The notes under the pieces: model-generated | Told to the model about the DNA's origin: nothing | The model's database searches: none | What the model saw: only the letters and a program-made list of their open reading frames with translations | NCBI RefSeq assembly: GCF_004766055.1 | Contig: NZ_SPQR01000008.1 | Location: 186,001 to 250,000, forward strand | DNA length: 64,000 nucleotides | Source of the DNA: Desulfosporosinus sp. Sb-LF | GTDB lineage: Bacteria; Bacillota; Desulfitobacteriia; Desulfitobacteriales; Desulfitobacteriaceae | Direction of reading: 5' to 3' | Position numbers and translations under genes: made by a program | Shown here: positions 1 to 64,000 of the stretch, one piece after another | How positions within the stretch are numbered: the first letter of the stretch is position 1 | How the letters are laid out: every line of letters begins with the position of its first letter

Positions 1-1068
1 GCCCAGTTCAGTCTGACAGCTTGCCTACTCGGGCTCGCGTTGGGGCAATTAGTAGCTGGTTCGCAAAGCGATGTGCGCGGGCGTCGTATCCCGCTTCTGA
101 TCGGACTGATTAGCTTCACTGTCTCATCCTTGCTTTGTGCTATTAGCCCATCCATCTGGGCATTGATCTTGCTTCGATTCATTCAGGGCGTTGCGGGCTC
201 CGCAGGCATGGCTATTTCACGCGCTATAGTTAGGGACCTATACTCAGGCTCAGAGATGATAAAGTTTTTTTCTCTTTTAATGCTGGTCAATGGTGTTGGG
301 CCAATCCTGGCGCCAATTCTAGGTGGGCAGCTACTGCAGTTTACCTCATGGCGGGGGGTGTTTTTTGTTTTGTGTCTGGTCGGTATTTTCATGCTCCTTG
401 CAGTCTTTTTCACTTTACCTGAGACATTACCACCACAACGTCGCTCGCCAGCCGGTTTGATCAATACTTTAGCGACATTTCGAGTTCTCGTCAGCGATCG
501 CGTTTTCATGGGATATGCTTTGCCTCAAGGGATGGTAACGGCAGCTATGTTCGCGTACATATCGGGTTCACCCTTTGTTATCCAAAACATTTTTGGAGCC
601 TCTCCTCAAATGTTTAGTGTATTCTTCGCCATCAATGGGTTTGGCATTATCCTAGCTGGTCAAATCACCGGTAGGCTGGCAAGTCGAATTAACGGAACCA
701 AACTCTTCCTCGGAGGCCTCATCCTGGCTACAATGGGCGGCATCAGCTTGCTGACGATGATTCTTATCGGAGCAGGACTTACCGCAATCTTACCACCTTT
801 GTTCATAGTTGTATCGAGTGTAGGAGTCGTATCGACTGCTGGCTCTTCATTGGCGATGGAAAACTATGGCCATTCAGCTGGTAGTGCCTCGGCCTTGTTA
901 GGTTTATTTTCATTATTAATTGGTGCAATTGTTGCACCCCTCGTAGGGCTTGGTGGCAGTAATACAGCTGTACCCATGGGCATAGTCATCGCTGTCACAG
1001 AAGTTGGTGCGATTCTAAGTTATGCGATATTAAGACGGGGAAAGAATGGCATTGTGCGGGTGGAGTAG
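1..1068 (+). CDS. Bcr/CflA-type MFS drug exporter, 5' end outside the window
   Basis: The reading frame is open from base 1, so the true start lies upstream; a TTG at position 40 is only an internal codon. The visible 355 codons give about ten membrane segments. An early GQLVAGSQSDVRGRR stretch is the loop-2 motif of the major facilitator superfamily (D and RxGRR after membrane segment 2), and a long segment rich in Gly, Ala and Ser follows. The arrangement matches the Bcr/CflA branch of proton-driven drug exporters, where roughly 50 N-terminal residues would be missing. The substrate cannot be told. A hairpin terminator 45 bases after the stop ends the unit. Family confidence is high. Confidence 0.85.
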   Translation, partial: AQFSLTACLLGLALGQLVAGSQSDVRGRRIPLLIGLISFTVSSLLCAISPSIWALILLRFIQGVAGSAGMAISRAIVRDLYSGSEMIKFFSLLMLVNGVGPILAPILGGQLLQFTSWRGVFFVLCLVGIFMLLAVFFTLPETLPPQRRSPAGLINTLATFRVLVSDRVFMGYALPQGMVTAAMFAYISGSPFVIQNIFGASPQMFSVFFAINGFGIILAGQITGRLASRINGTKLFLGGLILATMGGISLLTMILIGAGLTAILPPLFIVVSSVGVVSTAGSSLAMENYGHSAGSASALLGLFSLLIGAIVAPLVGLGGSNTAVPMGIVIAVTEVGAILSYAILRRGKNGIVRVE

Positions 1069-1112
1069 AAAATCATTCGTAATATGTAATAAACTGAAAA
1101 CAGCTCTTATAT

Positions 1113-1148
1113 GAAGGTCCTTTCTATATCGAAAAAGAAAGGACCTTC
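1113..1148 (+). terminator. Rho-independent terminator of the MFS gene
   Basis: Perfect 13-bp inverted repeat (1113-1125 with 1136-1148) and a 10-base AT-rich loop, followed by a short T-rich tract. It lies 45 bases after the exporter stop codon. Confidence 0.75.
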
Positions 1149-1247
1149 TTGTTCCCTGTCACAGCAATATTTCATCGTTGTTCCGCCGACGAATTACCAA
1201 CAAAGGTTATCTTCCTATAAAATCCTTTGGGCAGGAGATCGATCTTC

Positions 1248-1412
1248 CTAGTACTCTAATGGATTAATATAATACCCGAATGCCCCGGCAATAACCCCTT
1301 CCTCCATGGCTTCGAGAGGGATACCAGCTTCTTCGAGGAGTAGAGTTACCCCTGCGGTTGAATATTTGACAACCTTTACCTCTAAACCTAGAATAATCCT
1401 CAAAAGATGATA
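1248..1412 (-). pseudogene. C-terminal relic of an ASKHA-type (corrinoid-activator-like) protein
   Basis: The minus strand between 1412 and 1248 stays open for about 54 codons, ending in TAG. It reads a good C-terminal protein fragment with an LLLEEAGIPLEAM stretch followed by VIAGAFGYYI. The AGAFG-x-Y-I signature after an Ile/Leu-rich helix is typical of the ASKHA ATPase domain of corrinoid reductive activators (DUF4445 family). No start codon with a ribosome-binding site precedes it and an in-frame TGA blocks it upstream, so it is read as the leftover tail of a deleted gene. The family assignment rests on this short motif only. Confidence 0.5.
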
Positions 1413-1473
1413 TCATAGATATAGAATTGACGCTAAGGTTGCCACCAATGTTAACAAAACAGCTCGAAAAGGA

Positions 1474-4400
1474 ATGATTTTTCTTTTGAAAACTAATTTT
1501 ATTAATAAATCATTTAAACATAAACTGAGAGCTACTTATACCCTACTTATGTTTGTAGTTCTGATTTTAATATGTGCTTTTTTGTATTATCAAGTGAATA
1601 ACATTGTAAAACCCCTTATTAGTCATATCGGTTTACAGGTTGTTGATGGTGTAGCACAATCCATCGGAGAACGGTTTGAAAATCAAGGAAATATGTTAGA
1701 ACAACTTGCAAGTACAGAAACATTCAAAAATGGGGATTTTTCTAGCATCAAAAAAGAGATAGACAATCAAATGAGTAGGCAGGGTGATTTATGGTTATCC
1801 ATGAAGTACCAGCGAGTGACTGGCGAAGAATATGTGAATAACCCAGCTAGCATTCCATCGTCTGTTAGTTATGAGCAGGAATTATTAGCTGGAGATAAAC
1901 TTACGTCGATATCGAAGCCTGTTATTGATGATAGGGATGGTCAATATATTACTTATATAGGGACTAAGGTCATGGATAATGATGGGAATGTAAAGGGATT
2001 GCTAATTATCAATGCACGAGTAAAACAATTAATTGGGTCATTTGAAAAAGCAAGAATGGGTCAATTCAGTGAAATGTGGTTTCTTGATTTAAAAGGTAAG
2101 GCTATTCTAGACCCAAATATAGAAAAGATGCCGATTCCTGATATCGAAAATTTTGAAAAGCAAATTTCGATAAAGCCAGCAGGAGAACTGAAAGTTACTA
2201 CTCCAGAGGATGAATCAAGGTATTTGATCTATTCTCAAATACCTAATACTGAGGGCTTATATTTAGCAATAGGAATAGATAATAGTGATTCTTCAAAAGC
2301 CATGAGATTTTTATTGGTTTTAATTTTAGGTGGTGCAATTTTTGCTTGTCTTTTCATTTTTGTTGCTGCTAATAAAATGACTAATTTAATAACAAAACCC
2401 TTGACTCGCATGGTTGGAATTATCCAGCATTCTGATGGTGCAAATTTTATTGAAATTCCAAAAGACCTTAAGTCCAGCAAAGATGAGATTGGGATACTTG
2501 CCAATACGATCGACGATATGGCTAGCAATATTCGTAATAATGTACAAGCGCTAAACAGTGAAATTAAAGAACGCCAAAAAGCTAAAGAGGAGCTAATTCT
2601 TTTAAATGATGAACTTGAGCGTCGTGTGGAAGAACGTACCCTAGCCTTGACAAAGGTCACAAATAGTTTGGCTATTTCAGAAGATCGATTCAGAATTGCT
2701 ATGGAAGCATCGCATATTGGTTTATATGATTCAGATTGTAACAATAATGTATTGATGGTTAATGGTGTTTTTCTTAAATTAATTAATGCACTGGAGTTTA
2801 GGCAGTGTGGTATTAAAAAGAGTGAGTGGGTTCAGTTTTATGGGCTATTGGAGGATTTTATATATGAAGAAGATTTATTAAATATTACACAATTGGGCGA
2901 AGATAATTTACTGATGACGGGAGAGGACTTTTACACCGAGGTTAGACTAAAAGAAGACCCGAATATCTGGTTTTCATTTATTGGACAAATAATAAAGAAA
3001 GATGAATCTGGAAAAGTGATAAGGTTTATAGGGGTATTGCAAAATATATCTGAAAGAAAAAGGACAGAAGTTGAGCTGAAGGCAGCCAAGGAAGAAGCAG
3101 AAGAAGCAAGCCACGCTAAAAGTCAATTTCTTGCAAATATGAGTCATGAAATTAGAACACCTATGAATGCAATTATGGGACTTACCCATTTATTAGGTCA
3201 ATCTAATTTAAATGATTCCCAAAAAAATTATGTATCGAAAATAGAGGGAGCATCAGCGACACTGCTCAGAATCATCAATGATATTTTGGATTTTTCAAAA
3301 ATTGAAGCTGGTAAACTTGAAATAGAAAACATCGAATTTAATATAGATAAGGTACTAGAGAATGTCTCTAATCTATATACAATTTCTGCGACGAATAAGG
3401 GTATTGATATTAATTTCGATACGGGGGAAACAGTGCCGGACGTACTAATCGGTGATCCGCTTCGATTAGAACAAATCATATCTAATTTAACAACGAATGC
3501 AATAAAATTCACAAACCGAGGAGAAGTAAGTGTTGCCGTAAGGGTTCTAGATGCAACAGAAAACAAAGTTAAGTTGCATTTTAGTGTTACAGATACAGGA
3601 ATTGGGTTAACAAATGAGCAAATCGAAAGACTTTTCACCGCTTTCACCCAGGCGGATGGTTCAACGACCAGGAAGTATGGTGGGACAGGGCTTGGTTTAA
3701 TAATTTCGAAGCAACTGGTTGAACTAATGAAGGGTGAGATTTGGGTAGAAAGTGCTTATGGTGAAGGTGCAACCTTCCAATTTGCAGTCCTTTTTGATAA
3801 AGCTGTCGATTTGATAAAACCAAGTCATGGAGAATATCCAGATTTACAAGGTAAAAAAGTGTTAGTGGTAGATCATAATAAAACATCCTTAATGATACTC
3901 GAAAGAATGCTTCGTTCATTTTCGTTTGAGGTGACAGCACTTAAAAATCCTTTTGAAGCAATTGAACTGCTCCAAAAGGAAGACTTTGATCTACTAGTTA
4001 TTGACTTTAATTTACCAGAATTATCAGGAATCGATTTATATAAAAGATTAATAGCTAATACTGAGATCACAGTGCCTAAAACAATATTTGTTAGTGCTAC
4101 AGGACGTGCAAACTATTATAATCAAGTAAATCAATTGGGGGTTAATAATTTTCTGGTAAAGCCCATTAATCAGTCGTTAATGTTTGATACGGTTTTGAAT
4201 GCTTTAAAAGGAACAGCATGGAGTCAAGCTGATAAGGGCCGAAATGAAGAAGGCCAAATAAAGCATCAAAGGGCCATTGCGGGTAAACGTATACTACTTG
4301 TTGAAGATAATGATATTAATCAATTGATTGCTAAGGATATTTTAGAAGGGGTCGGTGTTCATGTAAGTATTGCTCATAATGGTGAAGAAGCAATCAAACA

Positions 4401-5277
4401 CGTCCGTGCCAATAATTTTGATGCAGTTCTTATGGATGTGCAAATGCCTATTATGGATGGATACAAAGCCACAGAAATTCTTAGAGAGACCTATTCAAGT
4501 TTAGAATTACCTATTATAGCCATGACTGCAAATGCACTCAGGGGTGATCGGGAAAAAAGCATCGAGTCGGGTATGAATGATTACATTTCAAAACCAATTA
4601 ACCCTGAGCTTTTGTTCGAAACCCTTGAAAAATGGCTCTTAGATAATGGTCAGGGAAACAATGGAAATGATGTAAATGAAAAGGTTGAGATTTTAGATAT
4701 TGAAAAAACGTTAATTCGATTAGGTAATAAACAAGCCTTTTATTATGACTTATTAAAGAGATATTCTGATGATTATAGTAACATAGTAAAAGAAATTTCC
4801 GATATGAGATTGAATAAGCAATATGATGAAGTTAAACGATTTGTTCATAGCCTTAAAAGTGTTACCGGAAATATAGGAGCTCTGAAACTGAGCAGATTTA
4901 TTGTTCAGTTCGAAGAACAATATGAGTCATACAACGAAAAGAGCCTAGGAGAAAGGCTAGAAGAACTTTCTAATTTGAATGAGGAACTATTAAATACTAT
5001 TAAAAGCGTTATTTCGATTAAGGATCTAGAGGAAAAGCGACAAGACTTCAATTTAGAGGTTCATCACGCATTAAGTAAATTACTGGATGATTTAGAAAAG
5101 GCCCGCCCTAAAGAAGTAAAAGATAGTTTGAGCTACTTGCTAGCAAATTCTCAGACTATGCGCTTTAGTGCACAAATAAACGAAACCAAGAAACTTATTG
5201 ATCGCTATCGCTTCAAAGAGGCGAAGGCTATGGTTAAAGAAATACTGGCTATTATAAAGGAGTCAGAAGATGAATAG
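1474..5277 (+). CDS. Membrane hybrid sensor histidine kinase with two receivers and Hpt
   Basis: Multi-step phosphorelay kinase of 1267 residues. Order seen: membrane helix (about 15-40), extracellular Cache-like sensor (about 45-275), second helix (about 280-300), HAMP and coiled coil (305-400), PAS/PAC (about 405-535), HisKA with phospho-His 558 in SHEIRTPMN, and HATPase with DTGIG and GTGLGL boxes. Receiver 1 (phospho-Asp 844) has only one of the usual two acidic residues at its start (VVDH). Receiver 2 (VEDND start, Asp 988) follows, then an Hpt domain with His 1125 in HSLKS. The ATG at 1474 abuts its AAAAGGA sequence, so the in-frame TTG at 1486 may be the real start. It overlaps the next gene by 8 bases; the Hpt probably hands phosphate to that receiver. 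The ligand is unknown. Confidence 0.9.
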   Translation: MIFLLKTNFINKSFKHKLRATYTLLMFVVLILICAFLYYQVNNIVKPLISHIGLQVVDGVAQSIGERFENQGNMLEQLASTETFKNGDFSSIKKEIDNQMSRQGDLWLSMKYQRVTGEEYVNNPASIPSSVSYEQELLAGDKLTSISKPVIDDRDGQYITYIGTKVMDNDGNVKGLLIINARVKQLIGSFEKARMGQFSEMWFLDLKGKAILDPNIEKMPIPDIENFEKQISIKPAGELKVTTPEDESRYLIYSQIPNTEGLYLAIGIDNSDSSKAMRFLLVLILGGAIFACLFIFVAANKMTNLITKPLTRMVGIIQHSDGANFIEIPKDLKSSKDEIGILANTIDDMASNIRNNVQALNSEIKERQKAKEELILLNDELERRVEERTLALTKVTNSLAISEDRFRIAMEASHIGLYDSDCNNNVLMVNGVFLKLINALEFRQCGIKKSEWVQFYGLLEDFIYEEDLLNITQLGEDNLLMTGEDFYTEVRLKEDPNIWFSFIGQIIKKDESGKVIRFIGVLQNISERKRTEVELKAAKEEAEEASHAKSQFLANMSHEIRTPMNAIMGLTHLLGQSNLNDSQKNYVSKIEGASATLLRIINDILDFSKIEAGKLEIENIEFNIDKVLENVSNLYTISATNKGIDINFDTGETVPDVLIGDPLRLEQIISNLTTNAIKFTNRGEVSVAVRVLDATENKVKLHFSVTDTGIGLTNEQIERLFTAFTQADGSTTRKYGGTGLGLIISKQLVELMKGEIWVESAYGEGATFQFAVLFDKAVDLIKPSHGEYPDLQGKKVLVVDHNKTSLMILERMLRSFSFEVTALKNPFEAIELLQKEDFDLLVIDFNLPELSGIDLYKRLIANTEITVPKTIFVSATGRANYYNQVNQLGVNNFLVKPINQSLMFDTVLNALKGTAWSQADKGRNEEGQIKHQRAIAGKRILLVEDNDINQLIAKDILEGVGVHVSIAHNGEEAIKHVRANNFDAVLMDVQMPIMDGYKATEILRETYSSLELPIIAMTANALRGDREKSIESGMNDYISKPINPELLFETLEKWLLDNGQGNNGNDVNEKVEILDIEKTLIRLGNKQAFYYDLLKRYSDDYSNIVKEISDMRLNKQYDEVKRFVHSLKSVTGNIGALKLSRFIVQFEEQYESYNEKSLGERLEELSNLNEELLNTIKSVISIKDLEEKRQDFNLEVHHALSKLLDDLEKARPKEVKDSLSYLLANSQTMRFSAQINETKKLIDRYRFKEAKAMVKEILAIIKESEDE

Positions 5278-6349
5278 ACAAAAAACGATAATGATAGTAG
5301 ATGATACAGAAATGAATATTGTAATTCTAGTGGAGGCGCTTCAGGACGATTATGAATTGATTGTTGCAATTAATGGCTTAGAGGCGATTGAATTACTTGA
5401 AGAACAAAAACCTGATTTGATACTTTTGGATATCATGATGCCGGAGATGGATGGATACGATGTTTTAATAACGATCAAGAAAAACCCGGAGCTAACGCAT
5501 ATACCAGTTATTCTACTTTCGGCAATTACTGATAGTGATTCGAAAACCAAGGGTTTTTCCTTAGGCGCAGTGGATTATGTTACTAAGCCCGTTGAAATTG
5601 TTGAGGTTAAGGCCAGAGTTAAGACACAACTTAAATTTGAAGAAGCTCGTCTTATTCTTGAAACTCAGAATCTTTTATTAGAAGAAAAAGTAAAGGCAAG
5701 AACCGAGCTTCTCGAAAGAACTAACTCTGCCGCAATATACTGTCTGGCTGCTCTAGCAGAGACAAGGGACCCGGAAACAGGGGAACACATAAAAAGAACA
5801 CAGAAATATATCAGAGCATTGGCACTTGAATTACAGGGTAAGGATGAATATAGTAGTGTTCTTACAAATGAATATATTGAGCTGTTATATAAGTCAGCTC
5901 CGTTACATGATATAGGTAAAGTTGGGGTAAAGGATAGTATACTTCTTAAACCGGGACGGTTGACAGAGGAAGAATTTGAAGAAATGAAAAAACATACAAT
6001 TTATGGTGGAGAGTCATTAATGGTGGGTATAAAGGAATTAGGAGAAGATTCATTCCTGACACTAGCGAAAGAAATTGCAATAACACACCATGAAAAATGG
6101 GATGGCACAGGATATCCAAGGGGCTTATCCAAAGCGGAAATTCCCATATCTGGCCGGTTAATGGCACTTAGCGATGTGTATGACGCTCTAATTAGTAAGA
6201 GGGTGTATAAGGACGCTTTTACCCATGATGAGGCTAGAAATATTATTTTAGAGGGCAGAGGGACCCATTTTGACCCTACTATTGTTGACGCTTTTATAAT
6301 GAGAGAAGCTGAATTTGTTGGAATTATGGGAAAATTTGGAGATAACTAA
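5270..6349 (+). CDS. Response regulator with HD-GYP c-di-GMP phosphodiesterase output
   Basis: A 359-residue two-domain regulator. The receiver (about 1-125) has VDDTE at its start, the phospho-Asp in LLLDIMMPE and the conserved Lys in TKPVE. After a coiled-coil linker, an HD-GYP domain (about 150-345) carries HDIGKVG, the HHEKWDGTGYP box and a DVYDAL metal-site Asp. HD-GYP enzymes hydrolyse c-di-GMP to pGpG or GMP, and the key residues look intact. Translation is coupled to the upstream hybrid kinase through an ATGAATAG overlap, so it is very likely the target of that phosphorelay. It resembles RpfG-type regulators. Confidence 0.92.
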   Translation: MNRQKTIMIVDDTEMNIVILVEALQDDYELIVAINGLEAIELLEEQKPDLILLDIMMPEMDGYDVLITIKKNPELTHIPVILLSAITDSDSKTKGFSLGAVDYVTKPVEIVEVKARVKTQLKFEEARLILETQNLLLEEKVKARTELLERTNSAAIYCLAALAETRDPETGEHIKRTQKYIRALALELQGKDEYSSVLTNEYIELLYKSAPLHDIGKVGVKDSILLKPGRLTEEEFEEMKKHTIYGGESLMVGIKELGEDSFLTLAKEIAITHHEKWDGTGYPRGLSKAEIPISGRLMALSDVYDALISKRVYKDAFTHDEARNIILEGRGTHFDPTIVDAFIMREAEFVGIMGKFGDN

Positions 6350-6465
6350 AAGTTGAATCCCAGTCGCAATGATAGAAATGGATGGAGTATAGAATATGCT
6401 AGAAGACGCATAGATTGAGGGAGAACTTAGTTCGACTAAATGGGTTGGCAGATTGGAGGAGCAGT

Positions 6466-7221
6466 ATGGTTATGAATTATGCTCACCGTGGAGCGAGTGG
6501 TTATTTTCCGGAAAATACCATGCTGGCCTTTGTGAAAGCAGTGGAGATGGGCTGTGACGGCATTGAGACAGATGTCCAGATGACGAGGGACGGGGTGTTA
6601 GTACTCATCCATGACGAGCGGGTTGACCGTACCACTAACGGGTCCGGCCTGGTTAAGGATTATACTTACGCTGAACTATGCCGCTTGGATGCCGGGTTAT
6701 GGAACGGTGTCCAGTTTGCGGGGGCTAAAATTCCAACGGCTGTGGAGCTCCTCCTTTTGGCCCGGGACACTGGAATCGGCCTTGATTTTGAGATTAAAAA
6801 TGGCATCATCCAGTACGAGGGTATTGAAGAAAAACTGATTGAGCTTATTTACTGTTACGGGTGGCAAGAACGCGTGGTTCTCTCTAGCTTTAACCACTAT
6901 TCAATGGTGCACTGCAAGGAAATTACACCGGACCTGAAAACTGGACTTCTGTATATGGAGGGCCTATATCGGCCAAATATCTATGCGAGAACAGCCCACG
7001 CGGACGCTTTACATCCGTATTTTTACGCTGTTAATGAGGACATCATACGCGAAGCTCACTTAGAGGGATTATTGGTAAACACGTTCACCGTAAATGATCT
7101 GGCAACAATGCGAAGGCTTATCCGGATGGGTGTGGATGGCATAATTACGAACCATCCTGGTAGACTCCGGTCGGTTATCGCTGGAGATAAAAAGTGCCTC
7201 AATGGTTTATGGAAAGGGTAA
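6466..7221 (+). CDS. Glycerophosphodiester phosphodiesterase
   Basis: A 251-residue cytoplasmic-type GDPD that splits glycerophosphodiesters into glycerol-3-phosphate and an alcohol. The N-terminal AHRGASGYFPENT holds the catalytic His-Arg and metal-binding Glu. It is followed by ETDVQMTRDG and the IHDERVDRTTNG box with the second catalytic His; a C-terminal VNTFTVND strand is also typical. The ATG at 6466 is chosen because GGAGGA lies 5 bases before it; an upstream TTG at 6415 has no such site and would add 17 residues unlike the family. It sits between two sensor-kinase genes, 12 bases before the next one, so it is probably co-transcribed, although its link to signalling is unclear. Confidence 0.9.
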   Translation: MVMNYAHRGASGYFPENTMLAFVKAVEMGCDGIETDVQMTRDGVLVLIHDERVDRTTNGSGLVKDYTYAELCRLDAGLWNGVQFAGAKIPTAVELLLLARDTGIGLDFEIKNGIIQYEGIEEKLIELIYCYGWQERVVLSSFNHYSMVHCKEITPDLKTGLLYMEGLYRPNIYARTAHADALHPYFYAVNEDIIREAHLEGLLVNTFTVNDLATMRRLIRMGVDGIITNHPGRLRSVIAGDKKCLNGLWKG

Positions 7222-7233
7222 GGGAAATCAAGA

Positions 7234-9309
7234 ATGTTTAGAAACCTAAAATTGAGAACAAAGTTTTTAGCCTCCATGGGTTTAGTTGTTCTACTGTCCT
7301 TTAGCTTGGTTATTTTTATCTTATCCATAAAATCATTTGATTTGGCCAAGACTTCGGCCTACCAAATTGCAGAAGAAACAGCTAACAAAAATGGTAATTA
7401 CGTAAGAGCGGAATTAGAAGTTTCCATGGATACCGTTAGGACGTTATCGTATACATTTCAGGAGATGAAACTTTCTCATGATATCAATCGTGAGACTATT
7501 AATAAAATCCTGATTGATGTTCTAAAGGACAATCCGCAGTTTGTCGCGACATGGACATTGTGGGAGCCGAATGCACTCGATGGTAAAGATGCCGAATTTA
7601 TTAATAAACCAGGATATGACAAAACAGGCCGCTTTATACCTTATTGGAGCAAACAAAATGGAGAGTTCCAATTAGAACCGCTCGTTAACTATGATACGCG
7701 GGGTACTGGGGATTATTACCTAATACCTAAAGAAAGTAAGCGAGAGACAATTATTGAACCCTACGTTTATCCCATCGCTGGCAAAGATGTGTTGATGGCT
7801 AGTGCCGTCGTTCCAATAATTGTGGACGGAAACTTTGTAGGTGTAGTAGGAATCGATATAGCACTAGATACTATTCAAAAGGTGATTTCAGAGATGAGGC
7901 CATTAGAGACTGGGTACGTGAGCCTTATTTCTAACAAGGGTAAGTATGTTGCGCATAAGGACATTTTTCAAATTGGTAAGGTAGTTGAAGACAATCGAGC
8001 GAAGGAAGCGATAAATTCAGGGGAAAGTTATACAACAACGAACAAGGGCGTGTATGAGATCTACGTACCGATAAATATTGGTAGAACAACAACTCCATGG
8101 TCGATGGAAGTTGGTGTTCCCTTAGGCATAATTTTAGAAAAGGCCGATAGTATTAGGGATTTCGCGATAATCATCGGGGTTATTGGTTTAATAATTATTG
8201 GGTTGACGATCTACCTTGTGGCGAATACTATAACAAACCAACATCTATTGTTAGAAATGAATGAGCGTAGGCGAATAGAAGAAAAGGCCCTTCGGTTGGC
8301 ATCAATCGTAGAAACAACGGATGATGGAATTATAGGAATGACCCTTAATGGAATTATTATTGATTGGAATAGAGGGGCAGAATATATATACGGCTATTCC
8401 GAAGTGGAGGTTATAGGCGAGTCAATTATAAAATTAATACCTGACGAAAAACGTCTTGAGCATGATGAGATTCTATCGAAAATTCCTCAAGGAATGCCTA
8501 TGACACATTATGAAACAATACGTCAGAGGAAAGATGGGCAGTATATTCATGTTTATTTGACAGTGTCACCTATTAAAGATCACTCTGGAGAAATAATTGG
8601 GGCATCAACTATCGTCAGAGATGTTACCGCGCAGAGGAAGTTGGAAAAGGAAATGATACGTATGGATCAGATGACACTGGTTGCTGAAATGGCAGCAAGT
8701 ATCGGTCACGAAGTTAGAAATCCGATGACAACGGTCAGAGGTTTTTTGCAGCTCCTCGGGGAACGTAAGAATTCCGCTAAATACAGTGATTATATTCCTC
8801 TCATGATCAGCGAACTTGATCGTGCGAATGACATTATTACCGAATTTCTGTCGATAAGCCGCACTAAAACAACAGAGTTAGCTCGACAAAATCTAAATGA
8901 TATCATAAAGTGCATTTTACCTCTTGTTCAGGTAGAGGCTACCAATGATGAGAAATCGATAAACTTAGAACTAAATAGGATTCCAGATTTGCTTTTGGAT
9001 CATAAAGAAATCCGTCAGGTTATCCTTAATTTAGCACGAAATGGGCTTGAATCGATGGGAAAAGGTGGTTGTATTGTAATAAAGACGTCTTTTGCGGACA
9101 ATGAAGTGATTTTAGCTGTAATAGATGAAGGGGAGGGTATTAATCCTGAAATAATGGACCGGTTAGGGACGCCTTTTTTGACCACCAAAGAGAAGGGCAC
9201 AGGTTTGGGATTGGCGGTCTGTTTTGGAATCGCTGCAAGGCATAACGCTAAAGTTATTGCCGAAACCAGCCCCCAGGGTTCAACATTTTTTATGAAGTTT
9301 AAGTTATAG
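7234..9309 (+). CDS. Cache-PAS sensor histidine kinase
   Basis: A 691-residue membrane kinase. Helix 1 (about 11-30) is followed by a double-Cache extracellular sensor (about 35-300) with the FVGVVGIDIALD strand typical of dCache_1. Helix 2 is at about 305-330, a PAS/PAC domain at about 345-475 (DDGIIGM, DWNRGAE, a DITAQRKLEKE-like exit), HisKA with His 492 in GHEVRNPMTT, and a HATPase domain with DEGEGI and GTGLGL. The N-R-N-P-M phosphoacceptor style is like the Bacillus sporulation kinases, but no role can be fixed from sequence. No receiver is fused and no cognate regulator follows; the next gene is convergent. It probably shares the upstream operon. Confidence 0.9.
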   Translation: MFRNLKLRTKFLASMGLVVLLSFSLVIFILSIKSFDLAKTSAYQIAEETANKNGNYVRAELEVSMDTVRTLSYTFQEMKLSHDINRETINKILIDVLKDNPQFVATWTLWEPNALDGKDAEFINKPGYDKTGRFIPYWSKQNGEFQLEPLVNYDTRGTGDYYLIPKESKRETIIEPYVYPIAGKDVLMASAVVPIIVDGNFVGVVGIDIALDTIQKVISEMRPLETGYVSLISNKGKYVAHKDIFQIGKVVEDNRAKEAINSGESYTTTNKGVYEIYVPINIGRTTTPWSMEVGVPLGIILEKADSIRDFAIIIGVIGLIIIGLTIYLVANTITNQHLLLEMNERRRIEEKALRLASIVETTDDGIIGMTLNGIIIDWNRGAEYIYGYSEVEVIGESIIKLIPDEKRLEHDEILSKIPQGMPMTHYETIRQRKDGQYIHVYLTVSPIKDHSGEIIGASTIVRDVTAQRKLEKEMIRMDQMTLVAEMAASIGHEVRNPMTTVRGFLQLLGERKNSAKYSDYIPLMISELDRANDIITEFLSISRTKTTELARQNLNDIIKCILPLVQVEATNDEKSINLELNRIPDLLLDHKEIRQVILNLARNGLESMGKGGCIVIKTSFADNEVILAVIDEGEGINPEIMDRLGTPFLTTKEKGTGLGLAVCFGIAARHNAKVIAETSPQGSTFFMKFKL

Positions 9310-9364
9310 TTTTTTCCGAGGAGGATAACAAGTTATTAAACGTTTTATGTGCTAATAATTATTT

Positions 9365-9411
9365 GGAAACTGAGACGAGGAACAGGGCACCTGTTCCTCG
9401 TCTCAGTTTCC
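9365..9411. terminator. Perfect 22-bp hairpin between convergent genes
   Basis: The arms 9365-9386 and 9390-9411 are exact reverse complements with a 3-base loop. The element lies between the stops of the convergent kinase and ABC-transporter genes, so a shared terminator is the simplest reading. However, neither strand has a proper U-tract next to the stem. Confidence 0.6.
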
Positions 9412-9424
9412 ATGCATTTGTAAT

Positions 9425-11161
9425 CTATTCTAAACCTTCGAATTGCATATTATAATAATGTGCATAGATTCCGTCGTTTTCGATCAGCTGTTTGTGACTC
9501 CCCCTTTCCTGGATGCCTACATCTGTAACTACGACGATTTCGTCCGAATTTTTTATTGTGCTCAACCTGTGGGCAATCACGATGGTGGTTCTGTTTTTCG
9601 AGAGCTTTTCCAGTGATTTTTGGATGTATAATTCACTCTCATTATCTAGAGCTGAGGTCGCCTCGTCCAAGATTAAGATCGGAGGATTCTTTAAAAACAC
9701 CCTGGCGATGGATAGTCGTTGCTTTTGACCGCCGGAGAGCCTGACTCCACGTTCCCCCACATAGGTATCGTAACCCTCGTCAAGAGTCATAATGAACTCA
9801 TGAATATTGGCATCTTGCGCAGCTTCAATGATTTCTGCATCTGTAGCGTCGGCCTTACCGTACGCAATATTTTTTTTAATTGAGCCATCAAACAGATAGA
9901 CGTCCTGTTGCACAATGCCGATCGTATTACGCAAAGACTCCAGCGAAATATCCCTGATATCCTTTCCATCGATGGTGATCGATCCGGCGGTAACGTCATA
10001 AAATCTCGGCAGGAGAGAACATAAGGTTGTTTTTCCCCCGCCGGACGGCCCGACCAAGGCAATCGTTTTCCCCGCTCTTATCGTGAGGTTTACATTATCT
10101 AAAACATTGTAATCATCGTTATAGCGAAACGAGACACTTTTATAGTCAATATCCCCTAAAACTTTAGAAAGGGGTTCAGCCCCTGCTTTGTCCACTATAT
10201 TGGGCTGAGTTTCGACAACTTCAATGAATCGCTTAAATCCAGCGTACCCTTTTTGAAATTGTTCTGTAAAGTCGATCAGCACATCAATCGGATTGATAAA
10301 GATGTTAATGTAAAGGACATAGATCGCCAGATCGGTAATTTTCAGCGAGCCCTCGGCGATAAATACCCCTCCGGAAACAATGACCACAACATAGAGTAGT
10401 CCTTCAAAAAATGAATTCCAGGCATGAAAACTCCCCATAGTTTTATAAGTTTCGATTTTGGATAATAAGAACGCTTGATTGCTTTTACTGAATTTTTCAC
10501 TTTCCAAGTCCTCATTAGCGAAGGACTTGACCACTCGGATTCCAGAGAGGCTATCTTGTACGCTGGAATTAACGGCGGCAATTTTAACTCTGTTGTCGAT
10601 AAATATGGGGGTCATTTTAATATTCTTATAAACGGTGAACAGCACCATGATGACTGTGACTAACAACAAAATCAAGGTCATTTTGACATTGATAATCATT
10701 AGGATAATAAAGGAGCCAACGATTTTCAGAGCGGAGATAAAGAGGTTTTCTGGTCCGTGATGAGCAAGCTCGGATATATCAAACAAGTCAGCGACCAGTT
10801 TGGACATCATTTCGCCAGTGTTGTTTTTATCATAATATGAGAAAGATAATCTTTGAAAATGATTGAACAAATCCTTCCTCATTTCCGTTTCCATTCTAGC
10901 GCCCATAATGTGTCCCCAGGAAATGATGAAATACCGGCAGAAATACTTTATGACGTACATCCCCAACAAGGCGATACCGACAAACACTAAAGCATAGAGA
11001 ATCGTCGCCTTATCTTTGGTAAACAGATTCTTGGTTAGATAATTAAGGATTTGAGGAAAGGCCAGATCAATGATGGAAACGATCACGGCACAAAACATGT
11101 CCGTGTAAAAAAGGAATTTGTGGGGTTTGTAATACTTAATAAATTGCTTGAGACTATTCAT
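9425..11161 (-). CDS. ABC exporter, fused membrane and ATPase domains
   Basis: A 578-residue half-transporter of the MsbA/BmrA kind. The N-terminal part (about 1-320) has six membrane helices. The nucleotide-binding part has Walker A GPSGGGKTT, the Q-loop, signature LSGGQKQRLS, Walker B ILILDEATSALD and the H-loop (IAHRLST). All ATPase residues are present, so it should work as a homodimer exporting a lipid, peptide or drug. The substrate cannot be predicted. No partner half-transporter or substrate-specific neighbour is nearby. Confidence 0.92.
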   Translation of the reverse strand: MNSLKQFIKYYKPHKFLFYTDMFCAVIVSIIDLAFPQILNYLTKNLFTKDKATILYALVFVGIALLGMYVIKYFCRYFIISWGHIMGARMETEMRKDLFNHFQRLSFSYYDKNNTGEMMSKLVADLFDISELAHHGPENLFISALKIVGSFIILMIINVKMTLILLLVTVIMVLFTVYKNIKMTPIFIDNRVKIAAVNSSVQDSLSGIRVVKSFANEDLESEKFSKSNQAFLLSKIETYKTMGSFHAWNSFFEGLLYVVVIVSGGVFIAEGSLKITDLAIYVLYINIFINPIDVLIDFTEQFQKGYAGFKRFIEVVETQPNIVDKAGAEPLSKVLGDIDYKSVSFRYNDDYNVLDNVNLTIRAGKTIALVGPSGGGKTTLCSLLPRFYDVTAGSITIDGKDIRDISLESLRNTIGIVQQDVYLFDGSIKKNIAYGKADATDAEIIEAAQDANIHEFIMTLDEGYDTYVGERGVRLSGGQKQRLSIARVFLKNPPILILDEATSALDNESELYIQKSLEKLSKNRTTIVIAHRLSTIKNSDEIVVVTDVGIQERGSHKQLIENDGIYAHYYNMQFEGLE

Positions 11162-11379
11162 GAATGCGATAGGGTCCCCTCTCAGAGTTTTATCTTCATT
11201 GTAACATAGTGGGTGGAGCTTTTTATGTCCAGGTGATCATTGGTGTCCTACATATTTCAACGGCAAATGTATTTGGGATGGTGATTTTAATTGTCAAAAA
11301 GGATTCTCCTCATGATAGAAATTATCTGGAACTTGTCAGAAAATACTTTGAGGTGAAACTTTTTAAGCTGATGAAAATG

Positions 11380-11410
11380 AAAAAGGGCGCACTTGATATG
11401 CGCTCTTTTT
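11380..11410 (-). terminator. Terminator after the flavoprotein gene
   Basis: A 12-bp stem (11380-11391 with 11399-11410, one G-U pair) with a 7-base loop. On the minus strand it is followed by a T-rich run, and it lies 66 bases after the flavoprotein stop codon. Confidence 0.7.
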
Positions 11411-11475
11411 TAGATACTAATTGCTTAAGTAATTGTATGGATTAATCATTATTCATAGGAATCTTGGAAATTGGA

Positions 11476-12054
11476 TTAACCGTTAACCTGTTTTAATAGC
11501 TTTGCCATGTTTTTCCCAAGGACCTTGAAGGTTTCGATCCCTTCAGCATCATTTTGGATATCACCTGGATCACGGGATAACGTCATATTCCAATAGCTCG
11601 AACTGCAAATGACCATCTCGGCGATTCCAAAGAAAAAGTTGATGGCGGAGTAGGCAAAGGTTGATCCCGCTCTTCGGGCAGAAACGACCGAAGCCCCCAC
11701 TTTTCCCCTCAATAAAGCACCACCGTTGGATTTCGCTACATAACCACTACGATCGATAAGGGCCTTTACTTCGGTGCTTACATTACTGAAGTAGGTGGGT
11801 GAACCAATTATGATTCCATCAGCCTCTTCCATTTTCTGAATAAAGGTATTCATCTCATCGTCCTTGCGCGCACACCGATTATCTTTAGTTTTTCCGCATT
11901 TGCCGCAGGCCAGGCAGCCAAAGACTTTACGCCCGCCCAATTGAACGATTTCAGTTTCGATGCCTTCGTTTTCTAATTCCGCCAAGACAATTTTGAGACT
12001 TTGTGTAGTATTGCCATTAACCCGCGGACTTCCATTAAATGCTACAACCTTCAT
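11476..12054 (-). CDS. Flavodoxin-like NAD(P)H-dependent FMN reductase / iron-sulfur flavoprotein
   Basis: A 192-residue flavodoxin-fold protein. The N-terminal AFNGSPRVNGNT is the FMN phosphate-binding loop, and GSPTYFSNVS is the second flavin loop. A cysteine cluster C-L-A-C-G-K-C-G (about residues 49-56), followed by another Cys, is like that of iron-sulfur flavoproteins and of WrbA-like multimeric reductases. The ATG at 12054 is chosen because AAGGAG lies 8 bases before it; a GTG three codons earlier is less likely. It is divergent from an HxlR regulator with a shared 185-base intergenic region. Bacillus has comparable pairs in which a Cys-containing HxlR protein controls a quinone or azo reductase, so a role in handling quinone or electrophile stress is inferred. 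Confidence 0.85.
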   Translation of the reverse strand: MKVVAFNGSPRVNGNTTQSLKIVLAELENEGIETEIVQLGGRKVFGCLACGKCGKTKDNRCARKDDEMNTFIQKMEEADGIIIGSPTYFSNVSTEVKALIDRSGYVAKSNGGALLRGKVGASVVSARRAGSTFAYSAINFFFGIAEMVICSSSYWNMTLSRDPGDIQNDAEGIETFKVLGKNMAKLLKQVNG

Positions 12055-12128
12055 ACCAGTCACTCCTTAAAACGTTTTGCATAGTTGATTGCTTGATATA
12101 ATAATAATCGATATAATATTACTTAACA

Positions 12129-12148
12129 AGTACGTACATTGTCGTACT
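12129..12148. promoter_or_regulatory. Inverted repeat, candidate HxlR operator
   Basis: AGTACG at 12129-12134 and its exact complement CGTACT at 12143-12148 are separated by 8 bases, in the middle of the divergent flavoprotein/HxlR intergenic region. Operators of the YodB/HxlR family are similar short TAC/GTA inverted repeats overlapping promoters, so this is a likely autoregulatory site. Function is inferred. Confidence 0.5.
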
Positions 12149-12239
12149 ATAGTATCTAATTGTATACCATAAATTTAAAAGGCTTATAAGCATTATGTGA
12201 GAATTATTTATCCGGTAATGTCTAAAGGAGTGAAGCGAA

Positions 12240-12575
12240 ATGATCAAGTTCAAAAATAACGAATATCAATGTTCCATGGAATTGACTTTGGCCCTTATCG
12301 GTGGAAAGTGGAAAGCACTTATACTCTGGCATTTAGGTGATAAAACGTTAAGATATAGTGAACTGAGGAAACTGTTACCAAATGTCACGCCGAAAATGTT
12401 GACTCAACAGCTTAGAGAGTTGGAAGACAGTGGCTTGGTCAAAAGATTCATTTATACACAAATACCACCCAAAGTTGAGTATTCTCTGACTCAAGCAGGT
12501 AAGAGCCTACTACCCATTTTAGATACCATGTGTAAATGGGGACAGAATTACGCTGATGAATACGAACAACATTAA
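12240..12575 (+). CDS. HxlR-family transcription regulator
   Basis: A 111-residue winged-helix protein with the typical MELTLALIGGKWKALIL start, the YSELRKLLPNVTPKMLTQQLRELE recognition region and a C-terminal dimer helix. A single early cysteine (Cys 11) sits just before the first helix, the place where redox-sensing members such as YodB, CatR and HypR carry their reactive Cys. An AAAGGAG site 10 bases before the ATG supports the start. It is divergent from the FMN reductase gene, its probable target. Confidence 0.88.
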   Translation: MIKFKNNEYQCSMELTLALIGGKWKALILWHLGDKTLRYSELRKLLPNVTPKMLTQQLRELEDSGLVKRFIYTQIPPKVEYSLTQAGKSLLPILDTMCKWGQNYADEYEQH

Positions 12576-12854
12576 TAAAACCGGAAAAATCAAGAACGCC
12601 ATGCAAGAACGTCAACAAAGAATTGACCTCTCCTCAAAAAACAGATTAAACCCATTTACTGCTGACTTACTGCTGGTAGGGTTTACTTCGACCCATTCCA
12701 AAAACTAGGGACTATATTTTATTGAGTATAATACTTGTTCAAAAGAAGTATGTGGGAAGGGCAAAAAACTTGACTATTTCATATATAGAGTGATAGACTT
12801 AATGAAATTTATCTCGACCTTAGGTTGTACTATTCACGATTCAACTTAATATCG

Positions 12855-13005
12855 CTCACTATCGCTTAATTCTATTTAGAAGCGGGGGAACCATTTCTGG
12901 GGTGAATCCTTCACAGGTAAATGTTTTGTGAAGGTAGGGTTACTTTTCGACCCGAATCCGTCAGCTAACTTCGTAAGCGTTGAAAGAGAGGAATTGAGCA
13001 CTGTG
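12855..13005 (+). ncRNA. c-di-AMP (ydaO/yuaA) riboswitch upstream of citrate synthase
   Basis: The leader contains the conserved ydaO-type blocks in order: GAAGCGGGGGAACCA near 12877, GGGGTGAATCC near 12899, a variable hairpin arm pair around TTCACA and TGTGAA, AGGGTTAC (12936-12943), CGACCCGAATCCG near 12949, CAGCTAAC (12962-12969) and TCGTAAGCG. This order is that of the c-di-AMP aptamer. Downstream, GTTAGCTG (13034-13041) is exactly complementary to CAGCTAAC, and GTAACCCT (13041-13048) is exactly complementary to AGGGTTAC. The unliganded RNA can therefore sequester the 5' arm of the terminator, which gives an OFF switch when c-di-AMP binds. The outer borders are approximate. Confidence 0.9.
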
Positions 13006-13042
13006 CTTTGCTTTGCTATTCCTTGCTTTTTTCGTTAGCTGT

Positions 13043-13070
13043 AACCCTAGATAGTTTGTCTAGGGTTTTT
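13043..13070 (+). terminator. Riboswitch-controlled terminator
   Basis: A 9-bp stem (13043-13051 with 13059-13067), a 7-base loop and a T-rich run lie 23 bases before the citrate synthase start. Its left arm overlaps the bases that can pair back to the c-di-AMP aptamer, so it works as the expression platform rather than as a gene-end terminator. Confidence 0.85.
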
Positions 13071-13092
13071 ATTTTTAAAAGGGGTGATTCTT

Positions 13093-14466
13093 ATGATGGG
13101 AAATTACGAAATGGAACTGTCTGAAGGAAAAATGCTTAACGAATTAAGTAAGCTGGCTCACAAAAGCAGCCTAATTAAACCTGAGTTGTATAGTAAATAC
13201 GCAGTTAAACGCGGACTCCGAGATCTAGACGGGAGAGGGGTACTCGTTGGTTTGACAGAGATAGGAGAGGTCCATTCCTATATTCTCGATGAAGGAGAGA
13301 TCATTCCTGTTCCGGGCCGCTTAATTTATCGCGGCTACGATATCGCGGACCTTGTGGAAGGCTTTACAGATGAAGATCGCTATGGGTTTGAAGAGGCTGC
13401 TTATTTGCTGCTCTTTGGACGTCTACCGGATCATAACGCACAAAAGGATTTTCAACAACTACTTACCCTTAATCAAATGCTGCCAGAAGATTTCGCTCGT
13501 GATATGATTTTAAAAGCTCCCAGCAAAGATATCATGAATACGCTGGCGAGAAGTGTTCTGGCATTATACTCCTTTGATGACAATCCTGATGATACGTCTA
13601 TGGAGAACGTTTTAAAACAATGTATTCGGCTTATTGCCTGTTTTCCATCTTTAGCAGTCTATGGTTACCAAGCATTCTCCCATTACCATGGAAATCAAAG
13701 CCTGTATATTCACAGTCCACGAGCGGATTTGAGTATTGCTGAGAACATTCTCTCTATGCTGCGACCAGATAGTAAATATACAAAGCTAGAGGCAACGCTG
13801 CTTGATCTGGCCTTAGTGCTTCATGCCGAACATGGTGGAGGCAACAATTCAGCCTTTGTGACCCACGTCGTCACTTCTACTGGAACAGATACCTACTCTG
13901 CTATGGCGGCGGCTATTGGTGCGCTCAAGGGGCCGCGGCATGGAGGGGCTAACATTAAGGTTGTCCAGATGTTTGAGGATATCAAAGACAAATTGAAGAA
14001 TTGGGATGATGATGAAGAAATTGAGACCTACCTTACGCAGATCCTTACCAGAGATGCCTTTGATCGGTCAGGTTTAATTTATGGGATTGGCCACGCCGTT
14101 TACTCCATCTCGGATCCGAGGGCGGTTATTCTTAAAGATTATGTTGCCCAACTTGCCCGAGAAAAGGGGCTGGAAGCTGAATTTGAGCTTTACGCAGCGG
14201 TTGAGAGACTAGCACCTCAAGTTATAGCGAAGTCTAATAAAATGTATAAGGGTGTTAGTGCCAATGTCGATTTCTATTCTGGTTTTGTTTACAGAATGCT
14301 GAATATCCCAGATGAAATGTTCACGCCGATTTTTGCCATTGCCAGAATCGCAGGCTGGAGTGCGCATCGCATTGAAGAAATAGTCAATGCAGGGAAAATC
14401 ATAAGGCCGGCCTACAAAAGTGTAGCACCCAGACGAAATTATATTAGGATGATCGAAAGGACGTAA
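13093..14466 (+). CDS. Citrate synthase (Si type)
   Basis: A 457-residue enzyme condensing acetyl-CoA and oxaloacetate to citrate. Seen: RLIYRGYDIADL near the N-terminus, HAEHGGGNNSAF with the first active-site His, GPRHGGAN, GIGHAVY with the second active-site His, and SDPRA with the catalytic Asp. An N-terminal extension of about 60 residues before the core and a C-terminal RRNYIR end fit the longer clostridial-type enzymes. The ATG at 13093 is preferred (AGGGGTGA 5 bases before); an in-frame GTG at 13084 lies inside the ribosome-binding site. It is a single-gene unit between the c-di-AMP riboswitch and a bidirectional terminator, so its expression should fall when c-di-AMP rises. Confidence 0.93.
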   Translation: MMGNYEMELSEGKMLNELSKLAHKSSLIKPELYSKYAVKRGLRDLDGRGVLVGLTEIGEVHSYILDEGEIIPVPGRLIYRGYDIADLVEGFTDEDRYGFEEAAYLLLFGRLPDHNAQKDFQQLLTLNQMLPEDFARDMILKAPSKDIMNTLARSVLALYSFDDNPDDTSMENVLKQCIRLIACFPSLAVYGYQAFSHYHGNQSLYIHSPRADLSIAENILSMLRPDSKYTKLEATLLDLALVLHAEHGGGNNSAFVTHVVTSTGTDTYSAMAAAIGALKGPRHGGANIKVVQMFEDIKDKLKNWDDDEEIETYLTQILTRDAFDRSGLIYGIGHAVYSISDPRAVILKDYVAQLAREKGLEAEFELYAAVERLAPQVIAKSNKMYKGVSANVDFYSGFVYRMLNIPDEMFTPIFAIARIAGWSAHRIEEIVNAGKIIRPAYKSVAPRRNYIRMIERT

Positions 14467-14567
14467 TCGAATAGAGATGAAGTCATCGTGGCAATGGTTA
14501 AAGACGCTATTCTGAGATCCTTAAAACTCGCTACTAGTGTCCCTCGAAATTATCATAGCGTTATGAA

Positions 14568-14616
14568 CTAAAAAACAATAATCCCGCCCGTCATGGACGG
14601 GATTATTGTTTTTTAG
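14568..14616. terminator. Bidirectional terminator
   Basis: Perfect 19-bp arms (14568-14586 with 14598-14616) enclose an 11-base loop and carry A and T runs on both flanks. The element lies between citrate synthase and the convergent GGDEF/HD-GYP gene and should serve both. Confidence 0.85.
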
Positions 14617-14726
14617 ATAATTCTAAGAAACACCTGAAATTGTCATATCATATATTCGAAAAGATTATATTTAGATTAACCAATAATTTGTATTAGATTA
14701 TTGGTATGGGAGAATCATGAGAAGTG

Positions 14727-17303
14727 TTAATTTTCCCTCTTCAGTATGGAAGATGAATTGACAACTTTGTCAATGAATACTTTCACCAACTCTGGGTCGA
14801 ACTGAATCCCGGCATTTTTCTGAAGTTCTCTTATAGCCACTTCATCAGGTAAAGCACCCCGATAACTTCTTACGCTCGTCATGGCATCATAGGCGTCCGC
14901 AATGGCTATAATCCTGGGTTGAAGGGGTAGTTCCTCACCCTTTAAACCCTTCGGGTAGCCTAACCCATCCCATCGTTCATGATGAGCCAACACGTATTCC
15001 GCCATTTCTGCCATACCGTTGACCGTGCTCAGAATACGATAACCGATTTCTGGATGGCGTTTAATTTCTTCCCATTCATCATTTGTCAGTTTTCCCGGCT
15101 TATTAAGTATTTTTTCGTCAATCGCAATTTTACCTATATCATGAAGCAAGCCAACGCTTTTTAGTTCCTGAACTTCTCCTTCTGGTAGACCAAGAGCCTC
15201 TCCCATACTTCGACAGAGTGTGGAAACTCTGTGTGAGTGCTGTTCTTCCCGTTTGTTCTTTTCGTGAAGGGTTCTAATAATCGTATTTATAGTTTTTCCA
15301 CGCATACTTGGGCCTTCAAAGAGTTTTCTCTTGTACATATAATCTTCGGCTTTTTTAAATAGTTCAAGAATATCCTCTTTCTCGTAACGTTTTATTTCAT
15401 AGCCAAAAGAAATTGATATTTCGATTGAACCCACTCTTTCCTGTAGAGCTAACGAATTGATTCGTTTAAGAATTTGCTCTGTTTCAGCAGCATCCGTGTT
15501 GGGCAACAGGATGACGAATTCATCTCCGCCAAGTCGGGCGATAATATCATCGTCTCGGCAGCCTTTGCAGAGCACTTCGGCAACGTTTTTTAGAAGTTCA
15601 TCACCGATGGCATGACCAAAGGAATCATTAATCAGCTTAAGGCCATTGACATCGGCCATCACAAGAGTCAAGGGATAATTTCTTGCGACATCGAGTCGTT
15701 TTAATTCTTCTTCAAAAAAGCGCCGGTTATAGAGACCGGTCAGTTGGTCATGGAAGCTCAAATGAACGATTTTCTTTTCTGCACGCTTTCGATCCGTGAC
15801 ATCCTGAATCATGCCCAGCAAACGAACCGCATTGACTTGGTGATCCAACTCGATTTTTCCAAGCTCATGCACCCAGCGTTCCTCTCCATCATGAACACGG
15901 ATGATTTTATATTCATAATCGAAGCGTTGCTTTGTATTTTCCACCTGCAAAAGATAATTGGAAAGTTCGTCCTGCCAATCTGGATGAACAATCCCCGCCC
16001 ACCCTTCCAACGTGTGCGGATAGGTTGCATCAATCCCAAAAATCTCATGAAGCTCTGGTGTACACTCCCATTCTCTCGTTTCGAGATTCGTAACATAGCT
16101 CCCCATGTGTGCCACTCTTTGTGAATCACGCCACAAAGCATTCTGTTGCTCCAAGACAGCATTAAGCTCATCCAACTGACTCGTGCGTAGTTTTATCTTA
16201 TCTTCAAGTTCTTCATTCAGTTTCCGGATGTCTTCTTCAACGTTCTCACGTTTGACTATCTCATCCTCAAGCATCGCATTGCTTTCTTCAAGCTCACTAT
16301 TTAGATCCTCCAGTTGTGCTGTTCTTTCAACGACTCTGCTTTCTAGTTCCGCATTTAACCTTCTGATCTCTGCTTCAACTTGTTGCCTTGCTCTGAGAGC
16401 ATTCCAAAGCTCCCTGGTTTTTTGTTTAACCATTCGCTGAAGCGTTCTATTCCAGATGAACATCAATAAGACCATCAGAAAAACTGCGGCTACAATGATT
16501 ACAATTACCCTGAATAATGGAAGTTCATAAAATGGAATACTTTCAATGCCAAACCATTTTTTATCTATGGCTTTATATTCACTTTCGGAAATCTTAGCAA
16601 ATCCATCATTAATTGTAGGCAGGTACCCCGAATGCCCCTTTTTGATGGCTCTGAAAAATTGGCTGGTGTATAAGGGCGTACTTGAATAATTAAAGTTATC
16701 TTGAAGTCCCATTTTATATAGATAGTATTGGGCAGGGGGTTTTCCTAGCACAAAGATTACGGCCTTGTGATCTTTAGCTGCTTGGACAACAGCTTCTGCC
16801 GTATCATATTCTTCAATATCGGTTATGCCATGATCTTTAAGAACATTGATACTGTTATCCCCTTTTTTCGCGGCCACCGTAAACTCCTTTAAAGAATTGA
16901 CATCGGTAATCGCGGAGATATTCTTCTGAAAAAAAATAGGGATATCAATTGTCGCATAAGGCTTCGAATAATCAAAGATCTTGGCCCTTTCATCATTATA
17001 GGAGATCGTATCAATGACATCGAAATCACCTTTTATCATACTTTCATAGGCTTTATTCCAGGTCATTCCAGTGATCGTCACTTTTATCCCAGTCTTTTGC
17101 TCGAAAAGTTTCCACTGGTCTATCGTGATTCCTTGCAAATCACCTTGACTATCGCGAAAAGAGTAAGGGGGATAGGTGTCATCTGTAACCACGCTGATCG
17201 TTTTTATTTCAGGAGGGGTAGCATTGACATGGGTCGTGTGCATAAGCAGAAATGCCAAACTCAAGATCCAAAAAAAGAAATATTTCCGACTAGCATGTTT
17301 CAT
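14727..17303 (-). CDS. Substrate-binding-domain sensor with PAS, GGDEF and HD-GYP
   Basis: An 858-residue c-di-GMP signalling protein. A signal peptide or anchor (1-30) is followed by a periplasmic SBP_bac_3-type amino-acid-binding domain (about 35-255, with DDTYPPYSFRD) and a membrane helix (about 265-290). A long coiled coil with a near-repeated segment (about 295-400) and a PAS/PAC domain (about 400-515) come next. The GGDEF domain has an intact LGGDEF and an RDDD inhibitory I-site five residues before it. The HD-GYP domain has HDIGKIA and HHERWDGLGYP. Both synthesis and breakdown modules look intact. ATG 17303 follows GGAGG by 9 bases; TTG 17306 is the alternative start. It is divergent from the next cluster, and its GGDEF-HD-GYP half resembles that of the gene at 24009. 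Confidence 0.9.
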   Translation of the reverse strand: MKHASRKYFFFWILSLAFLLMHTTHVNATPPEIKTISVVTDDTYPPYSFRDSQGDLQGITIDQWKLFEQKTGIKVTITGMTWNKAYESMIKGDFDVIDTISYNDERAKIFDYSKPYATIDIPIFFQKNISAITDVNSLKEFTVAAKKGDNSINVLKDHGITDIEEYDTAEAVVQAAKDHKAVIFVLGKPPAQYYLYKMGLQDNFNYSSTPLYTSQFFRAIKKGHSGYLPTINDGFAKISESEYKAIDKKWFGIESIPFYELPLFRVIVIIVAAVFLMVLLMFIWNRTLQRMVKQKTRELWNALRARQQVEAEIRRLNAELESRVVERTAQLEDLNSELEESNAMLEDEIVKRENVEEDIRKLNEELEDKIKLRTSQLDELNAVLEQQNALWRDSQRVAHMGSYVTNLETREWECTPELHEIFGIDATYPHTLEGWAGIVHPDWQDELSNYLLQVENTKQRFDYEYKIIRVHDGEERWVHELGKIELDHQVNAVRLLGMIQDVTDRKRAEKKIVHLSFHDQLTGLYNRRFFEEELKRLDVARNYPLTLVMADVNGLKLINDSFGHAIGDELLKNVAEVLCKGCRDDDIIARLGGDEFVILLPNTDAAETEQILKRINSLALQERVGSIEISISFGYEIKRYEKEDILELFKKAEDYMYKRKLFEGPSMRGKTINTIIRTLHEKNKREEQHSHRVSTLCRSMGEALGLPEGEVQELKSVGLLHDIGKIAIDEKILNKPGKLTNDEWEEIKRHPEIGYRILSTVNGMAEMAEYVLAHHERWDGLGYPKGLKGEELPLQPRIIAIADAYDAMTSVRSYRGALPDEVAIRELQKNAGIQFDPELVKVFIDKVVNSSSILKREN

Positions 17304-17420
17304 CAAAGCTGACCTCCCTCGCTAGCATAGCTATCTCCGCCCTGTGATTCAATCGAGGCGTTAAACTACAATTCCCCATCCTGAAAAACGACATAAGACG
17401 CTCTTTTTTCCTATTTTAAG

Positions 17421-17640
17421 TATTCTTTGCAACCTTAGAAAATCCTGCAATCTATTATAAAATGCTTTCGGAATTGCCAGTAAATGCAGTGAAAGGTATA
17501 TCGATTATAATGAACATTGATATACCTTTTTGTTTTAAATAATATTGTTTGAATGCTGGAAGCACTTATTGGAGAATTAGACTGGAATTTGCCGAATTTG
17601 TGATATGCATAGGATAAATAAGGAATCTGAATTTTAGTAG
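17421..17640. repeat. Intergenic repeat, copy A, with central hairpin
   Basis: This stretch aligns with 25567-25790. Both copies begin with TTCTTTGCAA-x-TTAGAAAATCC, share a TAAATGCA box, carry a central hairpin, and end in a block reading GATTAGACTGG...CGCCGAATTTG (here slightly diverged), then GGATAAATAAGG and AATTTTAG. In this copy the hairpin arms are about 11 bp (around 17492-17502 with 17518-17528) and end in a T-rich run. The sequence of the arms is quite different from copy B. It occupies a leader upstream of a Cache sensor kinase. Confidence 0.7.
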
Positions 17641-17742
17641 TTTCACAGAAACTTGCCTAAGCCATTGCTGTCCGAAATGAAAAAAGGCCTGACCAATAAT
17701 GATTGGAGACTTTTAGATAACTGAAGGATAATTCAAAATTAT

Positions 17743-17796
17743 GTCGAATTCAAACAGATTCAAGTTATTAATAACTTGAATCTGTTTGAATTCGAC
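17743..17796. repeat. 54-bp perfect palindrome
   Basis: Bases 17743-17769 are the exact reverse complement of 17770-17796, with no loop. It ends 42 bases before the start of the sensor kinase gene. There is no U-tract, so it is not a normal terminator. It may be a binding site, a cruciform or an RNA stem that controls the gene; the role is unknown. Confidence 0.85.
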
Positions 17797-17838
17797 GTTC
17801 CGGTTTAACGAAGATTAGATTGATTTAGGGGTTGGGAA

Positions 17839-19872
17839 ATGGAGAAAAAAAGAGGTTCAATTCGAGACATCATTGGAATTTTATTTATAGTTATCATAAT
17901 ATGCACTTTTAGTATCATAGGTTATGTTGTATTTTCCAGTTGGAAAGTATCTGTTAACAATATTATTGCCGAAATGGAGAATGACGCTAATCAAGATATT
18001 CTAAATAAGATGGAAAAGTTCCTTAGTGTTCCGTTATATATCAATGAGGCTAACCATAATTTAATCGAAAATCAAATAGTCCGTTTATATACTAAAAAAG
18101 ATCGGGAAATTTATTTCGCGGAAGTATTAAAAGCTAATAACGAAGGAGAAGTATATAGTTTCAGTTTTGGTACCGAAGATGGTGACTATTACGGAGCTCG
18201 CAGAAACGAGAAGAATCAGATAGAAATAATGGAAAATAACGTAGGGACAAATGGAAACACTCGCTATTATTCGATCTCAAAAGATTTAACAGTAGGGGAA
18301 CTGGTCGAAGAAACAGGAAGGTTTGACTGTCGTACAAGGGATTGGTATAAAGTTGCCAAGGAAAAACAAAAACCGGTTTTCTCTCCTATATATAAACATT
18401 TTGTAATGGATGATTTAGCCGTTTCAGCGGCATATCCTATTTATAAAAACGGTATCCTTCAAGGCGTTTTGGGAACACATATCATTCTTTCCAACATCAA
18501 TAATTATTTAAAGGATGTTGTTAAAGACAAGCAGGCTACTGCTTTTATAGTTGAAAAAAATTCTGGAGAGCTCGTGGCAAATTCACTTGGAATGGCCAAT
18601 TTTGAAAATCTTGCAGATAATCAAATAAAACGAAAAACAATCCAGGATATTAATAATAGACCTATTATTGAGGCGTACCAAAATTACCGCCAAAAATCCG
18701 AAACTAATTTCATTGTTAATACCAACAGTGATAAATTACATATTAAACTAACTGATTATCAAAAAGAAGGCTTAGATTGGCTAATTATAACAGCGATTCC
18801 GGAAAGCCCGTTAACAGTCGGAATTAATCAGAAGATCATAATTTCGATCGTACTTTCAATGATCGCTCTTATTATAGCCATCTTAATCTATATAAAAAGT
18901 ACTGAGAAAGTTCTTAAACCCATTTACAATTTAATCGACGCGACCGAAAAGTTTGCTAAAGGGGATTTTTCACAAAGAGCAATGATTTTCCGAAATGATG
19001 AAATCGGAAAATTGTCCAGCGCCTTCAATAATATGGCCGAAGAATTATACCTACTAATAAATAATCTCGAAGAAAAAGTTAGAGAGAGAACCCGGGAGTT
19101 AGAAAAAATAAACAATGAATTAAAAGTATCAAAATTGAAAGCAGAAAATGCTAATCGAGCAAAAAGTGATTTTCTGGCCAACATGAGCCATGACATGAAA
19201 ACACCATTAACAATAGTCTCGGCATTTAGTCAGGAGTTAAAAGAGGGGAAAATTGGTAACCTCAACGACGTGCAAAAAGCGACGATTGAGAATATCCTCT
19301 TTGGTACAAACCAGTTAACAACAATCGTCGAAAACTTACTGGACCTGTCAAAACTTAGCGCTGAGGCAAGATCCTCATTAATTCTCAATGAAGTCGATGT
19401 ATCTTCCCTGGCAGTAGAGGTTGCGAACAGCATGAGTTTGATTTCCCGGTGTAAGCAGGTCAGATTGATTACAACCGTAGCAGATACCGACCTGATCGTT
19501 GCTGAAACGAGAATGATTAAACGTGTTATGCAAAACTTATTGCACAATGCCATAAAATTCAGCAAAAATGGTGACGAAGTACATTTCACTATATCAAGTA
19601 CACATGACCCCGTCGATGGAGTCGTAATTGAGGTTATCGACCATGGGATAGGGATACCCAAAGATATGCAGGAATTAATTTTCAACCGTTTTTTTCAACT
19701 GGAGAATATGCTTCAAAATGAACAGTCCGGTACTGGTTTGGGTTTGGCAGTGGTCAAGAAAATAGTTGAAGCTCATTGCGGAACGATTACCGTCATTTCC
19801 GAGAATGAAAAGGGAACAAAATTTGTCGTGTTTCTGCCGACATTTCCAAAACTTGATGAAGAATTGGTGTAA
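17839..19872 (+). CDS. Cache-HAMP sensor histidine kinase (twin sensor A)
   Basis: A 677-residue membrane kinase. Helix 1 is at about 12-35, a double-Cache sensor at about 40-330 ([19 protein letters not shown] is the typical dCache strand-loop), helix 2 at about 335-355 and HAMP at 358-410. A coiled coil leads to HisKA with His 451 in SHDMKTPLT and a HATPase domain with DHGIGIP and GTGLGL. The sensor half is almost identical to that of the gene at 21142, but the output half is a different kinase type without receivers. ATG 17839 follows GGGGTTGGG weakly. The next gene, 12 bases on, is its likely OmpR-type partner. Confidence 0.92.
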   Translation: MEKKRGSIRDIIGILFIVIIICTFSIIGYVVFSSWKVSVNNIIAEMENDANQDILNKMEKFLSVPLYINEANHNLIENQIVRLYTKKDREIYFAEVLKANNEGEVYSFSFGTEDGDYYGARRNEKNQIEIMENNVGTNGNTRYYSISKDLTVGELVEETGRFDCRTRDWYKVAKEKQKPVFSPIYKHFVMDDLAVSAAYPIYKNGILQGVLGTHIILSNINNYLKDVVKDKQATAFIVEKNSGELVANSLGMANFENLADNQIKRKTIQDINNRPIIEAYQNYRQKSETNFIVNTNSDKLHIKLTDYQKEGLDWLIITAIPESPLTVGINQKIIISIVLSMIALIIAILIYIKSTEKVLKPIYNLIDATEKFAKGDFSQRAMIFRNDEIGKLSSAFNNMAEELYLLINNLEEKVRERTRELEKINNELKVSKLKAENANRAKSDFLANMSHDMKTPLTIVSAFSQELKEGKIGNLNDVQKATIENILFGTNQLTTIVENLLDLSKLSAEARSSLILNEVDVSSLAVEVANSMSLISRCKQVRLITTVADTDLIVAETRMIKRVMQNLLHNAIKFSKNGDEVHFTISSTHDPVDGVVIEVIDHGIGIPKDMQELIFNRFFQLENMLQNEQSGTGLGLAVVKKIVEAHCGTITVISENEKGTKFVVFLPTFPKLDEELV

Positions 19873-19883
19873 GGGGCGGTTCT

Positions 19884-20564
19884 ATGTACAAGATTCTGGT
19901 TGTTGATGATGAGCCCATGATCCAAAAATTTATGGAAGGGTTTCTATCCCGCGAGGGTTATTTAGTCAAAGTTTGGGCAGGAGAGAAAATTCATGAGGTA
20001 ATTAATGAATTTAATCCGGATCTTGTTCTATTGGATATCATGATGCCGGGAACTGATGGTTTTGAAGTTTGTAAACAGATTAGGAAGACGAACAATATAC
20101 CCATAGTTTTCCTGTCCGCTAAGAATGATATAATGGATCGGGTTCTAGGACTCACGTTGGGTGCAGATGATTTTCTGGCAAAACCCTTTGACAGTGAAGA
20201 ATTGCTCCTTAGAATACGAGCAATTTTAAGACGCAGTACGCATAGCATTATTAGAGAAAACTGGGAGATTTTAAGAGTTGCGGACCTAATTGTTGACCAT
20301 AAGGCCCGAACCGTAACGATAAACGGAATCGTTATTGAATTGACGCCCAAGGAATTCGACCTCTTATGGCTATTAGCTAGTAATCCTAAACAGGTTTTTA
20401 CTCGCGAGCAGATAATTTATCAAGTATGGAATAGCGACTTTTATCAAGGCACTGCCATAGTGACGATGTTGATTAAGCGTTTAAGAGAAAAGATTGAACC
20501 GGATGAAGGTAGTCCAATATACATAAAGACGGTAAGGAGTGTCGGATATAAATTTGGACTATAG
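19884..20564 (+). CDS. OmpR/PhoB-family response regulator
   Basis: A 226-residue DNA-binding regulator. Receiver with VDDEPM, phospho-Asp in LLDIMMPG, and the KPF Lys; a winged-helix Trans_reg_C domain (about 130-226) contains ELTPKEFDLLWLL and the C-terminal YIKTVRSVGYKF. A ribosome-binding site, GGGGCGG, precedes the ATG by 7 bases. It is the clear partner of the kinase 12 bases upstream, and a terminator follows at once. Target genes are unknown. Confidence 0.93.
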   Translation: MYKILVVDDEPMIQKFMEGFLSREGYLVKVWAGEKIHEVINEFNPDLVLLDIMMPGTDGFEVCKQIRKTNNIPIVFLSAKNDIMDRVLGLTLGADDFLAKPFDSEELLLRIRAILRRSTHSIIRENWEILRVADLIVDHKARTVTINGIVIELTPKEFDLLWLLASNPKQVFTREQIIYQVWNSDFYQGTAIVTMLIKRLREKIEPDEGSPIYIKTVRSVGYKFGL

Positions 20565-20592
20565 TCTTGGTAAATACCAGGACTATTTTTCT
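20562..20592 (+). terminator. Terminator of the kinase-regulator operon
   Basis: A 12-bp stem with one G-U pair, immediately after the regulator stop codon, followed by five T residues. It separates this pair from the following signalling genes. Confidence 0.8.
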
Positions 20593-20701
20593 GCCTTTCT
20601 TTGATATAAAAGTGTTACGATAATGTTATATTTGGTTGATATAATGAAAACTAGGAAGAATTAGAGCATTTTTTGACACAACTAGAAGGTGAGGGCTTGA
20701 T

Positions 20702-21118
20702 ATGCCAAATATTTTGGTCGTGGAAAGTCAACGAAATACGCTGTTGTTTCTGCGAATCCTGCTTGAACAAGAAGGATATGAGGTTATGGCCACATCCGAC
20801 GGATACGAGGCTGTTAAGCTCTTTGCCAGAACACCTTCGAAGATGGTCATTTGCAATTTACTTAACCCCAGCCGTGATGGTCTTAAAACGATTAAAGAGA
20901 TAAAAACTATAAATAGGTCGGCCGTTGCTATGATTATTATAAGTGGTAGTGAAACAATTAAAGAATTAGATTATCTTGAGGCTGCTCTTAAGCATGGGGT
21001 CCAAGCTACCATTGCCAAACCCTTTGACATTGTAGTTTTCTTAAAATGTATTCATACATTATTATCCGAGCAAGCGTTACTTACAATGTTAGGCGAAGAA
21101 CCACCTCATTGTTCTTAA
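20702..21118 (+). CDS. Stand-alone receiver-like protein lacking the phospho-Asp
   Basis: A 138-residue protein with receiver fold and nothing else. The acidic pair of the N-terminal strand is reduced to one Glu (VVES, residues 6-9), and the position of the phospho-accepting Asp is Asn 52 in MVICNLLNP. The switch Lys is kept in IAKPFD. It therefore probably cannot be phosphorylated in the usual way and may bind another signalling protein constitutively. It is followed after 23 bases by the hybrid kinase gene, with which it is probably co-transcribed. GGTGAGGG precedes the ATG. Confidence 0.8.
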   Translation: MPNILVVESQRNTLLFLRILLEQEGYEVMATSDGYEAVKLFARTPSKMVICNLLNPSRDGLKTIKEIKTINRSAVAMIIISGSETIKELDYLEAALKHGVQATIAKPFDIVVFLKCIHTLLSEQALLTMLGEEPPHCS

Positions 21119-21141
21119 ATCTAGAGTAGGGAGGACATACG

Positions 21142-24012
21142 GTGTTAAAAAGAATTTCCATAAAGGTCATTGTTGGAATTTTGTTTATTGTCATTATGAT
21201 AAGCACGTTTGGCATAATAGGTTATGTGGTGTTTTCCAGTTGGAAAGGATCTGTCGACAACTTTATTGTTAAAATGGAAAATGACGCAAATCAAGATATA
21301 GTAAAGCAGATGGAGAAGTTCCTCAGTGTGCCCTTAAATATGAATGATGCTAACCATAATTTAATTGAGAATGAGATTGTTGATTTAAACAATCAGGAAA
21401 AACGAGAAACATATTTTGCAGGAGTAATAAAAGCTAATAACAACGAGGAAGTTTATAGTTTTAGCTTTGGCGCAGAAAATGGTGACTACTATGGGGCTCG
21501 AAGAAACGAGAAAAATCAAATAGAAATTATGGAAAATAACTCAGAGACCCATGGCAACACTCGCTATTATTCGATTACAAACGATTTAACCGTAGGAGAA
21601 CTGGTCGAAGAAACCGGCAGGTTTGATAGTCGTACAAGGGATTGGTATAAAGTTGCCAAGGAAAAACAAAAACCAGTTTTTTCTCCTATCTATAAACATT
21701 TTGTAATGGATGATTTAGCCGTTTCAGCGGCCTATCCTATTTATAGTAAAAACGGCATTTTTCAAGGCGTTTTAGGAACCCATATCACACTTTCCAATAT
21801 CAATAAGTATTTAATAGACATTGTCAAGGATAAGCAGGCTACAGCTTATATCGTTGAAAAAAATTCGGGAGAGCTCGTGGCAAATTCACTTGGAATGGCC
21901 AATTTCGAAAATCTTGCCAATAACCAAGTCAAAAGAAAAACGATTCAAGATATTAAGGACTACTCGATCGTAGAGGCGTACCAAAATTACCGCCAAAATT
22001 CCCAAACTAATTTCATTGTTAATACCGAAAGTGACAAATTGCACATTAAACTAATGGATTATCAAAAAGAGGGCTTAGAATGGCTAGTTATAGTAGCTAT
22101 TCCGGAAAGTCCGTTTACAGCAGGAATTCATCAGAACATTATTATGTCGAGTGCACTTTCAATGATAGCTCTTATCATAGCCATCTTAATCTATATAAAA
22201 AGTACTGAGAAAGTCTTCAAACCCATTTACAATTTAATCGATGCGACAGAAAAGTTTGCACAAGGGGACTTTACGCAAAGAGCTAAGATTTTCAGAAATG
22301 ATGAGATAGGAAAATTGTCCATTGCCTTCAATATTATGGCTGAAGAGTTATATCAATTAATCAATAAGCTTGAAGAAAAAGTTAGAGAGAGAACACGGGA
22401 GTTAGAAACGACAAATCTTGAATTAAAAGCTTCAAAATTGGAAGCGGAAAATGCTAATCAGGCCAAAAGCGCTTTTTTAGCCAATATGAGTCATGAAATC
22501 CGAACGCCGATGAATGGAATTACAGGATTTTTACAGCTTCTCGAGAACACAGAACTGAAGACCAATCAGCAAGAATTTGTAGGTATTATTAAGGAATCAA
22601 CAGAGAATCTGTTAACTGTTATCAATGACATTCTTGACATATCAAAAATTGAAGCTGGTAAATTGGAACTTGAGAAGATCTCCTTTGATATACGGTCAAC
22701 GATTGAAACATCTGTAATTTCTTGTGCTAGCAAAGCAATCGAAAAAGGCCTTGAACTCAATATGCTCATTGGGTCTGACATTCCTCAGTCTGTTATAGGT
22801 GATCCGACCAAATTGAGACAGGTGATTATTAATCTATTAAGTAATGCGGTGAAGTTCACGGATGAAGGGGAAGTGTTGCTAAAAGTCTGTTTAAAGGGTC
22901 AAACTGATTCGAGTATTGATCTAGTGTTTATGGCAAAGGATACTGGAATTGGTATGACAGAGCAAGAAACAAGTAAGCTTTTTCGACCATTTACCCAGTC
23001 AGATTCATCATCAACAAGAAAATATGGTGGTACCGGACTAGGGTTGGCAATATGTAAAAATATTGTGGAAAGGATGGGGGGGGAAATCAAGGTTGTAAGT
23101 GAAGTCGGTAAAGGGACAACGTTCAGTTTCACGGTAACTTTGCATAAAGTACAAACACAAGTACAAACACAAGCACAAGAAGAATCTTTAGAGGTTATCG
23201 AAGGGCACAAATACGACGATAAAAGTAATGTGTTTTCAAGACCTCTGGCACAAGATTCTAATAATAGCAAGCTTAAACTATTGGTGGTTGAAGACAATGA
23301 GATAAACAGACTATTCTTTACTAAACTTCTGAAAATGAAAGGGTTCAGCTGTGATGTAGCTGTAAATGGCCTAGAAGCAGTGCGGGCCAGTAATGATATG
23401 GATTATGATATCATTTTTATGGACTGCCAGATGCCCGTAATGGACGGTTACCAAGCAACCAGGGAAATCCGGGCCCGTGAAGAAGCTGGAAAACATACAG
23501 TGATTGTAGCTATGACTGCCTACGCCATGAAGGGGGATGCAGAAAAGTGCCTGGAAGCAGGAATGGATGTATATTTAAGTAAGCCGATTGATATTAATGA
23601 GGTCATCAAGATACTACAGAAGTATGGATCGGTTGTCATCGAAGAGAACAATGAAATAGTGCACCAAGGTAATTTTTCGGAAAATGTAGTGTCCTTGATG
23701 GAAGAGTCAGGGTTTGATCGGAAAAGCTGTGAAGAATTACTGGATTGTTTTTATGAACAAACAAAAAGCCTAATCAAGGACGTTAATATTAATATCGTGG
23801 ACAACAAACTCAAGGCAGCAGCCACGCTTCTACATCAGATCAAAGGTTCAGCCGGTAATGTCAGGGCCAAAGAAATAGCAAAGTATGCTTCAGCTGCTGA
23901 AGACGCAATAAGAACCCAAAATATAGAAATGCTTCGTAGTTTGTTGAAAGGGATAGACCAATTGCTAGATGCTCTGAAAACTTCCAGAGAAGGAGGATCT
24001 TCACAGTTATGA
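21142..24012 (+). CDS. Cache-HAMP hybrid histidine kinase with receiver and Hpt (twin sensor B)
   Basis: A 956-residue kinase starting at GTG with GGGAGG in front. The first about 430 residues (helix, double Cache, helix, HAMP, coiled coil) are a close copy of the gene at 17839, sharing long identical runs around [15 protein letters not shown] and [16 protein letters not shown]. The output differs: HisKA with His 451 in [10 protein letters not shown], HATPase with DTGIGM and GTGLGL, a receiver with VEDNE and Asp 761, and an Hpt domain with His 898 in [14 protein letters not shown]-repeat linker joins the ATPase and receiver. It overlaps the next gene by 4 bases (ATGA), so that receiver protein is the probable phosphate acceptor. 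Confidence 0.92.
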
Positions 24013-25439
24013 TGGGAAATGTAATGATTATCGATGATTCCCCGGTAGATAGAAAAATCATCTCTCAGATTCTTGAAACAAGACTGAAGGGTATTAAACT
24101 CTTTGAAGCTGAAGATGGGTCAAATATCAAGGAAAAGCTGATCTCAAACGGAATACATATGTGTATTTTAGATATTATCATGCCAATTAAGAATGGGTTT
24201 GAGATATTACAGGAAATAAAAGACGATCCCATTTTAATGGATATTCCTGTTATTGTTTGTACGGGGATGGAGGATAAATACACCATAGAAAAAGCATTAA
24301 CTTTGGGGGCATATGACTATTTTGCTAAGCCTCTCAGTGAAGAGGTCATGAAGATTTCTCTACCGTTAAAAGTGAAGAATGCCATCGAACTGATGATCAG
24401 AAAACAGCAGATCATTTACTTAAGCTATCATGATAAATTGACAGGTCTTTATAACCGGAGATTCTTTGAAGAACGACTTAAACTATTGGATACCCCAGCA
24501 AATCTTCCTATCGCCATCTTAATGGGAGATATTGACGGTTTAAAGGTCGTAAATGACGCTTTTGGCCATGATAAAGGTGATGAGCTGTTAATAAAGGCAG
24601 CAGCATCTGTTCAGGGCGCTTGCCGACGAGATGATTTGATCGCTCGCTGGGGTGGAGATGAACTTGTGATTCTTTTGATTAAAACCAATAACAAAGAAGT
24701 CGAAGAAATAGTCAATAGAATAAAAGATTTAAATGTCAATGAAACTGTTTATTCTATTCAGGTCAGTATTACATTTGGCTGGGATACAAAGCATGATACG
24801 GATCAAGAACTACAAAAAGTTCTAAAAGGTGCCGAAGACTCCATGTACAGAAATAAAATCACCCAAAATCAAGGCACGAGGGGTTCTATCGTTAATACAA
24901 TAATCAAAGCCCTGCATGAAAAAAACCCAAGGGAAGAACAACATTCCAAACGAGTCGGTGAAATGTGCGAGAACATAGGACAAGCAATGGGCTTATCTGA
25001 AATGGAAGTTAACAGACTTAAAACCGTTGGCTTGCTACACGATATAGGGAAAATTGCCATCGATGAAGGTATACTCAATAAGCCTGGAAAGCTGATTGAA
25101 CGGGAGTGGGACGAAATTAAACGGCATCCTGAGATTGGGTATAGAATATTAGGTTTATCCTATGAAATGTTAGAATTAGCCGATTGTATATTGGCTCACC
25201 ATGAAAGATGGGATGGTGCAGGTTATCCTAAAGGCCTAAAAGGCGAGGCCATTCCAAGGGTAGCAAGAATAATTGCCCTTGCCGACAGTTATGATGCTAT
25301 GACTAGTGAACGCTCTTACCGAAATGCTTTGAGTGAAGAAGAAGCCTGTTTGGAAATTCGCCGCAACGCTGGAACACAGTTTGATCCATACCTTGCCAGA
25401 GTCTTTGTTGAACAGGTACTAGCTGGCCGATGGAATTAA
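24009..25439 (+). CDS. Response regulator with GGDEF and HD-GYP domains
   Basis: A 476-residue protein. The receiver (about 1-125) has IDDSP, the phospho-Asp in CILDIIMP, and AKPL. The GGDEF domain (about 135-290) has its signature as GGDEL with an RRDD I-site five residues before. The HD-GYP domain (about 300-470) has HDIGKIA and [11 protein letters not shown]. Leu in place of Phe in the signature is a mild change that need not abolish cyclase activity. It is translationally coupled to the hybrid kinase. The combination suggests phosphorylation-controlled switching between c-di-GMP synthesis and hydrolysis. Confidence 0.92.
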
Positions 25440-25566
25440 GCACTTAAATTGTGCTTATCTAGATAATGACCGCAGCTTAATATTTCAAATTAACGATTAG
25501 GAACAATATAAGAGCGTGTTCAATGATCTTTCAACGTGGAGTTACAAAAACTCTTTTTATTAAGCA

Positions 25567-25790
25567 TTCTTTGCAATTTAGAAAATCCTTCATCTTTTAT
25601 GAAATAATTCAGAGTACCTGTAAATGCATAAAAGCAGTATGTCAAATTATATCTATTGACATACTGCTTTTATTTAAAAGAAATATCCTTAATACCGGAA
25701 AAAGATATAGGAGGATTAGACTGGGATTCGCCGAATTTGTAAGTTATATTGTATGGGATAAATAAGGGATCTAAATTTTAGTGATAGGTA
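25567..25790. repeat. Intergenic repeat, copy B, with perfect hairpin
   Basis: Second copy of the element at 17421-17640; the flanks match but the central hairpin has new sequence. The arms 25628-25645 and 25656-25673 are perfect 18-bp complements with a 10-base loop. The right-hand conserved block (GATTAGACTGGGATTCGCCG and onwards) runs to just before the next gene. It may terminate the signalling operon, but the conserved flanks need another explanation. Confidence 0.7.
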
Positions 25791-25800
25791 GGAGTGTTGA

Positions 25801-27465
25801 ATGATGAAATCTAATAGAAGGTATCTGGAAACATCTTTGGCAACCCAGATGATCCTAATTCCTTTCTTGCTTACCATAGGGCTTTTCATCGTTTCAGCGA
25901 TCACAGGTGGGTTAAGGTTATATGAGCTTGGCAAGAATGCTGAAAACTTGATCCTATTACTGGTTGGCATTTTAGGTTCGGTTACTGTGGGCGGTAGTGT
26001 TGGATATAATTTTGCGAGGCTATCCAAGAATAAGCCTGACTCAGCCAAGGAAAGGTATCTCCCGGCCCTTGTGCCTATTATCTATGCGCTGATCTTTGCA
26101 ATTTCTGCCCTATTACTCTCCGACGGGGATTTTAATTCTGGCTGGTGGGGAGTATATATTCTCAAGAACCCGATGTTTTTCCTTTTTGGCATCGGTCTTT
26201 CATTATCCGGACTACACTATATTATCCCAGTGGCAGAGCTTATGGGGTATATGGGGTTTCTCGGGGGGATTATTTTATATGAAGGAACCACGAAGACCGT
26301 GCTAGATTGCCCTCTATCGAGAAGCTTCAAGGTGACCTCGGGGCTGCTTTGTATTTCAGTCATTGTTTTTTCTGGTATCGCAACAAGAACGATTATTGAT
26401 AATGGTTTGACGGAACTGCTTTATGGGAAGTCAACGGTTGGGAGTGATTTAACGGAATTTGATCTGATGGATAAAGCCCCGTTCAAGGCTAACAACGGCC
26501 TCGCCAGGCTTGATAAACCTGCCAGTTTACAATTTGCAGACCTCAATACCATGCCGCGTCTTGACGGTGCGACAGCCGCCTATCCGGTTTATGCGGCATT
26601 TGTTGAAGCTGTCTATAAGGGGCTTGGTGAATACTATCAAGTCAATCGGACCAACAATAACTACGAGAAAGATCTATCGACCGCCTTTGTGGCAAGTGAG
26701 CAATTTCCCCTTGATTTAGTGAGGTGTTCAAAAACCGACGCAGCCTACGATCGGTTAATAGCAGGTCTGACCGATATAATCTTTGTTGCAGAGCCATCAA
26801 AGGCTCAGGTTGAGGCCATCAAGGCACGAGGAGATGAGTTTGTGTTAACGCCAATCGGAAGTGAAGCCTTTGTCTTTTTCACCAACTCAAAGAATCCAGT
26901 TGAGAATCTGAACATTAAACAGATCCAGGATATCTACTCCGGTAAAATCACCCGTTGGAACGAAATTGGTGAACAATGGAATAAAATCCGGCCGTATCAA
27001 CGTCCTGAAAACTCAGGGAGTCAAACGGTTATGCAAAATAAAGTGATGAAAGGTATCACGATGCTTGAGCAAACAAAGGAAACCTATGCAGGTGGTATGG
27101 GTGATATCATTAGTCAGGTTGCAAGTTATAAAAATGCCAAGAATGCCCTAGGATATACATTTATGTATTACTCGACCGAGATGATCAAAACCAATCAGAT
27201 AAAGTATCTTGCGATTGATGGAATTAAACCGACTCATGAAACAGTCCGAAATAAAACCTATCCCTTCACAGTTCCAGTTTATGCAGTTACTTTGAAATCG
27301 AATAAGAAAGAAAATGTCAGTCGTTTGCTTAATTGGTTCTTATCCGAGGAAGGTCAAAGTCTCGTCGAAAAAACTGGATACGTTCCTGCTATAACAGGTG
27401 ATTCGAAAAAAGGACTAGTAAGATCTATTGGATCCCTTCTTGTGACAATACTAAATCCAACGTAA
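25801..27465 (+). CDS. Multi-helix membrane protein fused to a PstS-like phosphate-binding domain
   Basis: A 554-residue protein. The first about 195 residues form five or six hydrophobic helices (about 15-37, 45-68, 80-101, 108-128, 132-152, 170-192). The rest (about 250-545) resembles the periplasmic phosphate-binding protein PstS (PBP-like-2): TDIIFVAEPSKAQ, GSEAFVFFTN, QIQDIYSGKITRWNEIG and a RPENSGSQT ligand loop. Normal PstS is a short lipoprotein, so anchoring by a polytopic domain is unusual. No pstCAB genes are close. It may sense phosphate or another oxyanion, or feed a transporter elsewhere. A second in-frame ATG at 25804 is an alternative start. Confidence 0.75.
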   Translation: MMKSNRRYLETSLATQMILIPFLLTIGLFIVSAITGGLRLYELGKNAENLILLLVGILGSVTVGGSVGYNFARLSKNKPDSAKERYLPALVPIIYALIFAISALLLSDGDFNSGWWGVYILKNPMFFLFGIGLSLSGLHYIIPVAELMGYMGFLGGIILYEGTTKTVLDCPLSRSFKVTSGLLCISVIVFSGIATRTIIDNGLTELLYGKSTVGSDLTEFDLMDKAPFKANNGLARLDKPASLQFADLNTMPRLDGATAAYPVYAAFVEAVYKGLGEYYQVNRTNNNYEKDLSTAFVASEQFPLDLVRCSKTDAAYDRLIAGLTDIIFVAEPSKAQVEAIKARGDEFVLTPIGSEAFVFFTNSKNPVENLNIKQIQDIYSGKITRWNEIGEQWNKIRPYQRPENSGSQTVMQNKVMKGITMLEQTKETYAGGMGDIISQVASYKNAKNALGYTFMYYSTEMIKTNQIKYLAIDGIKPTHETVRNKTYPFTVPVYAVTLKSNKKENVSRLLNWFLSEEGQSLVEKTGYVPAITGDSKKGLVRSIGSLLVTILNPT

Positions 27466-27479
27466 CGGATAAGATTTCT

Positions 27480-27614
27480 GTGAAAGTTGCGATTCTGAAC
27501 GAAAAAGAGAAGCTATTAGCTCAGAAAGAAGTTAATATTTTCCACGAAGGGTTTTATACCGTTCATGCTTCTCCAGATGTTGTAATCGGTGTTAGAAACG
27601 ATACCCCTTACTAG
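27480..27614 (+). pseudogene. Short orphan reading frame, possible relic
   Basis: A 44-codon frame from GTG 27480 to a TAG at 27612-27614 reads VKVAILNEKEKLLAQKE and continues with a plausible amino-acid composition. The frame stays open further upstream inside the end of the PstS-like gene, in another phase. It has no ribosome-binding site and no recognisable family. It could be a decayed tail or a chance frame. Confidence 0.25.
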
Positions 27615-27685
27615 CCACTCGTTTGAATAAGCTCGGTAATGGGAATATAATGCAATGAAACAATAGATAAGAAAGAAGGATAATT

Positions 27686-28519
27686 GTGTTAAAAATTGGT
27701 TCTCATCTATCCATTTCTAAGGGATTTAAGGCTATCGGCAAAGAAGCCCTGAAAATACACGCAAATACGTTTCAGTTCTTCACCCGTAATCCAAGAGGAA
27801 GTAAAGCGAAGGAAATCGATCCAAACGATGCTGAGGCATTACTGATGCTTATGAAAGAAAATCAATTTGCGCCGATTTTAGCTCATGCCCCTTATACCCT
27901 CAATGCTTGCTCTCCAGAGATAAAAACAAGAGAGTTTGCTACCCAAGTTATGGCAGACGATTTGGTTCGTATGGAATACTTACCTAACAATCTCTATAAT
28001 TTCCACCCGGGCAGCCATGGTGGACAAGGCGCAGAGGTTGGTATTCAACAAATAATAATTCAGCTTAACACCCTTTTAAAGCCCGAGCAGACAACCACCG
28101 TATTGCTTGAAACGATGGCAGGCAAAGGCACAGAAGTGGGTCGCACCTTCGAAGAACTCAGGCTGATTTTAGACGGTGTGAACCTTTCTGAAAAAATGGG
28201 TGTTTGTTTGGATACTTGCCATATTTATGATGCCGGTTATGACCTTGTTAATGACCTTGACGGTGTGCTTGTTAAGTTTGATAAGATCATAGGTTTAGAG
28301 AGGCTCTATGCGATCCACCTAAATGACAGTTTGAACCCGAAGGGCAGTCATAAAGACCGACATGCTAAAATCGGTGAGGGCTCAATTGGTTTGAAAGCCA
28401 TCACCCAAATCATTAATCACCCCAAACTCCGTCACCTGCCGTTCTTCCTTGAAACGCCTAACGATGTTTCGGGCTATGCTCAAGAAATAACGTTGTTGAG
28501 AGATGCGTATGAAGCATAG
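27686..28519 (+). CDS. nfo: Endonuclease IV (AP endonuclease)
   Basis: A 277-residue TIM-barrel DNA-repair enzyme that cuts 5' of abasic sites with a trinuclear zinc centre. Metal-ligand motifs visible in order: [65 protein letters not shown] and FLETPND. The length is normal. It starts at GTG 27686 with AGAAGGA 5 bases in front. It appears to be a single gene. Confidence 0.95.
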
Positions 28520-28695
28520 AAAGTAAACTATCTAGTAGACAGAGGATAAAAGAGACAATAGTTTATATATTCTTTTAAATGGGACACGTTTGTTATTAAA
28601 TAGTACGTTTATACAATGCTCTTTTCGACATATTTCACTGCTTCAATATGAGATAATTTATCCGGATATTCTCAATTGAAGGGGTGTAGTATAAG

Positions 28696-30447
28696 ATGAA
28701 CATGAGGGCAATTGCATTAATCTTAATCTTATGTAGCTGTATTTTAGTAACAACACCAGCTTTTGCTGCTACTAATAATGTAATTCCAGCTATTGATTCG
28801 CCACAAATTATTAGCATTAATAGACTTTCCGGACAGACAAAATTCGAGACTGCCAAGGCTATCTCTGAGTATTATAGCGACGGAAAAGTTAAGAATGTAA
28901 TCCTTTCAACAGGAAATGAATTTGCAGATGCTTTATCGGCAAGTGTCCTAGCGCATAAAAAGGAAGCCCCTATACTATTAGTTGATTCTTCGGTTGATAG
29001 CTCTAAGGATGCATTTGATTATGTCAATCAACATCTTGATTTAACTGGAACGGTATATATCATTGGCGGTGTAGGAATAATAGGCACAGAATTCGAGGCT
29101 AAGCTTAATGACCTTGGATTCAAGAATGTTGTTAGAATTGCTGGCATGGACAGGTACGGTACATCTTATGCGACAGCCAGATCACTTAGCGATAGAACTG
29201 TATCTACAGTAGTGATATCCTCTGGAGAACAATTTCCTGATGCCTTAAGTATCTCAAGCTTTGCTGCTAATAAAGGCTGGCCGATTTTGTTAACTCCTCA
29301 CGACGTACTCCATGAAGAAATGAAAAACTTTTTACTGGAAAAGATGCCTTCAAAAATATACATAACTGGGGGATCAGGAGTGATCCTAGATAATGTAAAA
29401 TCCGAGATAAGTAGTTTGTTACCACAGGCTAATGTCGAACGGTTGACGGGACAATCACGGTTTGATACGAATGCAATCATTGCAGAAACCTTTGCACCGA
29501 AGCCATCAAAAATTTATGTAGCCACAGGTTACGGTTTTGCTGATGCTTTGGCAGGTAGTGCTGTGGCAGCTAAAAATGGAGATCCCATTATATTTATTGA
29601 CCCTGCCGTATCAACATTGCCCAAATCAGTTGCTGGTTACTTTGGAAAACTTTACGCAAACCATTTGAGTCCAAATTTGGTTTCCTTTGGAGGCGGTGGA
29701 GTTGTAACGGATGAGATCATGAAAAGTTCGAAAGACTTGATTTCAGGAATAGTGAAAGAAACTAGTATTTATTCTATAGCCGATATCACTGCGACGGTTA
29801 CGCAAGATGAAGCCTATTCTTTACCTACAACTGTTCAAGCTATGCTTTACAACAGTGATACAATGGATGTTCCTGTTCAGTGGAGTCCCACGCTTGTCGA
29901 TACCAGCAGCATAGGGTCAAGTGTTTATGATGGAGTTGTAGATGGGTATGGCAAAACAATCAAACTTAATCTTACTGTCAAAGAACCAATACCAATACCA
30001 ATCTCTCAATACTCTTCTAACTTTGACTCCAACCAGGTCAATCGTACCGAGAACATTCGCCTTGCTGCAAAAGCTCTCAATGGAAAACTATTAGCACCTG
30101 GAGAACGGTTCTCCTTCAATGAGAGTGTCGGTGAACGAACTTCCGAAGCGGGTTATAAAGAGGCGCTGATCATCGAAGGGAATACCTTTACTCTGGGGCT
30201 CGGAGGAGGAATATGCCAAGTTTCTTCCACCCTTTATAATGCAGTAATTCTTGCTCATTTAGAAATCCTTGAAAGACATCGTCATTCCCTGCCCGTTAAT
30301 TATGTACCTCCTGGGCAGGATGCAACTGTAGCCTATCCCATTCTTGATTTCGAGTTCAGAAACAGTACAAACGCTTATCTCCTGATCCGTAGTTTCTTAG
30401 AAGAAAATACCTTAACCTTTCAGCTTTTTGGAAAGATAAAGAATTGA
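28696..30447 (+). CDS. Cell-wall protein with CWB2 repeats and VanW domain
   Basis: A 583-residue secreted protein. A signal peptide (1-24, ending PAFAA) is followed by three cell-wall-binding-2 repeats (about 43-130, 140-225 and 235-330), each with a RLSGQ/IAGMDRY/RLTGQSRFDT opening and a FADALS-type core. A linker of about 90 residues precedes a C-terminal VanW domain (about 425-575) with NIRLAAKALNGKLLAPGE, FSFNESVG, GGGICQVSSTLYNA and FEFRN motifs. CWB2 repeats hold proteins non-covalently to the wall via secondary polymers. VanW has no settled activity. GGGGTG precedes the ATG, and a strong terminator follows. Confidence 0.9.
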   Translation: MNMRAIALILILCSCILVTTPAFAATNNVIPAIDSPQIISINRLSGQTKFETAKAISEYYSDGKVKNVILSTGNEFADALSASVLAHKKEAPILLVDSSVDSSKDAFDYVNQHLDLTGTVYIIGGVGIIGTEFEAKLNDLGFKNVVRIAGMDRYGTSYATARSLSDRTVSTVVISSGEQFPDALSISSFAANKGWPILLTPHDVLHEEMKNFLLEKMPSKIYITGGSGVILDNVKSEISSLLPQANVERLTGQSRFDTNAIIAETFAPKPSKIYVATGYGFADALAGSAVAAKNGDPIIFIDPAVSTLPKSVAGYFGKLYANHLSPNLVSFGGGGVVTDEIMKSSKDLISGIVKETSIYSIADITATVTQDEAYSLPTTVQAMLYNSDTMDVPVQWSPTLVDTSSIGSSVYDGVVDGYGKTIKLNLTVKEPIPIPISQYSSNFDSNQVNRTENIRLAAKALNGKLLAPGERFSFNESVGERTSEAGYKEALIIEGNTFTLGLGGGICQVSSTLYNAVILAHLEILERHRHSLPVNYVPPGQDATVAYPILDFEFRNSTNAYLLIRSFLEENTLTFQLFGKIKN

Positions 30448-30475
30448 TCATCTTCCACCATTGGAAGGAGCTATC

Positions 30476-30516
30476 AAAACCTACACCCAGGCTATCTGCT
30501 GGACGTAGGTTTTTTT
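30476..30516 (+). terminator. Terminator of the CWB2-VanW gene
   Basis: A 9-bp outer stem (30476-30484 with 30505-30513) with an inner CCAG/CTGG pairing is followed by a run of T residues, 29 bases after the stop. Confidence 0.85.
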
Positions 30517-30736
30517 GTATGAATATAGGGCATCTAGCCAATGTTTGTTATAGGACTAGCCTGTCCGGTCTTAGTATGAACGTGGGTCGAACATATTAGA
30601 TGCATGGGCTAGACTCCTACCTTAGAAAAGAGTAGAATAATATTTGTTTTATTAATAGTCAAACTATAGAGATGGGATTTTTAGGCACTATTGAAGATGG
30701 GCAATGTAGAACCTAGTTGGATTTGTGAGGTGCTTT

Positions 30737-32629
30737 TTGATACAAAACCTAAAAAGAAGGCTACTGGGTGAAAAATTACCCACGGATAAACTGAGTGAAG
30801 AAAAATTTAATGTTTTTTGGGGACTTCCTCTATTAGCTAGTGATGCAATTTCTTCGGTTGCTTATGCTGTTGATGAAATTCTATGGGTTCTTGTTCCTGC
30901 AATTGGACTTACTTCATACTTTTGGTCTCCAAAGATTGCTTTAGCTATTATAATTCTACTTCTTGTGCTTACAATTTCTTATCGTCAGATCGTGAGTGCA
31001 TACCCTAATGGCGGTGGTGCATACATCGTTGCCAAAGAAAACCTTAAGATAAAATATGGGCTTATAGTCGGAGCATCTTTATCGGTCGATTACATTTTGA
31101 CCGTAGCAGTTAGCATTAGTGCTGGTACGGCTGCTGTCACTTCAGCTATTCCTGCCCTTTTTCCACACCGAATTTCAATAGCGTTGTTTTTCATAGCTTT
31201 AATGACCATTGGAAATCTGCGCGGTGTTAGTGAATCTTCAAAATTCTTCAGTATTCCAACGTATGCTTTTTTGATAACCATACTTAGTCTCGTAATAGTC
31301 GGTAGTATCAAAAGTATTGGGAATGGAGTAATGGCTACTCCAATACTTTCGGATTCTCCTGTCACTTTTGGTACCCGAGCTGTTTCTCTTTTTCTACTTT
31401 TACGTGCTTTTTCATCGGGCTGTGCGGCCGTTACAGGCGTAGAAGCCATTTGCGATGCAGTACCCAACTTTAAAGAACCAGCTGTTAAAAATGCCAAACT
31501 TGCTTATGTATTATTAACGATAGCCGTGATTATTACCTTTGGAGGAATTACATACCTGGCAACGGTTTTTCACCCTGTACCAAATTCTCAACAAACGGTT
31601 ATAGCCCAACTTGCCGCTAGTATTTTCGGTAAGGGAATAATGTTCTATATTATTCAAGGAACAACAACCGTTATTCTAGCTATGGCAGCTAATACTGCTT
31701 TTGCAGGCTTTCCAATCCTATTATCGATTATTGCTAGAGACGGTTACGTCCCTAGGCAGTTTGCACTGCGTGGACACAGATTAGGTTTTTCGAACGGCAT
31801 TTTACTTTTAGCAATCGCTGCAGGAACATTAATAATAGTCTTTCAGGGCGATACCCACCTTCTTATTCCTTTATATGCAATCGGAGTATTTACTTCTTTC
31901 ACATTAGCGCAAGCCGGAATATGTTTAAAGTGGTTTAGGACAAAACCAAAAGGGTGGGTTTATAAAGCCTTCATTAATGGTTTAGGGACTTTAATAACGT
32001 TCATAACCGTAATAGTAATTGCTATTACAAAATTCTTAAGTGGTGCTTGGGTTGTTCTAGTCATAATTCCAATTATAGTTTTGTCAATGTTAAAGATTAG
32101 AGATCACTACTCAAGGATAGCCAAAAGACTAGATATTCCAAACGATCGAATTGAACGATTAAAGCTTAGTTCTAAACCAACACCCTATGTTATCATTCCC
32201 ATTCAAAGCCTTAATGTCATGGTAGTAAAAACACTTCGCTATGCAAAGAGCTTGTCCAACGAGGTTGAGGTTTTCAATGTAGAAACCTATGAAGGGGAAG
32301 CAGATAAACTACGAAAAAAATGGGCAAAACTTAAGACAGATGTTCCTCTTGTTATCAAGCAATCAGCGTATCGTGATATCGTAGGTTCCCTTACGGAGTA
32401 TATTGAGTCAAATGAACATGCCTCAAGACATGGAGATTTTATAACTGTTCTTCTCCCACAGTTTGTAGTTGCAAAGCCTTGGGAGATGGCACTTCACAAC
32501 AACACCAGCTTATTTATTGCTAGAGCGCTCTTGAATTATAGAAATATAGTTGTTTCATTGGTGCCTTTTCAAATCGAGGAGAAGTCCGAACTATACAAGG
32601 ATATCGACTTAGAGATTGAAGAAGGCTAA
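30737..32629 (+). CDS. KimA-like potassium importer of the APC superfamily
   Basis: A 630-residue protein with twelve membrane helices (about 30-470) and a cytoplasmic C-terminal domain (about 490-625), the layout of Bacillus KimA (YdaO), a high-affinity K+/H+ symporter controlled by c-di-AMP. Matches in KimA style include SDAISSVAYAVDEIL, SYRQIVSAYPNGGGAYIV, YILTVAVSISAGT, GCAAVTGVEAICDAVP and the C-terminal LHNNTS strand. The TTG at 30737 follows GAGGTG closely; an upstream GTG at 30725 overlaps that site. No ydaO riboswitch was found in its leader, unlike Bacillus kimA. Potassium as substrate is inferred from similarity; other APC substrates are possible. Confidence 0.82.
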   Translation: MIQNLKRRLLGEKLPTDKLSEEKFNVFWGLPLLASDAISSVAYAVDEILWVLVPAIGLTSYFWSPKIALAIIILLLVLTISYRQIVSAYPNGGGAYIVAKENLKIKYGLIVGASLSVDYILTVAVSISAGTAAVTSAIPALFPHRISIALFFIALMTIGNLRGVSESSKFFSIPTYAFLITILSLVIVGSIKSIGNGVMATPILSDSPVTFGTRAVSLFLLLRAFSSGCAAVTGVEAICDAVPNFKEPAVKNAKLAYVLLTIAVIITFGGITYLATVFHPVPNSQQTVIAQLAASIFGKGIMFYIIQGTTTVILAMAANTAFAGFPILLSIIARDGYVPRQFALRGHRLGFSNGILLLAIAAGTLIIVFQGDTHLLIPLYAIGVFTSFTLAQAGICLKWFRTKPKGWVYKAFINGLGTLITFITVIVIAITKFLSGAWVVLVIIPIIVLSMLKIRDHYSRIAKRLDIPNDRIERLKLSSKPTPYVIIPIQSLNVMVVKTLRYAKSLSNEVEVFNVETYEGEADKLRKKWAKLKTDVPLVIKQSAYRDIVGSLTEYIESNEHASRHGDFITVLLPQFVVAKPWEMALHNNTSLFIARALLNYRNIVVSLVPFQIEEKSELYKDIDLEIEEG

Positions 32630-32634
32630 AAGAA

Positions 32635-32656
32635 ACGGCCTTATTTATAAGGCCGT
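32635..32656. terminator. Hairpin between convergent genes
   Basis: A perfect 10-bp stem with a 2-base loop lies between the KimA-like gene and the convergent DUF2892 gene. On the minus strand it is followed by a T-rich run. Confidence 0.6.
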
Positions 32657-32666
32657 AGGCAAAGGA

Positions 32667-32861
32667 CTATTGTATATTTTTAGCATCGCAAGTCGAGACT
32701 CCTAAGACATCGCTAACGGGGCAATAACGAATTAAACCTGTTATTATTGGTGCGAATCCAATAAGCCCCCACCAACTCCTAAGGTTTAAGCCTAAAAGAA
32801 CGATCGTTATGCCAATTACAATTCTTATAATTTGCTCGGTTTTACCAACATTACATTTCAT
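32667..32861 (-). CDS. Small DUF2892 membrane protein
   Basis: A 64-residue protein with two hydrophobic helices in the DUF2892 pattern: MKCNVGKTEQIIRIVIG at the start, WWGLIGFAPIITG in the middle and a C-P-V dipeptide region near the end. DUF2892 is the membrane tail seen in YgaP-type rhodaneses; here it stands alone. The ATG at 32861 is used because GGGGTGG lies 5 bases before it, giving the standard family start. Function is unknown. Confidence 0.82.
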   Translation of the reverse strand: MKCNVGKTEQIIRIVIGITIVLLGLNLRSWWGLIGFAPIITGLIRYCPVSDVLGVSTCDAKNIQ

Positions 32862-32954
32862 TTTGACCACCCCAAGAGATAATTTGTCCAATATTTTTAA
32901 ATCTAATAAAAATTATTTATTTGCATGAACGGTAAGGATGCTTCAACAAATATT

Positions 32955-32997
32955 AATGCGTTGGTTGAGAAGATTGGATTTTTCTCACCAACGCATT
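32955..32997 (+). other. Long hairpin in a 400-base gap
   Basis: A 16-bp stem with one bulged base (from 32955 and ending at 32997) is followed by a T-rich tract. The gap 32862-33264 otherwise shows no gene. The hairpin might end a short transcript on the plus strand or form part of the leader of the diguanylate cyclase gene. Confidence 0.5.
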
Positions 32998-33264
32998 TTG
33001 TTTTGAGCTAAAGAGTGGGTTGAGGGTGTAGGAATGATACCGGGTAAAAAAGGGGTTTTGGAAGTTTGAGTAGAATAATAGCAATTGGATAATGAATTTG
33101 GTTCTATCTATACAAATTTGAGGTATTGTTGATGTTGCCGCTATATATTATGAGTTGTTTTAAATGATTATGTCTATAGATACAGGGATACGGATACGGT
33201 CATTCTGAGTTGCTAGAATTGTGATTGTAAGGAAAGCAATGATTGCAGGAAGGAGGGGTATTTA

Positions 33265-35256
33265 TTGAAACTTGACATTCAAACACTTGCTTTTATCTCG
33301 TGCCTAACATTTGTCACCCAGGTTATCGCTCTTTTTGTCCAATATAGAGTGAATAGAACTTATCGAGGGATTGGATGGTGGCTACTGGGTTCAAGCTTAA
33401 TGGCACTGGGGTTTATTTTTATGCCTATGCTAACAGTAAAATCACTAGAGATGCTCGCAAGGATCGCAAACCCACTGATGGTTTTAGGACAAATCTTTCT
33501 ATATATCGGCATTATACAGTTCCTTGATATGAAAGAGAATAGAAGGGTACTTAGTTCGATTTTTGCCGTTTTTACTCTTTCTTATTATTATTACATGTAT
33601 ATTCATAATGACATTTCTGGACGTACAGTGGTTGTATCTGCTACTTTAGCTGCAATGTCATTAATGACCGCATACAAGCTTTTTTTCAAGAGGGACAGAC
33701 TTATCTCTGGTTCAGCCAACTTCACCACCACTGTTTTTCTTGCTTATGGATGTTTTTTAACAGTGCGTACTTTTTTGACACTTATTTTACCGCCTATTCA
33801 CTCTTATGTTGAGCTTGTCCAAATACCGATTCATATCGTTACATATATAGTTCCGATCATCACCAGTACTCTATGGACATTTGGGTTCATCCTCATGGTT
33901 AATCAGCGTCTGAATTCAGAAAATCGCGTAGAAAAAGAAAAATTGCAACAGATTTTTAATACAAGTCCTGATGCTGCATTGATAACGCGACTAAATGATG
34001 GTTTATTTGTCGACGTTAATGTTGGGTTTTTAGCTCTGACCGGTTATACTCATGACGAGGTAATTGGAGATGCTACATTAAAGATCAGTGTTTGGTATAA
34101 TATTGAGGATCAACAAATTTTCATAGCTGAGTTGAAGGATAAAGGAATTTGTGAAAACATGGAATTTGTTTTCCAACGCAAAGATGGAAGTCAGTTTGTC
34201 GGCATGATCTCAGCCAGAATCATTACAATTCATGCTGCACCCCATATTGTCAGCGTAATTCGCGACATAACCGAGCGCAAGCAGGCTGAAGAGGCACTTA
34301 TGGAAAGCGAAGAAAAATATCGCTCTATCCTTAACGCCTCCCCTGATGATATCACGATCACGGATCTAGAGGGGCGCATCCTCATGGTTTCTCCAGCGTC
34401 AAAAAAGATGTTTGGCTACGAAGCAGATTATGATAGATTTATTGGCATGCGGCTCATTGACTTCATCGTGCCTGAGGATGTTGAGAGAGCCCAATCCAAC
34501 ATCATGTTAATGTACCAAGGCGGTTATCCAAGGCCGAATGAATACCGTGGAGTGCGTAAGGATCAAAGTATCTTTGATATTGAGGTGAATAGTGGGTTTG
34601 TTCATAGTGCAAACGGACAACCGACCAAAATGGTATTTATTGTGCGTGACATTACAGAACGCAAGCTAGCTGAGCAGCAAATACAAGAGCTGGTTCAACA
34701 GCTTGAAATCGAGAAGAACACCGCTCAGTTCAATTCGATTACTGACAGTCTGACCGGGTTGGCGAATCGAAGATATTTTGATGAGGCTCTCAGGACAGAG
34801 TTTTACAGGTTGAAGCGTTCTGGGTCTACTTTGTCGCTTATCATGCTAGACGTAGATCATTTTAAAAAATTCAATGACTGGTATGGCCATTTAGCTGGCG
34901 ACGATTGTTTGCGGCACATTGGAACCACGCTTAAAACTATTGTTGGGCGAGTACCTGACATTGTTGCACGATATGGCGGAGAAGAATTTGTTGTTGTACT
35001 GCCTGAAACAGACGACAATGGGGCGGAAGCTTTGGCGGAACGAATCCGGAAAACAGTTGAAGAGCTCGCTATTCCACACTCTACATCCGACACTGCAGAA
35101 TATGTTACGGTCAGCCTCGGAGTTGTAACCGTTTACACGACCAAGATATCAACACCAGAACAAGTTGTGGCACTGGCTGATGAAGCTCTATATTGTGCTA
35201 AGAAAGGAGGACGTAACCGGATTGCGGTTGCAACTGGGTATCGCAAAACGTGGTAA
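33265..35256 (+). CDS. Membrane diguanylate cyclase with two PAS domains
   Basis: A 663-residue protein. Seven hydrophobic helices (about 8-215) form a membrane sensor module. Two PAS/PAC domains follow (about 228-340 and 345-470), both ending in DITERK-type exits. A coiled coil leads to the GGDEF domain (about 490-655) with intact YGGEEF and an RVPD inhibitory I-site exactly five residues before it. It should make c-di-GMP with product inhibition. It starts at TTG 33265 with AGGAGGGG 7 bases in front. It is a single-gene unit. Confidence 0.9.
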   Translation: MKLDIQTLAFISCLTFVTQVIALFVQYRVNRTYRGIGWWLLGSSLMALGFIFMPMLTVKSLEMLARIANPLMVLGQIFLYIGIIQFLDMKENRRVLSSIFAVFTLSYYYYMYIHNDISGRTVVVSATLAAMSLMTAYKLFFKRDRLISGSANFTTTVFLAYGCFLTVRTFLTLILPPIHSYVELVQIPIHIVTYIVPIITSTLWTFGFILMVNQRLNSENRVEKEKLQQIFNTSPDAALITRLNDGLFVDVNVGFLALTGYTHDEVIGDATLKISVWYNIEDQQIFIAELKDKGICENMEFVFQRKDGSQFVGMISARIITIHAAPHIVSVIRDITERKQAEEALMESEEKYRSILNASPDDITITDLEGRILMVSPASKKMFGYEADYDRFIGMRLIDFIVPEDVERAQSNIMLMYQGGYPRPNEYRGVRKDQSIFDIEVNSGFVHSANGQPTKMVFIVRDITERKLAEQQIQELVQQLEIEKNTAQFNSITDSLTGLANRRYFDEALRTEFYRLKRSGSTLSLIMLDVDHFKKFNDWYGHLAGDDCLRHIGTTLKTIVGRVPDIVARYGGEEFVVVLPETDDNGAEALAERIRKTVEELAIPHSTSDTAEYVTVSLGVVTVYTTKISTPEQVVALADEALYCAKKGGRNRIAVATGYRKTW

Positions 35257-35345
35257 CAACCCTACAAAATGATTGTTTCAGCGATTTCGGTCATAAGATG
35301 CGTTATCATTACGATTTTTCGATACCTTAATTATTTAACAAATTA

Positions 35346-35801
35346 TTAAAGTAAATGCATTTTCTTATCGATAATCTTTAAAGTCAAAGAAGTCATGAAA
35401 CCATATATTAGGGCAGTAGAAAGTGTTGCGTATGCGACGTTAAGTGGCATTTTTCTAAATAGAGGCAGATTAAGTAATGTTCCAAATGTATTGAGTAATA
35501 ACCAGATTACTAAACTATATCCTAATCCTTTGATATATAAATAATTGCTAGATGTAAACATTATTATATAAGCAAAAATTACTCCGAAAATCATACACAC
35601 TGCTGCATGGCTAATCATTGAAAGAATTAGACCGAAAATTCCTTTTTCAGAATAAATTTGGTTAGTAAGTATAATTGTTGCATAATCGTTGAAAGTTCTA
35701 TCAGTCCATCCTAATGATTTATATATAATTCCGACAATGTCGCATGTGATGCTTGCTATAAGTCCTGCGATACCTCCAGCAACAAATCTGTCTTTTTTCA
35801 T
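35346..35801 (-). CDS. Small four-helix membrane protein of unknown function
   Basis: A 151-residue protein with four hydrophobic segments (about 7-27, 54-82, 88-110 and 118-142) and a Lys-rich C-terminus. An N-terminal GGIAGLIASITCDIVG glycine-rich helix is reminiscent of YqhR/DUF-type Bacillus membrane proteins, but the match is not convincing. AAAGGAG lies 11 bases before the ATG. It is probably a real gene because the start signal and the composition agree. Confidence 0.65.
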   Translation of the reverse strand: MKKDRFVAGGIAGLIASITCDIVGIIYKSLGWTDRTFNDYATIILTNQIYSEKGIFGLILSMISHAAVCMIFGVIFAYIIMFTSSNYLYIKGLGYSLVIWLLLNTFGTLLNLPLFRKMPLNVAYATLSTALIYGFMTSLTLKIIDKKMHLL

Positions 35802-35930
35802 TTAGAATATTCATCTCCTTTAAGCATGCTTTGATTAAATATAGTATGTGTAAGAATCTCAATTTTTATAGGTAAGCACCGGCGAGGAGTTGGAAAAATA
35901 GGCACATCATTTAGCCCACGAATTATAATA

Positions 35931-36215
35931 CTAGGATTTAGATCGAGGTAATACAAAATCTAAGATTAAACCTGTCACTACCCCTGATGTAAAGCCTATG
36001 AGAAGCATCATTGACAAAACAGCATTAGCGAGATCCTCAAATCCAACATGCACTGTCTTTGCTAAATAAAGGTAATATACCCCAGCAAGTAGGCAAAGTA
36101 AGGCTGGTAAATATTTGACTATCTTTATTCGCGGTAATACCCGCCATAGTAAGCTTGTAATACTCGTAAAGAGTGCTACGATTCCAAGTAGAATGAAGAG
36201 CATTCTATCCATCAC
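35931..36215 (-). CDS. Small three-helix membrane protein of unknown function
   Basis: A 94-residue hydrophobic protein with three membrane helices (about 5-22, 33-52 and 63-86) and a short basic tail. It starts at a GTG or ATG with GGGGGTAAC in front. No family was recognised. It follows the other small membrane protein by about 130 bases on the same strand and may be its upstream partner. Confidence 0.6.
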   Translation of the reverse strand: MMDRMLFILLGIVALFTSITSLLWRVLPRIKIVKYLPALLCLLAGVYYLYLAKTVHVGFEDLANAVLSMMLLIGFTSGVVTGLILDFVLPRSKS

Positions 36216-36393
36216 GTTACCCCCCAGTAAATCTTTTCTAGTTACAGTATAGATCGTATTATATCTCTGTTACTTGAGTTATTTTCATAATTCGAATCCG
36301 TGGGTATCACTAATAGTTGTAAGGACAAAAAGGGAGTACCTCCCCGAAACCTCGAAAAAGTGTAAGCGACCAAATTAACACCCAGAGGTTATT

Positions 36394-36416
36394 GAGCTCG
36401 TCTAACGGACGGGCTC
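36394..36416 (+). terminator. Terminator-like hairpin in the CoA-transferase leader
   Basis: A 9-bp stem (36394-36402 with 36408-36416, one G-U pair), 5-base loop and a following T-rich stretch lie 85 bases upstream of the CoA-transferase start. Upstream, AACCTC (around 36351) can pair with GAGGTT (around 36385), so the leader could be an attenuator. No known riboswitch class was recognised. Confidence 0.5.
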
Positions 36417-36500
36417 TTTCTATAAAAAGTAGTTTGAATATGATAAGTATTCAGTATATTATTAAGATAGCTTATTGAAGTTTTCGAGGGGGGAAACATA

Positions 36501-37316
36501 ATGTTAAGCAAAGTAAGGACTATGTCTGAAGCTGTACGATTAGTGCAGAAAGGTCAAATGCTTGCGGTCGGTGGCAATGCTCTACATCGGACCCCTGTTG
36601 CATTCTGCCAGGAACTAGCAAGGTTGAAACGGACAGAACTCAAAGGTGTGGGCGCCGCACCAGGTTTCGCAATGGATGTCCTCTGCGCGTCGGAGAGCAT
36701 TCATGAATTGTACTTTGGTTTCTTCGGATTCGAAAATGAATATGGCCTAGCTCCGGGGATGAGAAAAGGAATTCAGGAAGGAAAGATCAAAGCTGTAGAA
36801 GGTTCATGAACAGCGATCATCAATGCTCTCCGTGCGGGAGCTTATGGAATTCCGTTCATAGGTGTAGGTGGTATGTGGGGAAGTGATTTAATCACTCAGC
36901 GCCCTGAATTCTTTCAAGTGATGAAGAGTCCATTTTCCGATGAAGAGATTGTAACCGTTAAGGCTTTGCGCCCCGATTGGGCAATTATCCATGTTCAAGA
37001 AGCAGATCAGTACGGCAATGCCCGGATCCTCGGCTCGGATTTCCAGGATATATTACTTAGCCGTGCGGCTAAGAAAACTATTATTACCACGGAAAAATTG
37101 ATTGAAACTGAAATTTTTCGACAAGAACCAAAATCAACTTCTATTCCATATTTCTTGGTCGAAGCTGTCGTCTTAGTACCGAATGGAGCCAAGCCTGGCA
37201 TCTGCTACCCCACGTACAATAGCGTTGATGCATCCGGAATGACGGAGTATAGTGAAGCTATTAAAGAAGGCAAGATAAACGATTACCTAGCACGCGTTAC
37301 GGAAGGGAGGTTGTAA
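36501..37316 (+). CDS. CoA-transferase subunit A with in-frame TGA (candidate selenoprotein)
   Basis: A GctA/COG1788-type subunit (about 271 residues) interrupted by one TGA at codon 103 (36807-36809). Both halves are in the same frame and read as one family member: VGGNALHRTPVAF near the start, KIKAVEGS just before the TGA, TAIINALRAGAYGIPF just after, then GVGGMWGSDLI and a VSIPYFLVEAVV-like C-terminal region. Nothing else is damaged. The TGA falls where the family has a small polar residue (from memory often Ser, Cys or Thr). A SECIS-like hairpin starts 15 bases downstream. Selenocysteine insertion, a nonsense mutation or a sequencing error are all possible. GAGGGGGG precedes the ATG. Subunit B follows after one base. 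Confidence 0.72.
36825..36841 (+). promoter_or_regulatory. Possible bacterial SECIS hairpin
   Basis: GCTCTC (36825-36830) pairs with GGGAGC (36836-36841), including one G-U pair, around the 5-base loop CGTGC. There are 15 bases between the TGA and the stem and 21 between the TGA and the loop. The loop has a G at its second position followed by U. These features match the published rules for bacterial SECIS elements (loop 16-37 bases downstream, G in the first two loop positions). A short stem like this can also arise by chance. Confidence 0.5.
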
Positions 37317-37317
37317 A

Positions 37318-38046
37318 ATGCATTACGGACCGGCCGAAATGATGGTGGTTGCTCTTGCACGTGAAATTAAGAACGGAGATGTTGTCTTCCACGGACTGGC
37401 TTCCCCAGTACCAATGACAGCGGTGAAGCTAGCGAAAGCCTTTGGAAGAGACTTTACATTGATTAATATCACAGGCGGGGTTGACCCTGATTGGGAAAAA
37501 CCCGCAGTTATAGGTTCTACCCTTTCGATAAATTTATTTGAGGGAGGAGTGGCAAACTTTGGTTTGGATGAAATCTTCGATCTCGCATGCACTGACCGCG
37601 TTGATATTTCCATGTTAAGCTTGGTACAGATTAGCCCGAGAGGCGAGATTAATATGTCCTTTGTAGGTGGGGAATACGATAAGCCAAAGGTGAGATTGCC
37701 TGGAGGGGCTGGGAGTGCCACTTTAACACCAGTGTCCAAGCAAACTTTGATTTGGAAGACTAAGCATGATATAAAGTCATTCGTTCCGGAAGTAACGTTT
37801 TGCACGGCAAAAGCTAATTCTTCCAAACAGTTTAAAGTTATAACGAATTTATGTACCTTCCTATTGAAAAATGGGCAGTTAGTCGTTCAAAGTATTCACC
37901 CCTACTCTAACTTGGCTGAAGTCCAAGCGAATACTGGGTGGGAAATTACTCAGACGGAAATACCCTATACTTCCGCCCCAACTGAGGTGGAACTGGCTCT
38001 GATCGAAAAAGTTGACCCCAACCGTATTCGATATATTGAGTTCTAG
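37318..38046 (+). CDS. CoA-transferase subunit B
   Basis: A 242-residue GctB/COG2057-type subunit, starting one base after the subunit A stop with GGGAGG in front. The MMVVALAREIKNGDVVFHG opening, DRVDISMLSLVQISPRGEIN and GEYDKPKVRLPGGAG are family landmarks. In glutaconate CoA-transferase the catalytic Glu lies in a Y-E-S-G segment after the second strand; the aligned segment here reads N-I-T-G-G, so that Glu seems replaced by Thr. This alignment is from memory. Without it, CoA transfer by the usual glutamyl-CoA route would be impossible, so the pair may have another CoA-ester chemistry. Confidence 0.8.
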   Translation: MHYGPAEMMVVALAREIKNGDVVFHGLASPVPMTAVKLAKAFGRDFTLINITGGVDPDWEKPAVIGSTLSINLFEGGVANFGLDEIFDLACTDRVDISMLSLVQISPRGEINMSFVGGEYDKPKVRLPGGAGSATLTPVSKQTLIWKTKHDIKSFVPEVTFCTAKANSSKQFKVITNLCTFLLKNGQLVVQSIHPYSNLAEVQANTGWEITQTEIPYTSAPTEVELALIEKVDPNRIRYIEF

Positions 38047-38077
38047 CATGATCTTATTGGGTATCCATTGTAAGATG

Positions 38078-38116
38078 AACCCCCTGTTCTCCGCCTTTTA
38101 GATGAAATTAGGGGTT
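38078..38116 (+). terminator. Weak terminator-like hairpin after the CoA-transferase genes
   Basis: A 7-bp stem (AACCCC/GGGGTT) with a long loop is followed by a few T residues, 32 bases after the subunit B stop. Confidence 0.4.
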
Positions 38117-38205
38117 AACCTTTTGAAGGTGAGTAACTCTTACTTTATATTTTGGTCAGAGAATGGAGGAGAATGCAGTACTCAGATACAGTTCCTCGTA
38201 GGAGA

Positions 38206-39102
38206 TTACTGTTGATAAAAGTAATCCTTTAATTCTCTGGGTCCGGTCAATACATCTCTGCCTATGAACATTGTACCGTCATCCTTTGTTTTGACATTCC
38301 ATTTAACCAATGTAATATTACCATCTGCAATTTCAATTCCCGTTATACAGCGAGGATGAACGCTACTTCCATCATTAAAATATGGGGGTTCACCTACTTC
38401 AGGGAACATAGGCCTATGGGTATGGCCGGCAATAAGCATATGTTTCTTTCTTGTTACCCATTCAGTCAGTTTTTCCTCCACCGCATCTTTTTTATCATAA
38501 TTTTTGGCTGTACTTGTTGGATCATTTACGCCGAATGACTCAAGTGGTCTCCATAGATACCTAACTAGAAATCTACTTAACTTCCACATATCATAATCTA
38601 AGAAGCTTGCTTGATGCCCGTGGATCAAGAGAATTCTTTGATCTGTTATCCTATGCCTTAAAACCAATCCCTCATGAAGCTTAATATTCTCGAATAACGG
38701 AATATACTTTTTCTCTTGTTCATCAAAGTATTGGTACAATCTTTTTTTAACGAATTTATCGTCTCTCTTCACCATATCATGGTTTCCAAAAATAAAATAA
38801 AGTCTATTTTCCTTAAAAAATTTTGAAAGAAGCCAAAATGCATTGTTATGTACAAATATGATGTCGGTAAGCTTTTTGTTTTTCCAAAGTTCGTCACCAT
38901 CACCGATCTCTATATAAGTATAATTTTCATGATAGTAATGGGTTAAGGCGGCAAAATATAGATTTTGGTTCTTTAAAAAATCATCTGCCCAGCTTCCATC
39001 ACCCCTATGGACGTCACTCATTAAAATAATCCTGGAGGAGTCGTCAAAAGGAATTTCTTCTGCTGATTCAAAGACTTTAGAAATACGTTTTAACTTATTC
39101 AT
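38206..39102 (-). CDS. Calcineurin-like metallophosphoesterase
   Basis: A 298-residue cytoplasmic enzyme. Metal-binding boxes in order: MSDVHRGDGSWADD, GDGDELWKN, FGNHDMV, IHGHQASF and AGHTHRP. This is the calcineurin-like fold, nearest in style to the UDP-2,3-diacylglucosamine pyrophosphatase-like branch found in many Gram-positives that make no lipid A. The substrate is unknown. A TCCTCC complement lies 7 bases before the ATG. It is a single gene with no coupled neighbour. Confidence 0.87.
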   Translation of the reverse strand: MNKLKRISKVFESAEEIPFDDSSRIILMSDVHRGDGSWADDFLKNQNLYFAALTHYYHENYTYIEIGDGDELWKNKKLTDIIFVHNNAFWLLSKFFKENRLYFIFGNHDMVKRDDKFVKKRLYQYFDEQEKKYIPLFENIKLHEGLVLRHRITDQRILLIHGHQASFLDYDMWKLSRFLVRYLWRPLESFGVNDPTSTAKNYDKKDAVEEKLTEWVTRKKHMLIAGHTHRPMFPEVGEPPYFNDGSSVHPRCITGIEIADGNITLVKWNVKTKDDGTMFIGRDVLTGPRELKDYFYQQ

Positions 39103-39258
39103 TGATATTCCTCCACAAATAGAAATTTCGCTCTGGCTTCATTTGAGATAGTATATTGGAAGGAGAGCTTAATGGTTACTTCTATTTGGGTGGGGTTCTT
39201 TACACTGTTAAATCCAAATCTTCGATCGTACTAATGACCCAAGATAGTCACATTGAAA

Positions 39259-39285
39259 TTCCTAGATCTTAAAAAGATTTAGGAA
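39259..39285 (+). terminator. Terminator-like hairpin in the PFOR leader
   Basis: A 12-bp stem with one G-U pair (39259-39270 with 39274-39285), a 3-base loop, and then a T-rich stretch. No plus-strand gene ends here, so it may be an attenuator 120 bases upstream of the pyruvate:ferredoxin oxidoreductase gene. Confidence 0.45.
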
Positions 39286-39404
39286 TCTTAATTTTTATAG
39301 GTTTTTTTACTGGATTTATTGAAAAAAAATGTATGAGAGTTTTCCAATGACAAATACTAATTTAGGCTTAAGATTTAAAGTTTAAATTAGAGGAGGTTCT
39401 TACT

Positions 39405-42400
39405 GTGGCTAAGAAAATGAAAACAATGGATGGGAACCAAGCCGCAGCAGAAGCATCTTATGCTCTGACTGAGGTTGCAACCATCTTTCCGATCACGCCC
39501 TCTTCTCCGATGGCCGAGGGAGTTGACGAATGGGCAGCACATGGCAAAAAGAATTTATTTGATCAAACGGTAAGAGTTGTCGAGATGCAATCCGAGTCTG
39601 GCGCTTCAGCGGCATTACACGGATCCCTCCAAGCAGGGGCTTTGACCACAACCTACACGGCTTCCCAAGGTTTACTTCTTATGATTCCAGAGATGTATAA
39701 ATTGGTTGGAAATCTTGTGCCAGCAGTATTCCATGTCACTGCCAGGGCTTTAGCAACACACGCTTTATCAATTTTTGGGGATCATCAAGATATTAATGCG
39801 GCTCGGCAAACTGGGTTTACGATGATTTGCGCGAATAATGTTCAAGAAGCGATGGACTTAGGCTATGTATCGCATCTTGTAGCGATTAAATCACGGGTTC
39901 CAGTTATGCATTTTTTTGATGGTTTTAGAACCTCACATGAAGTTCAAAAAATCGAGACAACCAGTTATGACGAAATTGCTAAACTCGTCGACTTTGAAAA
40001 GATTCAGGAATTTAGAGACCGGGCATTGAATCCAAACCATCCTGTCCTCAAAGGGACTGCCCAAAATCCAGACATCTATTTCCAAGGACGCGAGGTTTCA
40101 AACCCCTTCTTCGAGGCCGTCCCGGATATCGTGGAGGATTACTTCAAAGAGATCAAGAAAATAACCGGACGCGAGTACCATCCCTTTCAGTATTACGGTG
40201 ACCCCGAGGCCGAGAACATTATCGTAGCCATGGGTTCCGTTTGTAATACCATCGAAGAAACGATCGACTTCATGGCTCAAAGGGGAGAAAAGGTCGGGCT
40301 CATTAAAGTACATCTGTATCGTCCTTTCTCCAAAAAATACTTCTTTGATGTTCTGCCTAAATCCGTGAAGAAAATCGCGGTTCTCGATCGAACGAAGGAA
40401 CCTGGCTCTACGGGAGAACCTCTGTACCTTGATATATTGCAAATCTATAATCATGAAACGTCAAAACCGATGATCGTAGGGGGGCGTTATGGACTAGGTT
40501 CCAGAGATACTACTCCCTCGCAGATTCTCGCTACCTACCAAAACTTGAAGAAAGCACAGCCCAAGGATCGATTTACCATTGGCATTATCGACGATGTGAG
40601 CCACACTTCCTTACCAATCGAGGAGACCATTGACGCTTCGCCAGAAGGGACAATCCGTTGTAAGTTCTGGGGACTTGGCTCCGATGGTACGGTCGGTGCA
40701 AATAAAAGCGCGATCAAGATTATTGGAGATAACACAGACCTTAATGTCCAAGGTTACTTTGAATATGACAGTAAGAAATCAGGTGGAACGACCATTTCAC
40801 ACCTGCGTTTTGGCAAGCAACCAATCAAATCCTCTTATCTGGTGTTTGATGCGGATTATATTGCCTGTCATAATAAGTCCTTTATTTATCACTACGATCT
40901 TCTTAAAGGCCTGAAAAAGGGCGGAACCTTTGTTCTCAACTGTCCTTGGCAGGCGAAGGAACTAGAAGATCACCTGCCAGCGTCTCTTAAGCGGAATATT
41001 GCTAAAAATAAGATCGATTTCTATATCATTGATGCCATTTCCATTGCCGGGGAAATTGGGCTTGGCGGACGCATCAACATGGTCATGCAATCCGCTTTCT
41101 TTAAATTATCCAACGTCATTCCCGTCGAGGAAGCCCTTCAATATTTAAAAGACTCTATCCAGAAAGTCTATGGCAAGAAAGGTTCAAATATTGTAGAGAT
41201 GAATTATAAGGCTGTCGATCGTGGCATTGAAGCCTTACATAAAGTCGAGGTTCCTGCTTCTTGGGCTGAGGTTCCTGATGAGGATATGCCAATTAAGGAT
41301 GAGCCGGACTTTGTTAAAAACATTCAACGGCCTATGGCTCGTCATGAAGGAGAAGACCTACCGACCAGTACTTTTGTTGGAGTCGAGGATGGTACTTTCC
41401 CGTTAAGCACAACACGGTATGAAAAACGGGGAATTGCAGTTTATGTGCCCGAATGGCAAATCGATAAATGTATTCAATGTAATCAGTGTTCTTATATCTG
41501 TCCCCATGCAACGATTCGGCCTTTCCTCTTGGATGATAGCGAGCTTGAGAAAGCTCCGGACACCTTCAAGACTAAGAAACCTATCGGCAAAGGGCTAGAG
41601 GGTTACCACTATCGTATTCAAGTTACGCCTCTTGATTGTACTGGTTGTGGAAACTGTGCCGACGTTTGCCCCGCACCTGGTAAAGCAATTATTATGAAAC
41701 CAGCCGACCATGAGATTGAAATGGAATCAGAAAACTGGGAATATGCTATTAAAAATGTGACTGAAAAACGCGATCTAATGGATGTTAAGAGCTTAAAAGG
41801 AAGTCAATTCGCCCAACCATTGCTTGAGTTCACTGGAGCTTGTCCAGGCTGTGGTGAAACACCCTATGCTCGGCTAATTACACAGTTGTATGGTGACCGT
41901 ATGTTAATTGCTAACGCTACAGGTTGTTCCTCCATCTGGGGTGGCAGTGCACCCTCTATTCCGTATACCGTGAATGCAAAAGGTAAAGGGCCCGCCTGGA
42001 TGAGTCCACTATTTGAAGATAATGCTGAGTTCGGCTATGGCATATATCTTGGTTCAAAGCAAATTCGAGCTAAACTAGCCGATCTAATGCAACAAGGCTT
42101 AGAGAGTTCTATGAGTGAAAATCTCAAAGAAGCCTTCCGGGAATGGCTAGAAAACATGGAAGATGGAGAAGGATCAAAGAGAGCCTCTGCCCGCGTCCTT
42201 GAAGCTATGAACAACGAAGATGTCGCCGGCAATCCGATTCTTTGCGAAATCAAGGTGAAGAAAGATTATCTCATTAAACCCTCCGTTTGGATTTTTGGTG
42301 GCGATGGCTTTGCTTATGATATTGGTTATAATGGAATAGATCATGTCATCGCGAGTGGGGATGACGTGAATATCCTTGTGATGGATACTGAGGTTTACTC

Positions 42401-42932
42401 TAATACGGGTGGACAATCCTCAAAGGCAACCCAGACCGCAGCTATCGCTAAATTTGCAGCTGCAGGGAAGAAAGTTCGCAAAAAGGATCTAGGCCTTATT
42501 GCCACAACCTACGGCTATGTCTATGTTGCTCAAATTGCCATGGGTGCTAATATGAATCAAACCATTAAAGCGATTGCTGAAGCAGAAAGTTATCCTGGAC
42601 CGTCGATCATCATTGCTTATGCATCTTGTGTAAACCACGGGATAAAATCCGGCATGGGCACGAGTATCTTAGAACAGAAAAAGGCAGTCGAATCAGGGTA
42701 TTGGCATCTCTGGAGACATGACCCCCGTCTTAAAGATCAAGGGAAGAACCCTTTTGTACTCGACTCTAAAGAGCCTACTGCTTCCTTCCAAGATTTTATA
42801 AAAGGCGAAATTCGTTATTCGTCACTTATGACCGTATTCCCAGATGTCGCGCAAGAAATGTTCGACGTAGCAGAGGGGCACGCTCGAGAAAAATATCAGA
42901 CCTTAAAGCGTTTTGCGGAAATGCAATATTGA
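39405..42932 (+). CDS. nifJ: Pyruvate:ferredoxin (flavodoxin) oxidoreductase, single chain
   Basis: A 1175-residue cytoplasmic enzyme that converts pyruvate and CoA to acetyl-CoA, CO2 and reduced ferredoxin. Domains in order: N-terminal pyrimidine-binding part (about 1-250, with IFPITPSSPMAE), domain II, the gamma-type domain (about 420-600), two 4Fe-4S clusters (CIQCNQCSYICP and CTGCGNCADVCP, about 690-760), and the thiamine-diphosphate part (about 810-1170, with the CPGCGETPY cluster ligands and GDGFAYDIGYNG). The length is that of the standard fused enzyme. The start GTG/ATG follows AGGAGG. It links glycolysis to acetyl-CoA supply and hence to citrate synthase in this window. Confidence 0.95.
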   Translation: MAKKMKTMDGNQAAAEASYALTEVATIFPITPSSPMAEGVDEWAAHGKKNLFDQTVRVVEMQSESGASAALHGSLQAGALTTTYTASQGLLLMIPEMYKLVGNLVPAVFHVTARALATHALSIFGDHQDINAARQTGFTMICANNVQEAMDLGYVSHLVAIKSRVPVMHFFDGFRTSHEVQKIETTSYDEIAKLVDFEKIQEFRDRALNPNHPVLKGTAQNPDIYFQGREVSNPFFEAVPDIVEDYFKEIKKITGREYHPFQYYGDPEAENIIVAMGSVCNTIEETIDFMAQRGEKVGLIKVHLYRPFSKKYFFDVLPKSVKKIAVLDRTKEPGSTGEPLYLDILQIYNHETSKPMIVGGRYGLGSRDTTPSQILATYQNLKKAQPKDRFTIGIIDDVSHTSLPIEETIDASPEGTIRCKFWGLGSDGTVGANKSAIKIIGDNTDLNVQGYFEYDSKKSGGTTISHLRFGKQPIKSSYLVFDADYIACHNKSFIYHYDLLKGLKKGGTFVLNCPWQAKELEDHLPASLKRNIAKNKIDFYIIDAISIAGEIGLGGRINMVMQSAFFKLSNVIPVEEALQYLKDSIQKVYGKKGSNIVEMNYKAVDRGIEALHKVEVPASWAEVPDEDMPIKDEPDFVKNIQRPMARHEGEDLPTSTFVGVEDGTFPLSTTRYEKRGIAVYVPEWQIDKCIQCNQCSYICPHATIRPFLLDDSELEKAPDTFKTKKPIGKGLEGYHYRIQVTPLDCTGCGNCADVCPAPGKAIIMKPADHEIEMESENWEYAIKNVTEKRDLMDVKSLKGSQFAQPLLEFTGACPGCGETPYARLITQLYGDRMLIANATGCSSIWGGSAPSIPYTVNAKGKGPAWMSPLFEDNAEFGYGIYLGSKQIRAKLADLMQQGLESSMSENLKEAFREWLENMEDGEGSKRASARVLEAMNNEDVAGNPILCEIKVKKDYLIKPSVWIFGGDGFAYDIGYNGIDHVIASGDDVNILVMDTEVYSNTGGQSSKATQTAAIAKFAAAGKKVRKKDLGLIATTYGYVYVAQIAMGANMNQTIKAIAEAESYPGPSIIIAYASCVNHGIKSGMGTSILEQKKAVESGYWHLWRHDPRLKDQGKNPFVLDSKEPTASFQDFIKGEIRYSSLMTVFPDVAQEMFDVAEGHAREKYQTLKRFAEMQY

Positions 42933-42976
42933 TCGTAGTCTAAAAAGGCTATGGTTAGCTACCTGGACTAAAGGTT

Positions 42977-43010
42977 AAAGGCATGTCGTTGCAAAAATTG
43001 ACATGCCTTT
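42977..43010 (+). terminator. Terminator after the PFOR gene
   Basis: A perfect 11-bp stem (42977-42987 with 43000-43010), 45 bases after the stop codon. The downstream tract is short in T. Confidence 0.65.
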
Positions 43011-43148
43011 AACTCTCAAAAGAATTAGAGTTATCTCGACATATTGTAGATACTCTTTCGGAGACAAGTTGATTTGTGCGCCTTTGATTCCTGTAAAATG
43101 AACAAGAATGGTTATTTAATCTAAAGATAACGTCTACTAACGAAGGAA

Positions 43149-43214
43149 AGCTCAAATTAGACACACGACTCCCGCACTATAGTTAGTGTGGGAGTCGTGT
43201 GTCTAATTTGAGCT
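43149..43214. terminator. Very long inverted repeat, 31-bp arms
   Basis: The arms 43149-43179 and 43184-43214 match over 31 bp with a single G-U position and a 4-base loop. On the plus strand six T residues follow, so it can terminate from that side; the converging spore-protein gene ends 6 bases beyond it. The stem is far longer than a terminator needs. Confidence 0.75.
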
Positions 43215-43219
43215 GTTTT

Positions 43220-43393
43220 TTAGGACAAAGAATTTGTATCCACCCATTCTTTTGCATTTTGCACGGATTCTTCGCTGGGGATAGGAACATTGGATTGGGG
43301 TTTAGTACTTTCGATATGCCCTCGCCAAGCTGCCGTATCATGCCTTTCAATAGGGTTTGCTAAGAACTTTTCTTTTGACGTATTTTCAGTCAT
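43220..43393 (-). CDS. DUF3787 / CDIF630_02480-type spore protein
   Basis: A 57-residue soluble protein with the short conserved pattern of the DUF3787 spore-surface family: PIERHDTAAW near the middle and VPIPSEESVQNAKEWVD near the end. The ATG at 43393 is used because AAAGGAGG lies 7 bases before it; the longer frame beginning at 43432 is unlikely. It is the clearest sporulation-linked gene in the window and supports a spore-forming host. Confidence 0.8.
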   Translation of the reverse strand: MTENTSKEKFLANPIERHDTAAWRGHIESTKPQSNVPIPSEESVQNAKEWVDTNSLS

Positions 43394-43576
43394 AACAATA
43401 CCTCCTTTAAGATTCAGTATTATCATTCCCATTTTTTTGTTCTATAATTTGTTTCTTTACCGATTCGTAACGACAAGTTTTCGTAACATAACCTTAACCC
43501 TAATCAATCGTCTATTCAAGATTGAATATCAATTTTATTCTTGGTATTATGAGGAAAAAGTAAAAAGAGGTGCTCT

Positions 43577-44260
43577 ATGGATATTAAATGCAATGATGTC
43601 AAAGTGAAATTTAATGAAAACGCAAGTCAATATGATAGCCAAAGAAAAAAACTCATTCCATGCTTCGATGATTTTTATTCAATAGCAATTTCCATTGCCG
43701 AAACTGATAATAATAATCCTGATATATTAGATATTGGTGCGGGAACAGGGTTATTGTCTTTTTTTATCTTAGAAAAATTTCCAAATGCTAATGTAACATT
43801 AATTGATATATCTGAGAAAATGATAGACGTGGCAAAAGAAAGGTTTAAAGATAAGCCTAACGTTACATATATAATTGACGACTATAGCAACTATAAATTT
43901 AATAAGAAGTATGATATTGTAATATCCTCACTTTCAATACACCATTTAACAGGAGACGAGAAAAAACAGTTATATGATAATGTGTATTCATGTTTAAATA
44001 GAAATGGTGTCTTTATCAATGCGGACCAAGTAATTGGAGGAACTCCCTTTATTGAATCCTTATACAAAAGGGAATGGAACTATAAAATAGAGAACAGTGG
44101 TTTATCAAAAGAAGAGATACTTTCTGCTTATGAAAGGACAAAATTAGACAAAATGTCTCCATTGGAAGATCAGATAAACTGGTTAAAAGACGTTGGTTTC
44201 TTGGACGTAGATTGTGTTTATAAATATTACAATTTTATAGTTCTATTCGGAAGGAAATAA
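43577..44260 (+). CDS. Class I SAM-dependent methyltransferase
   Basis: A 227-residue soluble enzyme. Motif I is DIGAGTGLLSFF, followed by the acidic residue at the end of strand 2 (LIDISEKMIDVA) and ISSLSIHHL as motif IV. The substrate cannot be read. The gene is richer in A and T than its neighbours and lies next to an exporter gene, which hints at recent gain. AGAGGTG precedes the ATG. Confidence 0.85.
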   Translation: MDIKCNDVKVKFNENASQYDSQRKKLIPCFDDFYSIAISIAETDNNNPDILDIGAGTGLLSFFILEKFPNANVTLIDISEKMIDVAKERFKDKPNVTYIIDDYSNYKFNKKYDIVISSLSIHHLTGDEKKQLYDNVYSCLNRNGVFINADQVIGGTPFIESLYKREWNYKIENSGLSKEEILSAYERTKLDKMSPLEDQINWLKDVGFLDVDCVYKYYNFIVLFGRK

Positions 44261-44392
44261 TTGCAATTGGTAAAGGATCCCTTCATTTAACTAAATCTCA
44301 TATTATCAAGTCTGTTAGCAGGTATTTATACAGATACTGCTTTATCAAAGAGACATTATTATTAGTTTTGTGGAAGGGACGCGTTTAAATTG

Positions 44393-45562
44393 ATGTACAT
44401 CGAACCCGGAAGCCCGGCCTATAAGCGGGTTTTAATTTGTATGTTGCTTGGGAGTATAGTCACATATGCCATTATTTACTCGCCACAACCATTAATCAAT
44501 GTCTTTTCCGAACAATACCATATCTCAGCCTCTACCGCGAGTTTAAGTATTTCCTTTTCAGCTATATCACTGGCATTTGGCGTGCTCATTGTAACCATGC
44601 TTTCTAATGCTTGGGGCAGAAAAAGGATCATGAGCATTTCGCTCATTATTACTTCATTACTAGCCATTCTGTCTTACTTAAGTTACAACTTTAAATTATT
44701 TCTTCTGATTCGATTGTTAGAAGGTCTTAGTGCAGCCGGTTTCCCAGCAACAGCGATTGCCTATCTTAACGAAGAGATATCTCCAAGTTCGACAGGCTCC
44801 GCAATCGGTGTATACGTAGCTGGCACAGCGATAGGTGCTTTTTTCGGGCGGGTAATTATCGGTGCTTTAACGGATATTGTATCCTGGGAATTTGCCTTTT
44901 TAATCCTTGGGATAATCAGTTTAGTATGCGGTATCTGGTTCTGGCGAACCTTACCAGATTCGAAGCATTTTCAAGAAGTGCCAATATCATTTAGCAATTG
45001 GATATTGCGTTTTAGGAACGTTCTGAAAAAAAAGTTAATCCTTCTATATATTATCGCTTTTCTGCTCATGGGCATTTATGTTGCTATGTTTAATTATATT
45101 GGTTACCCGCTGACACAGACACCCTATAATTTAAGTCAAACGATCCTAGGGTTCTTATATGTCATAAATCTAATGGGGACCGTAAGTTCCATGTATTTTG
45201 GTAAATTGTCGACCCGGTATCCCCGTGCAAACTTAATCCTTATTGCTGCTGCTCTTTTATTAGCTGGTACTCTGCTAACATTGAACGGCAATCTTTATGT
45301 CAAAATCTTTGCCCTTGCGGTTTTCGTCTTCGGATTCTTTGCTGGTCATACTGTTACAAACGGATGGGTAGGCGTGGTAGCACCTTCAGGGAAAAAAGCT
45401 GAAGCTGCTTCCCTATATTTACTGTTCTTTTACATTGGTTCCGGTATCATTGGTTGGGGCGGTGGTTTCTTTTGGACTCACTTGGGTTGGGGTGGATTCA
45501 TCTGCATGCTTTGTATTCTTATAGTCCTGTGTGCTTTTTTAGCATTTTTAGTTAAACATTAA
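44393..45562 (+). CDS. MFS transporter, YnfM/arabinose-efflux-like
   Basis: A 389-residue major facilitator protein with about twelve helices. Loop 2 reads LSNAWGRKRIM, loop 4 has RLLEGLSAAGFPA, and GVYVAGTAIGAFFGR marks the central export motif C region. This combination is typical of the YnfM-like exporter branch. The ATG at 44393 or the TTG just before it may be the start; AAGGGA lies upstream. It follows the methyltransferase by 130 bases. The substrate is unknown. Confidence 0.87.
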   Translation: MYIEPGSPAYKRVLICMLLGSIVTYAIIYSPQPLINVFSEQYHISASTASLSISFSAISLAFGVLIVTMLSNAWGRKRIMSISLIITSLLAILSYLSYNFKLFLLIRLLEGLSAAGFPATAIAYLNEEISPSSTGSAIGVYVAGTAIGAFFGRVIIGALTDIVSWEFAFLILGIISLVCGIWFWRTLPDSKHFQEVPISFSNWILRFRNVLKKKLILLYIIAFLLMGIYVAMFNYIGYPLTQTPYNLSQTILGFLYVINLMGTVSSMYFGKLSTRYPRANLILIAAALLLAGTLLTLNGNLYVKIFALAVFVFGFFAGHTVTNGWVGVVAPSGKKAEAASLYLLFFYIGSGIIGWGGGFFWTHLGWGGFICMLCILIVLCAFLAFLVKH

Positions 45563-45675
45563 ACTATCGTAACCCTTACCCAAGTAACTTTGTCCCATGG
45601 GCAATGAATTACCATTATATAGATCATAAAATGCACTGGAGGTATCGATCGTTTCTTGAACGTAATAGCCTTTAA

Positions 45676-45795
45676 AGGGGTCTAGAGATATCGGAATACA
45701 GCGATCTTCTTAATAAAGCACTCGAAGGTGCTTCAAAGGGTTCAAAGACAGAACTCATTCATCTTTACGACCTTAATATAAGATCAGCAAAGTAA
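45676..45795 (+). pseudogene. N-terminal relic of a flavodoxin-fold reductase
   Basis: About 39 codons read LLNKALEGASKGSKTELIH and end LYDLNIRSAK before a TAA. This is the second helix and strand of NAD(P)H-dependent FMN reductases, in which an L-Y-D-L-N segment leads to the Cys-containing loop. The GSPR flavin loop before it is gone, and the stop follows where the cysteines should begin. It is a deletion remnant. Confidence 0.5.
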
Positions 45796-45828
45796 AAAGC
45801 ATCTGTAGTTGAAGCTTTTTACTTTGCT
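45786..45828. terminator. Bidirectional terminator
   Basis: A perfect 15-bp stem (45786-45800 with 45814-45828), a 13-base loop and T-rich flanks on both strands, between the exporter side and the minus-strand relic genes. Confidence 0.8.
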
Positions 45829-45832
45829 TGTT

Positions 45833-46473
45833 TTAGTCATTATTCATATATTCAAATTCCGGTTGAGTCTGAATATAATAACCACCGCGAACCTCAGCAG
45901 CCCAGTTTTGCAAGATTTCTTTCCACCTGGACACTGTCAAAGAAAGCATCAATAGGGTTCGAACTTCGGAATCCCAGGTCAAGATAGTAAACGGGGCTAT
46001 GCCAAACGCATATATTCCCTCTTGTCTGACACCTTTTTCGAAGATAAGAATGAGCGGAAGCCCATACTGAAAAGTCATAGCGGGCTCTATTTGAGAAAAA
46101 GATGAGCCAACCCAAAACTTCTCAGGTTTAACTGGACCAGATAGGTTTGATCCAATCACTTCTACCTGTTTAAACGTAAATTGGCTGCCACTAGGTCGTA
46201 ACTCGATAATATCATTCTACGAACATTTGTTAAAATTGATTCAGGATAGGCTTCTGTTCTGGGTAATGTGCGAGGAAATAATAGTTCGCGTTGGATTTCA
46301 CGAATCAAGCGAATCATAAACTGTTTCTGCAAGGCATTAAGACTTTGGAAATTGGGATGGCTCAAAAAAACGGGGATTCTAAATAATCGAATCCCTGTAA
46401 TCTGTACTTCTGGTGGTATTTCAAAACTCTCTTCAGACTCTAAGATTTCATAAGTTCGTTTAAATTCTTCCAC
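45833..46473 (-). pseudogene. TIR-like / nucleotide-signal protein split by a -1 frame change
   Basis: Two minus-strand frames abut: 46473-46162 (103 codons, with RIPVFLSHPN, LIREIQREL, PRTLPRTEAYPES and NVRRMILSSYDLVAANLR) and 46159-45833 (108 codons, with VGSSFSQIEPAMTFQYGLPLILIFEKGV). Together they follow the order of one TIR-like family protein: SSPN-type start, arginine motif, then W-x-x-Q-I-E-PAMA. The second frame is -1 to the first. The heptamer T TTA AAC lies in phase one codon before the first stop, so either programmed frameshifting or a simple frameshift mutation could explain it. The surroundings are full of relics, which favours decay. No ribosome-binding site supports the GTG at 46473. 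Confidence 0.55.
46168..46174 (-). other. In-phase slippery heptamer T TTA AAC
   Basis: Read on the minus strand, the zero-frame codons are CGT TTA AAC AGG TAG, so the X XXY YYZ heptamer is exactly in phase. A -1 slip there joins the two halves of the TIR-like frame. No strong downstream stem was found; only a weak 4-bp hairpin is visible. Confidence 0.45.
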
Positions 46474-46496
46474 TTGTCCAAACTCGTTACTTCTAG

Positions 46497-46889
46497 CTAA
46501 AAGTGTATACGGAGTAAATCCAAGACTGGGTCAATGGGATTAATAATTGTAACGTTTTCAGACCCCGCAAACAATAGGCCAACTGCCCAATTAAACTCAT
46601 TTAGAACCAAAGATCCGCTATCCCCAGGTTCGTCAAAATTATCTGTGAGGATCTGGTCTTTGAACTTTAAGATTCTTCCATCGTAATCCACATCGATTAT
46701 GACATTTACGGCAATAATCCGGGCATGTGTCAAACCAGTTGTTCGCCCGGATTTTTTGACCTGCATTCCTAGTTTGGGAAGGGTTTTTCCTTTAACAGTA
46801 CCGATTTCTAGTATATTGGGATCAACTAAACTGGATTTGTATAATCTCAGGAGGGGGTTAGATATGAGTAGTAAAGAGTATTTTGACAC
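46497..46889 (-). pseudogene. C-terminal fragment of a trypsin-like serine peptidase
   Basis: A 130-codon minus-strand frame. From about 46833 down it reads a peptidase C-terminus: LVDPNILEIG, KSGRTTGLT, then GDSGSLVLNEFN with the catalytic Ser, and AVGLLFAGS. The His and Asp of the catalytic triad lie in the missing N-terminal part. Upstream of about 46833 the frame runs antisense through the methyltransferase leader, so a deletion joined the two. No activity is expected. Confidence 0.65.
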
Positions 46890-47398
46890 AGTTGCTTCAG
46901 TGTGGGATAACCTTAGAAAAGATTTCTTCTCCGAAACGGTTCGAGAGAAGGCTTACCAAGTAGCAGGAGTCGAATTAGGCAAGACTGCTGCTGATATTGG
47001 GGCAGGGACTGTTTGCCCTAAGAGAAAATGTGGATTTCCGATTGGGCCACGCCGATAAATTACCAATTGCAGACGAGAGCGTAGACTATGTTTTTGCAAA
47101 CATGTTTTTACACCATGTCGAGATTCCATTAAGAGCGATAGAAGAAATGACTAGAGTTTTGAAACCGAAGGGAAAGTTACTGCTAACCGACTTAGATGTA
47201 CATGAATATGAGTTCCTACGGGTTGAGCAACACGACCGCTGGTTAGGGTTTGAAAGGAATTATATTAAAGATTGTTTCTCCAAAGCCGGGTTACACAACA
47301 TTTTGATAGACTGCATAGGTACAAATTGTTGCGCTAAATCAAGTTGTGGTGATAATAATGCTAGCGTCAGTGTTTTCGTTGCTGTTGGCACTAAGTAG
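46864..47398 (+). pseudogene. Class I methyltransferase with internal deletion and frameshift
   Basis: The N-terminal part (ATG 46864 with GGAGGGGG in front) reads YFDTVASVWDNLRKDFF up to ADIGAGT, the start of the SAM-binding motif. The sequence then jumps to another frame that begins at about 47020 (RENVDFRLGHADKLP) and ends normally (GKLLLTDLDVHEYEFLR, then a Cys-rich CIGTNCCAKSSC tail). About 35 codons containing the remainder of motif I and the strand-2 acidic residue are missing. The Cys-rich end resembles arsenite-methyltransferase-like proteins. It is non-functional as it stands. Confidence 0.7.
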
Positions 47399-47549
47399 AG
47401 TGTAGATGTCCCATGCATCTAGACAAGATAAATCTGCAAAACATTGGATGCATATGACAGGTTCGGATTATTTCAAAATATTAGGAGGATATCAAGGGGG
47501 GATGTGGAAATGTTAAGTGAGTTAAGGATTATGGAAAGAGGAAATTAGT

Positions 47550-48017
47550 GTGAAAAATTCATTGAAAGAGAAACCATTTACCTGTAAACTTCTTATTTTT
47601 ATGCATATTCTATTGGGAATTGGAGCCGTTTTTGGTGGAGTGGTGCTGGTAATTGATCCCAGTGGGGGACTGTTAAAAATGCCAATTACCATACTTGAGA
47701 ATTCACCATTTAATAACTTCTTAATACCCGGGATCATACTCCTTGCAATATTAGGAATAATTCCTTTAATTACTTCATACGCACTTATTACAAAACGGTA
47801 TTGGAAAGCAGCAGATAGTTTAAACATATTCACTGAAATGCATTGGTCGTGGGCATACTCGTTTTATATAGGATTTGCATTAATCATTTGGATTACGGTA
47901 GAGTGCTATTTTGTTAAACAAATAATATTAATCCATGTCGTATACATTTTTATAGGATTAATCATACAAGCTCTCAGTGTGCTACCTTCTGTACAAAAGT
48001 ATTATCGGGTGCGATAA
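47550..48017 (+). CDS. Four-helix membrane protein of unknown function
   Basis: A 155-residue protein with four hydrophobic helices (about 14-36, 53-75, 96-116 and 122-145). It starts at GTG 47550 with GAGGAAA 7 bases before. No family was recognised; small DUF membrane proteins of this shape are common in clostridia. A good terminator follows 64 bases after the stop. Confidence 0.65.
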   Translation: MKNSLKEKPFTCKLLIFMHILLGIGAVFGGVVLVIDPSGGLLKMPITILENSPFNNFLIPGIILLAILGIIPLITSYALITKRYWKAADSLNIFTEMHWSWAYSFYIGFALIIWITVECYFVKQIILIHVVYIFIGLIIQALSVLPSVQKYYRVR

Positions 48018-48081
48018 CCAGTAATCAAATCATGAGTACTATAACCATTAATAGTTAAAAGTTGATTAAGTAAAAAGACAG

Positions 48082-48110
48082 AAAAGGTGGATGTTAATCA
48101 TCCGCCTTTT
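48082..48110 (+). terminator. Terminator
   Basis: A 12-bp stem with one G-U pair (48082-48093 with 48099-48110) and a 5-base loop, with T residues at the end of the stem. Confidence 0.75.
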
Positions 48111-48277
48111 ACATATATCACATCTATAATAGAAGCACTTTTCCTCGGTGGGTTTCAGCATACTTTCAGCTTATCTTCAGGGCTAATTCAGTTCGTCAAA
48201 TTATAATAGAAAAAGTAAGAAGCGACAAACATCACAGGTTGCTATAAGCACAAATCATTCTTAAGGAGGAGCGAAAG

Positions 48278-48688
48278 TTGATCTCTAATGCCGAAAAAAA
48301 TTACTACATTAATGTTCCCTTGACCATTATAGGATTTGCTTGTTTGATTAGTGGTTTTCTGATTGGGGACAAATCATTATCCTTCGGGGGAATAAACATG
48401 AGGAGCCTTCATGTTTGGACAGGGTACATCATGACGGGTTTAATTGTGTTACATCTTGTAATGCATGTTAAATGGATTAAAAACATTACTTTAGGCATTT
48501 TCCAAAATAGGCTCAAGGTAATCTCACTAGCAACTATGGTTCTAATTTCTTTGGGTATCTGTTATGCTACGGGCATAATCGGTCCAAAAGGAAATGAACA
48601 AGGACATTTCCCAAGAGAACAAAATCAACGTATGGATCAATTCAATCAGGATGGAACAAATCTCAATAACACAAATAGCACCCAATAA
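48278..48688 (+). CDS. DUF4405 cytochrome b561-like membrane protein
   Basis: A 136-residue protein with four hydrophobic segments. Histidines in MRSLHVWTGYIMTG and LIVLHLVMHVKW sit in helices in the spacing expected for haem ligands of the DUF4405/cytochrome b family. The last about 30 residues are polar (Gln and Asn rich). It starts at TTG 48278 with AAGGAGGAG in front. It may carry electrons to an unknown partner. It is the only gene of its unit. Confidence 0.75.
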   Translation: MISNAEKNYYINVPLTIIGFACLISGFLIGDKSLSFGGINMRSLHVWTGYIMTGLIVLHLVMHVKWIKNITLGIFQNRLKVISLATMVLISLGICYATGIIGPKGNEQGHFPREQNQRMDQFNQDGTNLNNTNSTQ

Positions 48689-48762
48689 CGCGCGCATTAA
48701 CTTAATCCTAAATTTACTGGTAAAAGAAAACAGTCCTACTACGTTAAATACCAATAGCGTCG

Positions 48763-48817
48763 AAAACTCCTCCAACTCTTAACCGTCTGCAGGTTATTTT
48801 AGAGTTGGAGGAGTTTT
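48763..48817 (+). terminator. Long two-part terminator hairpin
   Basis: Perfect 17-bp arms (48763-48779 with 48801-48817) enclose an inner AACC/GGTT stem (48781-48784 with 48792-48795). The stem ends in four T residues. It follows the DUF4405 gene by 75 bases. Confidence 0.75.
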
Positions 48818-48923
48818 ATTACGTAAAGAAGCGAGTGATCTTCACCTAGCTAGGGGCGATATGATAGGAATTGATTTTCCATGATAATAAGGCTTCGGGA
48901 TGAAATTCTAGGATTTGAACTCG

Positions 48924-50858
48924 TTAGTTTTTGGGATTAAGGTTTGAGTTTTTCGGTATGGGATGGTAAGGAACACTTGTAACAAGAATACTTTTACGGA
49001 AAAGCAGCATAAGCTTCATCAATTGGCCTGTCTGATTATGTAGAATATTTTGCCACAGTTTTTCCGGTACATATTCCGGGATAGCTATTGTTATTGTGTC
49101 AAAATCACAGTCCTTTTCAATGTTATCTACATAATCCAATAGATCATGGACTGTAGCCCGATAAGGAGACTCTACAATTTCTAAAGGGATTTCCATATGC
49201 TGTTCCGCCCAATGTTTTATGAGCTTTGTTGCTCGGTTTGGGTCTGAAGCAATATGAACAGCTGTGACTTGTGGAGTTAACGCATACGCATATTTTAAAG
49301 TTTTTAAAACAATTAAGTTCAAATCGTAAACTGGAACAATAATTTTATTACGATAACTTGATATTTCAATTTTTGACCTTCTTCGATCTATTTTCTTCAC
49401 ATGGTTATGAAAATCATCCGAGGCTTCCTGCGTAATCTCTAAATTTTGGATCTCCTCCTGATAAACATAATGAATAACCCGGAACATCAAAACGAGGAGA
49501 GGCATAATGAGGAGTATAATCCAAGCTCCCTGTTTGAACTTGGTTGTAATAAAGACGAGTAAAACCAGGAATGAAACGATCCCCCCAAAACTAAATATAA
49601 CAAAATCGGACTGCCACTTTACTCCTCTTTCCTTCCAAGTATGCTTAGCAAGCCCTGCGCCAGTTAAGGTAAACGAAATAAACACACCAATTGCGTAAAG
49701 AGGAAGCATCATATGGGTATCTCCGTGAAACACAATAATGAGTAGACTGGAAACGAGGAACAAGGTCCAAATTCCAACACTATAAACTAAACGATCCCCT
49801 AAGTTCTTGAAATATCTCGGAGTGTATCCATCCCGCGCCATTAAGCTTAATAAGATGGGTAACCCGGCATATGGGGTACTTGAAGCAATGACAAGAATCG
49901 CCGCGGCGGTCCCCATCAGGACAAAATAGGGAATAGTTTTTCCAAAGATTATTAACCCTAACTGATTAAGGATGGTATTACCTTCAGATGGGACAAGGTG
50001 GTAAGCACCCGCTAAATACGTCAACCCTATCAGCCCAAGAGATACAATAATAGCTAAAATTAACAAGGTTTTAATAGCCTTCTTTTGGGCCGGGTTCTTG
50101 AACGCAGTAACCCCATTACTCACCGCTTCAAACCCTGTCAAAGCCGTTGTTCCCCCTGCGAACGCCCGAGCTAAGATAAACCAGGTCATTCCACCGACAG
50201 AGGATGATGCAAGTTTCCCTGTTGCTACCGCCGTTGGAGTAACTCCATGGACCAAAATCTCAACTAAGCCAGTTCCGATCAAAAGCGCTAACGTTGCAAT
50301 ATAAAGATACACTGGAATTGAAAATAAGCGGGCTGATTCTTTTAGACCACGTAAATTAATCCATGCCATGAACATAATGACTAAACAATCTGCTAAAACT
50401 TTGTGTCCAGGCGGAGCTAACCAGGAGATAATTCCCGTTAAGTTTTCGATTGCTGAGCTAACACTGACCGCTACTGTCAAAATATAGTCAAGCGTCAGGC
50501 TCGCACCGGCGATAAGACCAAAGTTCTCGCCGAGGTAAGCTTTAGCGATGGTGTAAGATCCCCCGCCTTCGGGGTATTTTTGAATCGCCTTCCGGTAAAC
50601 AAGGAAAATACTGATCACCAGCATCACAATTAAAAGTGAAATCTTCAGAATGTATGCATATCCCAGCGTTCCAGCCAGAAGCAGAACATACAAGATCTCG
50701 TCTGGGGCATACCCCTCAGACGAAATAATGTCTGAACCAAAAACAGGAACCCCTCCGCCAACGCCGACTTTTGACTCCTCAGTATTCTGTGTCGATAGAG
50801 GATGGCCAAAAATAAGAGCGCGGATTCTCAGGGAGAACAGTTTGTTAATATTGGACAT
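48924..50858 (-). CDS. Second KimA-like APC-superfamily transporter
   Basis: A 644-residue protein with twelve membrane helices (about 40-465) and a cytoplasmic tail (about 500-635) that looks like a universal-stress-type domain (PVYDLNLIVLKTLKYA and an LHNQTG strand). The opening SSEGYAPDEILYVL and YPEGGGSYTIAKAYLGENFG are KimA-like, as in the gene at 30737, but the two differ a good deal. Potassium import is the best guess. GGAGGAG lies 10 bases before the ATG. No ydaO riboswitch was found in its leader. Confidence 0.8.
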   Translation of the reverse strand: MSNINKLFSLRIRALIFGHPLSTQNTEESKVGVGGGVPVFGSDIISSEGYAPDEILYVLLLAGTLGYAYILKISLLIVMLVISIFLVYRKAIQKYPEGGGSYTIAKAYLGENFGLIAGASLTLDYILTVAVSVSSAIENLTGIISWLAPPGHKVLADCLVIMFMAWINLRGLKESARLFSIPVYLYIATLALLIGTGLVEILVHGVTPTAVATGKLASSSVGGMTWFILARAFAGGTTALTGFEAVSNGVTAFKNPAQKKAIKTLLILAIIVSLGLIGLTYLAGAYHLVPSEGNTILNQLGLIIFGKTIPYFVLMGTAAAILVIASSTPYAGLPILLSLMARDGYTPRYFKNLGDRLVYSVGIWTLFLVSSLLIIVFHGDTHMMLPLYAIGVFISFTLTGAGLAKHTWKERGVKWQSDFVIFSFGGIVSFLVLLVFITTKFKQGAWIILLIMPLLVLMFRVIHYVYQEEIQNLEITQEASDDFHNHVKKIDRRRSKIEISSYRNKIIVPVYDLNLIVLKTLKYAYALTPQVTAVHIASDPNRATKLIKHWAEQHMEIPLEIVESPYRATVHDLLDYVDNIEKDCDFDTITIAIPEYVPEKLWQNILHNQTGQLMKLMLLFRKSILVTSVPYHPIPKNSNLNPKN

Positions 50859-51070
50859 AAGAAGCTGACTCCTCCTTCTCTTAACAAGATTTATGGACTG
50901 TTTACTATGATGACGCTAAGATCTTATCAGCAATTTAGCTTTCTAATTGAGACAAACGTAACGTAATTCATCCTTAAACCGCGTTAGTTAAATCATTCCC
51001 ATTTTGCATTAGATATTTGCGTCTAAATTAGTAAAACTTAATCAGATGCAGGAAATAATATCGGGCAAAC

Positions 51071-51161
51071 TATCCGCATTCTTGCTAAAGGGGGCCGTAT
51101 CAAACTTGTTCAAAGTTTGTTAAAGCCCCTTTTCATTTGCGGATATACTCAATATTTTTTT
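51071..51161 (+). ncRNA. Candidate small RNA or stand-alone structured terminator
   Basis: Nested stems: TATCCGCA (51071-51078) with TGCGGATA (51138-51145); AAAGGGG (51087-51093) with CCCCTTT (51126-51132); CAAACTT (51101-51107) with AAGTTTG (51113-51119). Seven T residues follow at 51154-51160. No plus-strand gene ends nearby, so the terminator-like end could belong to a short non-coding transcript beginning in the gap. Confidence 0.45.
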
Positions 51162-51565
51162 GCAAATTACTAAAAAGCACCGTTCTTAGTCACCTGAAGG
51201 GGGAGAAGTGCTGATGAAATTCATAAGATATTTCCGTCTTAGGATTATCTGAAACGTAAAGATTCCCTCACGTTATGCACAGCTGGTCGACTCCCCATGT
51301 AAATGATTTACCAGAATATGTAGTTCTATTAAATAGTCTTAACCTTGTTCGAGACACATGTTGATTCTTTCATGCCAATCGGTGCAAAATGGTACCCACT
51401 CCTCACGAAATGGCAAGCTAACAGTCAATGTACTCGTTGTTAACAACACTTCGGCCGCCGACTGTGTGAAGTCAGACGTACTTGAATTTCAGTTTTAGAA
51501 GAGCAACTTTATAATTTGGCGACTGCATAAAATTTGTATATAATAATCATGGAGGTGTGATTGCT
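51162..51565. other. Gap without a recognised gene
   Basis: Short open frames exist (for example a 30-codon frame from ATG near 51271 reading HSWSTPHVNDLPEYVV), and a GGGGGAGAAG stretch near 51200 is followed by a 12-codon frame. None was recognised. It may hold decayed coding material. Confidence 0.3.
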
Positions 51566-52033
51566 TTGAGGAGATTTTTATTTAACCAACTTAAGGTTAT
51601 ACGTAGTAACACTATTAATACAGTAAAAGAACTCGGTGAAAACCAAGCGGATTTAGTACCTGAAGGATTCAACAATAACATTCGATGGAATCTCGGTCAT
51701 GTTTATCTATCACAAGAACGATTTGCTTTTAACTTCGCACAAGAGCCAATGGTAGTCCCAAACGGATTTACAGAGTTATTTGGACGTGACTCAAAACCCT
51801 CTGAGTGGAAAGTACAACCACCAACATTACCTGTACTAATTCAATTATTGGAAGATCAAACAAACCGGATCGAAGAAAAATTAAGCAATCGTCTAGACGA
51901 AGTCGTTGCAAACCCACTCACTATGCCTTCTGGGTTAACCCTAAAGACGATTGGCGAATATCTTATATTTTCCATGTATCATGAAGGTATGCATGTTCAA
52001 ACAATTAATATGTTGAAGAGATTTAGTGCATAA
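51566..52033 (+). CDS. DinB-superfamily protein
   Basis: A 155-residue four-helix-bundle protein. The GHVYLSQERFAF stretch with His and the late MYHEGMHVQTI with two His are the metal-site pattern of the DinB/YfiT superfamily. Members include bacillithiol and mycothiol S-transferases, so a thiol-transfer role is possible but not shown. TTG 51566 is chosen because GGAGG lies 10 bases before it; a GTG at 51557 is too close. A hairpin follows the stop. Confidence 0.8.
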   Translation: MRRFLFNQLKVIRSNTINTVKELGENQADLVPEGFNNNIRWNLGHVYLSQERFAFNFAQEPMVVPNGFTELFGRDSKPSEWKVQPPTLPVLIQLLEDQTNRIEEKLSNRLDEVVANPLTMPSGLTLKTIGEYLIFSMYHEGMHVQTINMLKRFSA

Positions 52034-52035
52034 GG

Positions 52036-52069
52036 TAAGGGTCTTCGCGGGTTAACGTGAAGACCCTTA
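52036..52069 (+). terminator. Hairpin after the DinB gene
   Basis: A 14-bp stem with one G-U pair and a 6-base loop, 3 bases after the stop codon. There is no T-run after it. Confidence 0.6.
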
Positions 52070-52103
52070 TAAATAAAGGATTCATTTCATTCTCCTTGGC
52101 CGT

Positions 52104-52214
52104 TTTAACTAGGGCCTTGCAAATCTGTCGTTTTTCCAACCATTCTAACAGCAACAATTAACGTCTCAGATACCCCGAGTTGGCCTTGATTAAGTTGCTC
52201 GATTGGGTGTTTTT
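52104..52214 (-). pseudogene. Possible C-terminal coding relic
   Basis: On the minus strand a frame of about 36 codons between two stops reads EQLNQGQLGVSETLIVAV and ends KTTDLQGPS before TAA. It has coding-like composition but no start and no recognised family. The rest of the gap 52070-52323 shows nothing clear. Confidence 0.25.
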
Positions 52215-52323
52215 AATGAGGTGAGAGTACTAGCTTCGATACTGCTTTGAAAGCCTAAGAACCCTCACCAACGTCAAGAAATGGGCCGATTGTAAATCAT
52301 TAAAAATAAAGGTAATTATGAAC

Positions 52324-52920
52324 TTAATGCAAGTCCCCTTTAGCAAACTTTCCATAATGTAATATCCGTAGAACTAAATTTGTTAAAGGTTTAAATATAG
52401 GATTAATTCGCCATATAACTCTAGAACTAACAAAACCTATTAGTACACTTGCAAGAATATCTGTTGGCCAATGTACACCAGCGTAAACACGAGCAATCGC
52501 AACAAGGATGGCTAATAGTGTAAAACTCCATCTCACCCAAATATGGGCTTTATTCCAAGACGCAGCTGCAAAACCGAAACTGCCTGAAGTGTGGTCACTA
52601 GGAAATGAGGCATCAACCGAATGGGGGATAAGCTGTGTAAAGGTACCTTTTGGAAGTGTAACAAAAGGGCGTGGCCGAAACCAAATATTAGAAATAACGA
52701 GATTAATAATAAGTGCTAGAATACCAGACAATCCCATGATGACTAGAGCATGACGGCGATCAGTATCCGGTTTGGGTAGGGTAAACAAGGCAATTATAAA
52801 TAGTAAGGCATAGATTTCTAGGGCATATTGAGCTAAAAATGACATAATAAGGTCTAAACTGTGGAAATGTCCTGCCCATTGATTAAGGGCATGGTAACCC
52901 AAAAGATCGAATGAATTCAC
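52324..52920 (-). CDS. PAP2-family phosphatase, BcrC-like
   Basis: A 198-residue membrane enzyme with about six helices. The three phosphatase motifs are present: an N-x-x-x-x-x-RPRP box (WFRPRPF), PSDHTSGSFG and RVYAGVHWPTD. This pattern and length fit undecaprenyl-diphosphate phosphatase BcrC, which recycles the wall lipid carrier and gives bacitracin resistance; other lipid phosphatases remain possible. The start ATG at 52920 has AGGAG 10 bases upstream. Confidence 0.85.
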   Translation of the reverse strand: MNSFDLLGYHALNQWAGHFHSLDLIMSFLAQYALEIYALLFIIALFTLPKPDTDRRHALVIMGLSGILALIINLVISNIWFRPRPFVTLPKGTFTQLIPHSVDASFPSDHTSGSFGFAAASWNKAHIWVRWSFTLLAILVAIARVYAGVHWPTDILASVLIGFVSSRVIWRINPIFKPLTNLVLRILHYGKFAKGDLH

Positions 52921-53081
52921 TTTTCTGATACTCCTTTAGTTGTTATAATGAACTACATTAAAAATTGAATTGTTAAAATATGAGTGCTTGAGAATGTTTT
53001 TGGAAAAACTACCTTAAACTCAAATCGGACAATATAGAAAACGTCTTAAGGTTAACGTTAACTATGGTGAAAGGAGTAACC

Positions 53082-54365
53082 ATGACTTCTCAGCTTATTT
53101 TCCACTATATTACGCAATATGGATATGTTGGATTATATTTAATTGTGGGCATTTCCATTTTAGGGCTTCCTGTTCCTGATGAATTGCTAATGACTTTTGT
53201 TGGTTTTCTTACATATACAGGTCAGTTAAATAATGTTTTGGCTATTCTATTTGCTGCTATGGGTTGTTGTACAGCTGTCACAATCGAATACTTATTGGGA
53301 ACATTTTTCCAACAGAAAGTCTTGGCGCTTCTAAAAAAGCATACAGGAAGCTCAAGGATAGAAAAAGTATTGAACTGGTATCATCAGCATGGTGGGAAGC
53401 TTCTAACTGCAGGATACTTTATTCCTGGAGTACGTCATGTCTCAGGTTTCGTTGCAGGTATGAGTAGAATGAGTTACCGGAAGTTTGCAACCTTTGCCTA
53501 CCTGGGAGCATTTTTATGGACAACCTTGTTTATAACTCTTGGTAGACTCCTTGGAAGTCGATGGGAAACACTATTGCCGATCATACATCGGTATTCTCGC
53601 ATTTTGGGTATCACTGCAATAGTATTCTTTTTTACGTTCTTCCTTGTCTATAAGGATCATGAACGTTTAATTCTATGGTTGCAAAACCAACTTTTGATAC
53701 TGGCAAACCGTTATCAGTCACTTGGTAAAAGGCGTGTCATTGTGCTGGTAGGAGGTATCACCTTTATAACACTTTTTCTCATATTGATGGGATTGATTCA
53801 GGATCTTGTTTTCCATGAAGTTGGCGAGTTTGATAACTTCGTAGTATCTTTGCTGGAAGCTACTTCAATGTCTTCGGTAATTAACTTGATGCGAATGGTT
53901 AATGCATTTGGTACTCATATGATATTAATGCTATGGTTTCTTTTAGTAGTGTTTGTAATAAGAGTCAGGACTAAACTATGGACGCATGTGCTTCCTCTGG
54001 CAATGGCATGGGGAGGAGGTACGGTTATTGACTATCTTTTTAGGTTTTTCTTTCGTGGTGAAAATGTAAACGTTTTTGAAAACCTTTCACCATTTCAAGC
54101 ACCAAGCTCTGGATTCTTAATTGCCGCCTTATCTTTTTATGCTATCTTAGGATACTTTATTGGGCGAAACCAATCAAGGTCTATTCAAGTATTTATAATA
54201 ATTAGCGAATTTGCCTTAATGTTTCTCTTAGCAATTAGCCCCATTTATCTTCGTATACATGCGCCTAGTGCCATGGTCACAAGCTTGACAGTGAGTGGGC
54301 TATGGTTTTTAGTGTGCGTATTTACTTATGAGTTTTGCATTTATAAGAAAAGAGATATGCTATAA
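53082..54365 (+). CDS. DedA membrane protein fused to a PAP2-like domain without catalytic residues
   Basis: A 427-residue protein. The first about 200 residues are a DedA-type (VTT) domain: LPVPDELLMTFVGFL, the F-x-x-x-R-x-x-P-G box as YFIPGVRHVSGFVAG, and GAFLWTT; DedA proteins move phospholipids or undecaprenyl phosphate across the membrane. The rest (about 210-425) has the helix pattern of PAP2, but the expected R-P, P-S-G-H and H-x-x-x-D residues read RGENVN, PSSGF and HAPSA. It is likely an inactive PAP2 fold. ATG 53082 has AAAGGAG 5 bases before it; ATG 53064 lacks one. It is divergent from the active PAP2 gene. Confidence 0.82.
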   Translation: MTSQLIFHYITQYGYVGLYLIVGISILGLPVPDELLMTFVGFLTYTGQLNNVLAILFAAMGCCTAVTIEYLLGTFFQQKVLALLKKHTGSSRIEKVLNWYHQHGGKLLTAGYFIPGVRHVSGFVAGMSRMSYRKFATFAYLGAFLWTTLFITLGRLLGSRWETLLPIIHRYSRILGITAIVFFFTFFLVYKDHERLILWLQNQLLILANRYQSLGKRRVIVLVGGITFITLFLILMGLIQDLVFHEVGEFDNFVVSLLEATSMSSVINLMRMVNAFGTHMILMLWFLLVVFVIRVRTKLWTHVLPLAMAWGGGTVIDYLFRFFFRGENVNVFENLSPFQAPSSGFLIAALSFYAILGYFIGRNQSRSIQVFIIISEFALMFLLAISPIYLRIHAPSAMVTSLTVSGLWFLVCVFTYEFCIYKKRDML

Positions 54366-54436
54366 TGAACGGTTAATTATCATTGGGAGTTTGATATATA
54401 TCCTCTAATGTAAAATTGTTTATAGGAGTGTGACAT

Positions 54437-54982
54437 GTGAAAGATCCAAAAAGTGAACAAGATCAAGAAGTAAACAAGAACTCGGTCCCAACTATTAGCG
54501 ATGCTCATGCCGATCGCATTGATCGACTCGTCGATGAATATAAAAGTCATATTCTAACACAACTAAACGCTCGAGAATATCGTGAGACGACCCGTTCAGA
54601 CCATTTAGCTGACAAGGTAGCTCTTTTTGCTGGCAGTTGGAAGTTCATTATCATTTTTACATCATTCCTCACATTTTGGATGGTCTGGAACACGCTTTCA
54701 TTTACAAGCGCACTTCATTTTGATGTTGCACCCTTCATTCTTCTGAATCTTATTCTTTCGTTCACTGCTGCATTTCAAGCTCCCTTTATTATCATGAGTC
54801 AAAACCGACAAGCCATACGAGACAAACATGAAGCTGTCGTTGACTTTTCCATTAACTACAAAGCAGAGTTGGAAATTGACGATCTGCAAAAGCATCTTCA
54901 CCATCTTGAACTTCAGGTTGCAGACATTCATCACATGCTTCATAAGGTTCACAGTAAACAAACAGAGAAGGAGAACCCTTGA
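54437..54982 (+). CDS. DUF1003 membrane protein
   Basis: A 181-residue protein with DUF1003 features: DHLADKVALFAGSWKFI before the first helix, FTSFLTFWMVWNTL as helix 1, AFQAPFIIMSQNRQ after helix 2 with conserved Gln-Asn-Arg, and a C-terminal coiled coil rich in His. It starts at GTG 54437 with TAGGAG in front. It lies 70 bases after the DedA fusion gene. Function is unknown. Confidence 0.85.
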   Translation: MKDPKSEQDQEVNKNSVPTISDAHADRIDRLVDEYKSHILTQLNAREYRETTRSDHLADKVALFAGSWKFIIIFTSFLTFWMVWNTLSFTSALHFDVAPFILLNLILSFTAAFQAPFIIMSQNRQAIRDKHEAVVDFSINYKAELEIDDLQKHLHHLELQVADIHHMLHKVHSKQTEKENP

Positions 54983-55191
54983 AAAAAGCAAGAAATTGCT
55001 CTCAATAAGATTCTTGAATCCTAATGGAAGTAAGTGATCGGCCTTTTTGTTTTATCTTGGAATATTTACGTTAAGTTTTACTGTTGATATTTTTGCCATT
55101 AATGATCTTGATAACTACTTGATAGGTTGCTCACATTTTCATAATAATTTAAGAGTAGTGTAGTTGGTATTACAATATCAGGTTTCCGAAA

Positions 55192-55785
55192 ATGGCAGAA
55201 GCTGAAGTAATTCTTTGGAGCAAATATGACAAAAAGGTCGTGAATGGAATGGATAGTGCACGAAGCACAAAGAAACTTCTATTTGAAACACTAGGAATTA
55301 TAATATTCTCAATCACCCTATCCTGGGGATTGCGAAGCTCCGTTGTTGAAGCAATAACTGTTCCGACCGGGTCGATGTTACCAACAATCCAGTTGCAGGA
55401 CAGGTTAGTAGTCGACAAATTATATTATAAGTTGTCGGAAATTAAAAGAGGGGACATAATCGTCTTTCATCCACTAACAAATGTTGATTCGAGTGGTGAC
55501 CTTTGGATCAAAAGGATTATTGGTCTGCCAGGTGACAAAGTGGAGATTAAAGATGGTAAGGTTTTTATTAATGACAATGCATTAATAGAATCCTACGAAA
55601 TGACGCAACCTGATTATACTTATGGTCCAGTGGTGATTCCAAAAGACTCGTATTTTGTACTAGGTGATAATCGTAACAATAGTCTAGATAGTCATTATTG
55701 GGGCGTATTACCAGCAAAAAATGTTGAGGGAAGAGCCTTATTTAGATACTGGCCACTTAAGCATTTTGGATTGCTGGCAAAATAG
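55192..55785 (+). CDS. lepB: Signal peptidase I
   Basis: A 197-residue type I signal peptidase that removes signal peptides outside the membrane. One helix (about 30-48) is followed by PTGSMLPTI with the catalytic Ser 61, the KRGDIIVFH box, and WIKRIIGLPGDKVE with the catalytic Lys 107. GDNRNNSLDSHYWG is the box E landmark. No clear ribosome-binding site precedes ATG 55192; ATG 55249 (MDSARSTKK) is a possible alternative. The length is normal for Gram-positive enzymes. Confidence 0.93.
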   Translation: MAEAEVILWSKYDKKVVNGMDSARSTKKLLFETLGIIIFSITLSWGLRSSVVEAITVPTGSMLPTIQLQDRLVVDKLYYKLSEIKRGDIIVFHPLTNVDSSGDLWIKRIIGLPGDKVEIKDGKVFINDNALIESYEMTQPDYTYGPVVIPKDSYFVLGDNRNNSLDSHYWGVLPAKNVEGRALFRYWPLKHFGLLAK

Positions 55786-55881
55786 GTACAACAGAGTTTT
55801 TCTAATGAAGGATTTTAACGTCGAATATGGCAAATCGCAACTTTTTGAGATGGTGTACATATTAAACAATTGCATAGTATT

Positions 55882-55992
55882 GAAAGATCACTTTTGCCTT
55901 TAAAGGACTTATTGACGAATTATTGCAGGTATTCCGCCATGAGATTAGCCATATTTGGAGCTATCTCATGGTGGGCGCTGTCATCGTTATTG
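55882..55992 (+). pseudogene. Possible C-terminal relic
   Basis: A 37-codon frame after an in-frame TGA reads GLIDELLQVFRHEISHIW, then a hydrophobic stretch ending GAVIVIVGPSR before TAA. It has no start signal and no recognised family. The gap 55786-56232 also holds a terminator-like hairpin at 56021. Confidence 0.25.
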
Positions 55993-56020
55993 TGGGTCCA
56001 AGTAGGTAAAGAAACCTCTC

Positions 56021-56044
56021 GTCCTCATCGGAAACGGTGAGGGC
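56021..56044 (+). terminator. Terminator-like hairpin
   Basis: A 10-bp stem with G-U pairs (56021-56030 with 56035-56044) closed by a GAAA tetraloop, followed by five T residues. Confidence 0.75.
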
Positions 56045-56232
56045 ATTTTTCGCTCCTCATATTTTCCATTATAAGCTTGACATATTCTCCATACAAAGGT
56101 CACGGAATGGTAACAGGTTTATACTATTATAAGAAAACAACAGATGATGATTACTCGCTAGTTAAGTAGCTTGGGAATTATCCATACCTGTTTTGCCTTA
56201 AATTATTTATGTCAAAAGGAGCTAAAATTTTA

Positions 56233-56712
56233 ATGAGATTTAAGAGAGACGACGCGTTGAAGAAATCCAAGCGTCCTGCTGGTTCTATCGTATTGTATGT
56301 TGCCGCTATCGTTGTGACGATCATTGGGGTCGCTTTTTTGGTGACAAATATTGTGCTGTTCCAAAAAAGCTTGGCTCAATACGTTGCACAAGGGTATGCC
56401 GCAGCTGACGTCGCTAGCCAATTAATACCTAGCCAATTGTTACCGGGAATTTATGAACCTATCGGTGTCTATGGCGGTATCGCTCTCATTTTGTTTGGAG
56501 CCGGTGTGATCAATCAGAAGATTTCAAAAAGCCTAAAAATGTTGGAGGACCTTAGGGTAGAAGGTGCTGAACTCGATGCCGATGAGATTGATATCGAGGC
56601 TTCTGATGTTGATGGGTTAGAACCTAATGGTCTTAAGAGTGGTGAGTTAGGATCGAGTGAGTTTGAGACGGGTAAGATCGGAACGGACGAGGTCCAAGCC
56701 GTCGAGATTTAG
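56233..56712 (+). CDS. Two-helix membrane protein with acidic tail, unknown function
   Basis: A 159-residue protein. Two hydrophobic helices (about 15-40 and 70-92) are followed by a strongly acidic C-terminal tail (about 105-159, rich in Asp, Glu and Gly), probably unstructured and cytoplasmic. ATG 56233 follows AAAGGAG by 11 bases; ATG 56209 is upstream of that site. No family was recognised. Confidence 0.65.
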   Translation: MRFKRDDALKKSKRPAGSIVLYVAAIVVTIIGVAFLVTNIVLFQKSLAQYVAQGYAAADVASQLIPSQLLPGIYEPIGVYGGIALILFGAGVINQKISKSLKMLEDLRVEGAELDADEIDIEASDVDGLEPNGLKSGELGSSEFETGKIGTDEVQAVEI

Positions 56713-56991
56713 CTTATGTTATAAGAGCCAAGGCAGTGAGTATAAGATTGTCGTGGCATCCTTAACGATGCGCAACACGTAATGTTGCAGAGAAATCTTC
56801 TCTACACTTGTGTCACTAAGGTTAAGAGAGTTTTTGTTCTAGTGGGTATAAAGAAAGCAGTTAGTATGGCAGTTCGCAATAATAAGACGTCCAAGAGAAA
56901 TACCCGTTTGGTTGAGAGACTATCGAAGAATATGGAAGGTACAAGAACAGGTGTTACACAAAGTAGATAGTTAGTTATATTCTGATAGGCA

Positions 56992-57037
56992 AAAAACCCG
57001 CTAAATTGATGTGCCAAACATCAGCTAGCGGGTTTTT
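56992..57037. terminator. Bidirectional terminator
   Basis: A 12-bp outer stem (56992-57003 with 57026-57037) and an inner GATGT/ACATC stem, with A and T runs on the two sides. It lies before the convergent PNPOx-fold gene. The gap 56713-56991 contains only a weak 62-codon frame that is not called. Confidence 0.85.
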
Positions 57038-57073
57038 ACATTTTGCTTGCAGGAGCAAATCGGTCAGCTTAAT

Positions 57074-57523
57074 TTAACCTTTATATAGCTCATCGAACAT
57101 AGCTCTAAAAAAATCAGCAGTTTTTGGGGACCTATGTTTTTTATTTATTCCTTCCGTGACTATTACTGTAGGAGTGGTATCACTTTTTATTTGTTCAATA
57201 TCAAATTCAACCATACACATGGCGGCATTACCTTCCATGGGCTCTCTGACAACCCTTGCAGTACCTTTTATACCCATGGCTATATCGGTTCCTTCTAATA
57301 CAGTTATAAACGCTTTACCATTGTTTTTAATATTTGTAGTTGTCTGGTGTGATTTCACGAGAGCCATTCGGAAAGTTTTATCATTTGGTGCAAAAATTAG
57401 ATGTACCGGCATAGCGTGTGGGAATCCCTCAGGAGTTAACGTGGAAACCACTACAGTAGTTAGCTCTTTTTCAAACAAATCAACAATTTCTTCGGGCAAA
57501 GAATTACCGATAATTTTGCTCAT
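57074..57523 (-). CDS. Pyridoxamine 5'-phosphate oxidase-fold flavin protein
   Basis: A 149-residue split-barrel protein. VVSTLTPEGFPHAMPVHLIF is the flavin-binding start, followed by KTFRMALVKSHQTTTNIKNN and KAFITVLEG. Members bind FMN or F420 or degrade haem; which one cannot be told here. The ATG at 57523 has AAAGGGG 7 bases before it and is preferred to the longer frame. A single gene. Confidence 0.85.
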   Translation of the reverse strand: MSKIIGNSLPEEIVDLFEKELTTVVVSTLTPEGFPHAMPVHLIFAPNDKTFRMALVKSHQTTTNIKNNGKAFITVLEGTDIAMGIKGTARVVREPMEGNAAMCMVEFDIEQIKSDTTPTVIVTEGINKKHRSPKTADFFRAMFDELYKG

Positions 57524-57550
57524 ATGATTACCCCTTTCGTTATTTATCAA

Positions 57551-58216
57551 TCTAATAGTTTACATGTATTGGAAGAACAGGCGCCGGATTATTTTAAGTG
57601 GAAAACAATTAGCAACTCCTATATTTGATTTCTAGTTTTCGACACTTACAGTCTTTATTCCTTTGTAAAAAATCACATCTAGCTACTATTTTAATAAGTT
57701 CGTTTCTAGCCAATAGGGCTAGAAGCTTCACGTCCCAAAAACGTGGATCGACCCTATTTTATTTGCCTTGATGAAATGAACTAGAGTGAAAAACGGGAAC
57801 ACTGCTTAGCAAAACAGTCAGGCACAGCGAGGACCAATGGCTTCAAACTGGTGTTACTTAATAATTACGAAAATATGTCTGCACCAAAATTTAGTTATTA
57901 AGTCCAAAATATAATAGTTTTATGGAAATTATCAAAAATAAGTGAATATTATTGATATAAAGTGTATTTATATTATAATTAAAAAGCTTGAAATATGAAT
58001 AAATAAGTAGTAATCTTAGAAAAATAATCCATTCCTTCTTGGGGCGATCTACTTAATATAAAATACAGGGCAAAAGCACCAAGAGAAAACCAATAAGATC
58101 TCAAATTTCTTTTTAGGAGTATGACTAAACTTGTTGTAGAGAAGCAAAATTACTATATGCATGTTTTGAAAAGAGCTTAAATGTAAATCAAAATGAGGAG
58201 TTCCGTCTTTAATAAT
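57551..58216. other. Gene-free AT-rich stretch
   Basis: No gene is supported here. A hairpin at 57712-57758 (AATAGGG with CCCTATT, inner CACGT with ACGTG) ends in T residues and may be a terminator. The sequence between 57790 and 57860 has hairpin-forming parts but matches no RNA class known to me. Confidence 0.4.
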
Positions 58217-58645
58217 ATGAACTTCACGTTTGATTTTTGTACTGTCTCAATACAGAAAAGGGTTGACCCTCTAACATTGGTATTACAAGAATGCAGATGA
58301 TTTAAATTATTGTTCCTCCAAATATATGAGAGAACGGTTTCTTTTAAAAGATATGTGCACATGATCACAAAAGGGGATTATGTAAACTTATTAGCTGAAG
58401 TTGATTCTGTTATGACGTTGTAACTCTCTTCGATGCAAACACATAGTCACGTACCCATGGCAAAGGTAAATAGTGAGCAAGCCCAGACCGAATTTAAGAG
58501 CGTTCAAGAGGATTACCGAATCCTGCGGGATAATATGATTAACCTTATAAATGATGGGAATTATGATGAAGCAGGAAAAGTCTTTGAACAAGCTCTAAAA
58601 ACGAATGACAATGGAAAGATTTATTTCTCTACACAATGCAATTAA
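58217..58645 (+). pseudogene. Decayed coding frame with two in-frame stops
   Basis: One frame from ATG 58217 to TAA 58643-58645 is interrupted by TGA (58298-58300) and TAA (58421-58423). The last part (from 58433) reads QAQTEFKSVQEDYRILRDN and NLINDGNYDEAGKVFEQA, the style of a four-helix-bundle ligand domain of chemoreceptors. No ribosome-binding site is seen. It is probably a relic; the family guess is weak. Confidence 0.3.
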
Positions 58646-58764
58646 GCTAGATAAAGTATTCGCATTCACGAAATTTCAGGAGTTGACGGTTATTGTTCAT
58701 TTTGAATGGTATTTACTAAATGAACGAAACAATTAACTACCCGTGTAAATAGGAGGGTTAACAG

Positions 58765-59037
58765 ATGAAAATCAATAGAACCGCACAGGCTGGAGCTATA
58801 GAGTCCAGCGATGTACTGGTTACAGTTGCGCCAAATCCTGATGGTGGGATTAAGGTTGAACTTGAAACGAAACGAGTAATTCAGAAACAATTCGGAAAAC
58901 AGATTGAGAAAGTAATTCTAGAAACTGCAGAAAAACTTGGAGTCGAGGATGTAGTCATTAAAGCTCAGGACAAAGGAGCTTTGGATTATACTTATAGAGC
59001 AAGAGTTCAGGCAGCGATTGAAAGAGCTTTGTTTTAA
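58765..59037 (+). CDS. citD: Citrate lyase acyl carrier protein (gamma subunit)
   Basis: A 90-residue protein that carries the phosphoribosyl-dephospho-CoA prosthetic group. The AQAGAIESSDVLVTVAP start holds the Ser that is modified in CitD, and the DKGALDYTYRARVQAAIERA end is typical. AGGAGG lies 9 bases before the ATG. It is the first gene of citDEF; the genes for activation (citC, citX, citG) are not in this window. Confidence 0.93.
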   Translation: MKINRTAQAGAIESSDVLVTVAPNPDGGIKVELETKRVIQKQFGKQIEKVILETAEKLGVEDVVIKAQDKGALDYTYRARVQAAIERALF

Positions 59038-59080
59038 ACCTTTAGATGATGTCTAAGATGATATGTAAAGGAGTATCGAT

Positions 59081-59785
59081 ATGATTCAAAACAGGAGTAT
59101 GCTCATTATTCCGGGGAATAACCCCAAGCGGCTTCAAAATGCACCCGTGTTTAATCCGGATTTGCTTGTGCTTGATCTGGCAGATGGGGTGAAGATTGAA
59201 GCTAAAGATAGTGCTCGTTTGCTCGTTAAAGAGGCCATCAGCTTTATGGATTATGAGAAGGTTCAAATTGTGGTGCGAATCAATTCTCTGCAATCGGGTT
59301 TCGGGGCTAAAGATATTGAAGTGATTTCCCAAGTGCAACCTGCTGCCTTAATGATTCCTCAAGCGAGCATGGAGCAGCTTCAAAACGTTGATAAGGTTTT
59401 GGCCACATCTGAAGAGAAAGCTGGGCTTAAACAAGGGAGCATTCGATTGATTCCGGTGATTGAAACCGCGAAGGCACTGGAAGAGGTTTCCTCAGTTCTT
59501 AGTGCATCACCTCGAGTCATCGGTCTCTTTTTTAATGCCGAAGGTTTGGCTAAAGAACTGGGAATGACCCGAAGTAAAGAAGGCGACGAAATCCTCTATG
59601 CCCGGAGCAAGATTTCCATGGCTTGCCGTGTTGCGGGCTTAAATAGCTTTGATACCGCGTTTACCGATGGCAACGATTATGAGGGCTTAGAGAAGGATTC
59701 TTTTAATGCTCGTAATCTTGGCTTCACTGGTAAAGCCGCCATCGATGGTAGGCAAATCGATACGATTCATAAAATCTTTGTTTAA
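59081..59785 (+). CDS. citE: Citrate lyase beta subunit, short form
   Basis: A 234-residue CitE-like protein; it would cleave citryl thioester to oxaloacetate and acetyl thioester. It keeps RSMLIIPGNNPKR, VRINSLQSGFG, a PVIETAKAL strand with the metal-binding Glu, and GKAAIDGRQIDTIHKIF. Ordinary CitE runs to about 290-300 residues; the last about 60, which form the lid, are absent and the stop comes right after this strand. The G-A-E-D segment with a second metal ligand reads N-A-E-G here, and the usual DLEDSV reads DLADGV. AAGGAG precedes the ATG. It may be an active minimal form or need a partner. Confidence 0.85.
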   Translation: MIQNRSMLIIPGNNPKRLQNAPVFNPDLLVLDLADGVKIEAKDSARLLVKEAISFMDYEKVQIVVRINSLQSGFGAKDIEVISQVQPAALMIPQASMEQLQNVDKVLATSEEKAGLKQGSIRLIPVIETAKALEEVSSVLSASPRVIGLFFNAEGLAKELGMTRSKEGDEILYARSKISMACRVAGLNSFDTAFTDGNDYEGLEKDSFNARNLGFTGKAAIDGRQIDTIHKIFV

Positions 59786-59809
59786 TCTAACAGAAACGAG
59801 GGGTATCGC

Positions 59810-61351
59810 ATGAAAAATAGTGCAGGACGTGAAATTCCAGAACAAATAGAGGGCTATGGCCAAGTGAAACCCTTTGGGGGCGCTTTTGCTAATTATGGTG
59901 AACGCTCTAAAACATCTGTGAAACTACATTCCGTAAAACCGGGTGAGAACAAACTCGTGGAAACCATCGATGAGGTTCTGGACAAAGTCGGAATTAAGGA
60001 TGGCATGACGGTTTCCTTCCACCATCATCTGAGAAATGGAGACTTCGTGATCAATCTAGTCATGGAGGCTATTGCGAAACGAGGAGTTAAAGATATTACG
60101 GTTGCTGCTACCGGTATTTTCAAGATCCATGAACCACTTGTCGAGTATATTAAACGTGGAATTATTACCGGAATTTCGGTAAACTACATCGCCCCAGGGC
60201 CTGTAGCAACGGCTATTTCTAAAGGATTCTTAAAAAAGCCAGCTGTTCTAATGAGTCATGGGGGGCGGCCTCGGGCTATTGAGAGTGGAGACTTGCATAT
60301 CGATATTGCCTTTATCGCTGCACCAATCGCAGATTTTTATGGCAATATGAACGGAGTTCAGGGGAAATCCGCTTGCGGAACGTTGGCTTATGCAATTCCA
60401 GATGCACAGTATGCGGATTGTGTCGTTGCTGTTACGGATAATCTCGTGCCCTACCCGGCTTTCCCCATCGAGATTACTCAAGATTTTGTGGATTATGTCG
60501 TGAAGGTCGAATCGATTGGTGATCCGAATGGAATCGTCTCTGGAACTCTAACGGTTACCAAAGATCCCGTAGGTTTACGTATTGCCAAACTTGCGGCTCA
60601 AGTGATTGAAGCAACAGGATATATCAAAGAGGGTATGTCCTTTCAGACTGGTGCAGGCGGAACTTCCTTAGCCGTTGCCGCTGAAGTTCGGAGGTTCATG
60701 AAGGAAAAAAACGTGGTTGGAAGCTTTGCAGCTGGTGGAATCACTGGTTACATGGTCGATATGCTCAACGAGGGGCTTTTCCGTGCACTTTTTGATGTTC
60801 AGTGCTTTGACTTAAAAGCGATTGCTTCAATGCGTGATAATGTTAAACACCAAAAAATGAGCGGTTCACTCTATGGAAACCCGCATAACAAAGGTGCAGT
60901 CGTTAATAATCTAGATGTAATGATTCTAGGAGCTACTGAGATTGATACCAACTTTAACGTGAATGTAGTTACAGGTTCTGACGGGATCATTATTGGGGCT
61001 TCAGGTGGGCATAATGATACTGCCGCAGGTTCAAAACTTGCTATCGTGGTTACGAACTTAACAAAGGGGCGCCTTCCCGTTGTTAAAGATCAAGTATTCA
61101 CGATCACCACCCCAGGAGAGACGATCGATGTGCTTGTCACAGAACGTGGGATTGCGGTTAATCCTGCACGACAAGATCTGATTGAAAAACTTAAAGAAAC
61201 TGACCTTCCGATCGTCCCGATTGAAGAATTAAAAAACATTGCAGAACGTTTAACGGGTAAGCCGGAACCGATTGAGTTAACCGATAAAATTGTCGCAATA
61301 GTTGAGTACCGAGATGGAACCGTAATTGACGTGGTTAAGAAACCAAACTAA
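59810..61351 (+). CDS. citF: Citrate lyase alpha subunit (citrate:acyl-carrier CoA-transferase part)
   Basis: A 513-residue subunit that exchanges the acetyl group on the carrier for citrate. VSFHHHLRNGDFVINLV, MSHGGRPRAIESGD, GNMNGVQGKSACGTLAYA and SGSDGIIIGASGGHNDTAAGSK are CitF landmarks; the length is normal. GAGGGG lies 10 bases before the ATG, and the gene follows citE by 24 bases. Together with citDE it should break citrate into acetate and oxaloacetate in the cytoplasm. Confidence 0.95.
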   Translation: MKNSAGREIPEQIEGYGQVKPFGGAFANYGERSKTSVKLHSVKPGENKLVETIDEVLDKVGIKDGMTVSFHHHLRNGDFVINLVMEAIAKRGVKDITVAATGIFKIHEPLVEYIKRGIITGISVNYIAPGPVATAISKGFLKKPAVLMSHGGRPRAIESGDLHIDIAFIAAPIADFYGNMNGVQGKSACGTLAYAIPDAQYADCVVAVTDNLVPYPAFPIEITQDFVDYVVKVESIGDPNGIVSGTLTVTKDPVGLRIAKLAAQVIEATGYIKEGMSFQTGAGGTSLAVAAEVRRFMKEKNVVGSFAAGGITGYMVDMLNEGLFRALFDVQCFDLKAIASMRDNVKHQKMSGSLYGNPHNKGAVVNNLDVMILGATEIDTNFNVNVVTGSDGIIIGASGGHNDTAAGSKLAIVVTNLTKGRLPVVKDQVFTITTPGETIDVLVTERGIAVNPARQDLIEKLKETDLPIVPIEELKNIAERLTGKPEPIELTDKIVAIVEYRDGTVIDVVKKPN

Positions 61352-61368
61352 ACGGTACAGAGAAACAC

Positions 61369-61477
61369 CTTGTGTCGGCAACTACGACCGTGGGTAGCGT
61401 GACCTTTGCTGGTGGTGACGGCTAACATTGGCAACCATTGCTAATGGTGCCTCCGATACTATCACAATTGTAGTCAG
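61369..61477 (+). pseudogene. Relic of a DUF11-repeat surface protein
   Basis: Three pieces in shifting frames read VSATTTVGSVTFAGGD, then TANIG, then ATIANGASDTITIVVS. This order is the core of the DUF11 beta-sandwich repeat found in large surface proteins. At least two frameshifts are needed to join them, so this is decayed sequence. Confidence 0.5.
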
Positions 61478-62021
61478 CTGTTTAATAACGTTATCTTTTG
61501 ACCCCTCTGTTAATAACTCGTTTTTGGGTGGCCAACCTTTTTTCCGGGGTATTATCCCTGATTCAATTAGGCGTTGTTTATTGTTGTTGGCGAGTTATGA
61601 GTTGTTTAATTACTTTTTGCTAGAAAACCCAAAATGCTTACTCCCATTTTTAGCCATACACAGACCCCCTATGATAGATGTTTATTCTACCATAGGGGGT
61701 CTGTTGTTTTCACTGGTCCGATTTTAGGGTTCAGTTCACCAGCCTGAAATGTTCTTTTTTCTATGAATTAAGCTTGTTAGATGGGCAATGGAGAAATCTA
61801 TTGGTTCCTCACTGAAGTGTACATAAGTGCATCGGAACAGATTTCTATAGACAAACAGCTAACTACAGAGCCAACACCTTTAAAAAAAGGAAGATAAAAA
61901 GCAAATCATTCATATTAACAAATCTAGAAAATACAATGTTATTATCTTGAGTTTTTAGACAACCCCTGACGTTAATAGAAATTAGCATTTCTGACAAATC
62001 TCACTGGGGGAGAATGATTTT
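61478..62021. other. Gap without a recognised gene
   Basis: Apart from the terminator at 61660 nothing is supported. Some frames are open for up to about 80 codons but are not recognisable. The VWA gene's promoter should lie in the last 150 bases. Confidence 0.3.
61660..61704 (+). terminator. Terminator
   Basis: A perfect 14-bp stem (61660-61673 with 61691-61704) with a 17-base loop, followed by a T-rich run. It probably ends transcription of the citDEF region. Confidence 0.75.
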
Positions 62022-63812
62022 ATGAACGCTGGAAAGAGAATTACGGCGCTTTTAGTCTTGAGTATGTTTCTAATAGCTATGTCTCTTTATCCTGTGATGG
62101 CACAAAGCACCTCCGGCGATAACGGCAAGAAAACTATGAATCTTGTCATTGTACTGGACCGTACGGGAAGTTTACAGCAATCAGACCCGAATAGGTTGTC
62201 TCAGGAAGCTGCTAAGTTAATCGTTGATTTGATGGTTCAAAATGGGAGTAAGATTGGATTAGTTCAATATACAGATAAGGTTACCGACCGACTGGATATA
62301 ACCGATATAAACGGTCAAGGAGAAAAAAATAAACTTAAATCTTACATTGATGGGTTAGGTGTGCCGAAAGGACAAAGCACCGATAGTTCAACCGGCCTTA
62401 AGGAAGGGGTTTCGATGCTTGCCGGATTACAGATGTTAGAAAATCCGGTCATAGTACTCTTAACCGATGGGAAGAACGATTTTAATGGAAGTGACAGAAA
62501 CCAAGATATTTCGCAACGTGACATGAAACAAGCTCTGGATATAGCCAAGAATAAGGAGATTCTCATCTATACCATTGGCCTAAATGCAGATGGCTCCGTC
62601 GATAAGAATATGTTGTCACGTATTGCAAAGGAGACTGGAGGTAAGTCGTACATCGTTGATAAGGCCAACGATCTTCCGGATATAATCAGCAATGTCTATA
62701 CGGATGCTCTGGGCTACAAATTATTGTCCCTCGGCTCGGACAGGAATGCCTTGAGTGGAAATTTTGAGACCTACGATTTTGACGTTACTAATAGCAGTGT
62801 GGCAGAAGCCAATGTCGTGATTTACAAGAACAGGGATGTACTAGTCAAGTTAATTAAGCCAGATGGTACAGAGGCTTCCTGGGACAACGATAGGTTTATC
62901 GCATCACCCTCCCAGAATTATATGTCCTATAAAATTCTAAATCCTAATCAAGGCCAATGGAAGTTAATGGTCAAGGGAACCCGGAATGACGAGATTAAGA
63001 TCAGCCTGCTTTATAACTATGATTTAGTGATCCACATGGATCAGCTTTCGTCAAGTAGTTTTACCGGTGCGGAAATCCCAGTGAAAGTAAACTTTATGCG
63101 ACAAGGTAGGGCAATTGAGGATAAGAACTTGTACAAGGACATGTCAGCAGTGGCCGTTGTCGAGAATAGTTCTGCCAATACCTCAGAGAAAGTACCTCTT
63201 ACTGCCGGGGAAAAGTATTATCAAGGGAAAATCAAGTTCGAACAACCAGGAAACTATAGCGTCTATGTGCTAGCAGAAGGAAAGGCCTTAACCAGAAAGA
63301 GTGGTCCCCAAACGATACAGGTTACAGAGAAAAATGTGCCGGTAATGGCGTCCCCTAAGAACCTCATTCCCTGGAAAAAGCTTCTCTACACTTTGCTAGG
63401 GATCATAGGAGCGACTGCCTTTGTTATTCTCCTGCTGAAAGGGATTCCGAAGTTAATTGAAAATGCCAAGCCCAAGCTTCTTTTCGGCAAAATCAATCTT
63501 AGAGTCATAAATACTACAACTGGTGTGGAAGAAATGCAGCAAAGCAAAACTCTGGCTCCTTACGGGACTTCAGTTACCATAAGTAAATTAGCAGAGAATC
63601 CCGCTAGTACGCTAAACACTATAGTCATTGCAAGAAAGGCGCAAGGAGTCTACCTTACCTACAGTGAAGCGGGCAGTAAGGATTTATCAGTGAGCGTCAA
63701 TGGAGATAAAGTTGCACCAGGACAGATCGTTCTACTGACCAATGGATGTTCCCTTCGGGTTGTGGCGGTTGTAGACTCAATTAAAGTATTCGGGAGATTT
63801 AGTGAGTTTTAA
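62022..63812 (+). CDS. Secreted/membrane VWA-domain protein linked to a tubulin-like gene
   Basis: A 596-residue protein. A signal peptide (1-27) is followed by a von Willebrand A domain (about 38-230) with the full metal-ion site: DRTGS, the Thr in STDSSTGLKEG and LLTDGKND. A beta-rich extracellular part (about 240-445) follows, then a membrane helix (about 450-472) and a cytoplasmic tail (about 478-596). The tail is beta-rich and includes a VSVNGDKVAPGQ turn resembling the end of FHA-type domains (weak). GGGGGAGA precedes the ATG. The next gene, 33 bases on, encodes a tubulin-like protein, so the VWA protein could couple outside ligand binding to an internal filament. Confidence 0.82.
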   Translation: MNAGKRITALLVLSMFLIAMSLYPVMAQSTSGDNGKKTMNLVIVLDRTGSLQQSDPNRLSQEAAKLIVDLMVQNGSKIGLVQYTDKVTDRLDITDINGQGEKNKLKSYIDGLGVPKGQSTDSSTGLKEGVSMLAGLQMLENPVIVLLTDGKNDFNGSDRNQDISQRDMKQALDIAKNKEILIYTIGLNADGSVDKNMLSRIAKETGGKSYIVDKANDLPDIISNVYTDALGYKLLSLGSDRNALSGNFETYDFDVTNSSVAEANVVIYKNRDVLVKLIKPDGTEASWDNDRFIASPSQNYMSYKILNPNQGQWKLMVKGTRNDEIKISLLYNYDLVIHMDQLSSSSFTGAEIPVKVNFMRQGRAIEDKNLYKDMSAVAVVENSSANTSEKVPLTAGEKYYQGKIKFEQPGNYSVYVLAEGKALTRKSGPQTIQVTEKNVPVMASPKNLIPWKKLLYTLLGIIGATAFVILLLKGIPKLIENAKPKLLFGKINLRVINTTTGVEEMQQSKTLAPYGTSVTISKLAENPASTLNTIVIARKAQGVYLTYSEAGSKDLSVSVNGDKVAPGQIVLLTNGCSLRVVAVVDSIKVFGRFSEF

Positions 63813-63845
63813 ATCTATAAACAAAACTAGGATGGTGTATGGGCA

Positions 63846-64000
63846 ATGGATATGCGTTTGGCGGAAAATCTCAACCAGCTCCGGCTCAATAAAAGCGGTA
63901 TAACCAGTGACCTTTCCAGGGTTGATGCTATCCCTAATCCAATCCTAGTCATTGGGTTGGGGGGGACAGGTGTAACAGCTCTGAGCAAAGTGAAGAATGC
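63846..64000 (+). CDS. Tubulin-like protein, cut by the window end
   Basis: The first 51 residues are visible, starting MDMRLAENLNQLRLNK and reaching PNPILVIGLGGTGVTALSKV. The I-G-L-G-G-T-G nucleotide-binding opening is that of the tubulin_2 (PF13809-like) family of large bacterial tubulin-like proteins. It directly follows the VWA gene and is almost certainly in its operon. An AGGATGG stretch lies ahead of the ATG. Nothing can be said about the rest. Confidence 0.7.
   Translation, partial: MDMRLAENLNQLRLNKSGITSDLSRVDAIPNPILVIGLGGTGVTALSKVKN

Follow-up and report, generated by a model that had tools for sequence, protein, structure and literature searches.

A very likely selenoprotein subunit on the CoA-transferase fold in Desulfosporosinus and its relatives, with a tentative role in reductive carbon–sulfur cleavage

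The described enzymes closest to the locus studied here share the CoA-transferase fold, and the residues that we take to carry their activity lie in one subunit or the other: Glu54 of GctB, presumably needed for CoA transfer by GctAB, Cys56 of AibB, to which we ascribe a catalytic role, and Glu105 of IpdA, which we assume to act in the active site. GctAB (PDB 1poi) is the best PDB sequence match of our subunit A (1.1e-30; 2.5e-46 by profile), AibB is the best sequence match of our subunit B (5n03, 4.8e-27), and IpdAB, which acts in the ring opening of COCHEA-CoA (PDB 6co6, 6co9, 6coj and 6con), is the best structure match of A, with AibA and GctA within 2 Z units. The 119 prokaryotic selenoprotein families in Table 1 of a 2026 review include no CoA-transferase entry, although CoA-disulfide reductase is itself listed as a selenoprotein (PMC13188914). 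Term searches inside three other papers turned up no CoA-transferase selenoprotein (PMC12013277, PMC9312934, PMC5029168), and titles and abstract starts of the open-licence literature gave no report of one or of the pathway proposed below. The first-pass annotation of this DNA knew of no selenoprotein family among CoA-transferases.

The window, i.e., the whole stretch of 64,000 nucleotides analysed, belongs to a genome of 4.27 Mb (99.99% complete) and contains the two genes studied here, A and B (Table 1). A single TGA, in the context VEGS-TGA-TAIINALRAG, is the only stop inside the frame of gene A, and reading through it gives a complete protein. The first-pass annotation had described gene A as intact but for this codon, gene B as otherwise undamaged, and a hairpin 15 bases past the TGA with a 6-bp stem and a 5-base loop; the frames and the hairpin, with G and T as the second and third loop bases, were all found as described. 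It had also called A a CoA-transferase subunit. The Pfam domain bears this out for both subunits (CoA_trans PF01144, 80.1 and 48.3 bits, cut-off 23), as does the fold for A, but subunit B lacks the catalytic Glu, so the chemistry is probably different. No NCBIfam model was passed by the gene A product.

Table 1. Positions of the features in the window
Feature	Coordinates	Strand	Remarks
GAGG-type ribosome-binding region 5′ of gene A	36486..36496	+	sequence reading only
Gene A, very likely selenoprotein subunit, CoA-transferase fold	36501..37316	+	271 aa including Sec103; stop included
TGA codon 103, very likely read as selenocysteine	36807..36809	+	aligns with IpdA Glu105
SECIS-like hairpin, bacterial type	36825..36841	+	stem 36825-36830/36836-36841, loop 36831-36835 (CGTGC)
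Gene B, partner subunit	37318..38046	+	Ile51 at the catalytic Glu (GctB)/Cys (AibB) column

The AlphaFold model of A (mean pLDDT 94.6) matches IpdA (Z 34.7; 269 residues at 1.9 Å, 25% identity), AibA (Z 34.2) and GctA (Z 33.0) over nearly its full length when compared with VIA-align. Helix 103-115 follows strand 97-100 and begins with Sec103, and in two alignments the column of Sec103 holds Glu in 6co6 and Ala in 6coj (“IpdAB E105A COCHEA-COA complex”). Across the 11 aligned B subunits from Sec and Cys pairs, the Glu/Cys column always has Ile, Leu or Val, and AibB structures show V (5n03), A (5n00) and S (5n02) there. Some Sec/Cys pairs are adjoined by separate CoA-transferase-like pairs (A′B′), with Glu in 4/4 B′ and Asn in 5/5 A′ subunits aligned. 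Judging by these sequences, the catalytic residue seems to have been replaced by one of another kind and to have switched subunits, and the A+B enzyme is probably not a CoA-transferase because the B-subunit Glu is lost; a plain CoA-transferase, lacking that residue, is thought unlikely.

Selenocysteine machinery is absent from the window, as had been noted, and the genome search suggested at the time located all four components elsewhere in the genome. The host has selA (560.5 bits, cut-off 267.9), selB (359.5 bits with both pieces together, cut-off 242.25), a tRNA named tRNA-SeC by ARAGORN (anticodon TCA) and a selD-like gene with AIRS domains adjoining selA. By itself, the Rfam tRNA-Sec match (65.3 bits, cut-off 47) carries little weight, with control matches in 14 of 14 genomes. 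The gene for the formate dehydrogenase alpha subunit, FdhA, has one in-frame TGA (873.4 bits), and another lies near the N-terminus of the selD-like gene (KAG-TGA-GCKIG; L001:3251-3253, direct reading), which makes the latter a second likely selenoprotein of this genome. Given the machinery and these two TGA genes, selenocysteine appears to be used by the host elsewhere too.

Among the 26 genomes carrying the TGA form, 22 have selA above the cut-off (the host, 15 others and all six added later). One more shows a partial match of 232 bits (G039), another a match of 49 bits below the cut-off (G102), and the genome profile search gave no match in G029 and G088; the carriers G029, G088 and G102, which lack selA above the cut-off, are fragmentary assemblies or MAGs. 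The MAG ODZ_NOB7a (L072:1350-2132) has the TGA form and the hairpin, yet its genome is without selA above the cut-off, possibly owing to an incomplete bin or to some other decoding. As for genomes with Cys at this position, seven of 22 are without selA above the cut-off (G101, G103, G104, G105, G110, G111 and G112).

Homologs were matched in 11/45 genomes at the family level (seven with one TGA), 15/82 at the class level (nine with TGA) and 16/398 in a phylum sample (13 with TGA), and a contig-level search of genomes gave 44 loci. The alignment of homologs at codon 103 that had been proposed as a check comprises 56 analysed rows, with 20 TGA, 22 Cys, 12 Glu, one Leu and one Gly, and no Trp in any row. 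One Glu gene is present twice in this set (L018/L041), six repeated loci are left out (L048-L050, L059, L082, L083), and so is L084, whose start is past the Sec codon. Another 16 regions, five of them dropped as repeats (L110=L058, L111=L052, L114=L056, L115=L060, L119=L061), contributed six further TGA loci, which brings the total to 26 distinct TGA loci at the same column, each without any other internal stop; in L116-L118, the second stop (TAG/TAA) is the gene end. Cys codons (TGT/TGC) occur in 24 distinct genes (25 rows in the tree set). The residue is Sec or Cys across the whole subfamily, and Glu, Leu, Gly or Asn in outlying families only. Identity to gene A is 83-88% for the closest homologs and 40% for the most distant TGA carriers.

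In a tree of 69 rows, in which two genes are present twice (L018/L041, L040/L122) and L123, L124 (same places as L039 and L038) and L043 are left out, the Glu rows and L022 form one well-supported group (100/96), whereas the branch uniting all Sec and Cys rows is weak (88/39). Four changes are needed to account for Sec, and one Cys member sits inside the main Sec clade. This member, Peptococcaceae bacterium BICA1-7 (L051:8001-8801), has TGT in an otherwise Sec clade and selA in its genome (G082), and is likely a Sec-to-Cys reversal. Cys members also occur in archaeal MAGs of Geoglobus and Hyperthermus (L074, L075, L081, L085), adjoined by a PhzF-like gene in Geoglobus (by sequence look only) and by an AMP-binding gene in Hyperthermus (by cluster). 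Seven of 10 pairs were computable on both sides of the TGA and gave dN/dS values of 0.08-0.32 before it and 0.05-0.14 after it; in the other three, dS was saturated on one side or both.

The hairpin, GCTCTC and GGGAGC around the loop CGTGC, starts 15 bases 3′ of the TGA; a spacing rule is known for bacterial SECIS hairpins. We counted two stem registers apart, a split made after the folds were seen, and the rows of either set are not independent since Sec genes are related to each other. In the 21 main-group Sec genes, all 126 cells of the 6-bp stem are paired, two pairs have changes on both sides, and slid registers are paired at 29-66%; the covariation score was reached by none of 500 shuffles and the count of both-sided pairs by 18. 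The other five Sec genes share an 8-bp stem that is 100% paired, but their covariation score was reached by 50 of 500 shuffles and is no evidence taken alone. When a single register is imposed on the first 20 Sec genes, 87.5% of cells are paired (75% with a seventh pair), because five sequences use the 8-bp stem with a shifted partner. Rfam SECIS_1 matched nowhere, controls included, and is therefore uninformative.

Compared with synonymous codon shuffles, the folding z of the 30-base stretch is negative in 20/20 Sec genes (mean −1.48) and in all six further ones (mean −1.03), with means of 0.00 in Cys rows and 0.05 in the 12 Glu rows. Only five of the 20 Sec genes reach p ≤ 0.05 on their own (one of 22 Cys rows), because the hairpin also encodes the conserved LRAGAYG. 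Synonymous identity between five Desulfosporosinus-type and nine Syntrophomonas-type Sec genes is 2840/7326 (0.388) over the whole gene and 214/231 (0.926) at codons +5 to +10 after Sec, the top of 165 windows; at codons +7 to +12, it is 207/265 in Sec genes, and 245/935 in Cys genes against 0.348 overall. With 26 loci at the same column, full stem pairing and dN well below dS on both sides, TGA103 and its hairpin are more than chance. The selenocysteine suggested by the first-pass annotation is thus supported by the machinery, the TGA/Cys column and the paired hairpin, and we are highly confident that gene A encodes a selenoprotein in which Sec103, Cys in relatives, is the catalytic group of the active site.

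We compared the context of 39 loci (18 Sec, 21 Cys), several of them short contigs; most neighbour genes take their names from a cluster of which one or two members were scanned. A CoA-disulfide-reductase-like gene with the CGLPY motif adjoins AB on the same strand at nine of the 39 loci, four Sec (L052, L060, L061, L062) and five Cys (L063, L064, L070, L071, L073), and at none of four Glu loci. The NCBIfam CoA-disulfide reductase model is passed at L063 (611 bits) and L071 (546 bits; cut-off 458), the L052 gene falls under curated cut-offs, and the remaining genes are assigned by cluster. A rhodanese domain was identified by Pfam in the L052 gene, to which those of L060-L062 correspond in cluster and length. 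A FAD disulfide-type gene belonging to the same cluster lies at L065, but on the opposite strand, about 4 kb off and without CGLPY, and we left it uncounted.

HdrB, HdrC and FAD-type genes are found at six of the 18 Sec loci (L053-L056, L058 and L062; L061 shows no more than a short FAD-type ORF), and Hdr-type genes, whole or in part, at all six further Sec loci (L109, L112, L113, L116, L117, L118), with none at the 21 Cys loci compared. The names were assigned from L054 and L053, whose genes have CCG, Fer4 and Pyr_redox domains, and by clustering; the HdrB model scored 196.8 bits, below its cut-off. Several Sec loci combine MFS or CstA-type importers with a CoA-transferase-like pair; a GctAB-like pair and an MFS transporter lie in the same stretch at L109, L112, L113 and L053-L056, and L116 and L117 have a different, shorter pair of CoA-transferase look (by look only). 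In the window and its closest congener loci (L048-L050), two of which end downstream at contig ends, AB is flanked by neither a disulfide reductase nor a second CoA-transferase nor any known sulfur gene. That two unrelated kinds of disulfide reductase adjoin one enzyme suggests a catalytic cycle of AB that yields a disulfide. Substrates may differ between lineages, since Afipia and Brevibacterium Cys loci adjoin genes for acyl-CoA ligase, CoA-transferase III and enoyl-CoA hydratase (L076 by Pfam, others by cluster).

Neighbours at the Cys locus L071 include S-methyl-5-thioribose kinase (420.7 bits, cut-off 275), S-methyl-5-thioribose-1-phosphate isomerase (413.3 bits, cut-off 279), a class II aldolase type below the models’ cut-offs, the CoA-disulfide reductase, a sugar-type permease and PduL. 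Each of the six genomes in this Cys group (G093, G094, G099, G100, G101, G103) encodes a methylthioribose kinase and a PduP-like aldehyde dehydrogenase, both scoring above cut-offs; compared by coordinates, they lie on the contig of AB, no more than about 15 kb away from it. A class II aldolase accompanies them, as do MtnA, PduL and shell genes in some cases. Shell-type genes at L063 (BMC domain), L064 and L070 (same cluster as L063) share their surroundings with those for methylthioribose kinase, the class II aldolase, the PduP-like dehydrogenase and the CoA-disulfide reductase, and these clusters possibly encode a microcompartment for methylthioribose. Titles and abstracts of the open-licence literature yielded no paper on such a microcompartment; in a study of Acetobacterium woodii microcompartments, a methylthioribose kinase beside a cluster is called unrelated (PMC7593272). 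At the Cys locus of Siminovitchia fordii (L080:3068-9984), MsrA, MetQ/MetN/MetI-like genes below NCBIfam cut-offs and a GctAB-like pair with Glu in B are followed by AB and then OsmC, and the tandem pairs are perhaps an organosulfur acid route. Methylthioribose kinase was found in none of five Sec genomes tested, so a sulfur substrate for the Sec group is carried over from the Cys group.

We tentatively favor a reductive mechanism in which Sec or Cys would cleave an alpha-thioether acyl-CoA. UGA103 itself is very likely decoded as Sec by the host SelA, SelB, SelC and SelD with the hairpin. A carboxylic acid would first be activated to its CoA thioester. The selenolate might then attack a heteroatom on the alpha carbon, most likely sulfur, the acyl-CoA would leave as an enolate stabilized by the fold, and the resulting E-Se-S-R (or E-S-S-R) would be reduced back by a dedicated disulfide reductase. 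In the Cys group, where enzyme names come from family models, methylthioribose would give DHAP and methylthioacetaldehyde, the latter being oxidized to methylthioacetyl-CoA; AB, whose step we infer, and CoA-disulfide reductase would cut the C–S bond reductively, PduL would form acetyl-phosphate, and NADH made by the dehydrogenase would be consumed by the reductase. In the Sec group, a free acid may be imported, activated with the product acetyl-CoA and then reduced, as suggested by the importer, CoA-transferase-like pair and Hdr-like genes of several loci; the window is without such neighbours.

With similar caution, we hypothesize that the pair could be a new enzyme class on the CoA-transferase fold, an “alpha-thioether acyl-CoA reductase” converting (methylthio)acetyl-CoA to acetyl-CoA and methanethiol via a selenenylsulfide or disulfide, regenerated by CoA-disulfide reductase (NADH) or by an Hdr-like complex, depending on the lineage. 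It would close a redox-balanced methylthioribose fermentation in one Cys lineage, partly with microcompartment genes, and in Desulfosporosinus and Syntrophomonas an organosulfur acid imported by the cell would serve the Sec form as electron sink, with its CoA coming from an acetyl-CoA-recycling CoA-transferase.

Alternatively, Sec may be present and the reaction be an acyl transfer without redox. The target of Sec or Cys would then be the CoA thioester or a beta-keto carbon, and water, CoA or another acid would take the acyl group from the acyl-selenoester formed, as in a CoA-transferase, a hydrolase or an IpdAB-like retro-Claisen lyase. Cys is a common acyl nucleophile. The fold and the residue position match IpdAB, crystallised with a CoA ester (PDB titles), and the relatives AibAB and GctAB act on CoA esters. 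We nevertheless consider this route somewhat unlikely, as several loci already have, next to the Sec/Cys pair, a separate one that carries the CoA-transferase Glu in its B′ and Asn in its A′ subunit, many of the neighbours are disulfide-reductase-like, and selenoproteins are thought to be mostly redox proteins (PMC13188914).

It is also conceivable, if unlikely, that the Sec group reductively cleaves another alpha-substituent, such as a halide, or oxygen or nitrogen as in glycine reductase, and not a thioether. The missing methylthioribose kinase in the five Sec genomes would fit, and so would the importers and CoA-transferase-like pairs of several Sec loci, whose acid might be of another kind; however, the rhodanese-domain CoA-disulfide-reductase-like gene (L052; L060-L062 by cluster) and the Hdr-like genes point to sulfur, and the related Cys group stands in sulfur-sugar clusters.

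Readings without selenium fare much worse. Near-cognate UGA read-through exists in general, and UGA103 could be read as Trp or another residue, or serve a regulatory truncation at 102 residues; we regard this as highly improbable, given that relatives have Cys and never Trp at the column, that the TGA coincides with a covarying hairpin missing from Cys genes, and that the host has the Sec machinery and two further TGA genes. A nonsense mutation, pseudogene or sequencing error, which would look alike as a lone TGA in an otherwise intact frame, is a negligible prospect with the same TGA in 26 loci and the low dN/dS downstream of it. Conservation, Cys alternation and the hairpin lead us to reject pseudogene, error and Trp read-through alike, and none of the findings that the first-pass annotation had named as refuting (no machinery, homologs with Trp or a non-Cys residue, reads with a sense codon) holds, an error being very unlikely given the number of TGA loci.

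A Sec/Cys protein with a SECIS element is of a known kind; what is new here is the fold, the position of Sec and the likely chemistry. It adds a selenoprotein family to a superfamily with none listed (PMC13188914), one in which Sec has taken over from a catalytic glutamate and the active-site residue has apparently passed from one subunit to the other. Annotation can easily split such a gene into two short ORFs or label it simply a “glutaconate CoA-transferase”. If the reductive chemistry that we favor were true, it would supply the anaerobic step from methylthioribose to methanethiol and acetyl-CoA, and represent a new selenium-dependent way of breaking carbon–sulfur bonds.

Compared with known systems, IpdAB is likewise a heterodimer with the active-site residue in A at the same column, but this residue is Glu105 there and Sec or Cys in the present family, and we know of no disulfide-reductase partner of IpdAB. 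AibAB has the same fold as A and is likewise not a CoA-transferase but a decarboxylase (PDB 5mzw), with Cys in subunit B and Gly in A, the reverse of the present pair. GctAB has Glu in B where the present pair has Ile51, and GctAB-like pairs with Glu adjoin the Sec pair in several loci. A chemical precedent, in another fold and with another substrate, is offered by omega-class GST: in S-(phenacyl)glutathione reductase, Cys attacks the sulfur alpha to a carbonyl to give a mixed disulfide and the reduced ketone. The DHAP shunt (MtnK, MtnA, class II aldolase) makes 2-methylthioacetaldehyde from the methylthioadenosine-derived sugar and converts it to 2-methylthioethanol, from which some bacteria go on to methanethiol (PMC10986504). 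The six Cys loci seem to have the equipment for making this aldehyde, to which they add an aldehyde dehydrogenase, the AB pair, a CoA-disulfide reductase and, at some loci, PduL. Finally, glycine reductase GrdA/GrdB likewise achieves a Sec-dependent reductive loss of an alpha substituent to give an activated acetyl, although its families are PF04723 and PF07355, not CoA_trans, and its product is acetyl-phosphate, not acyl-CoA (PMC13188914).
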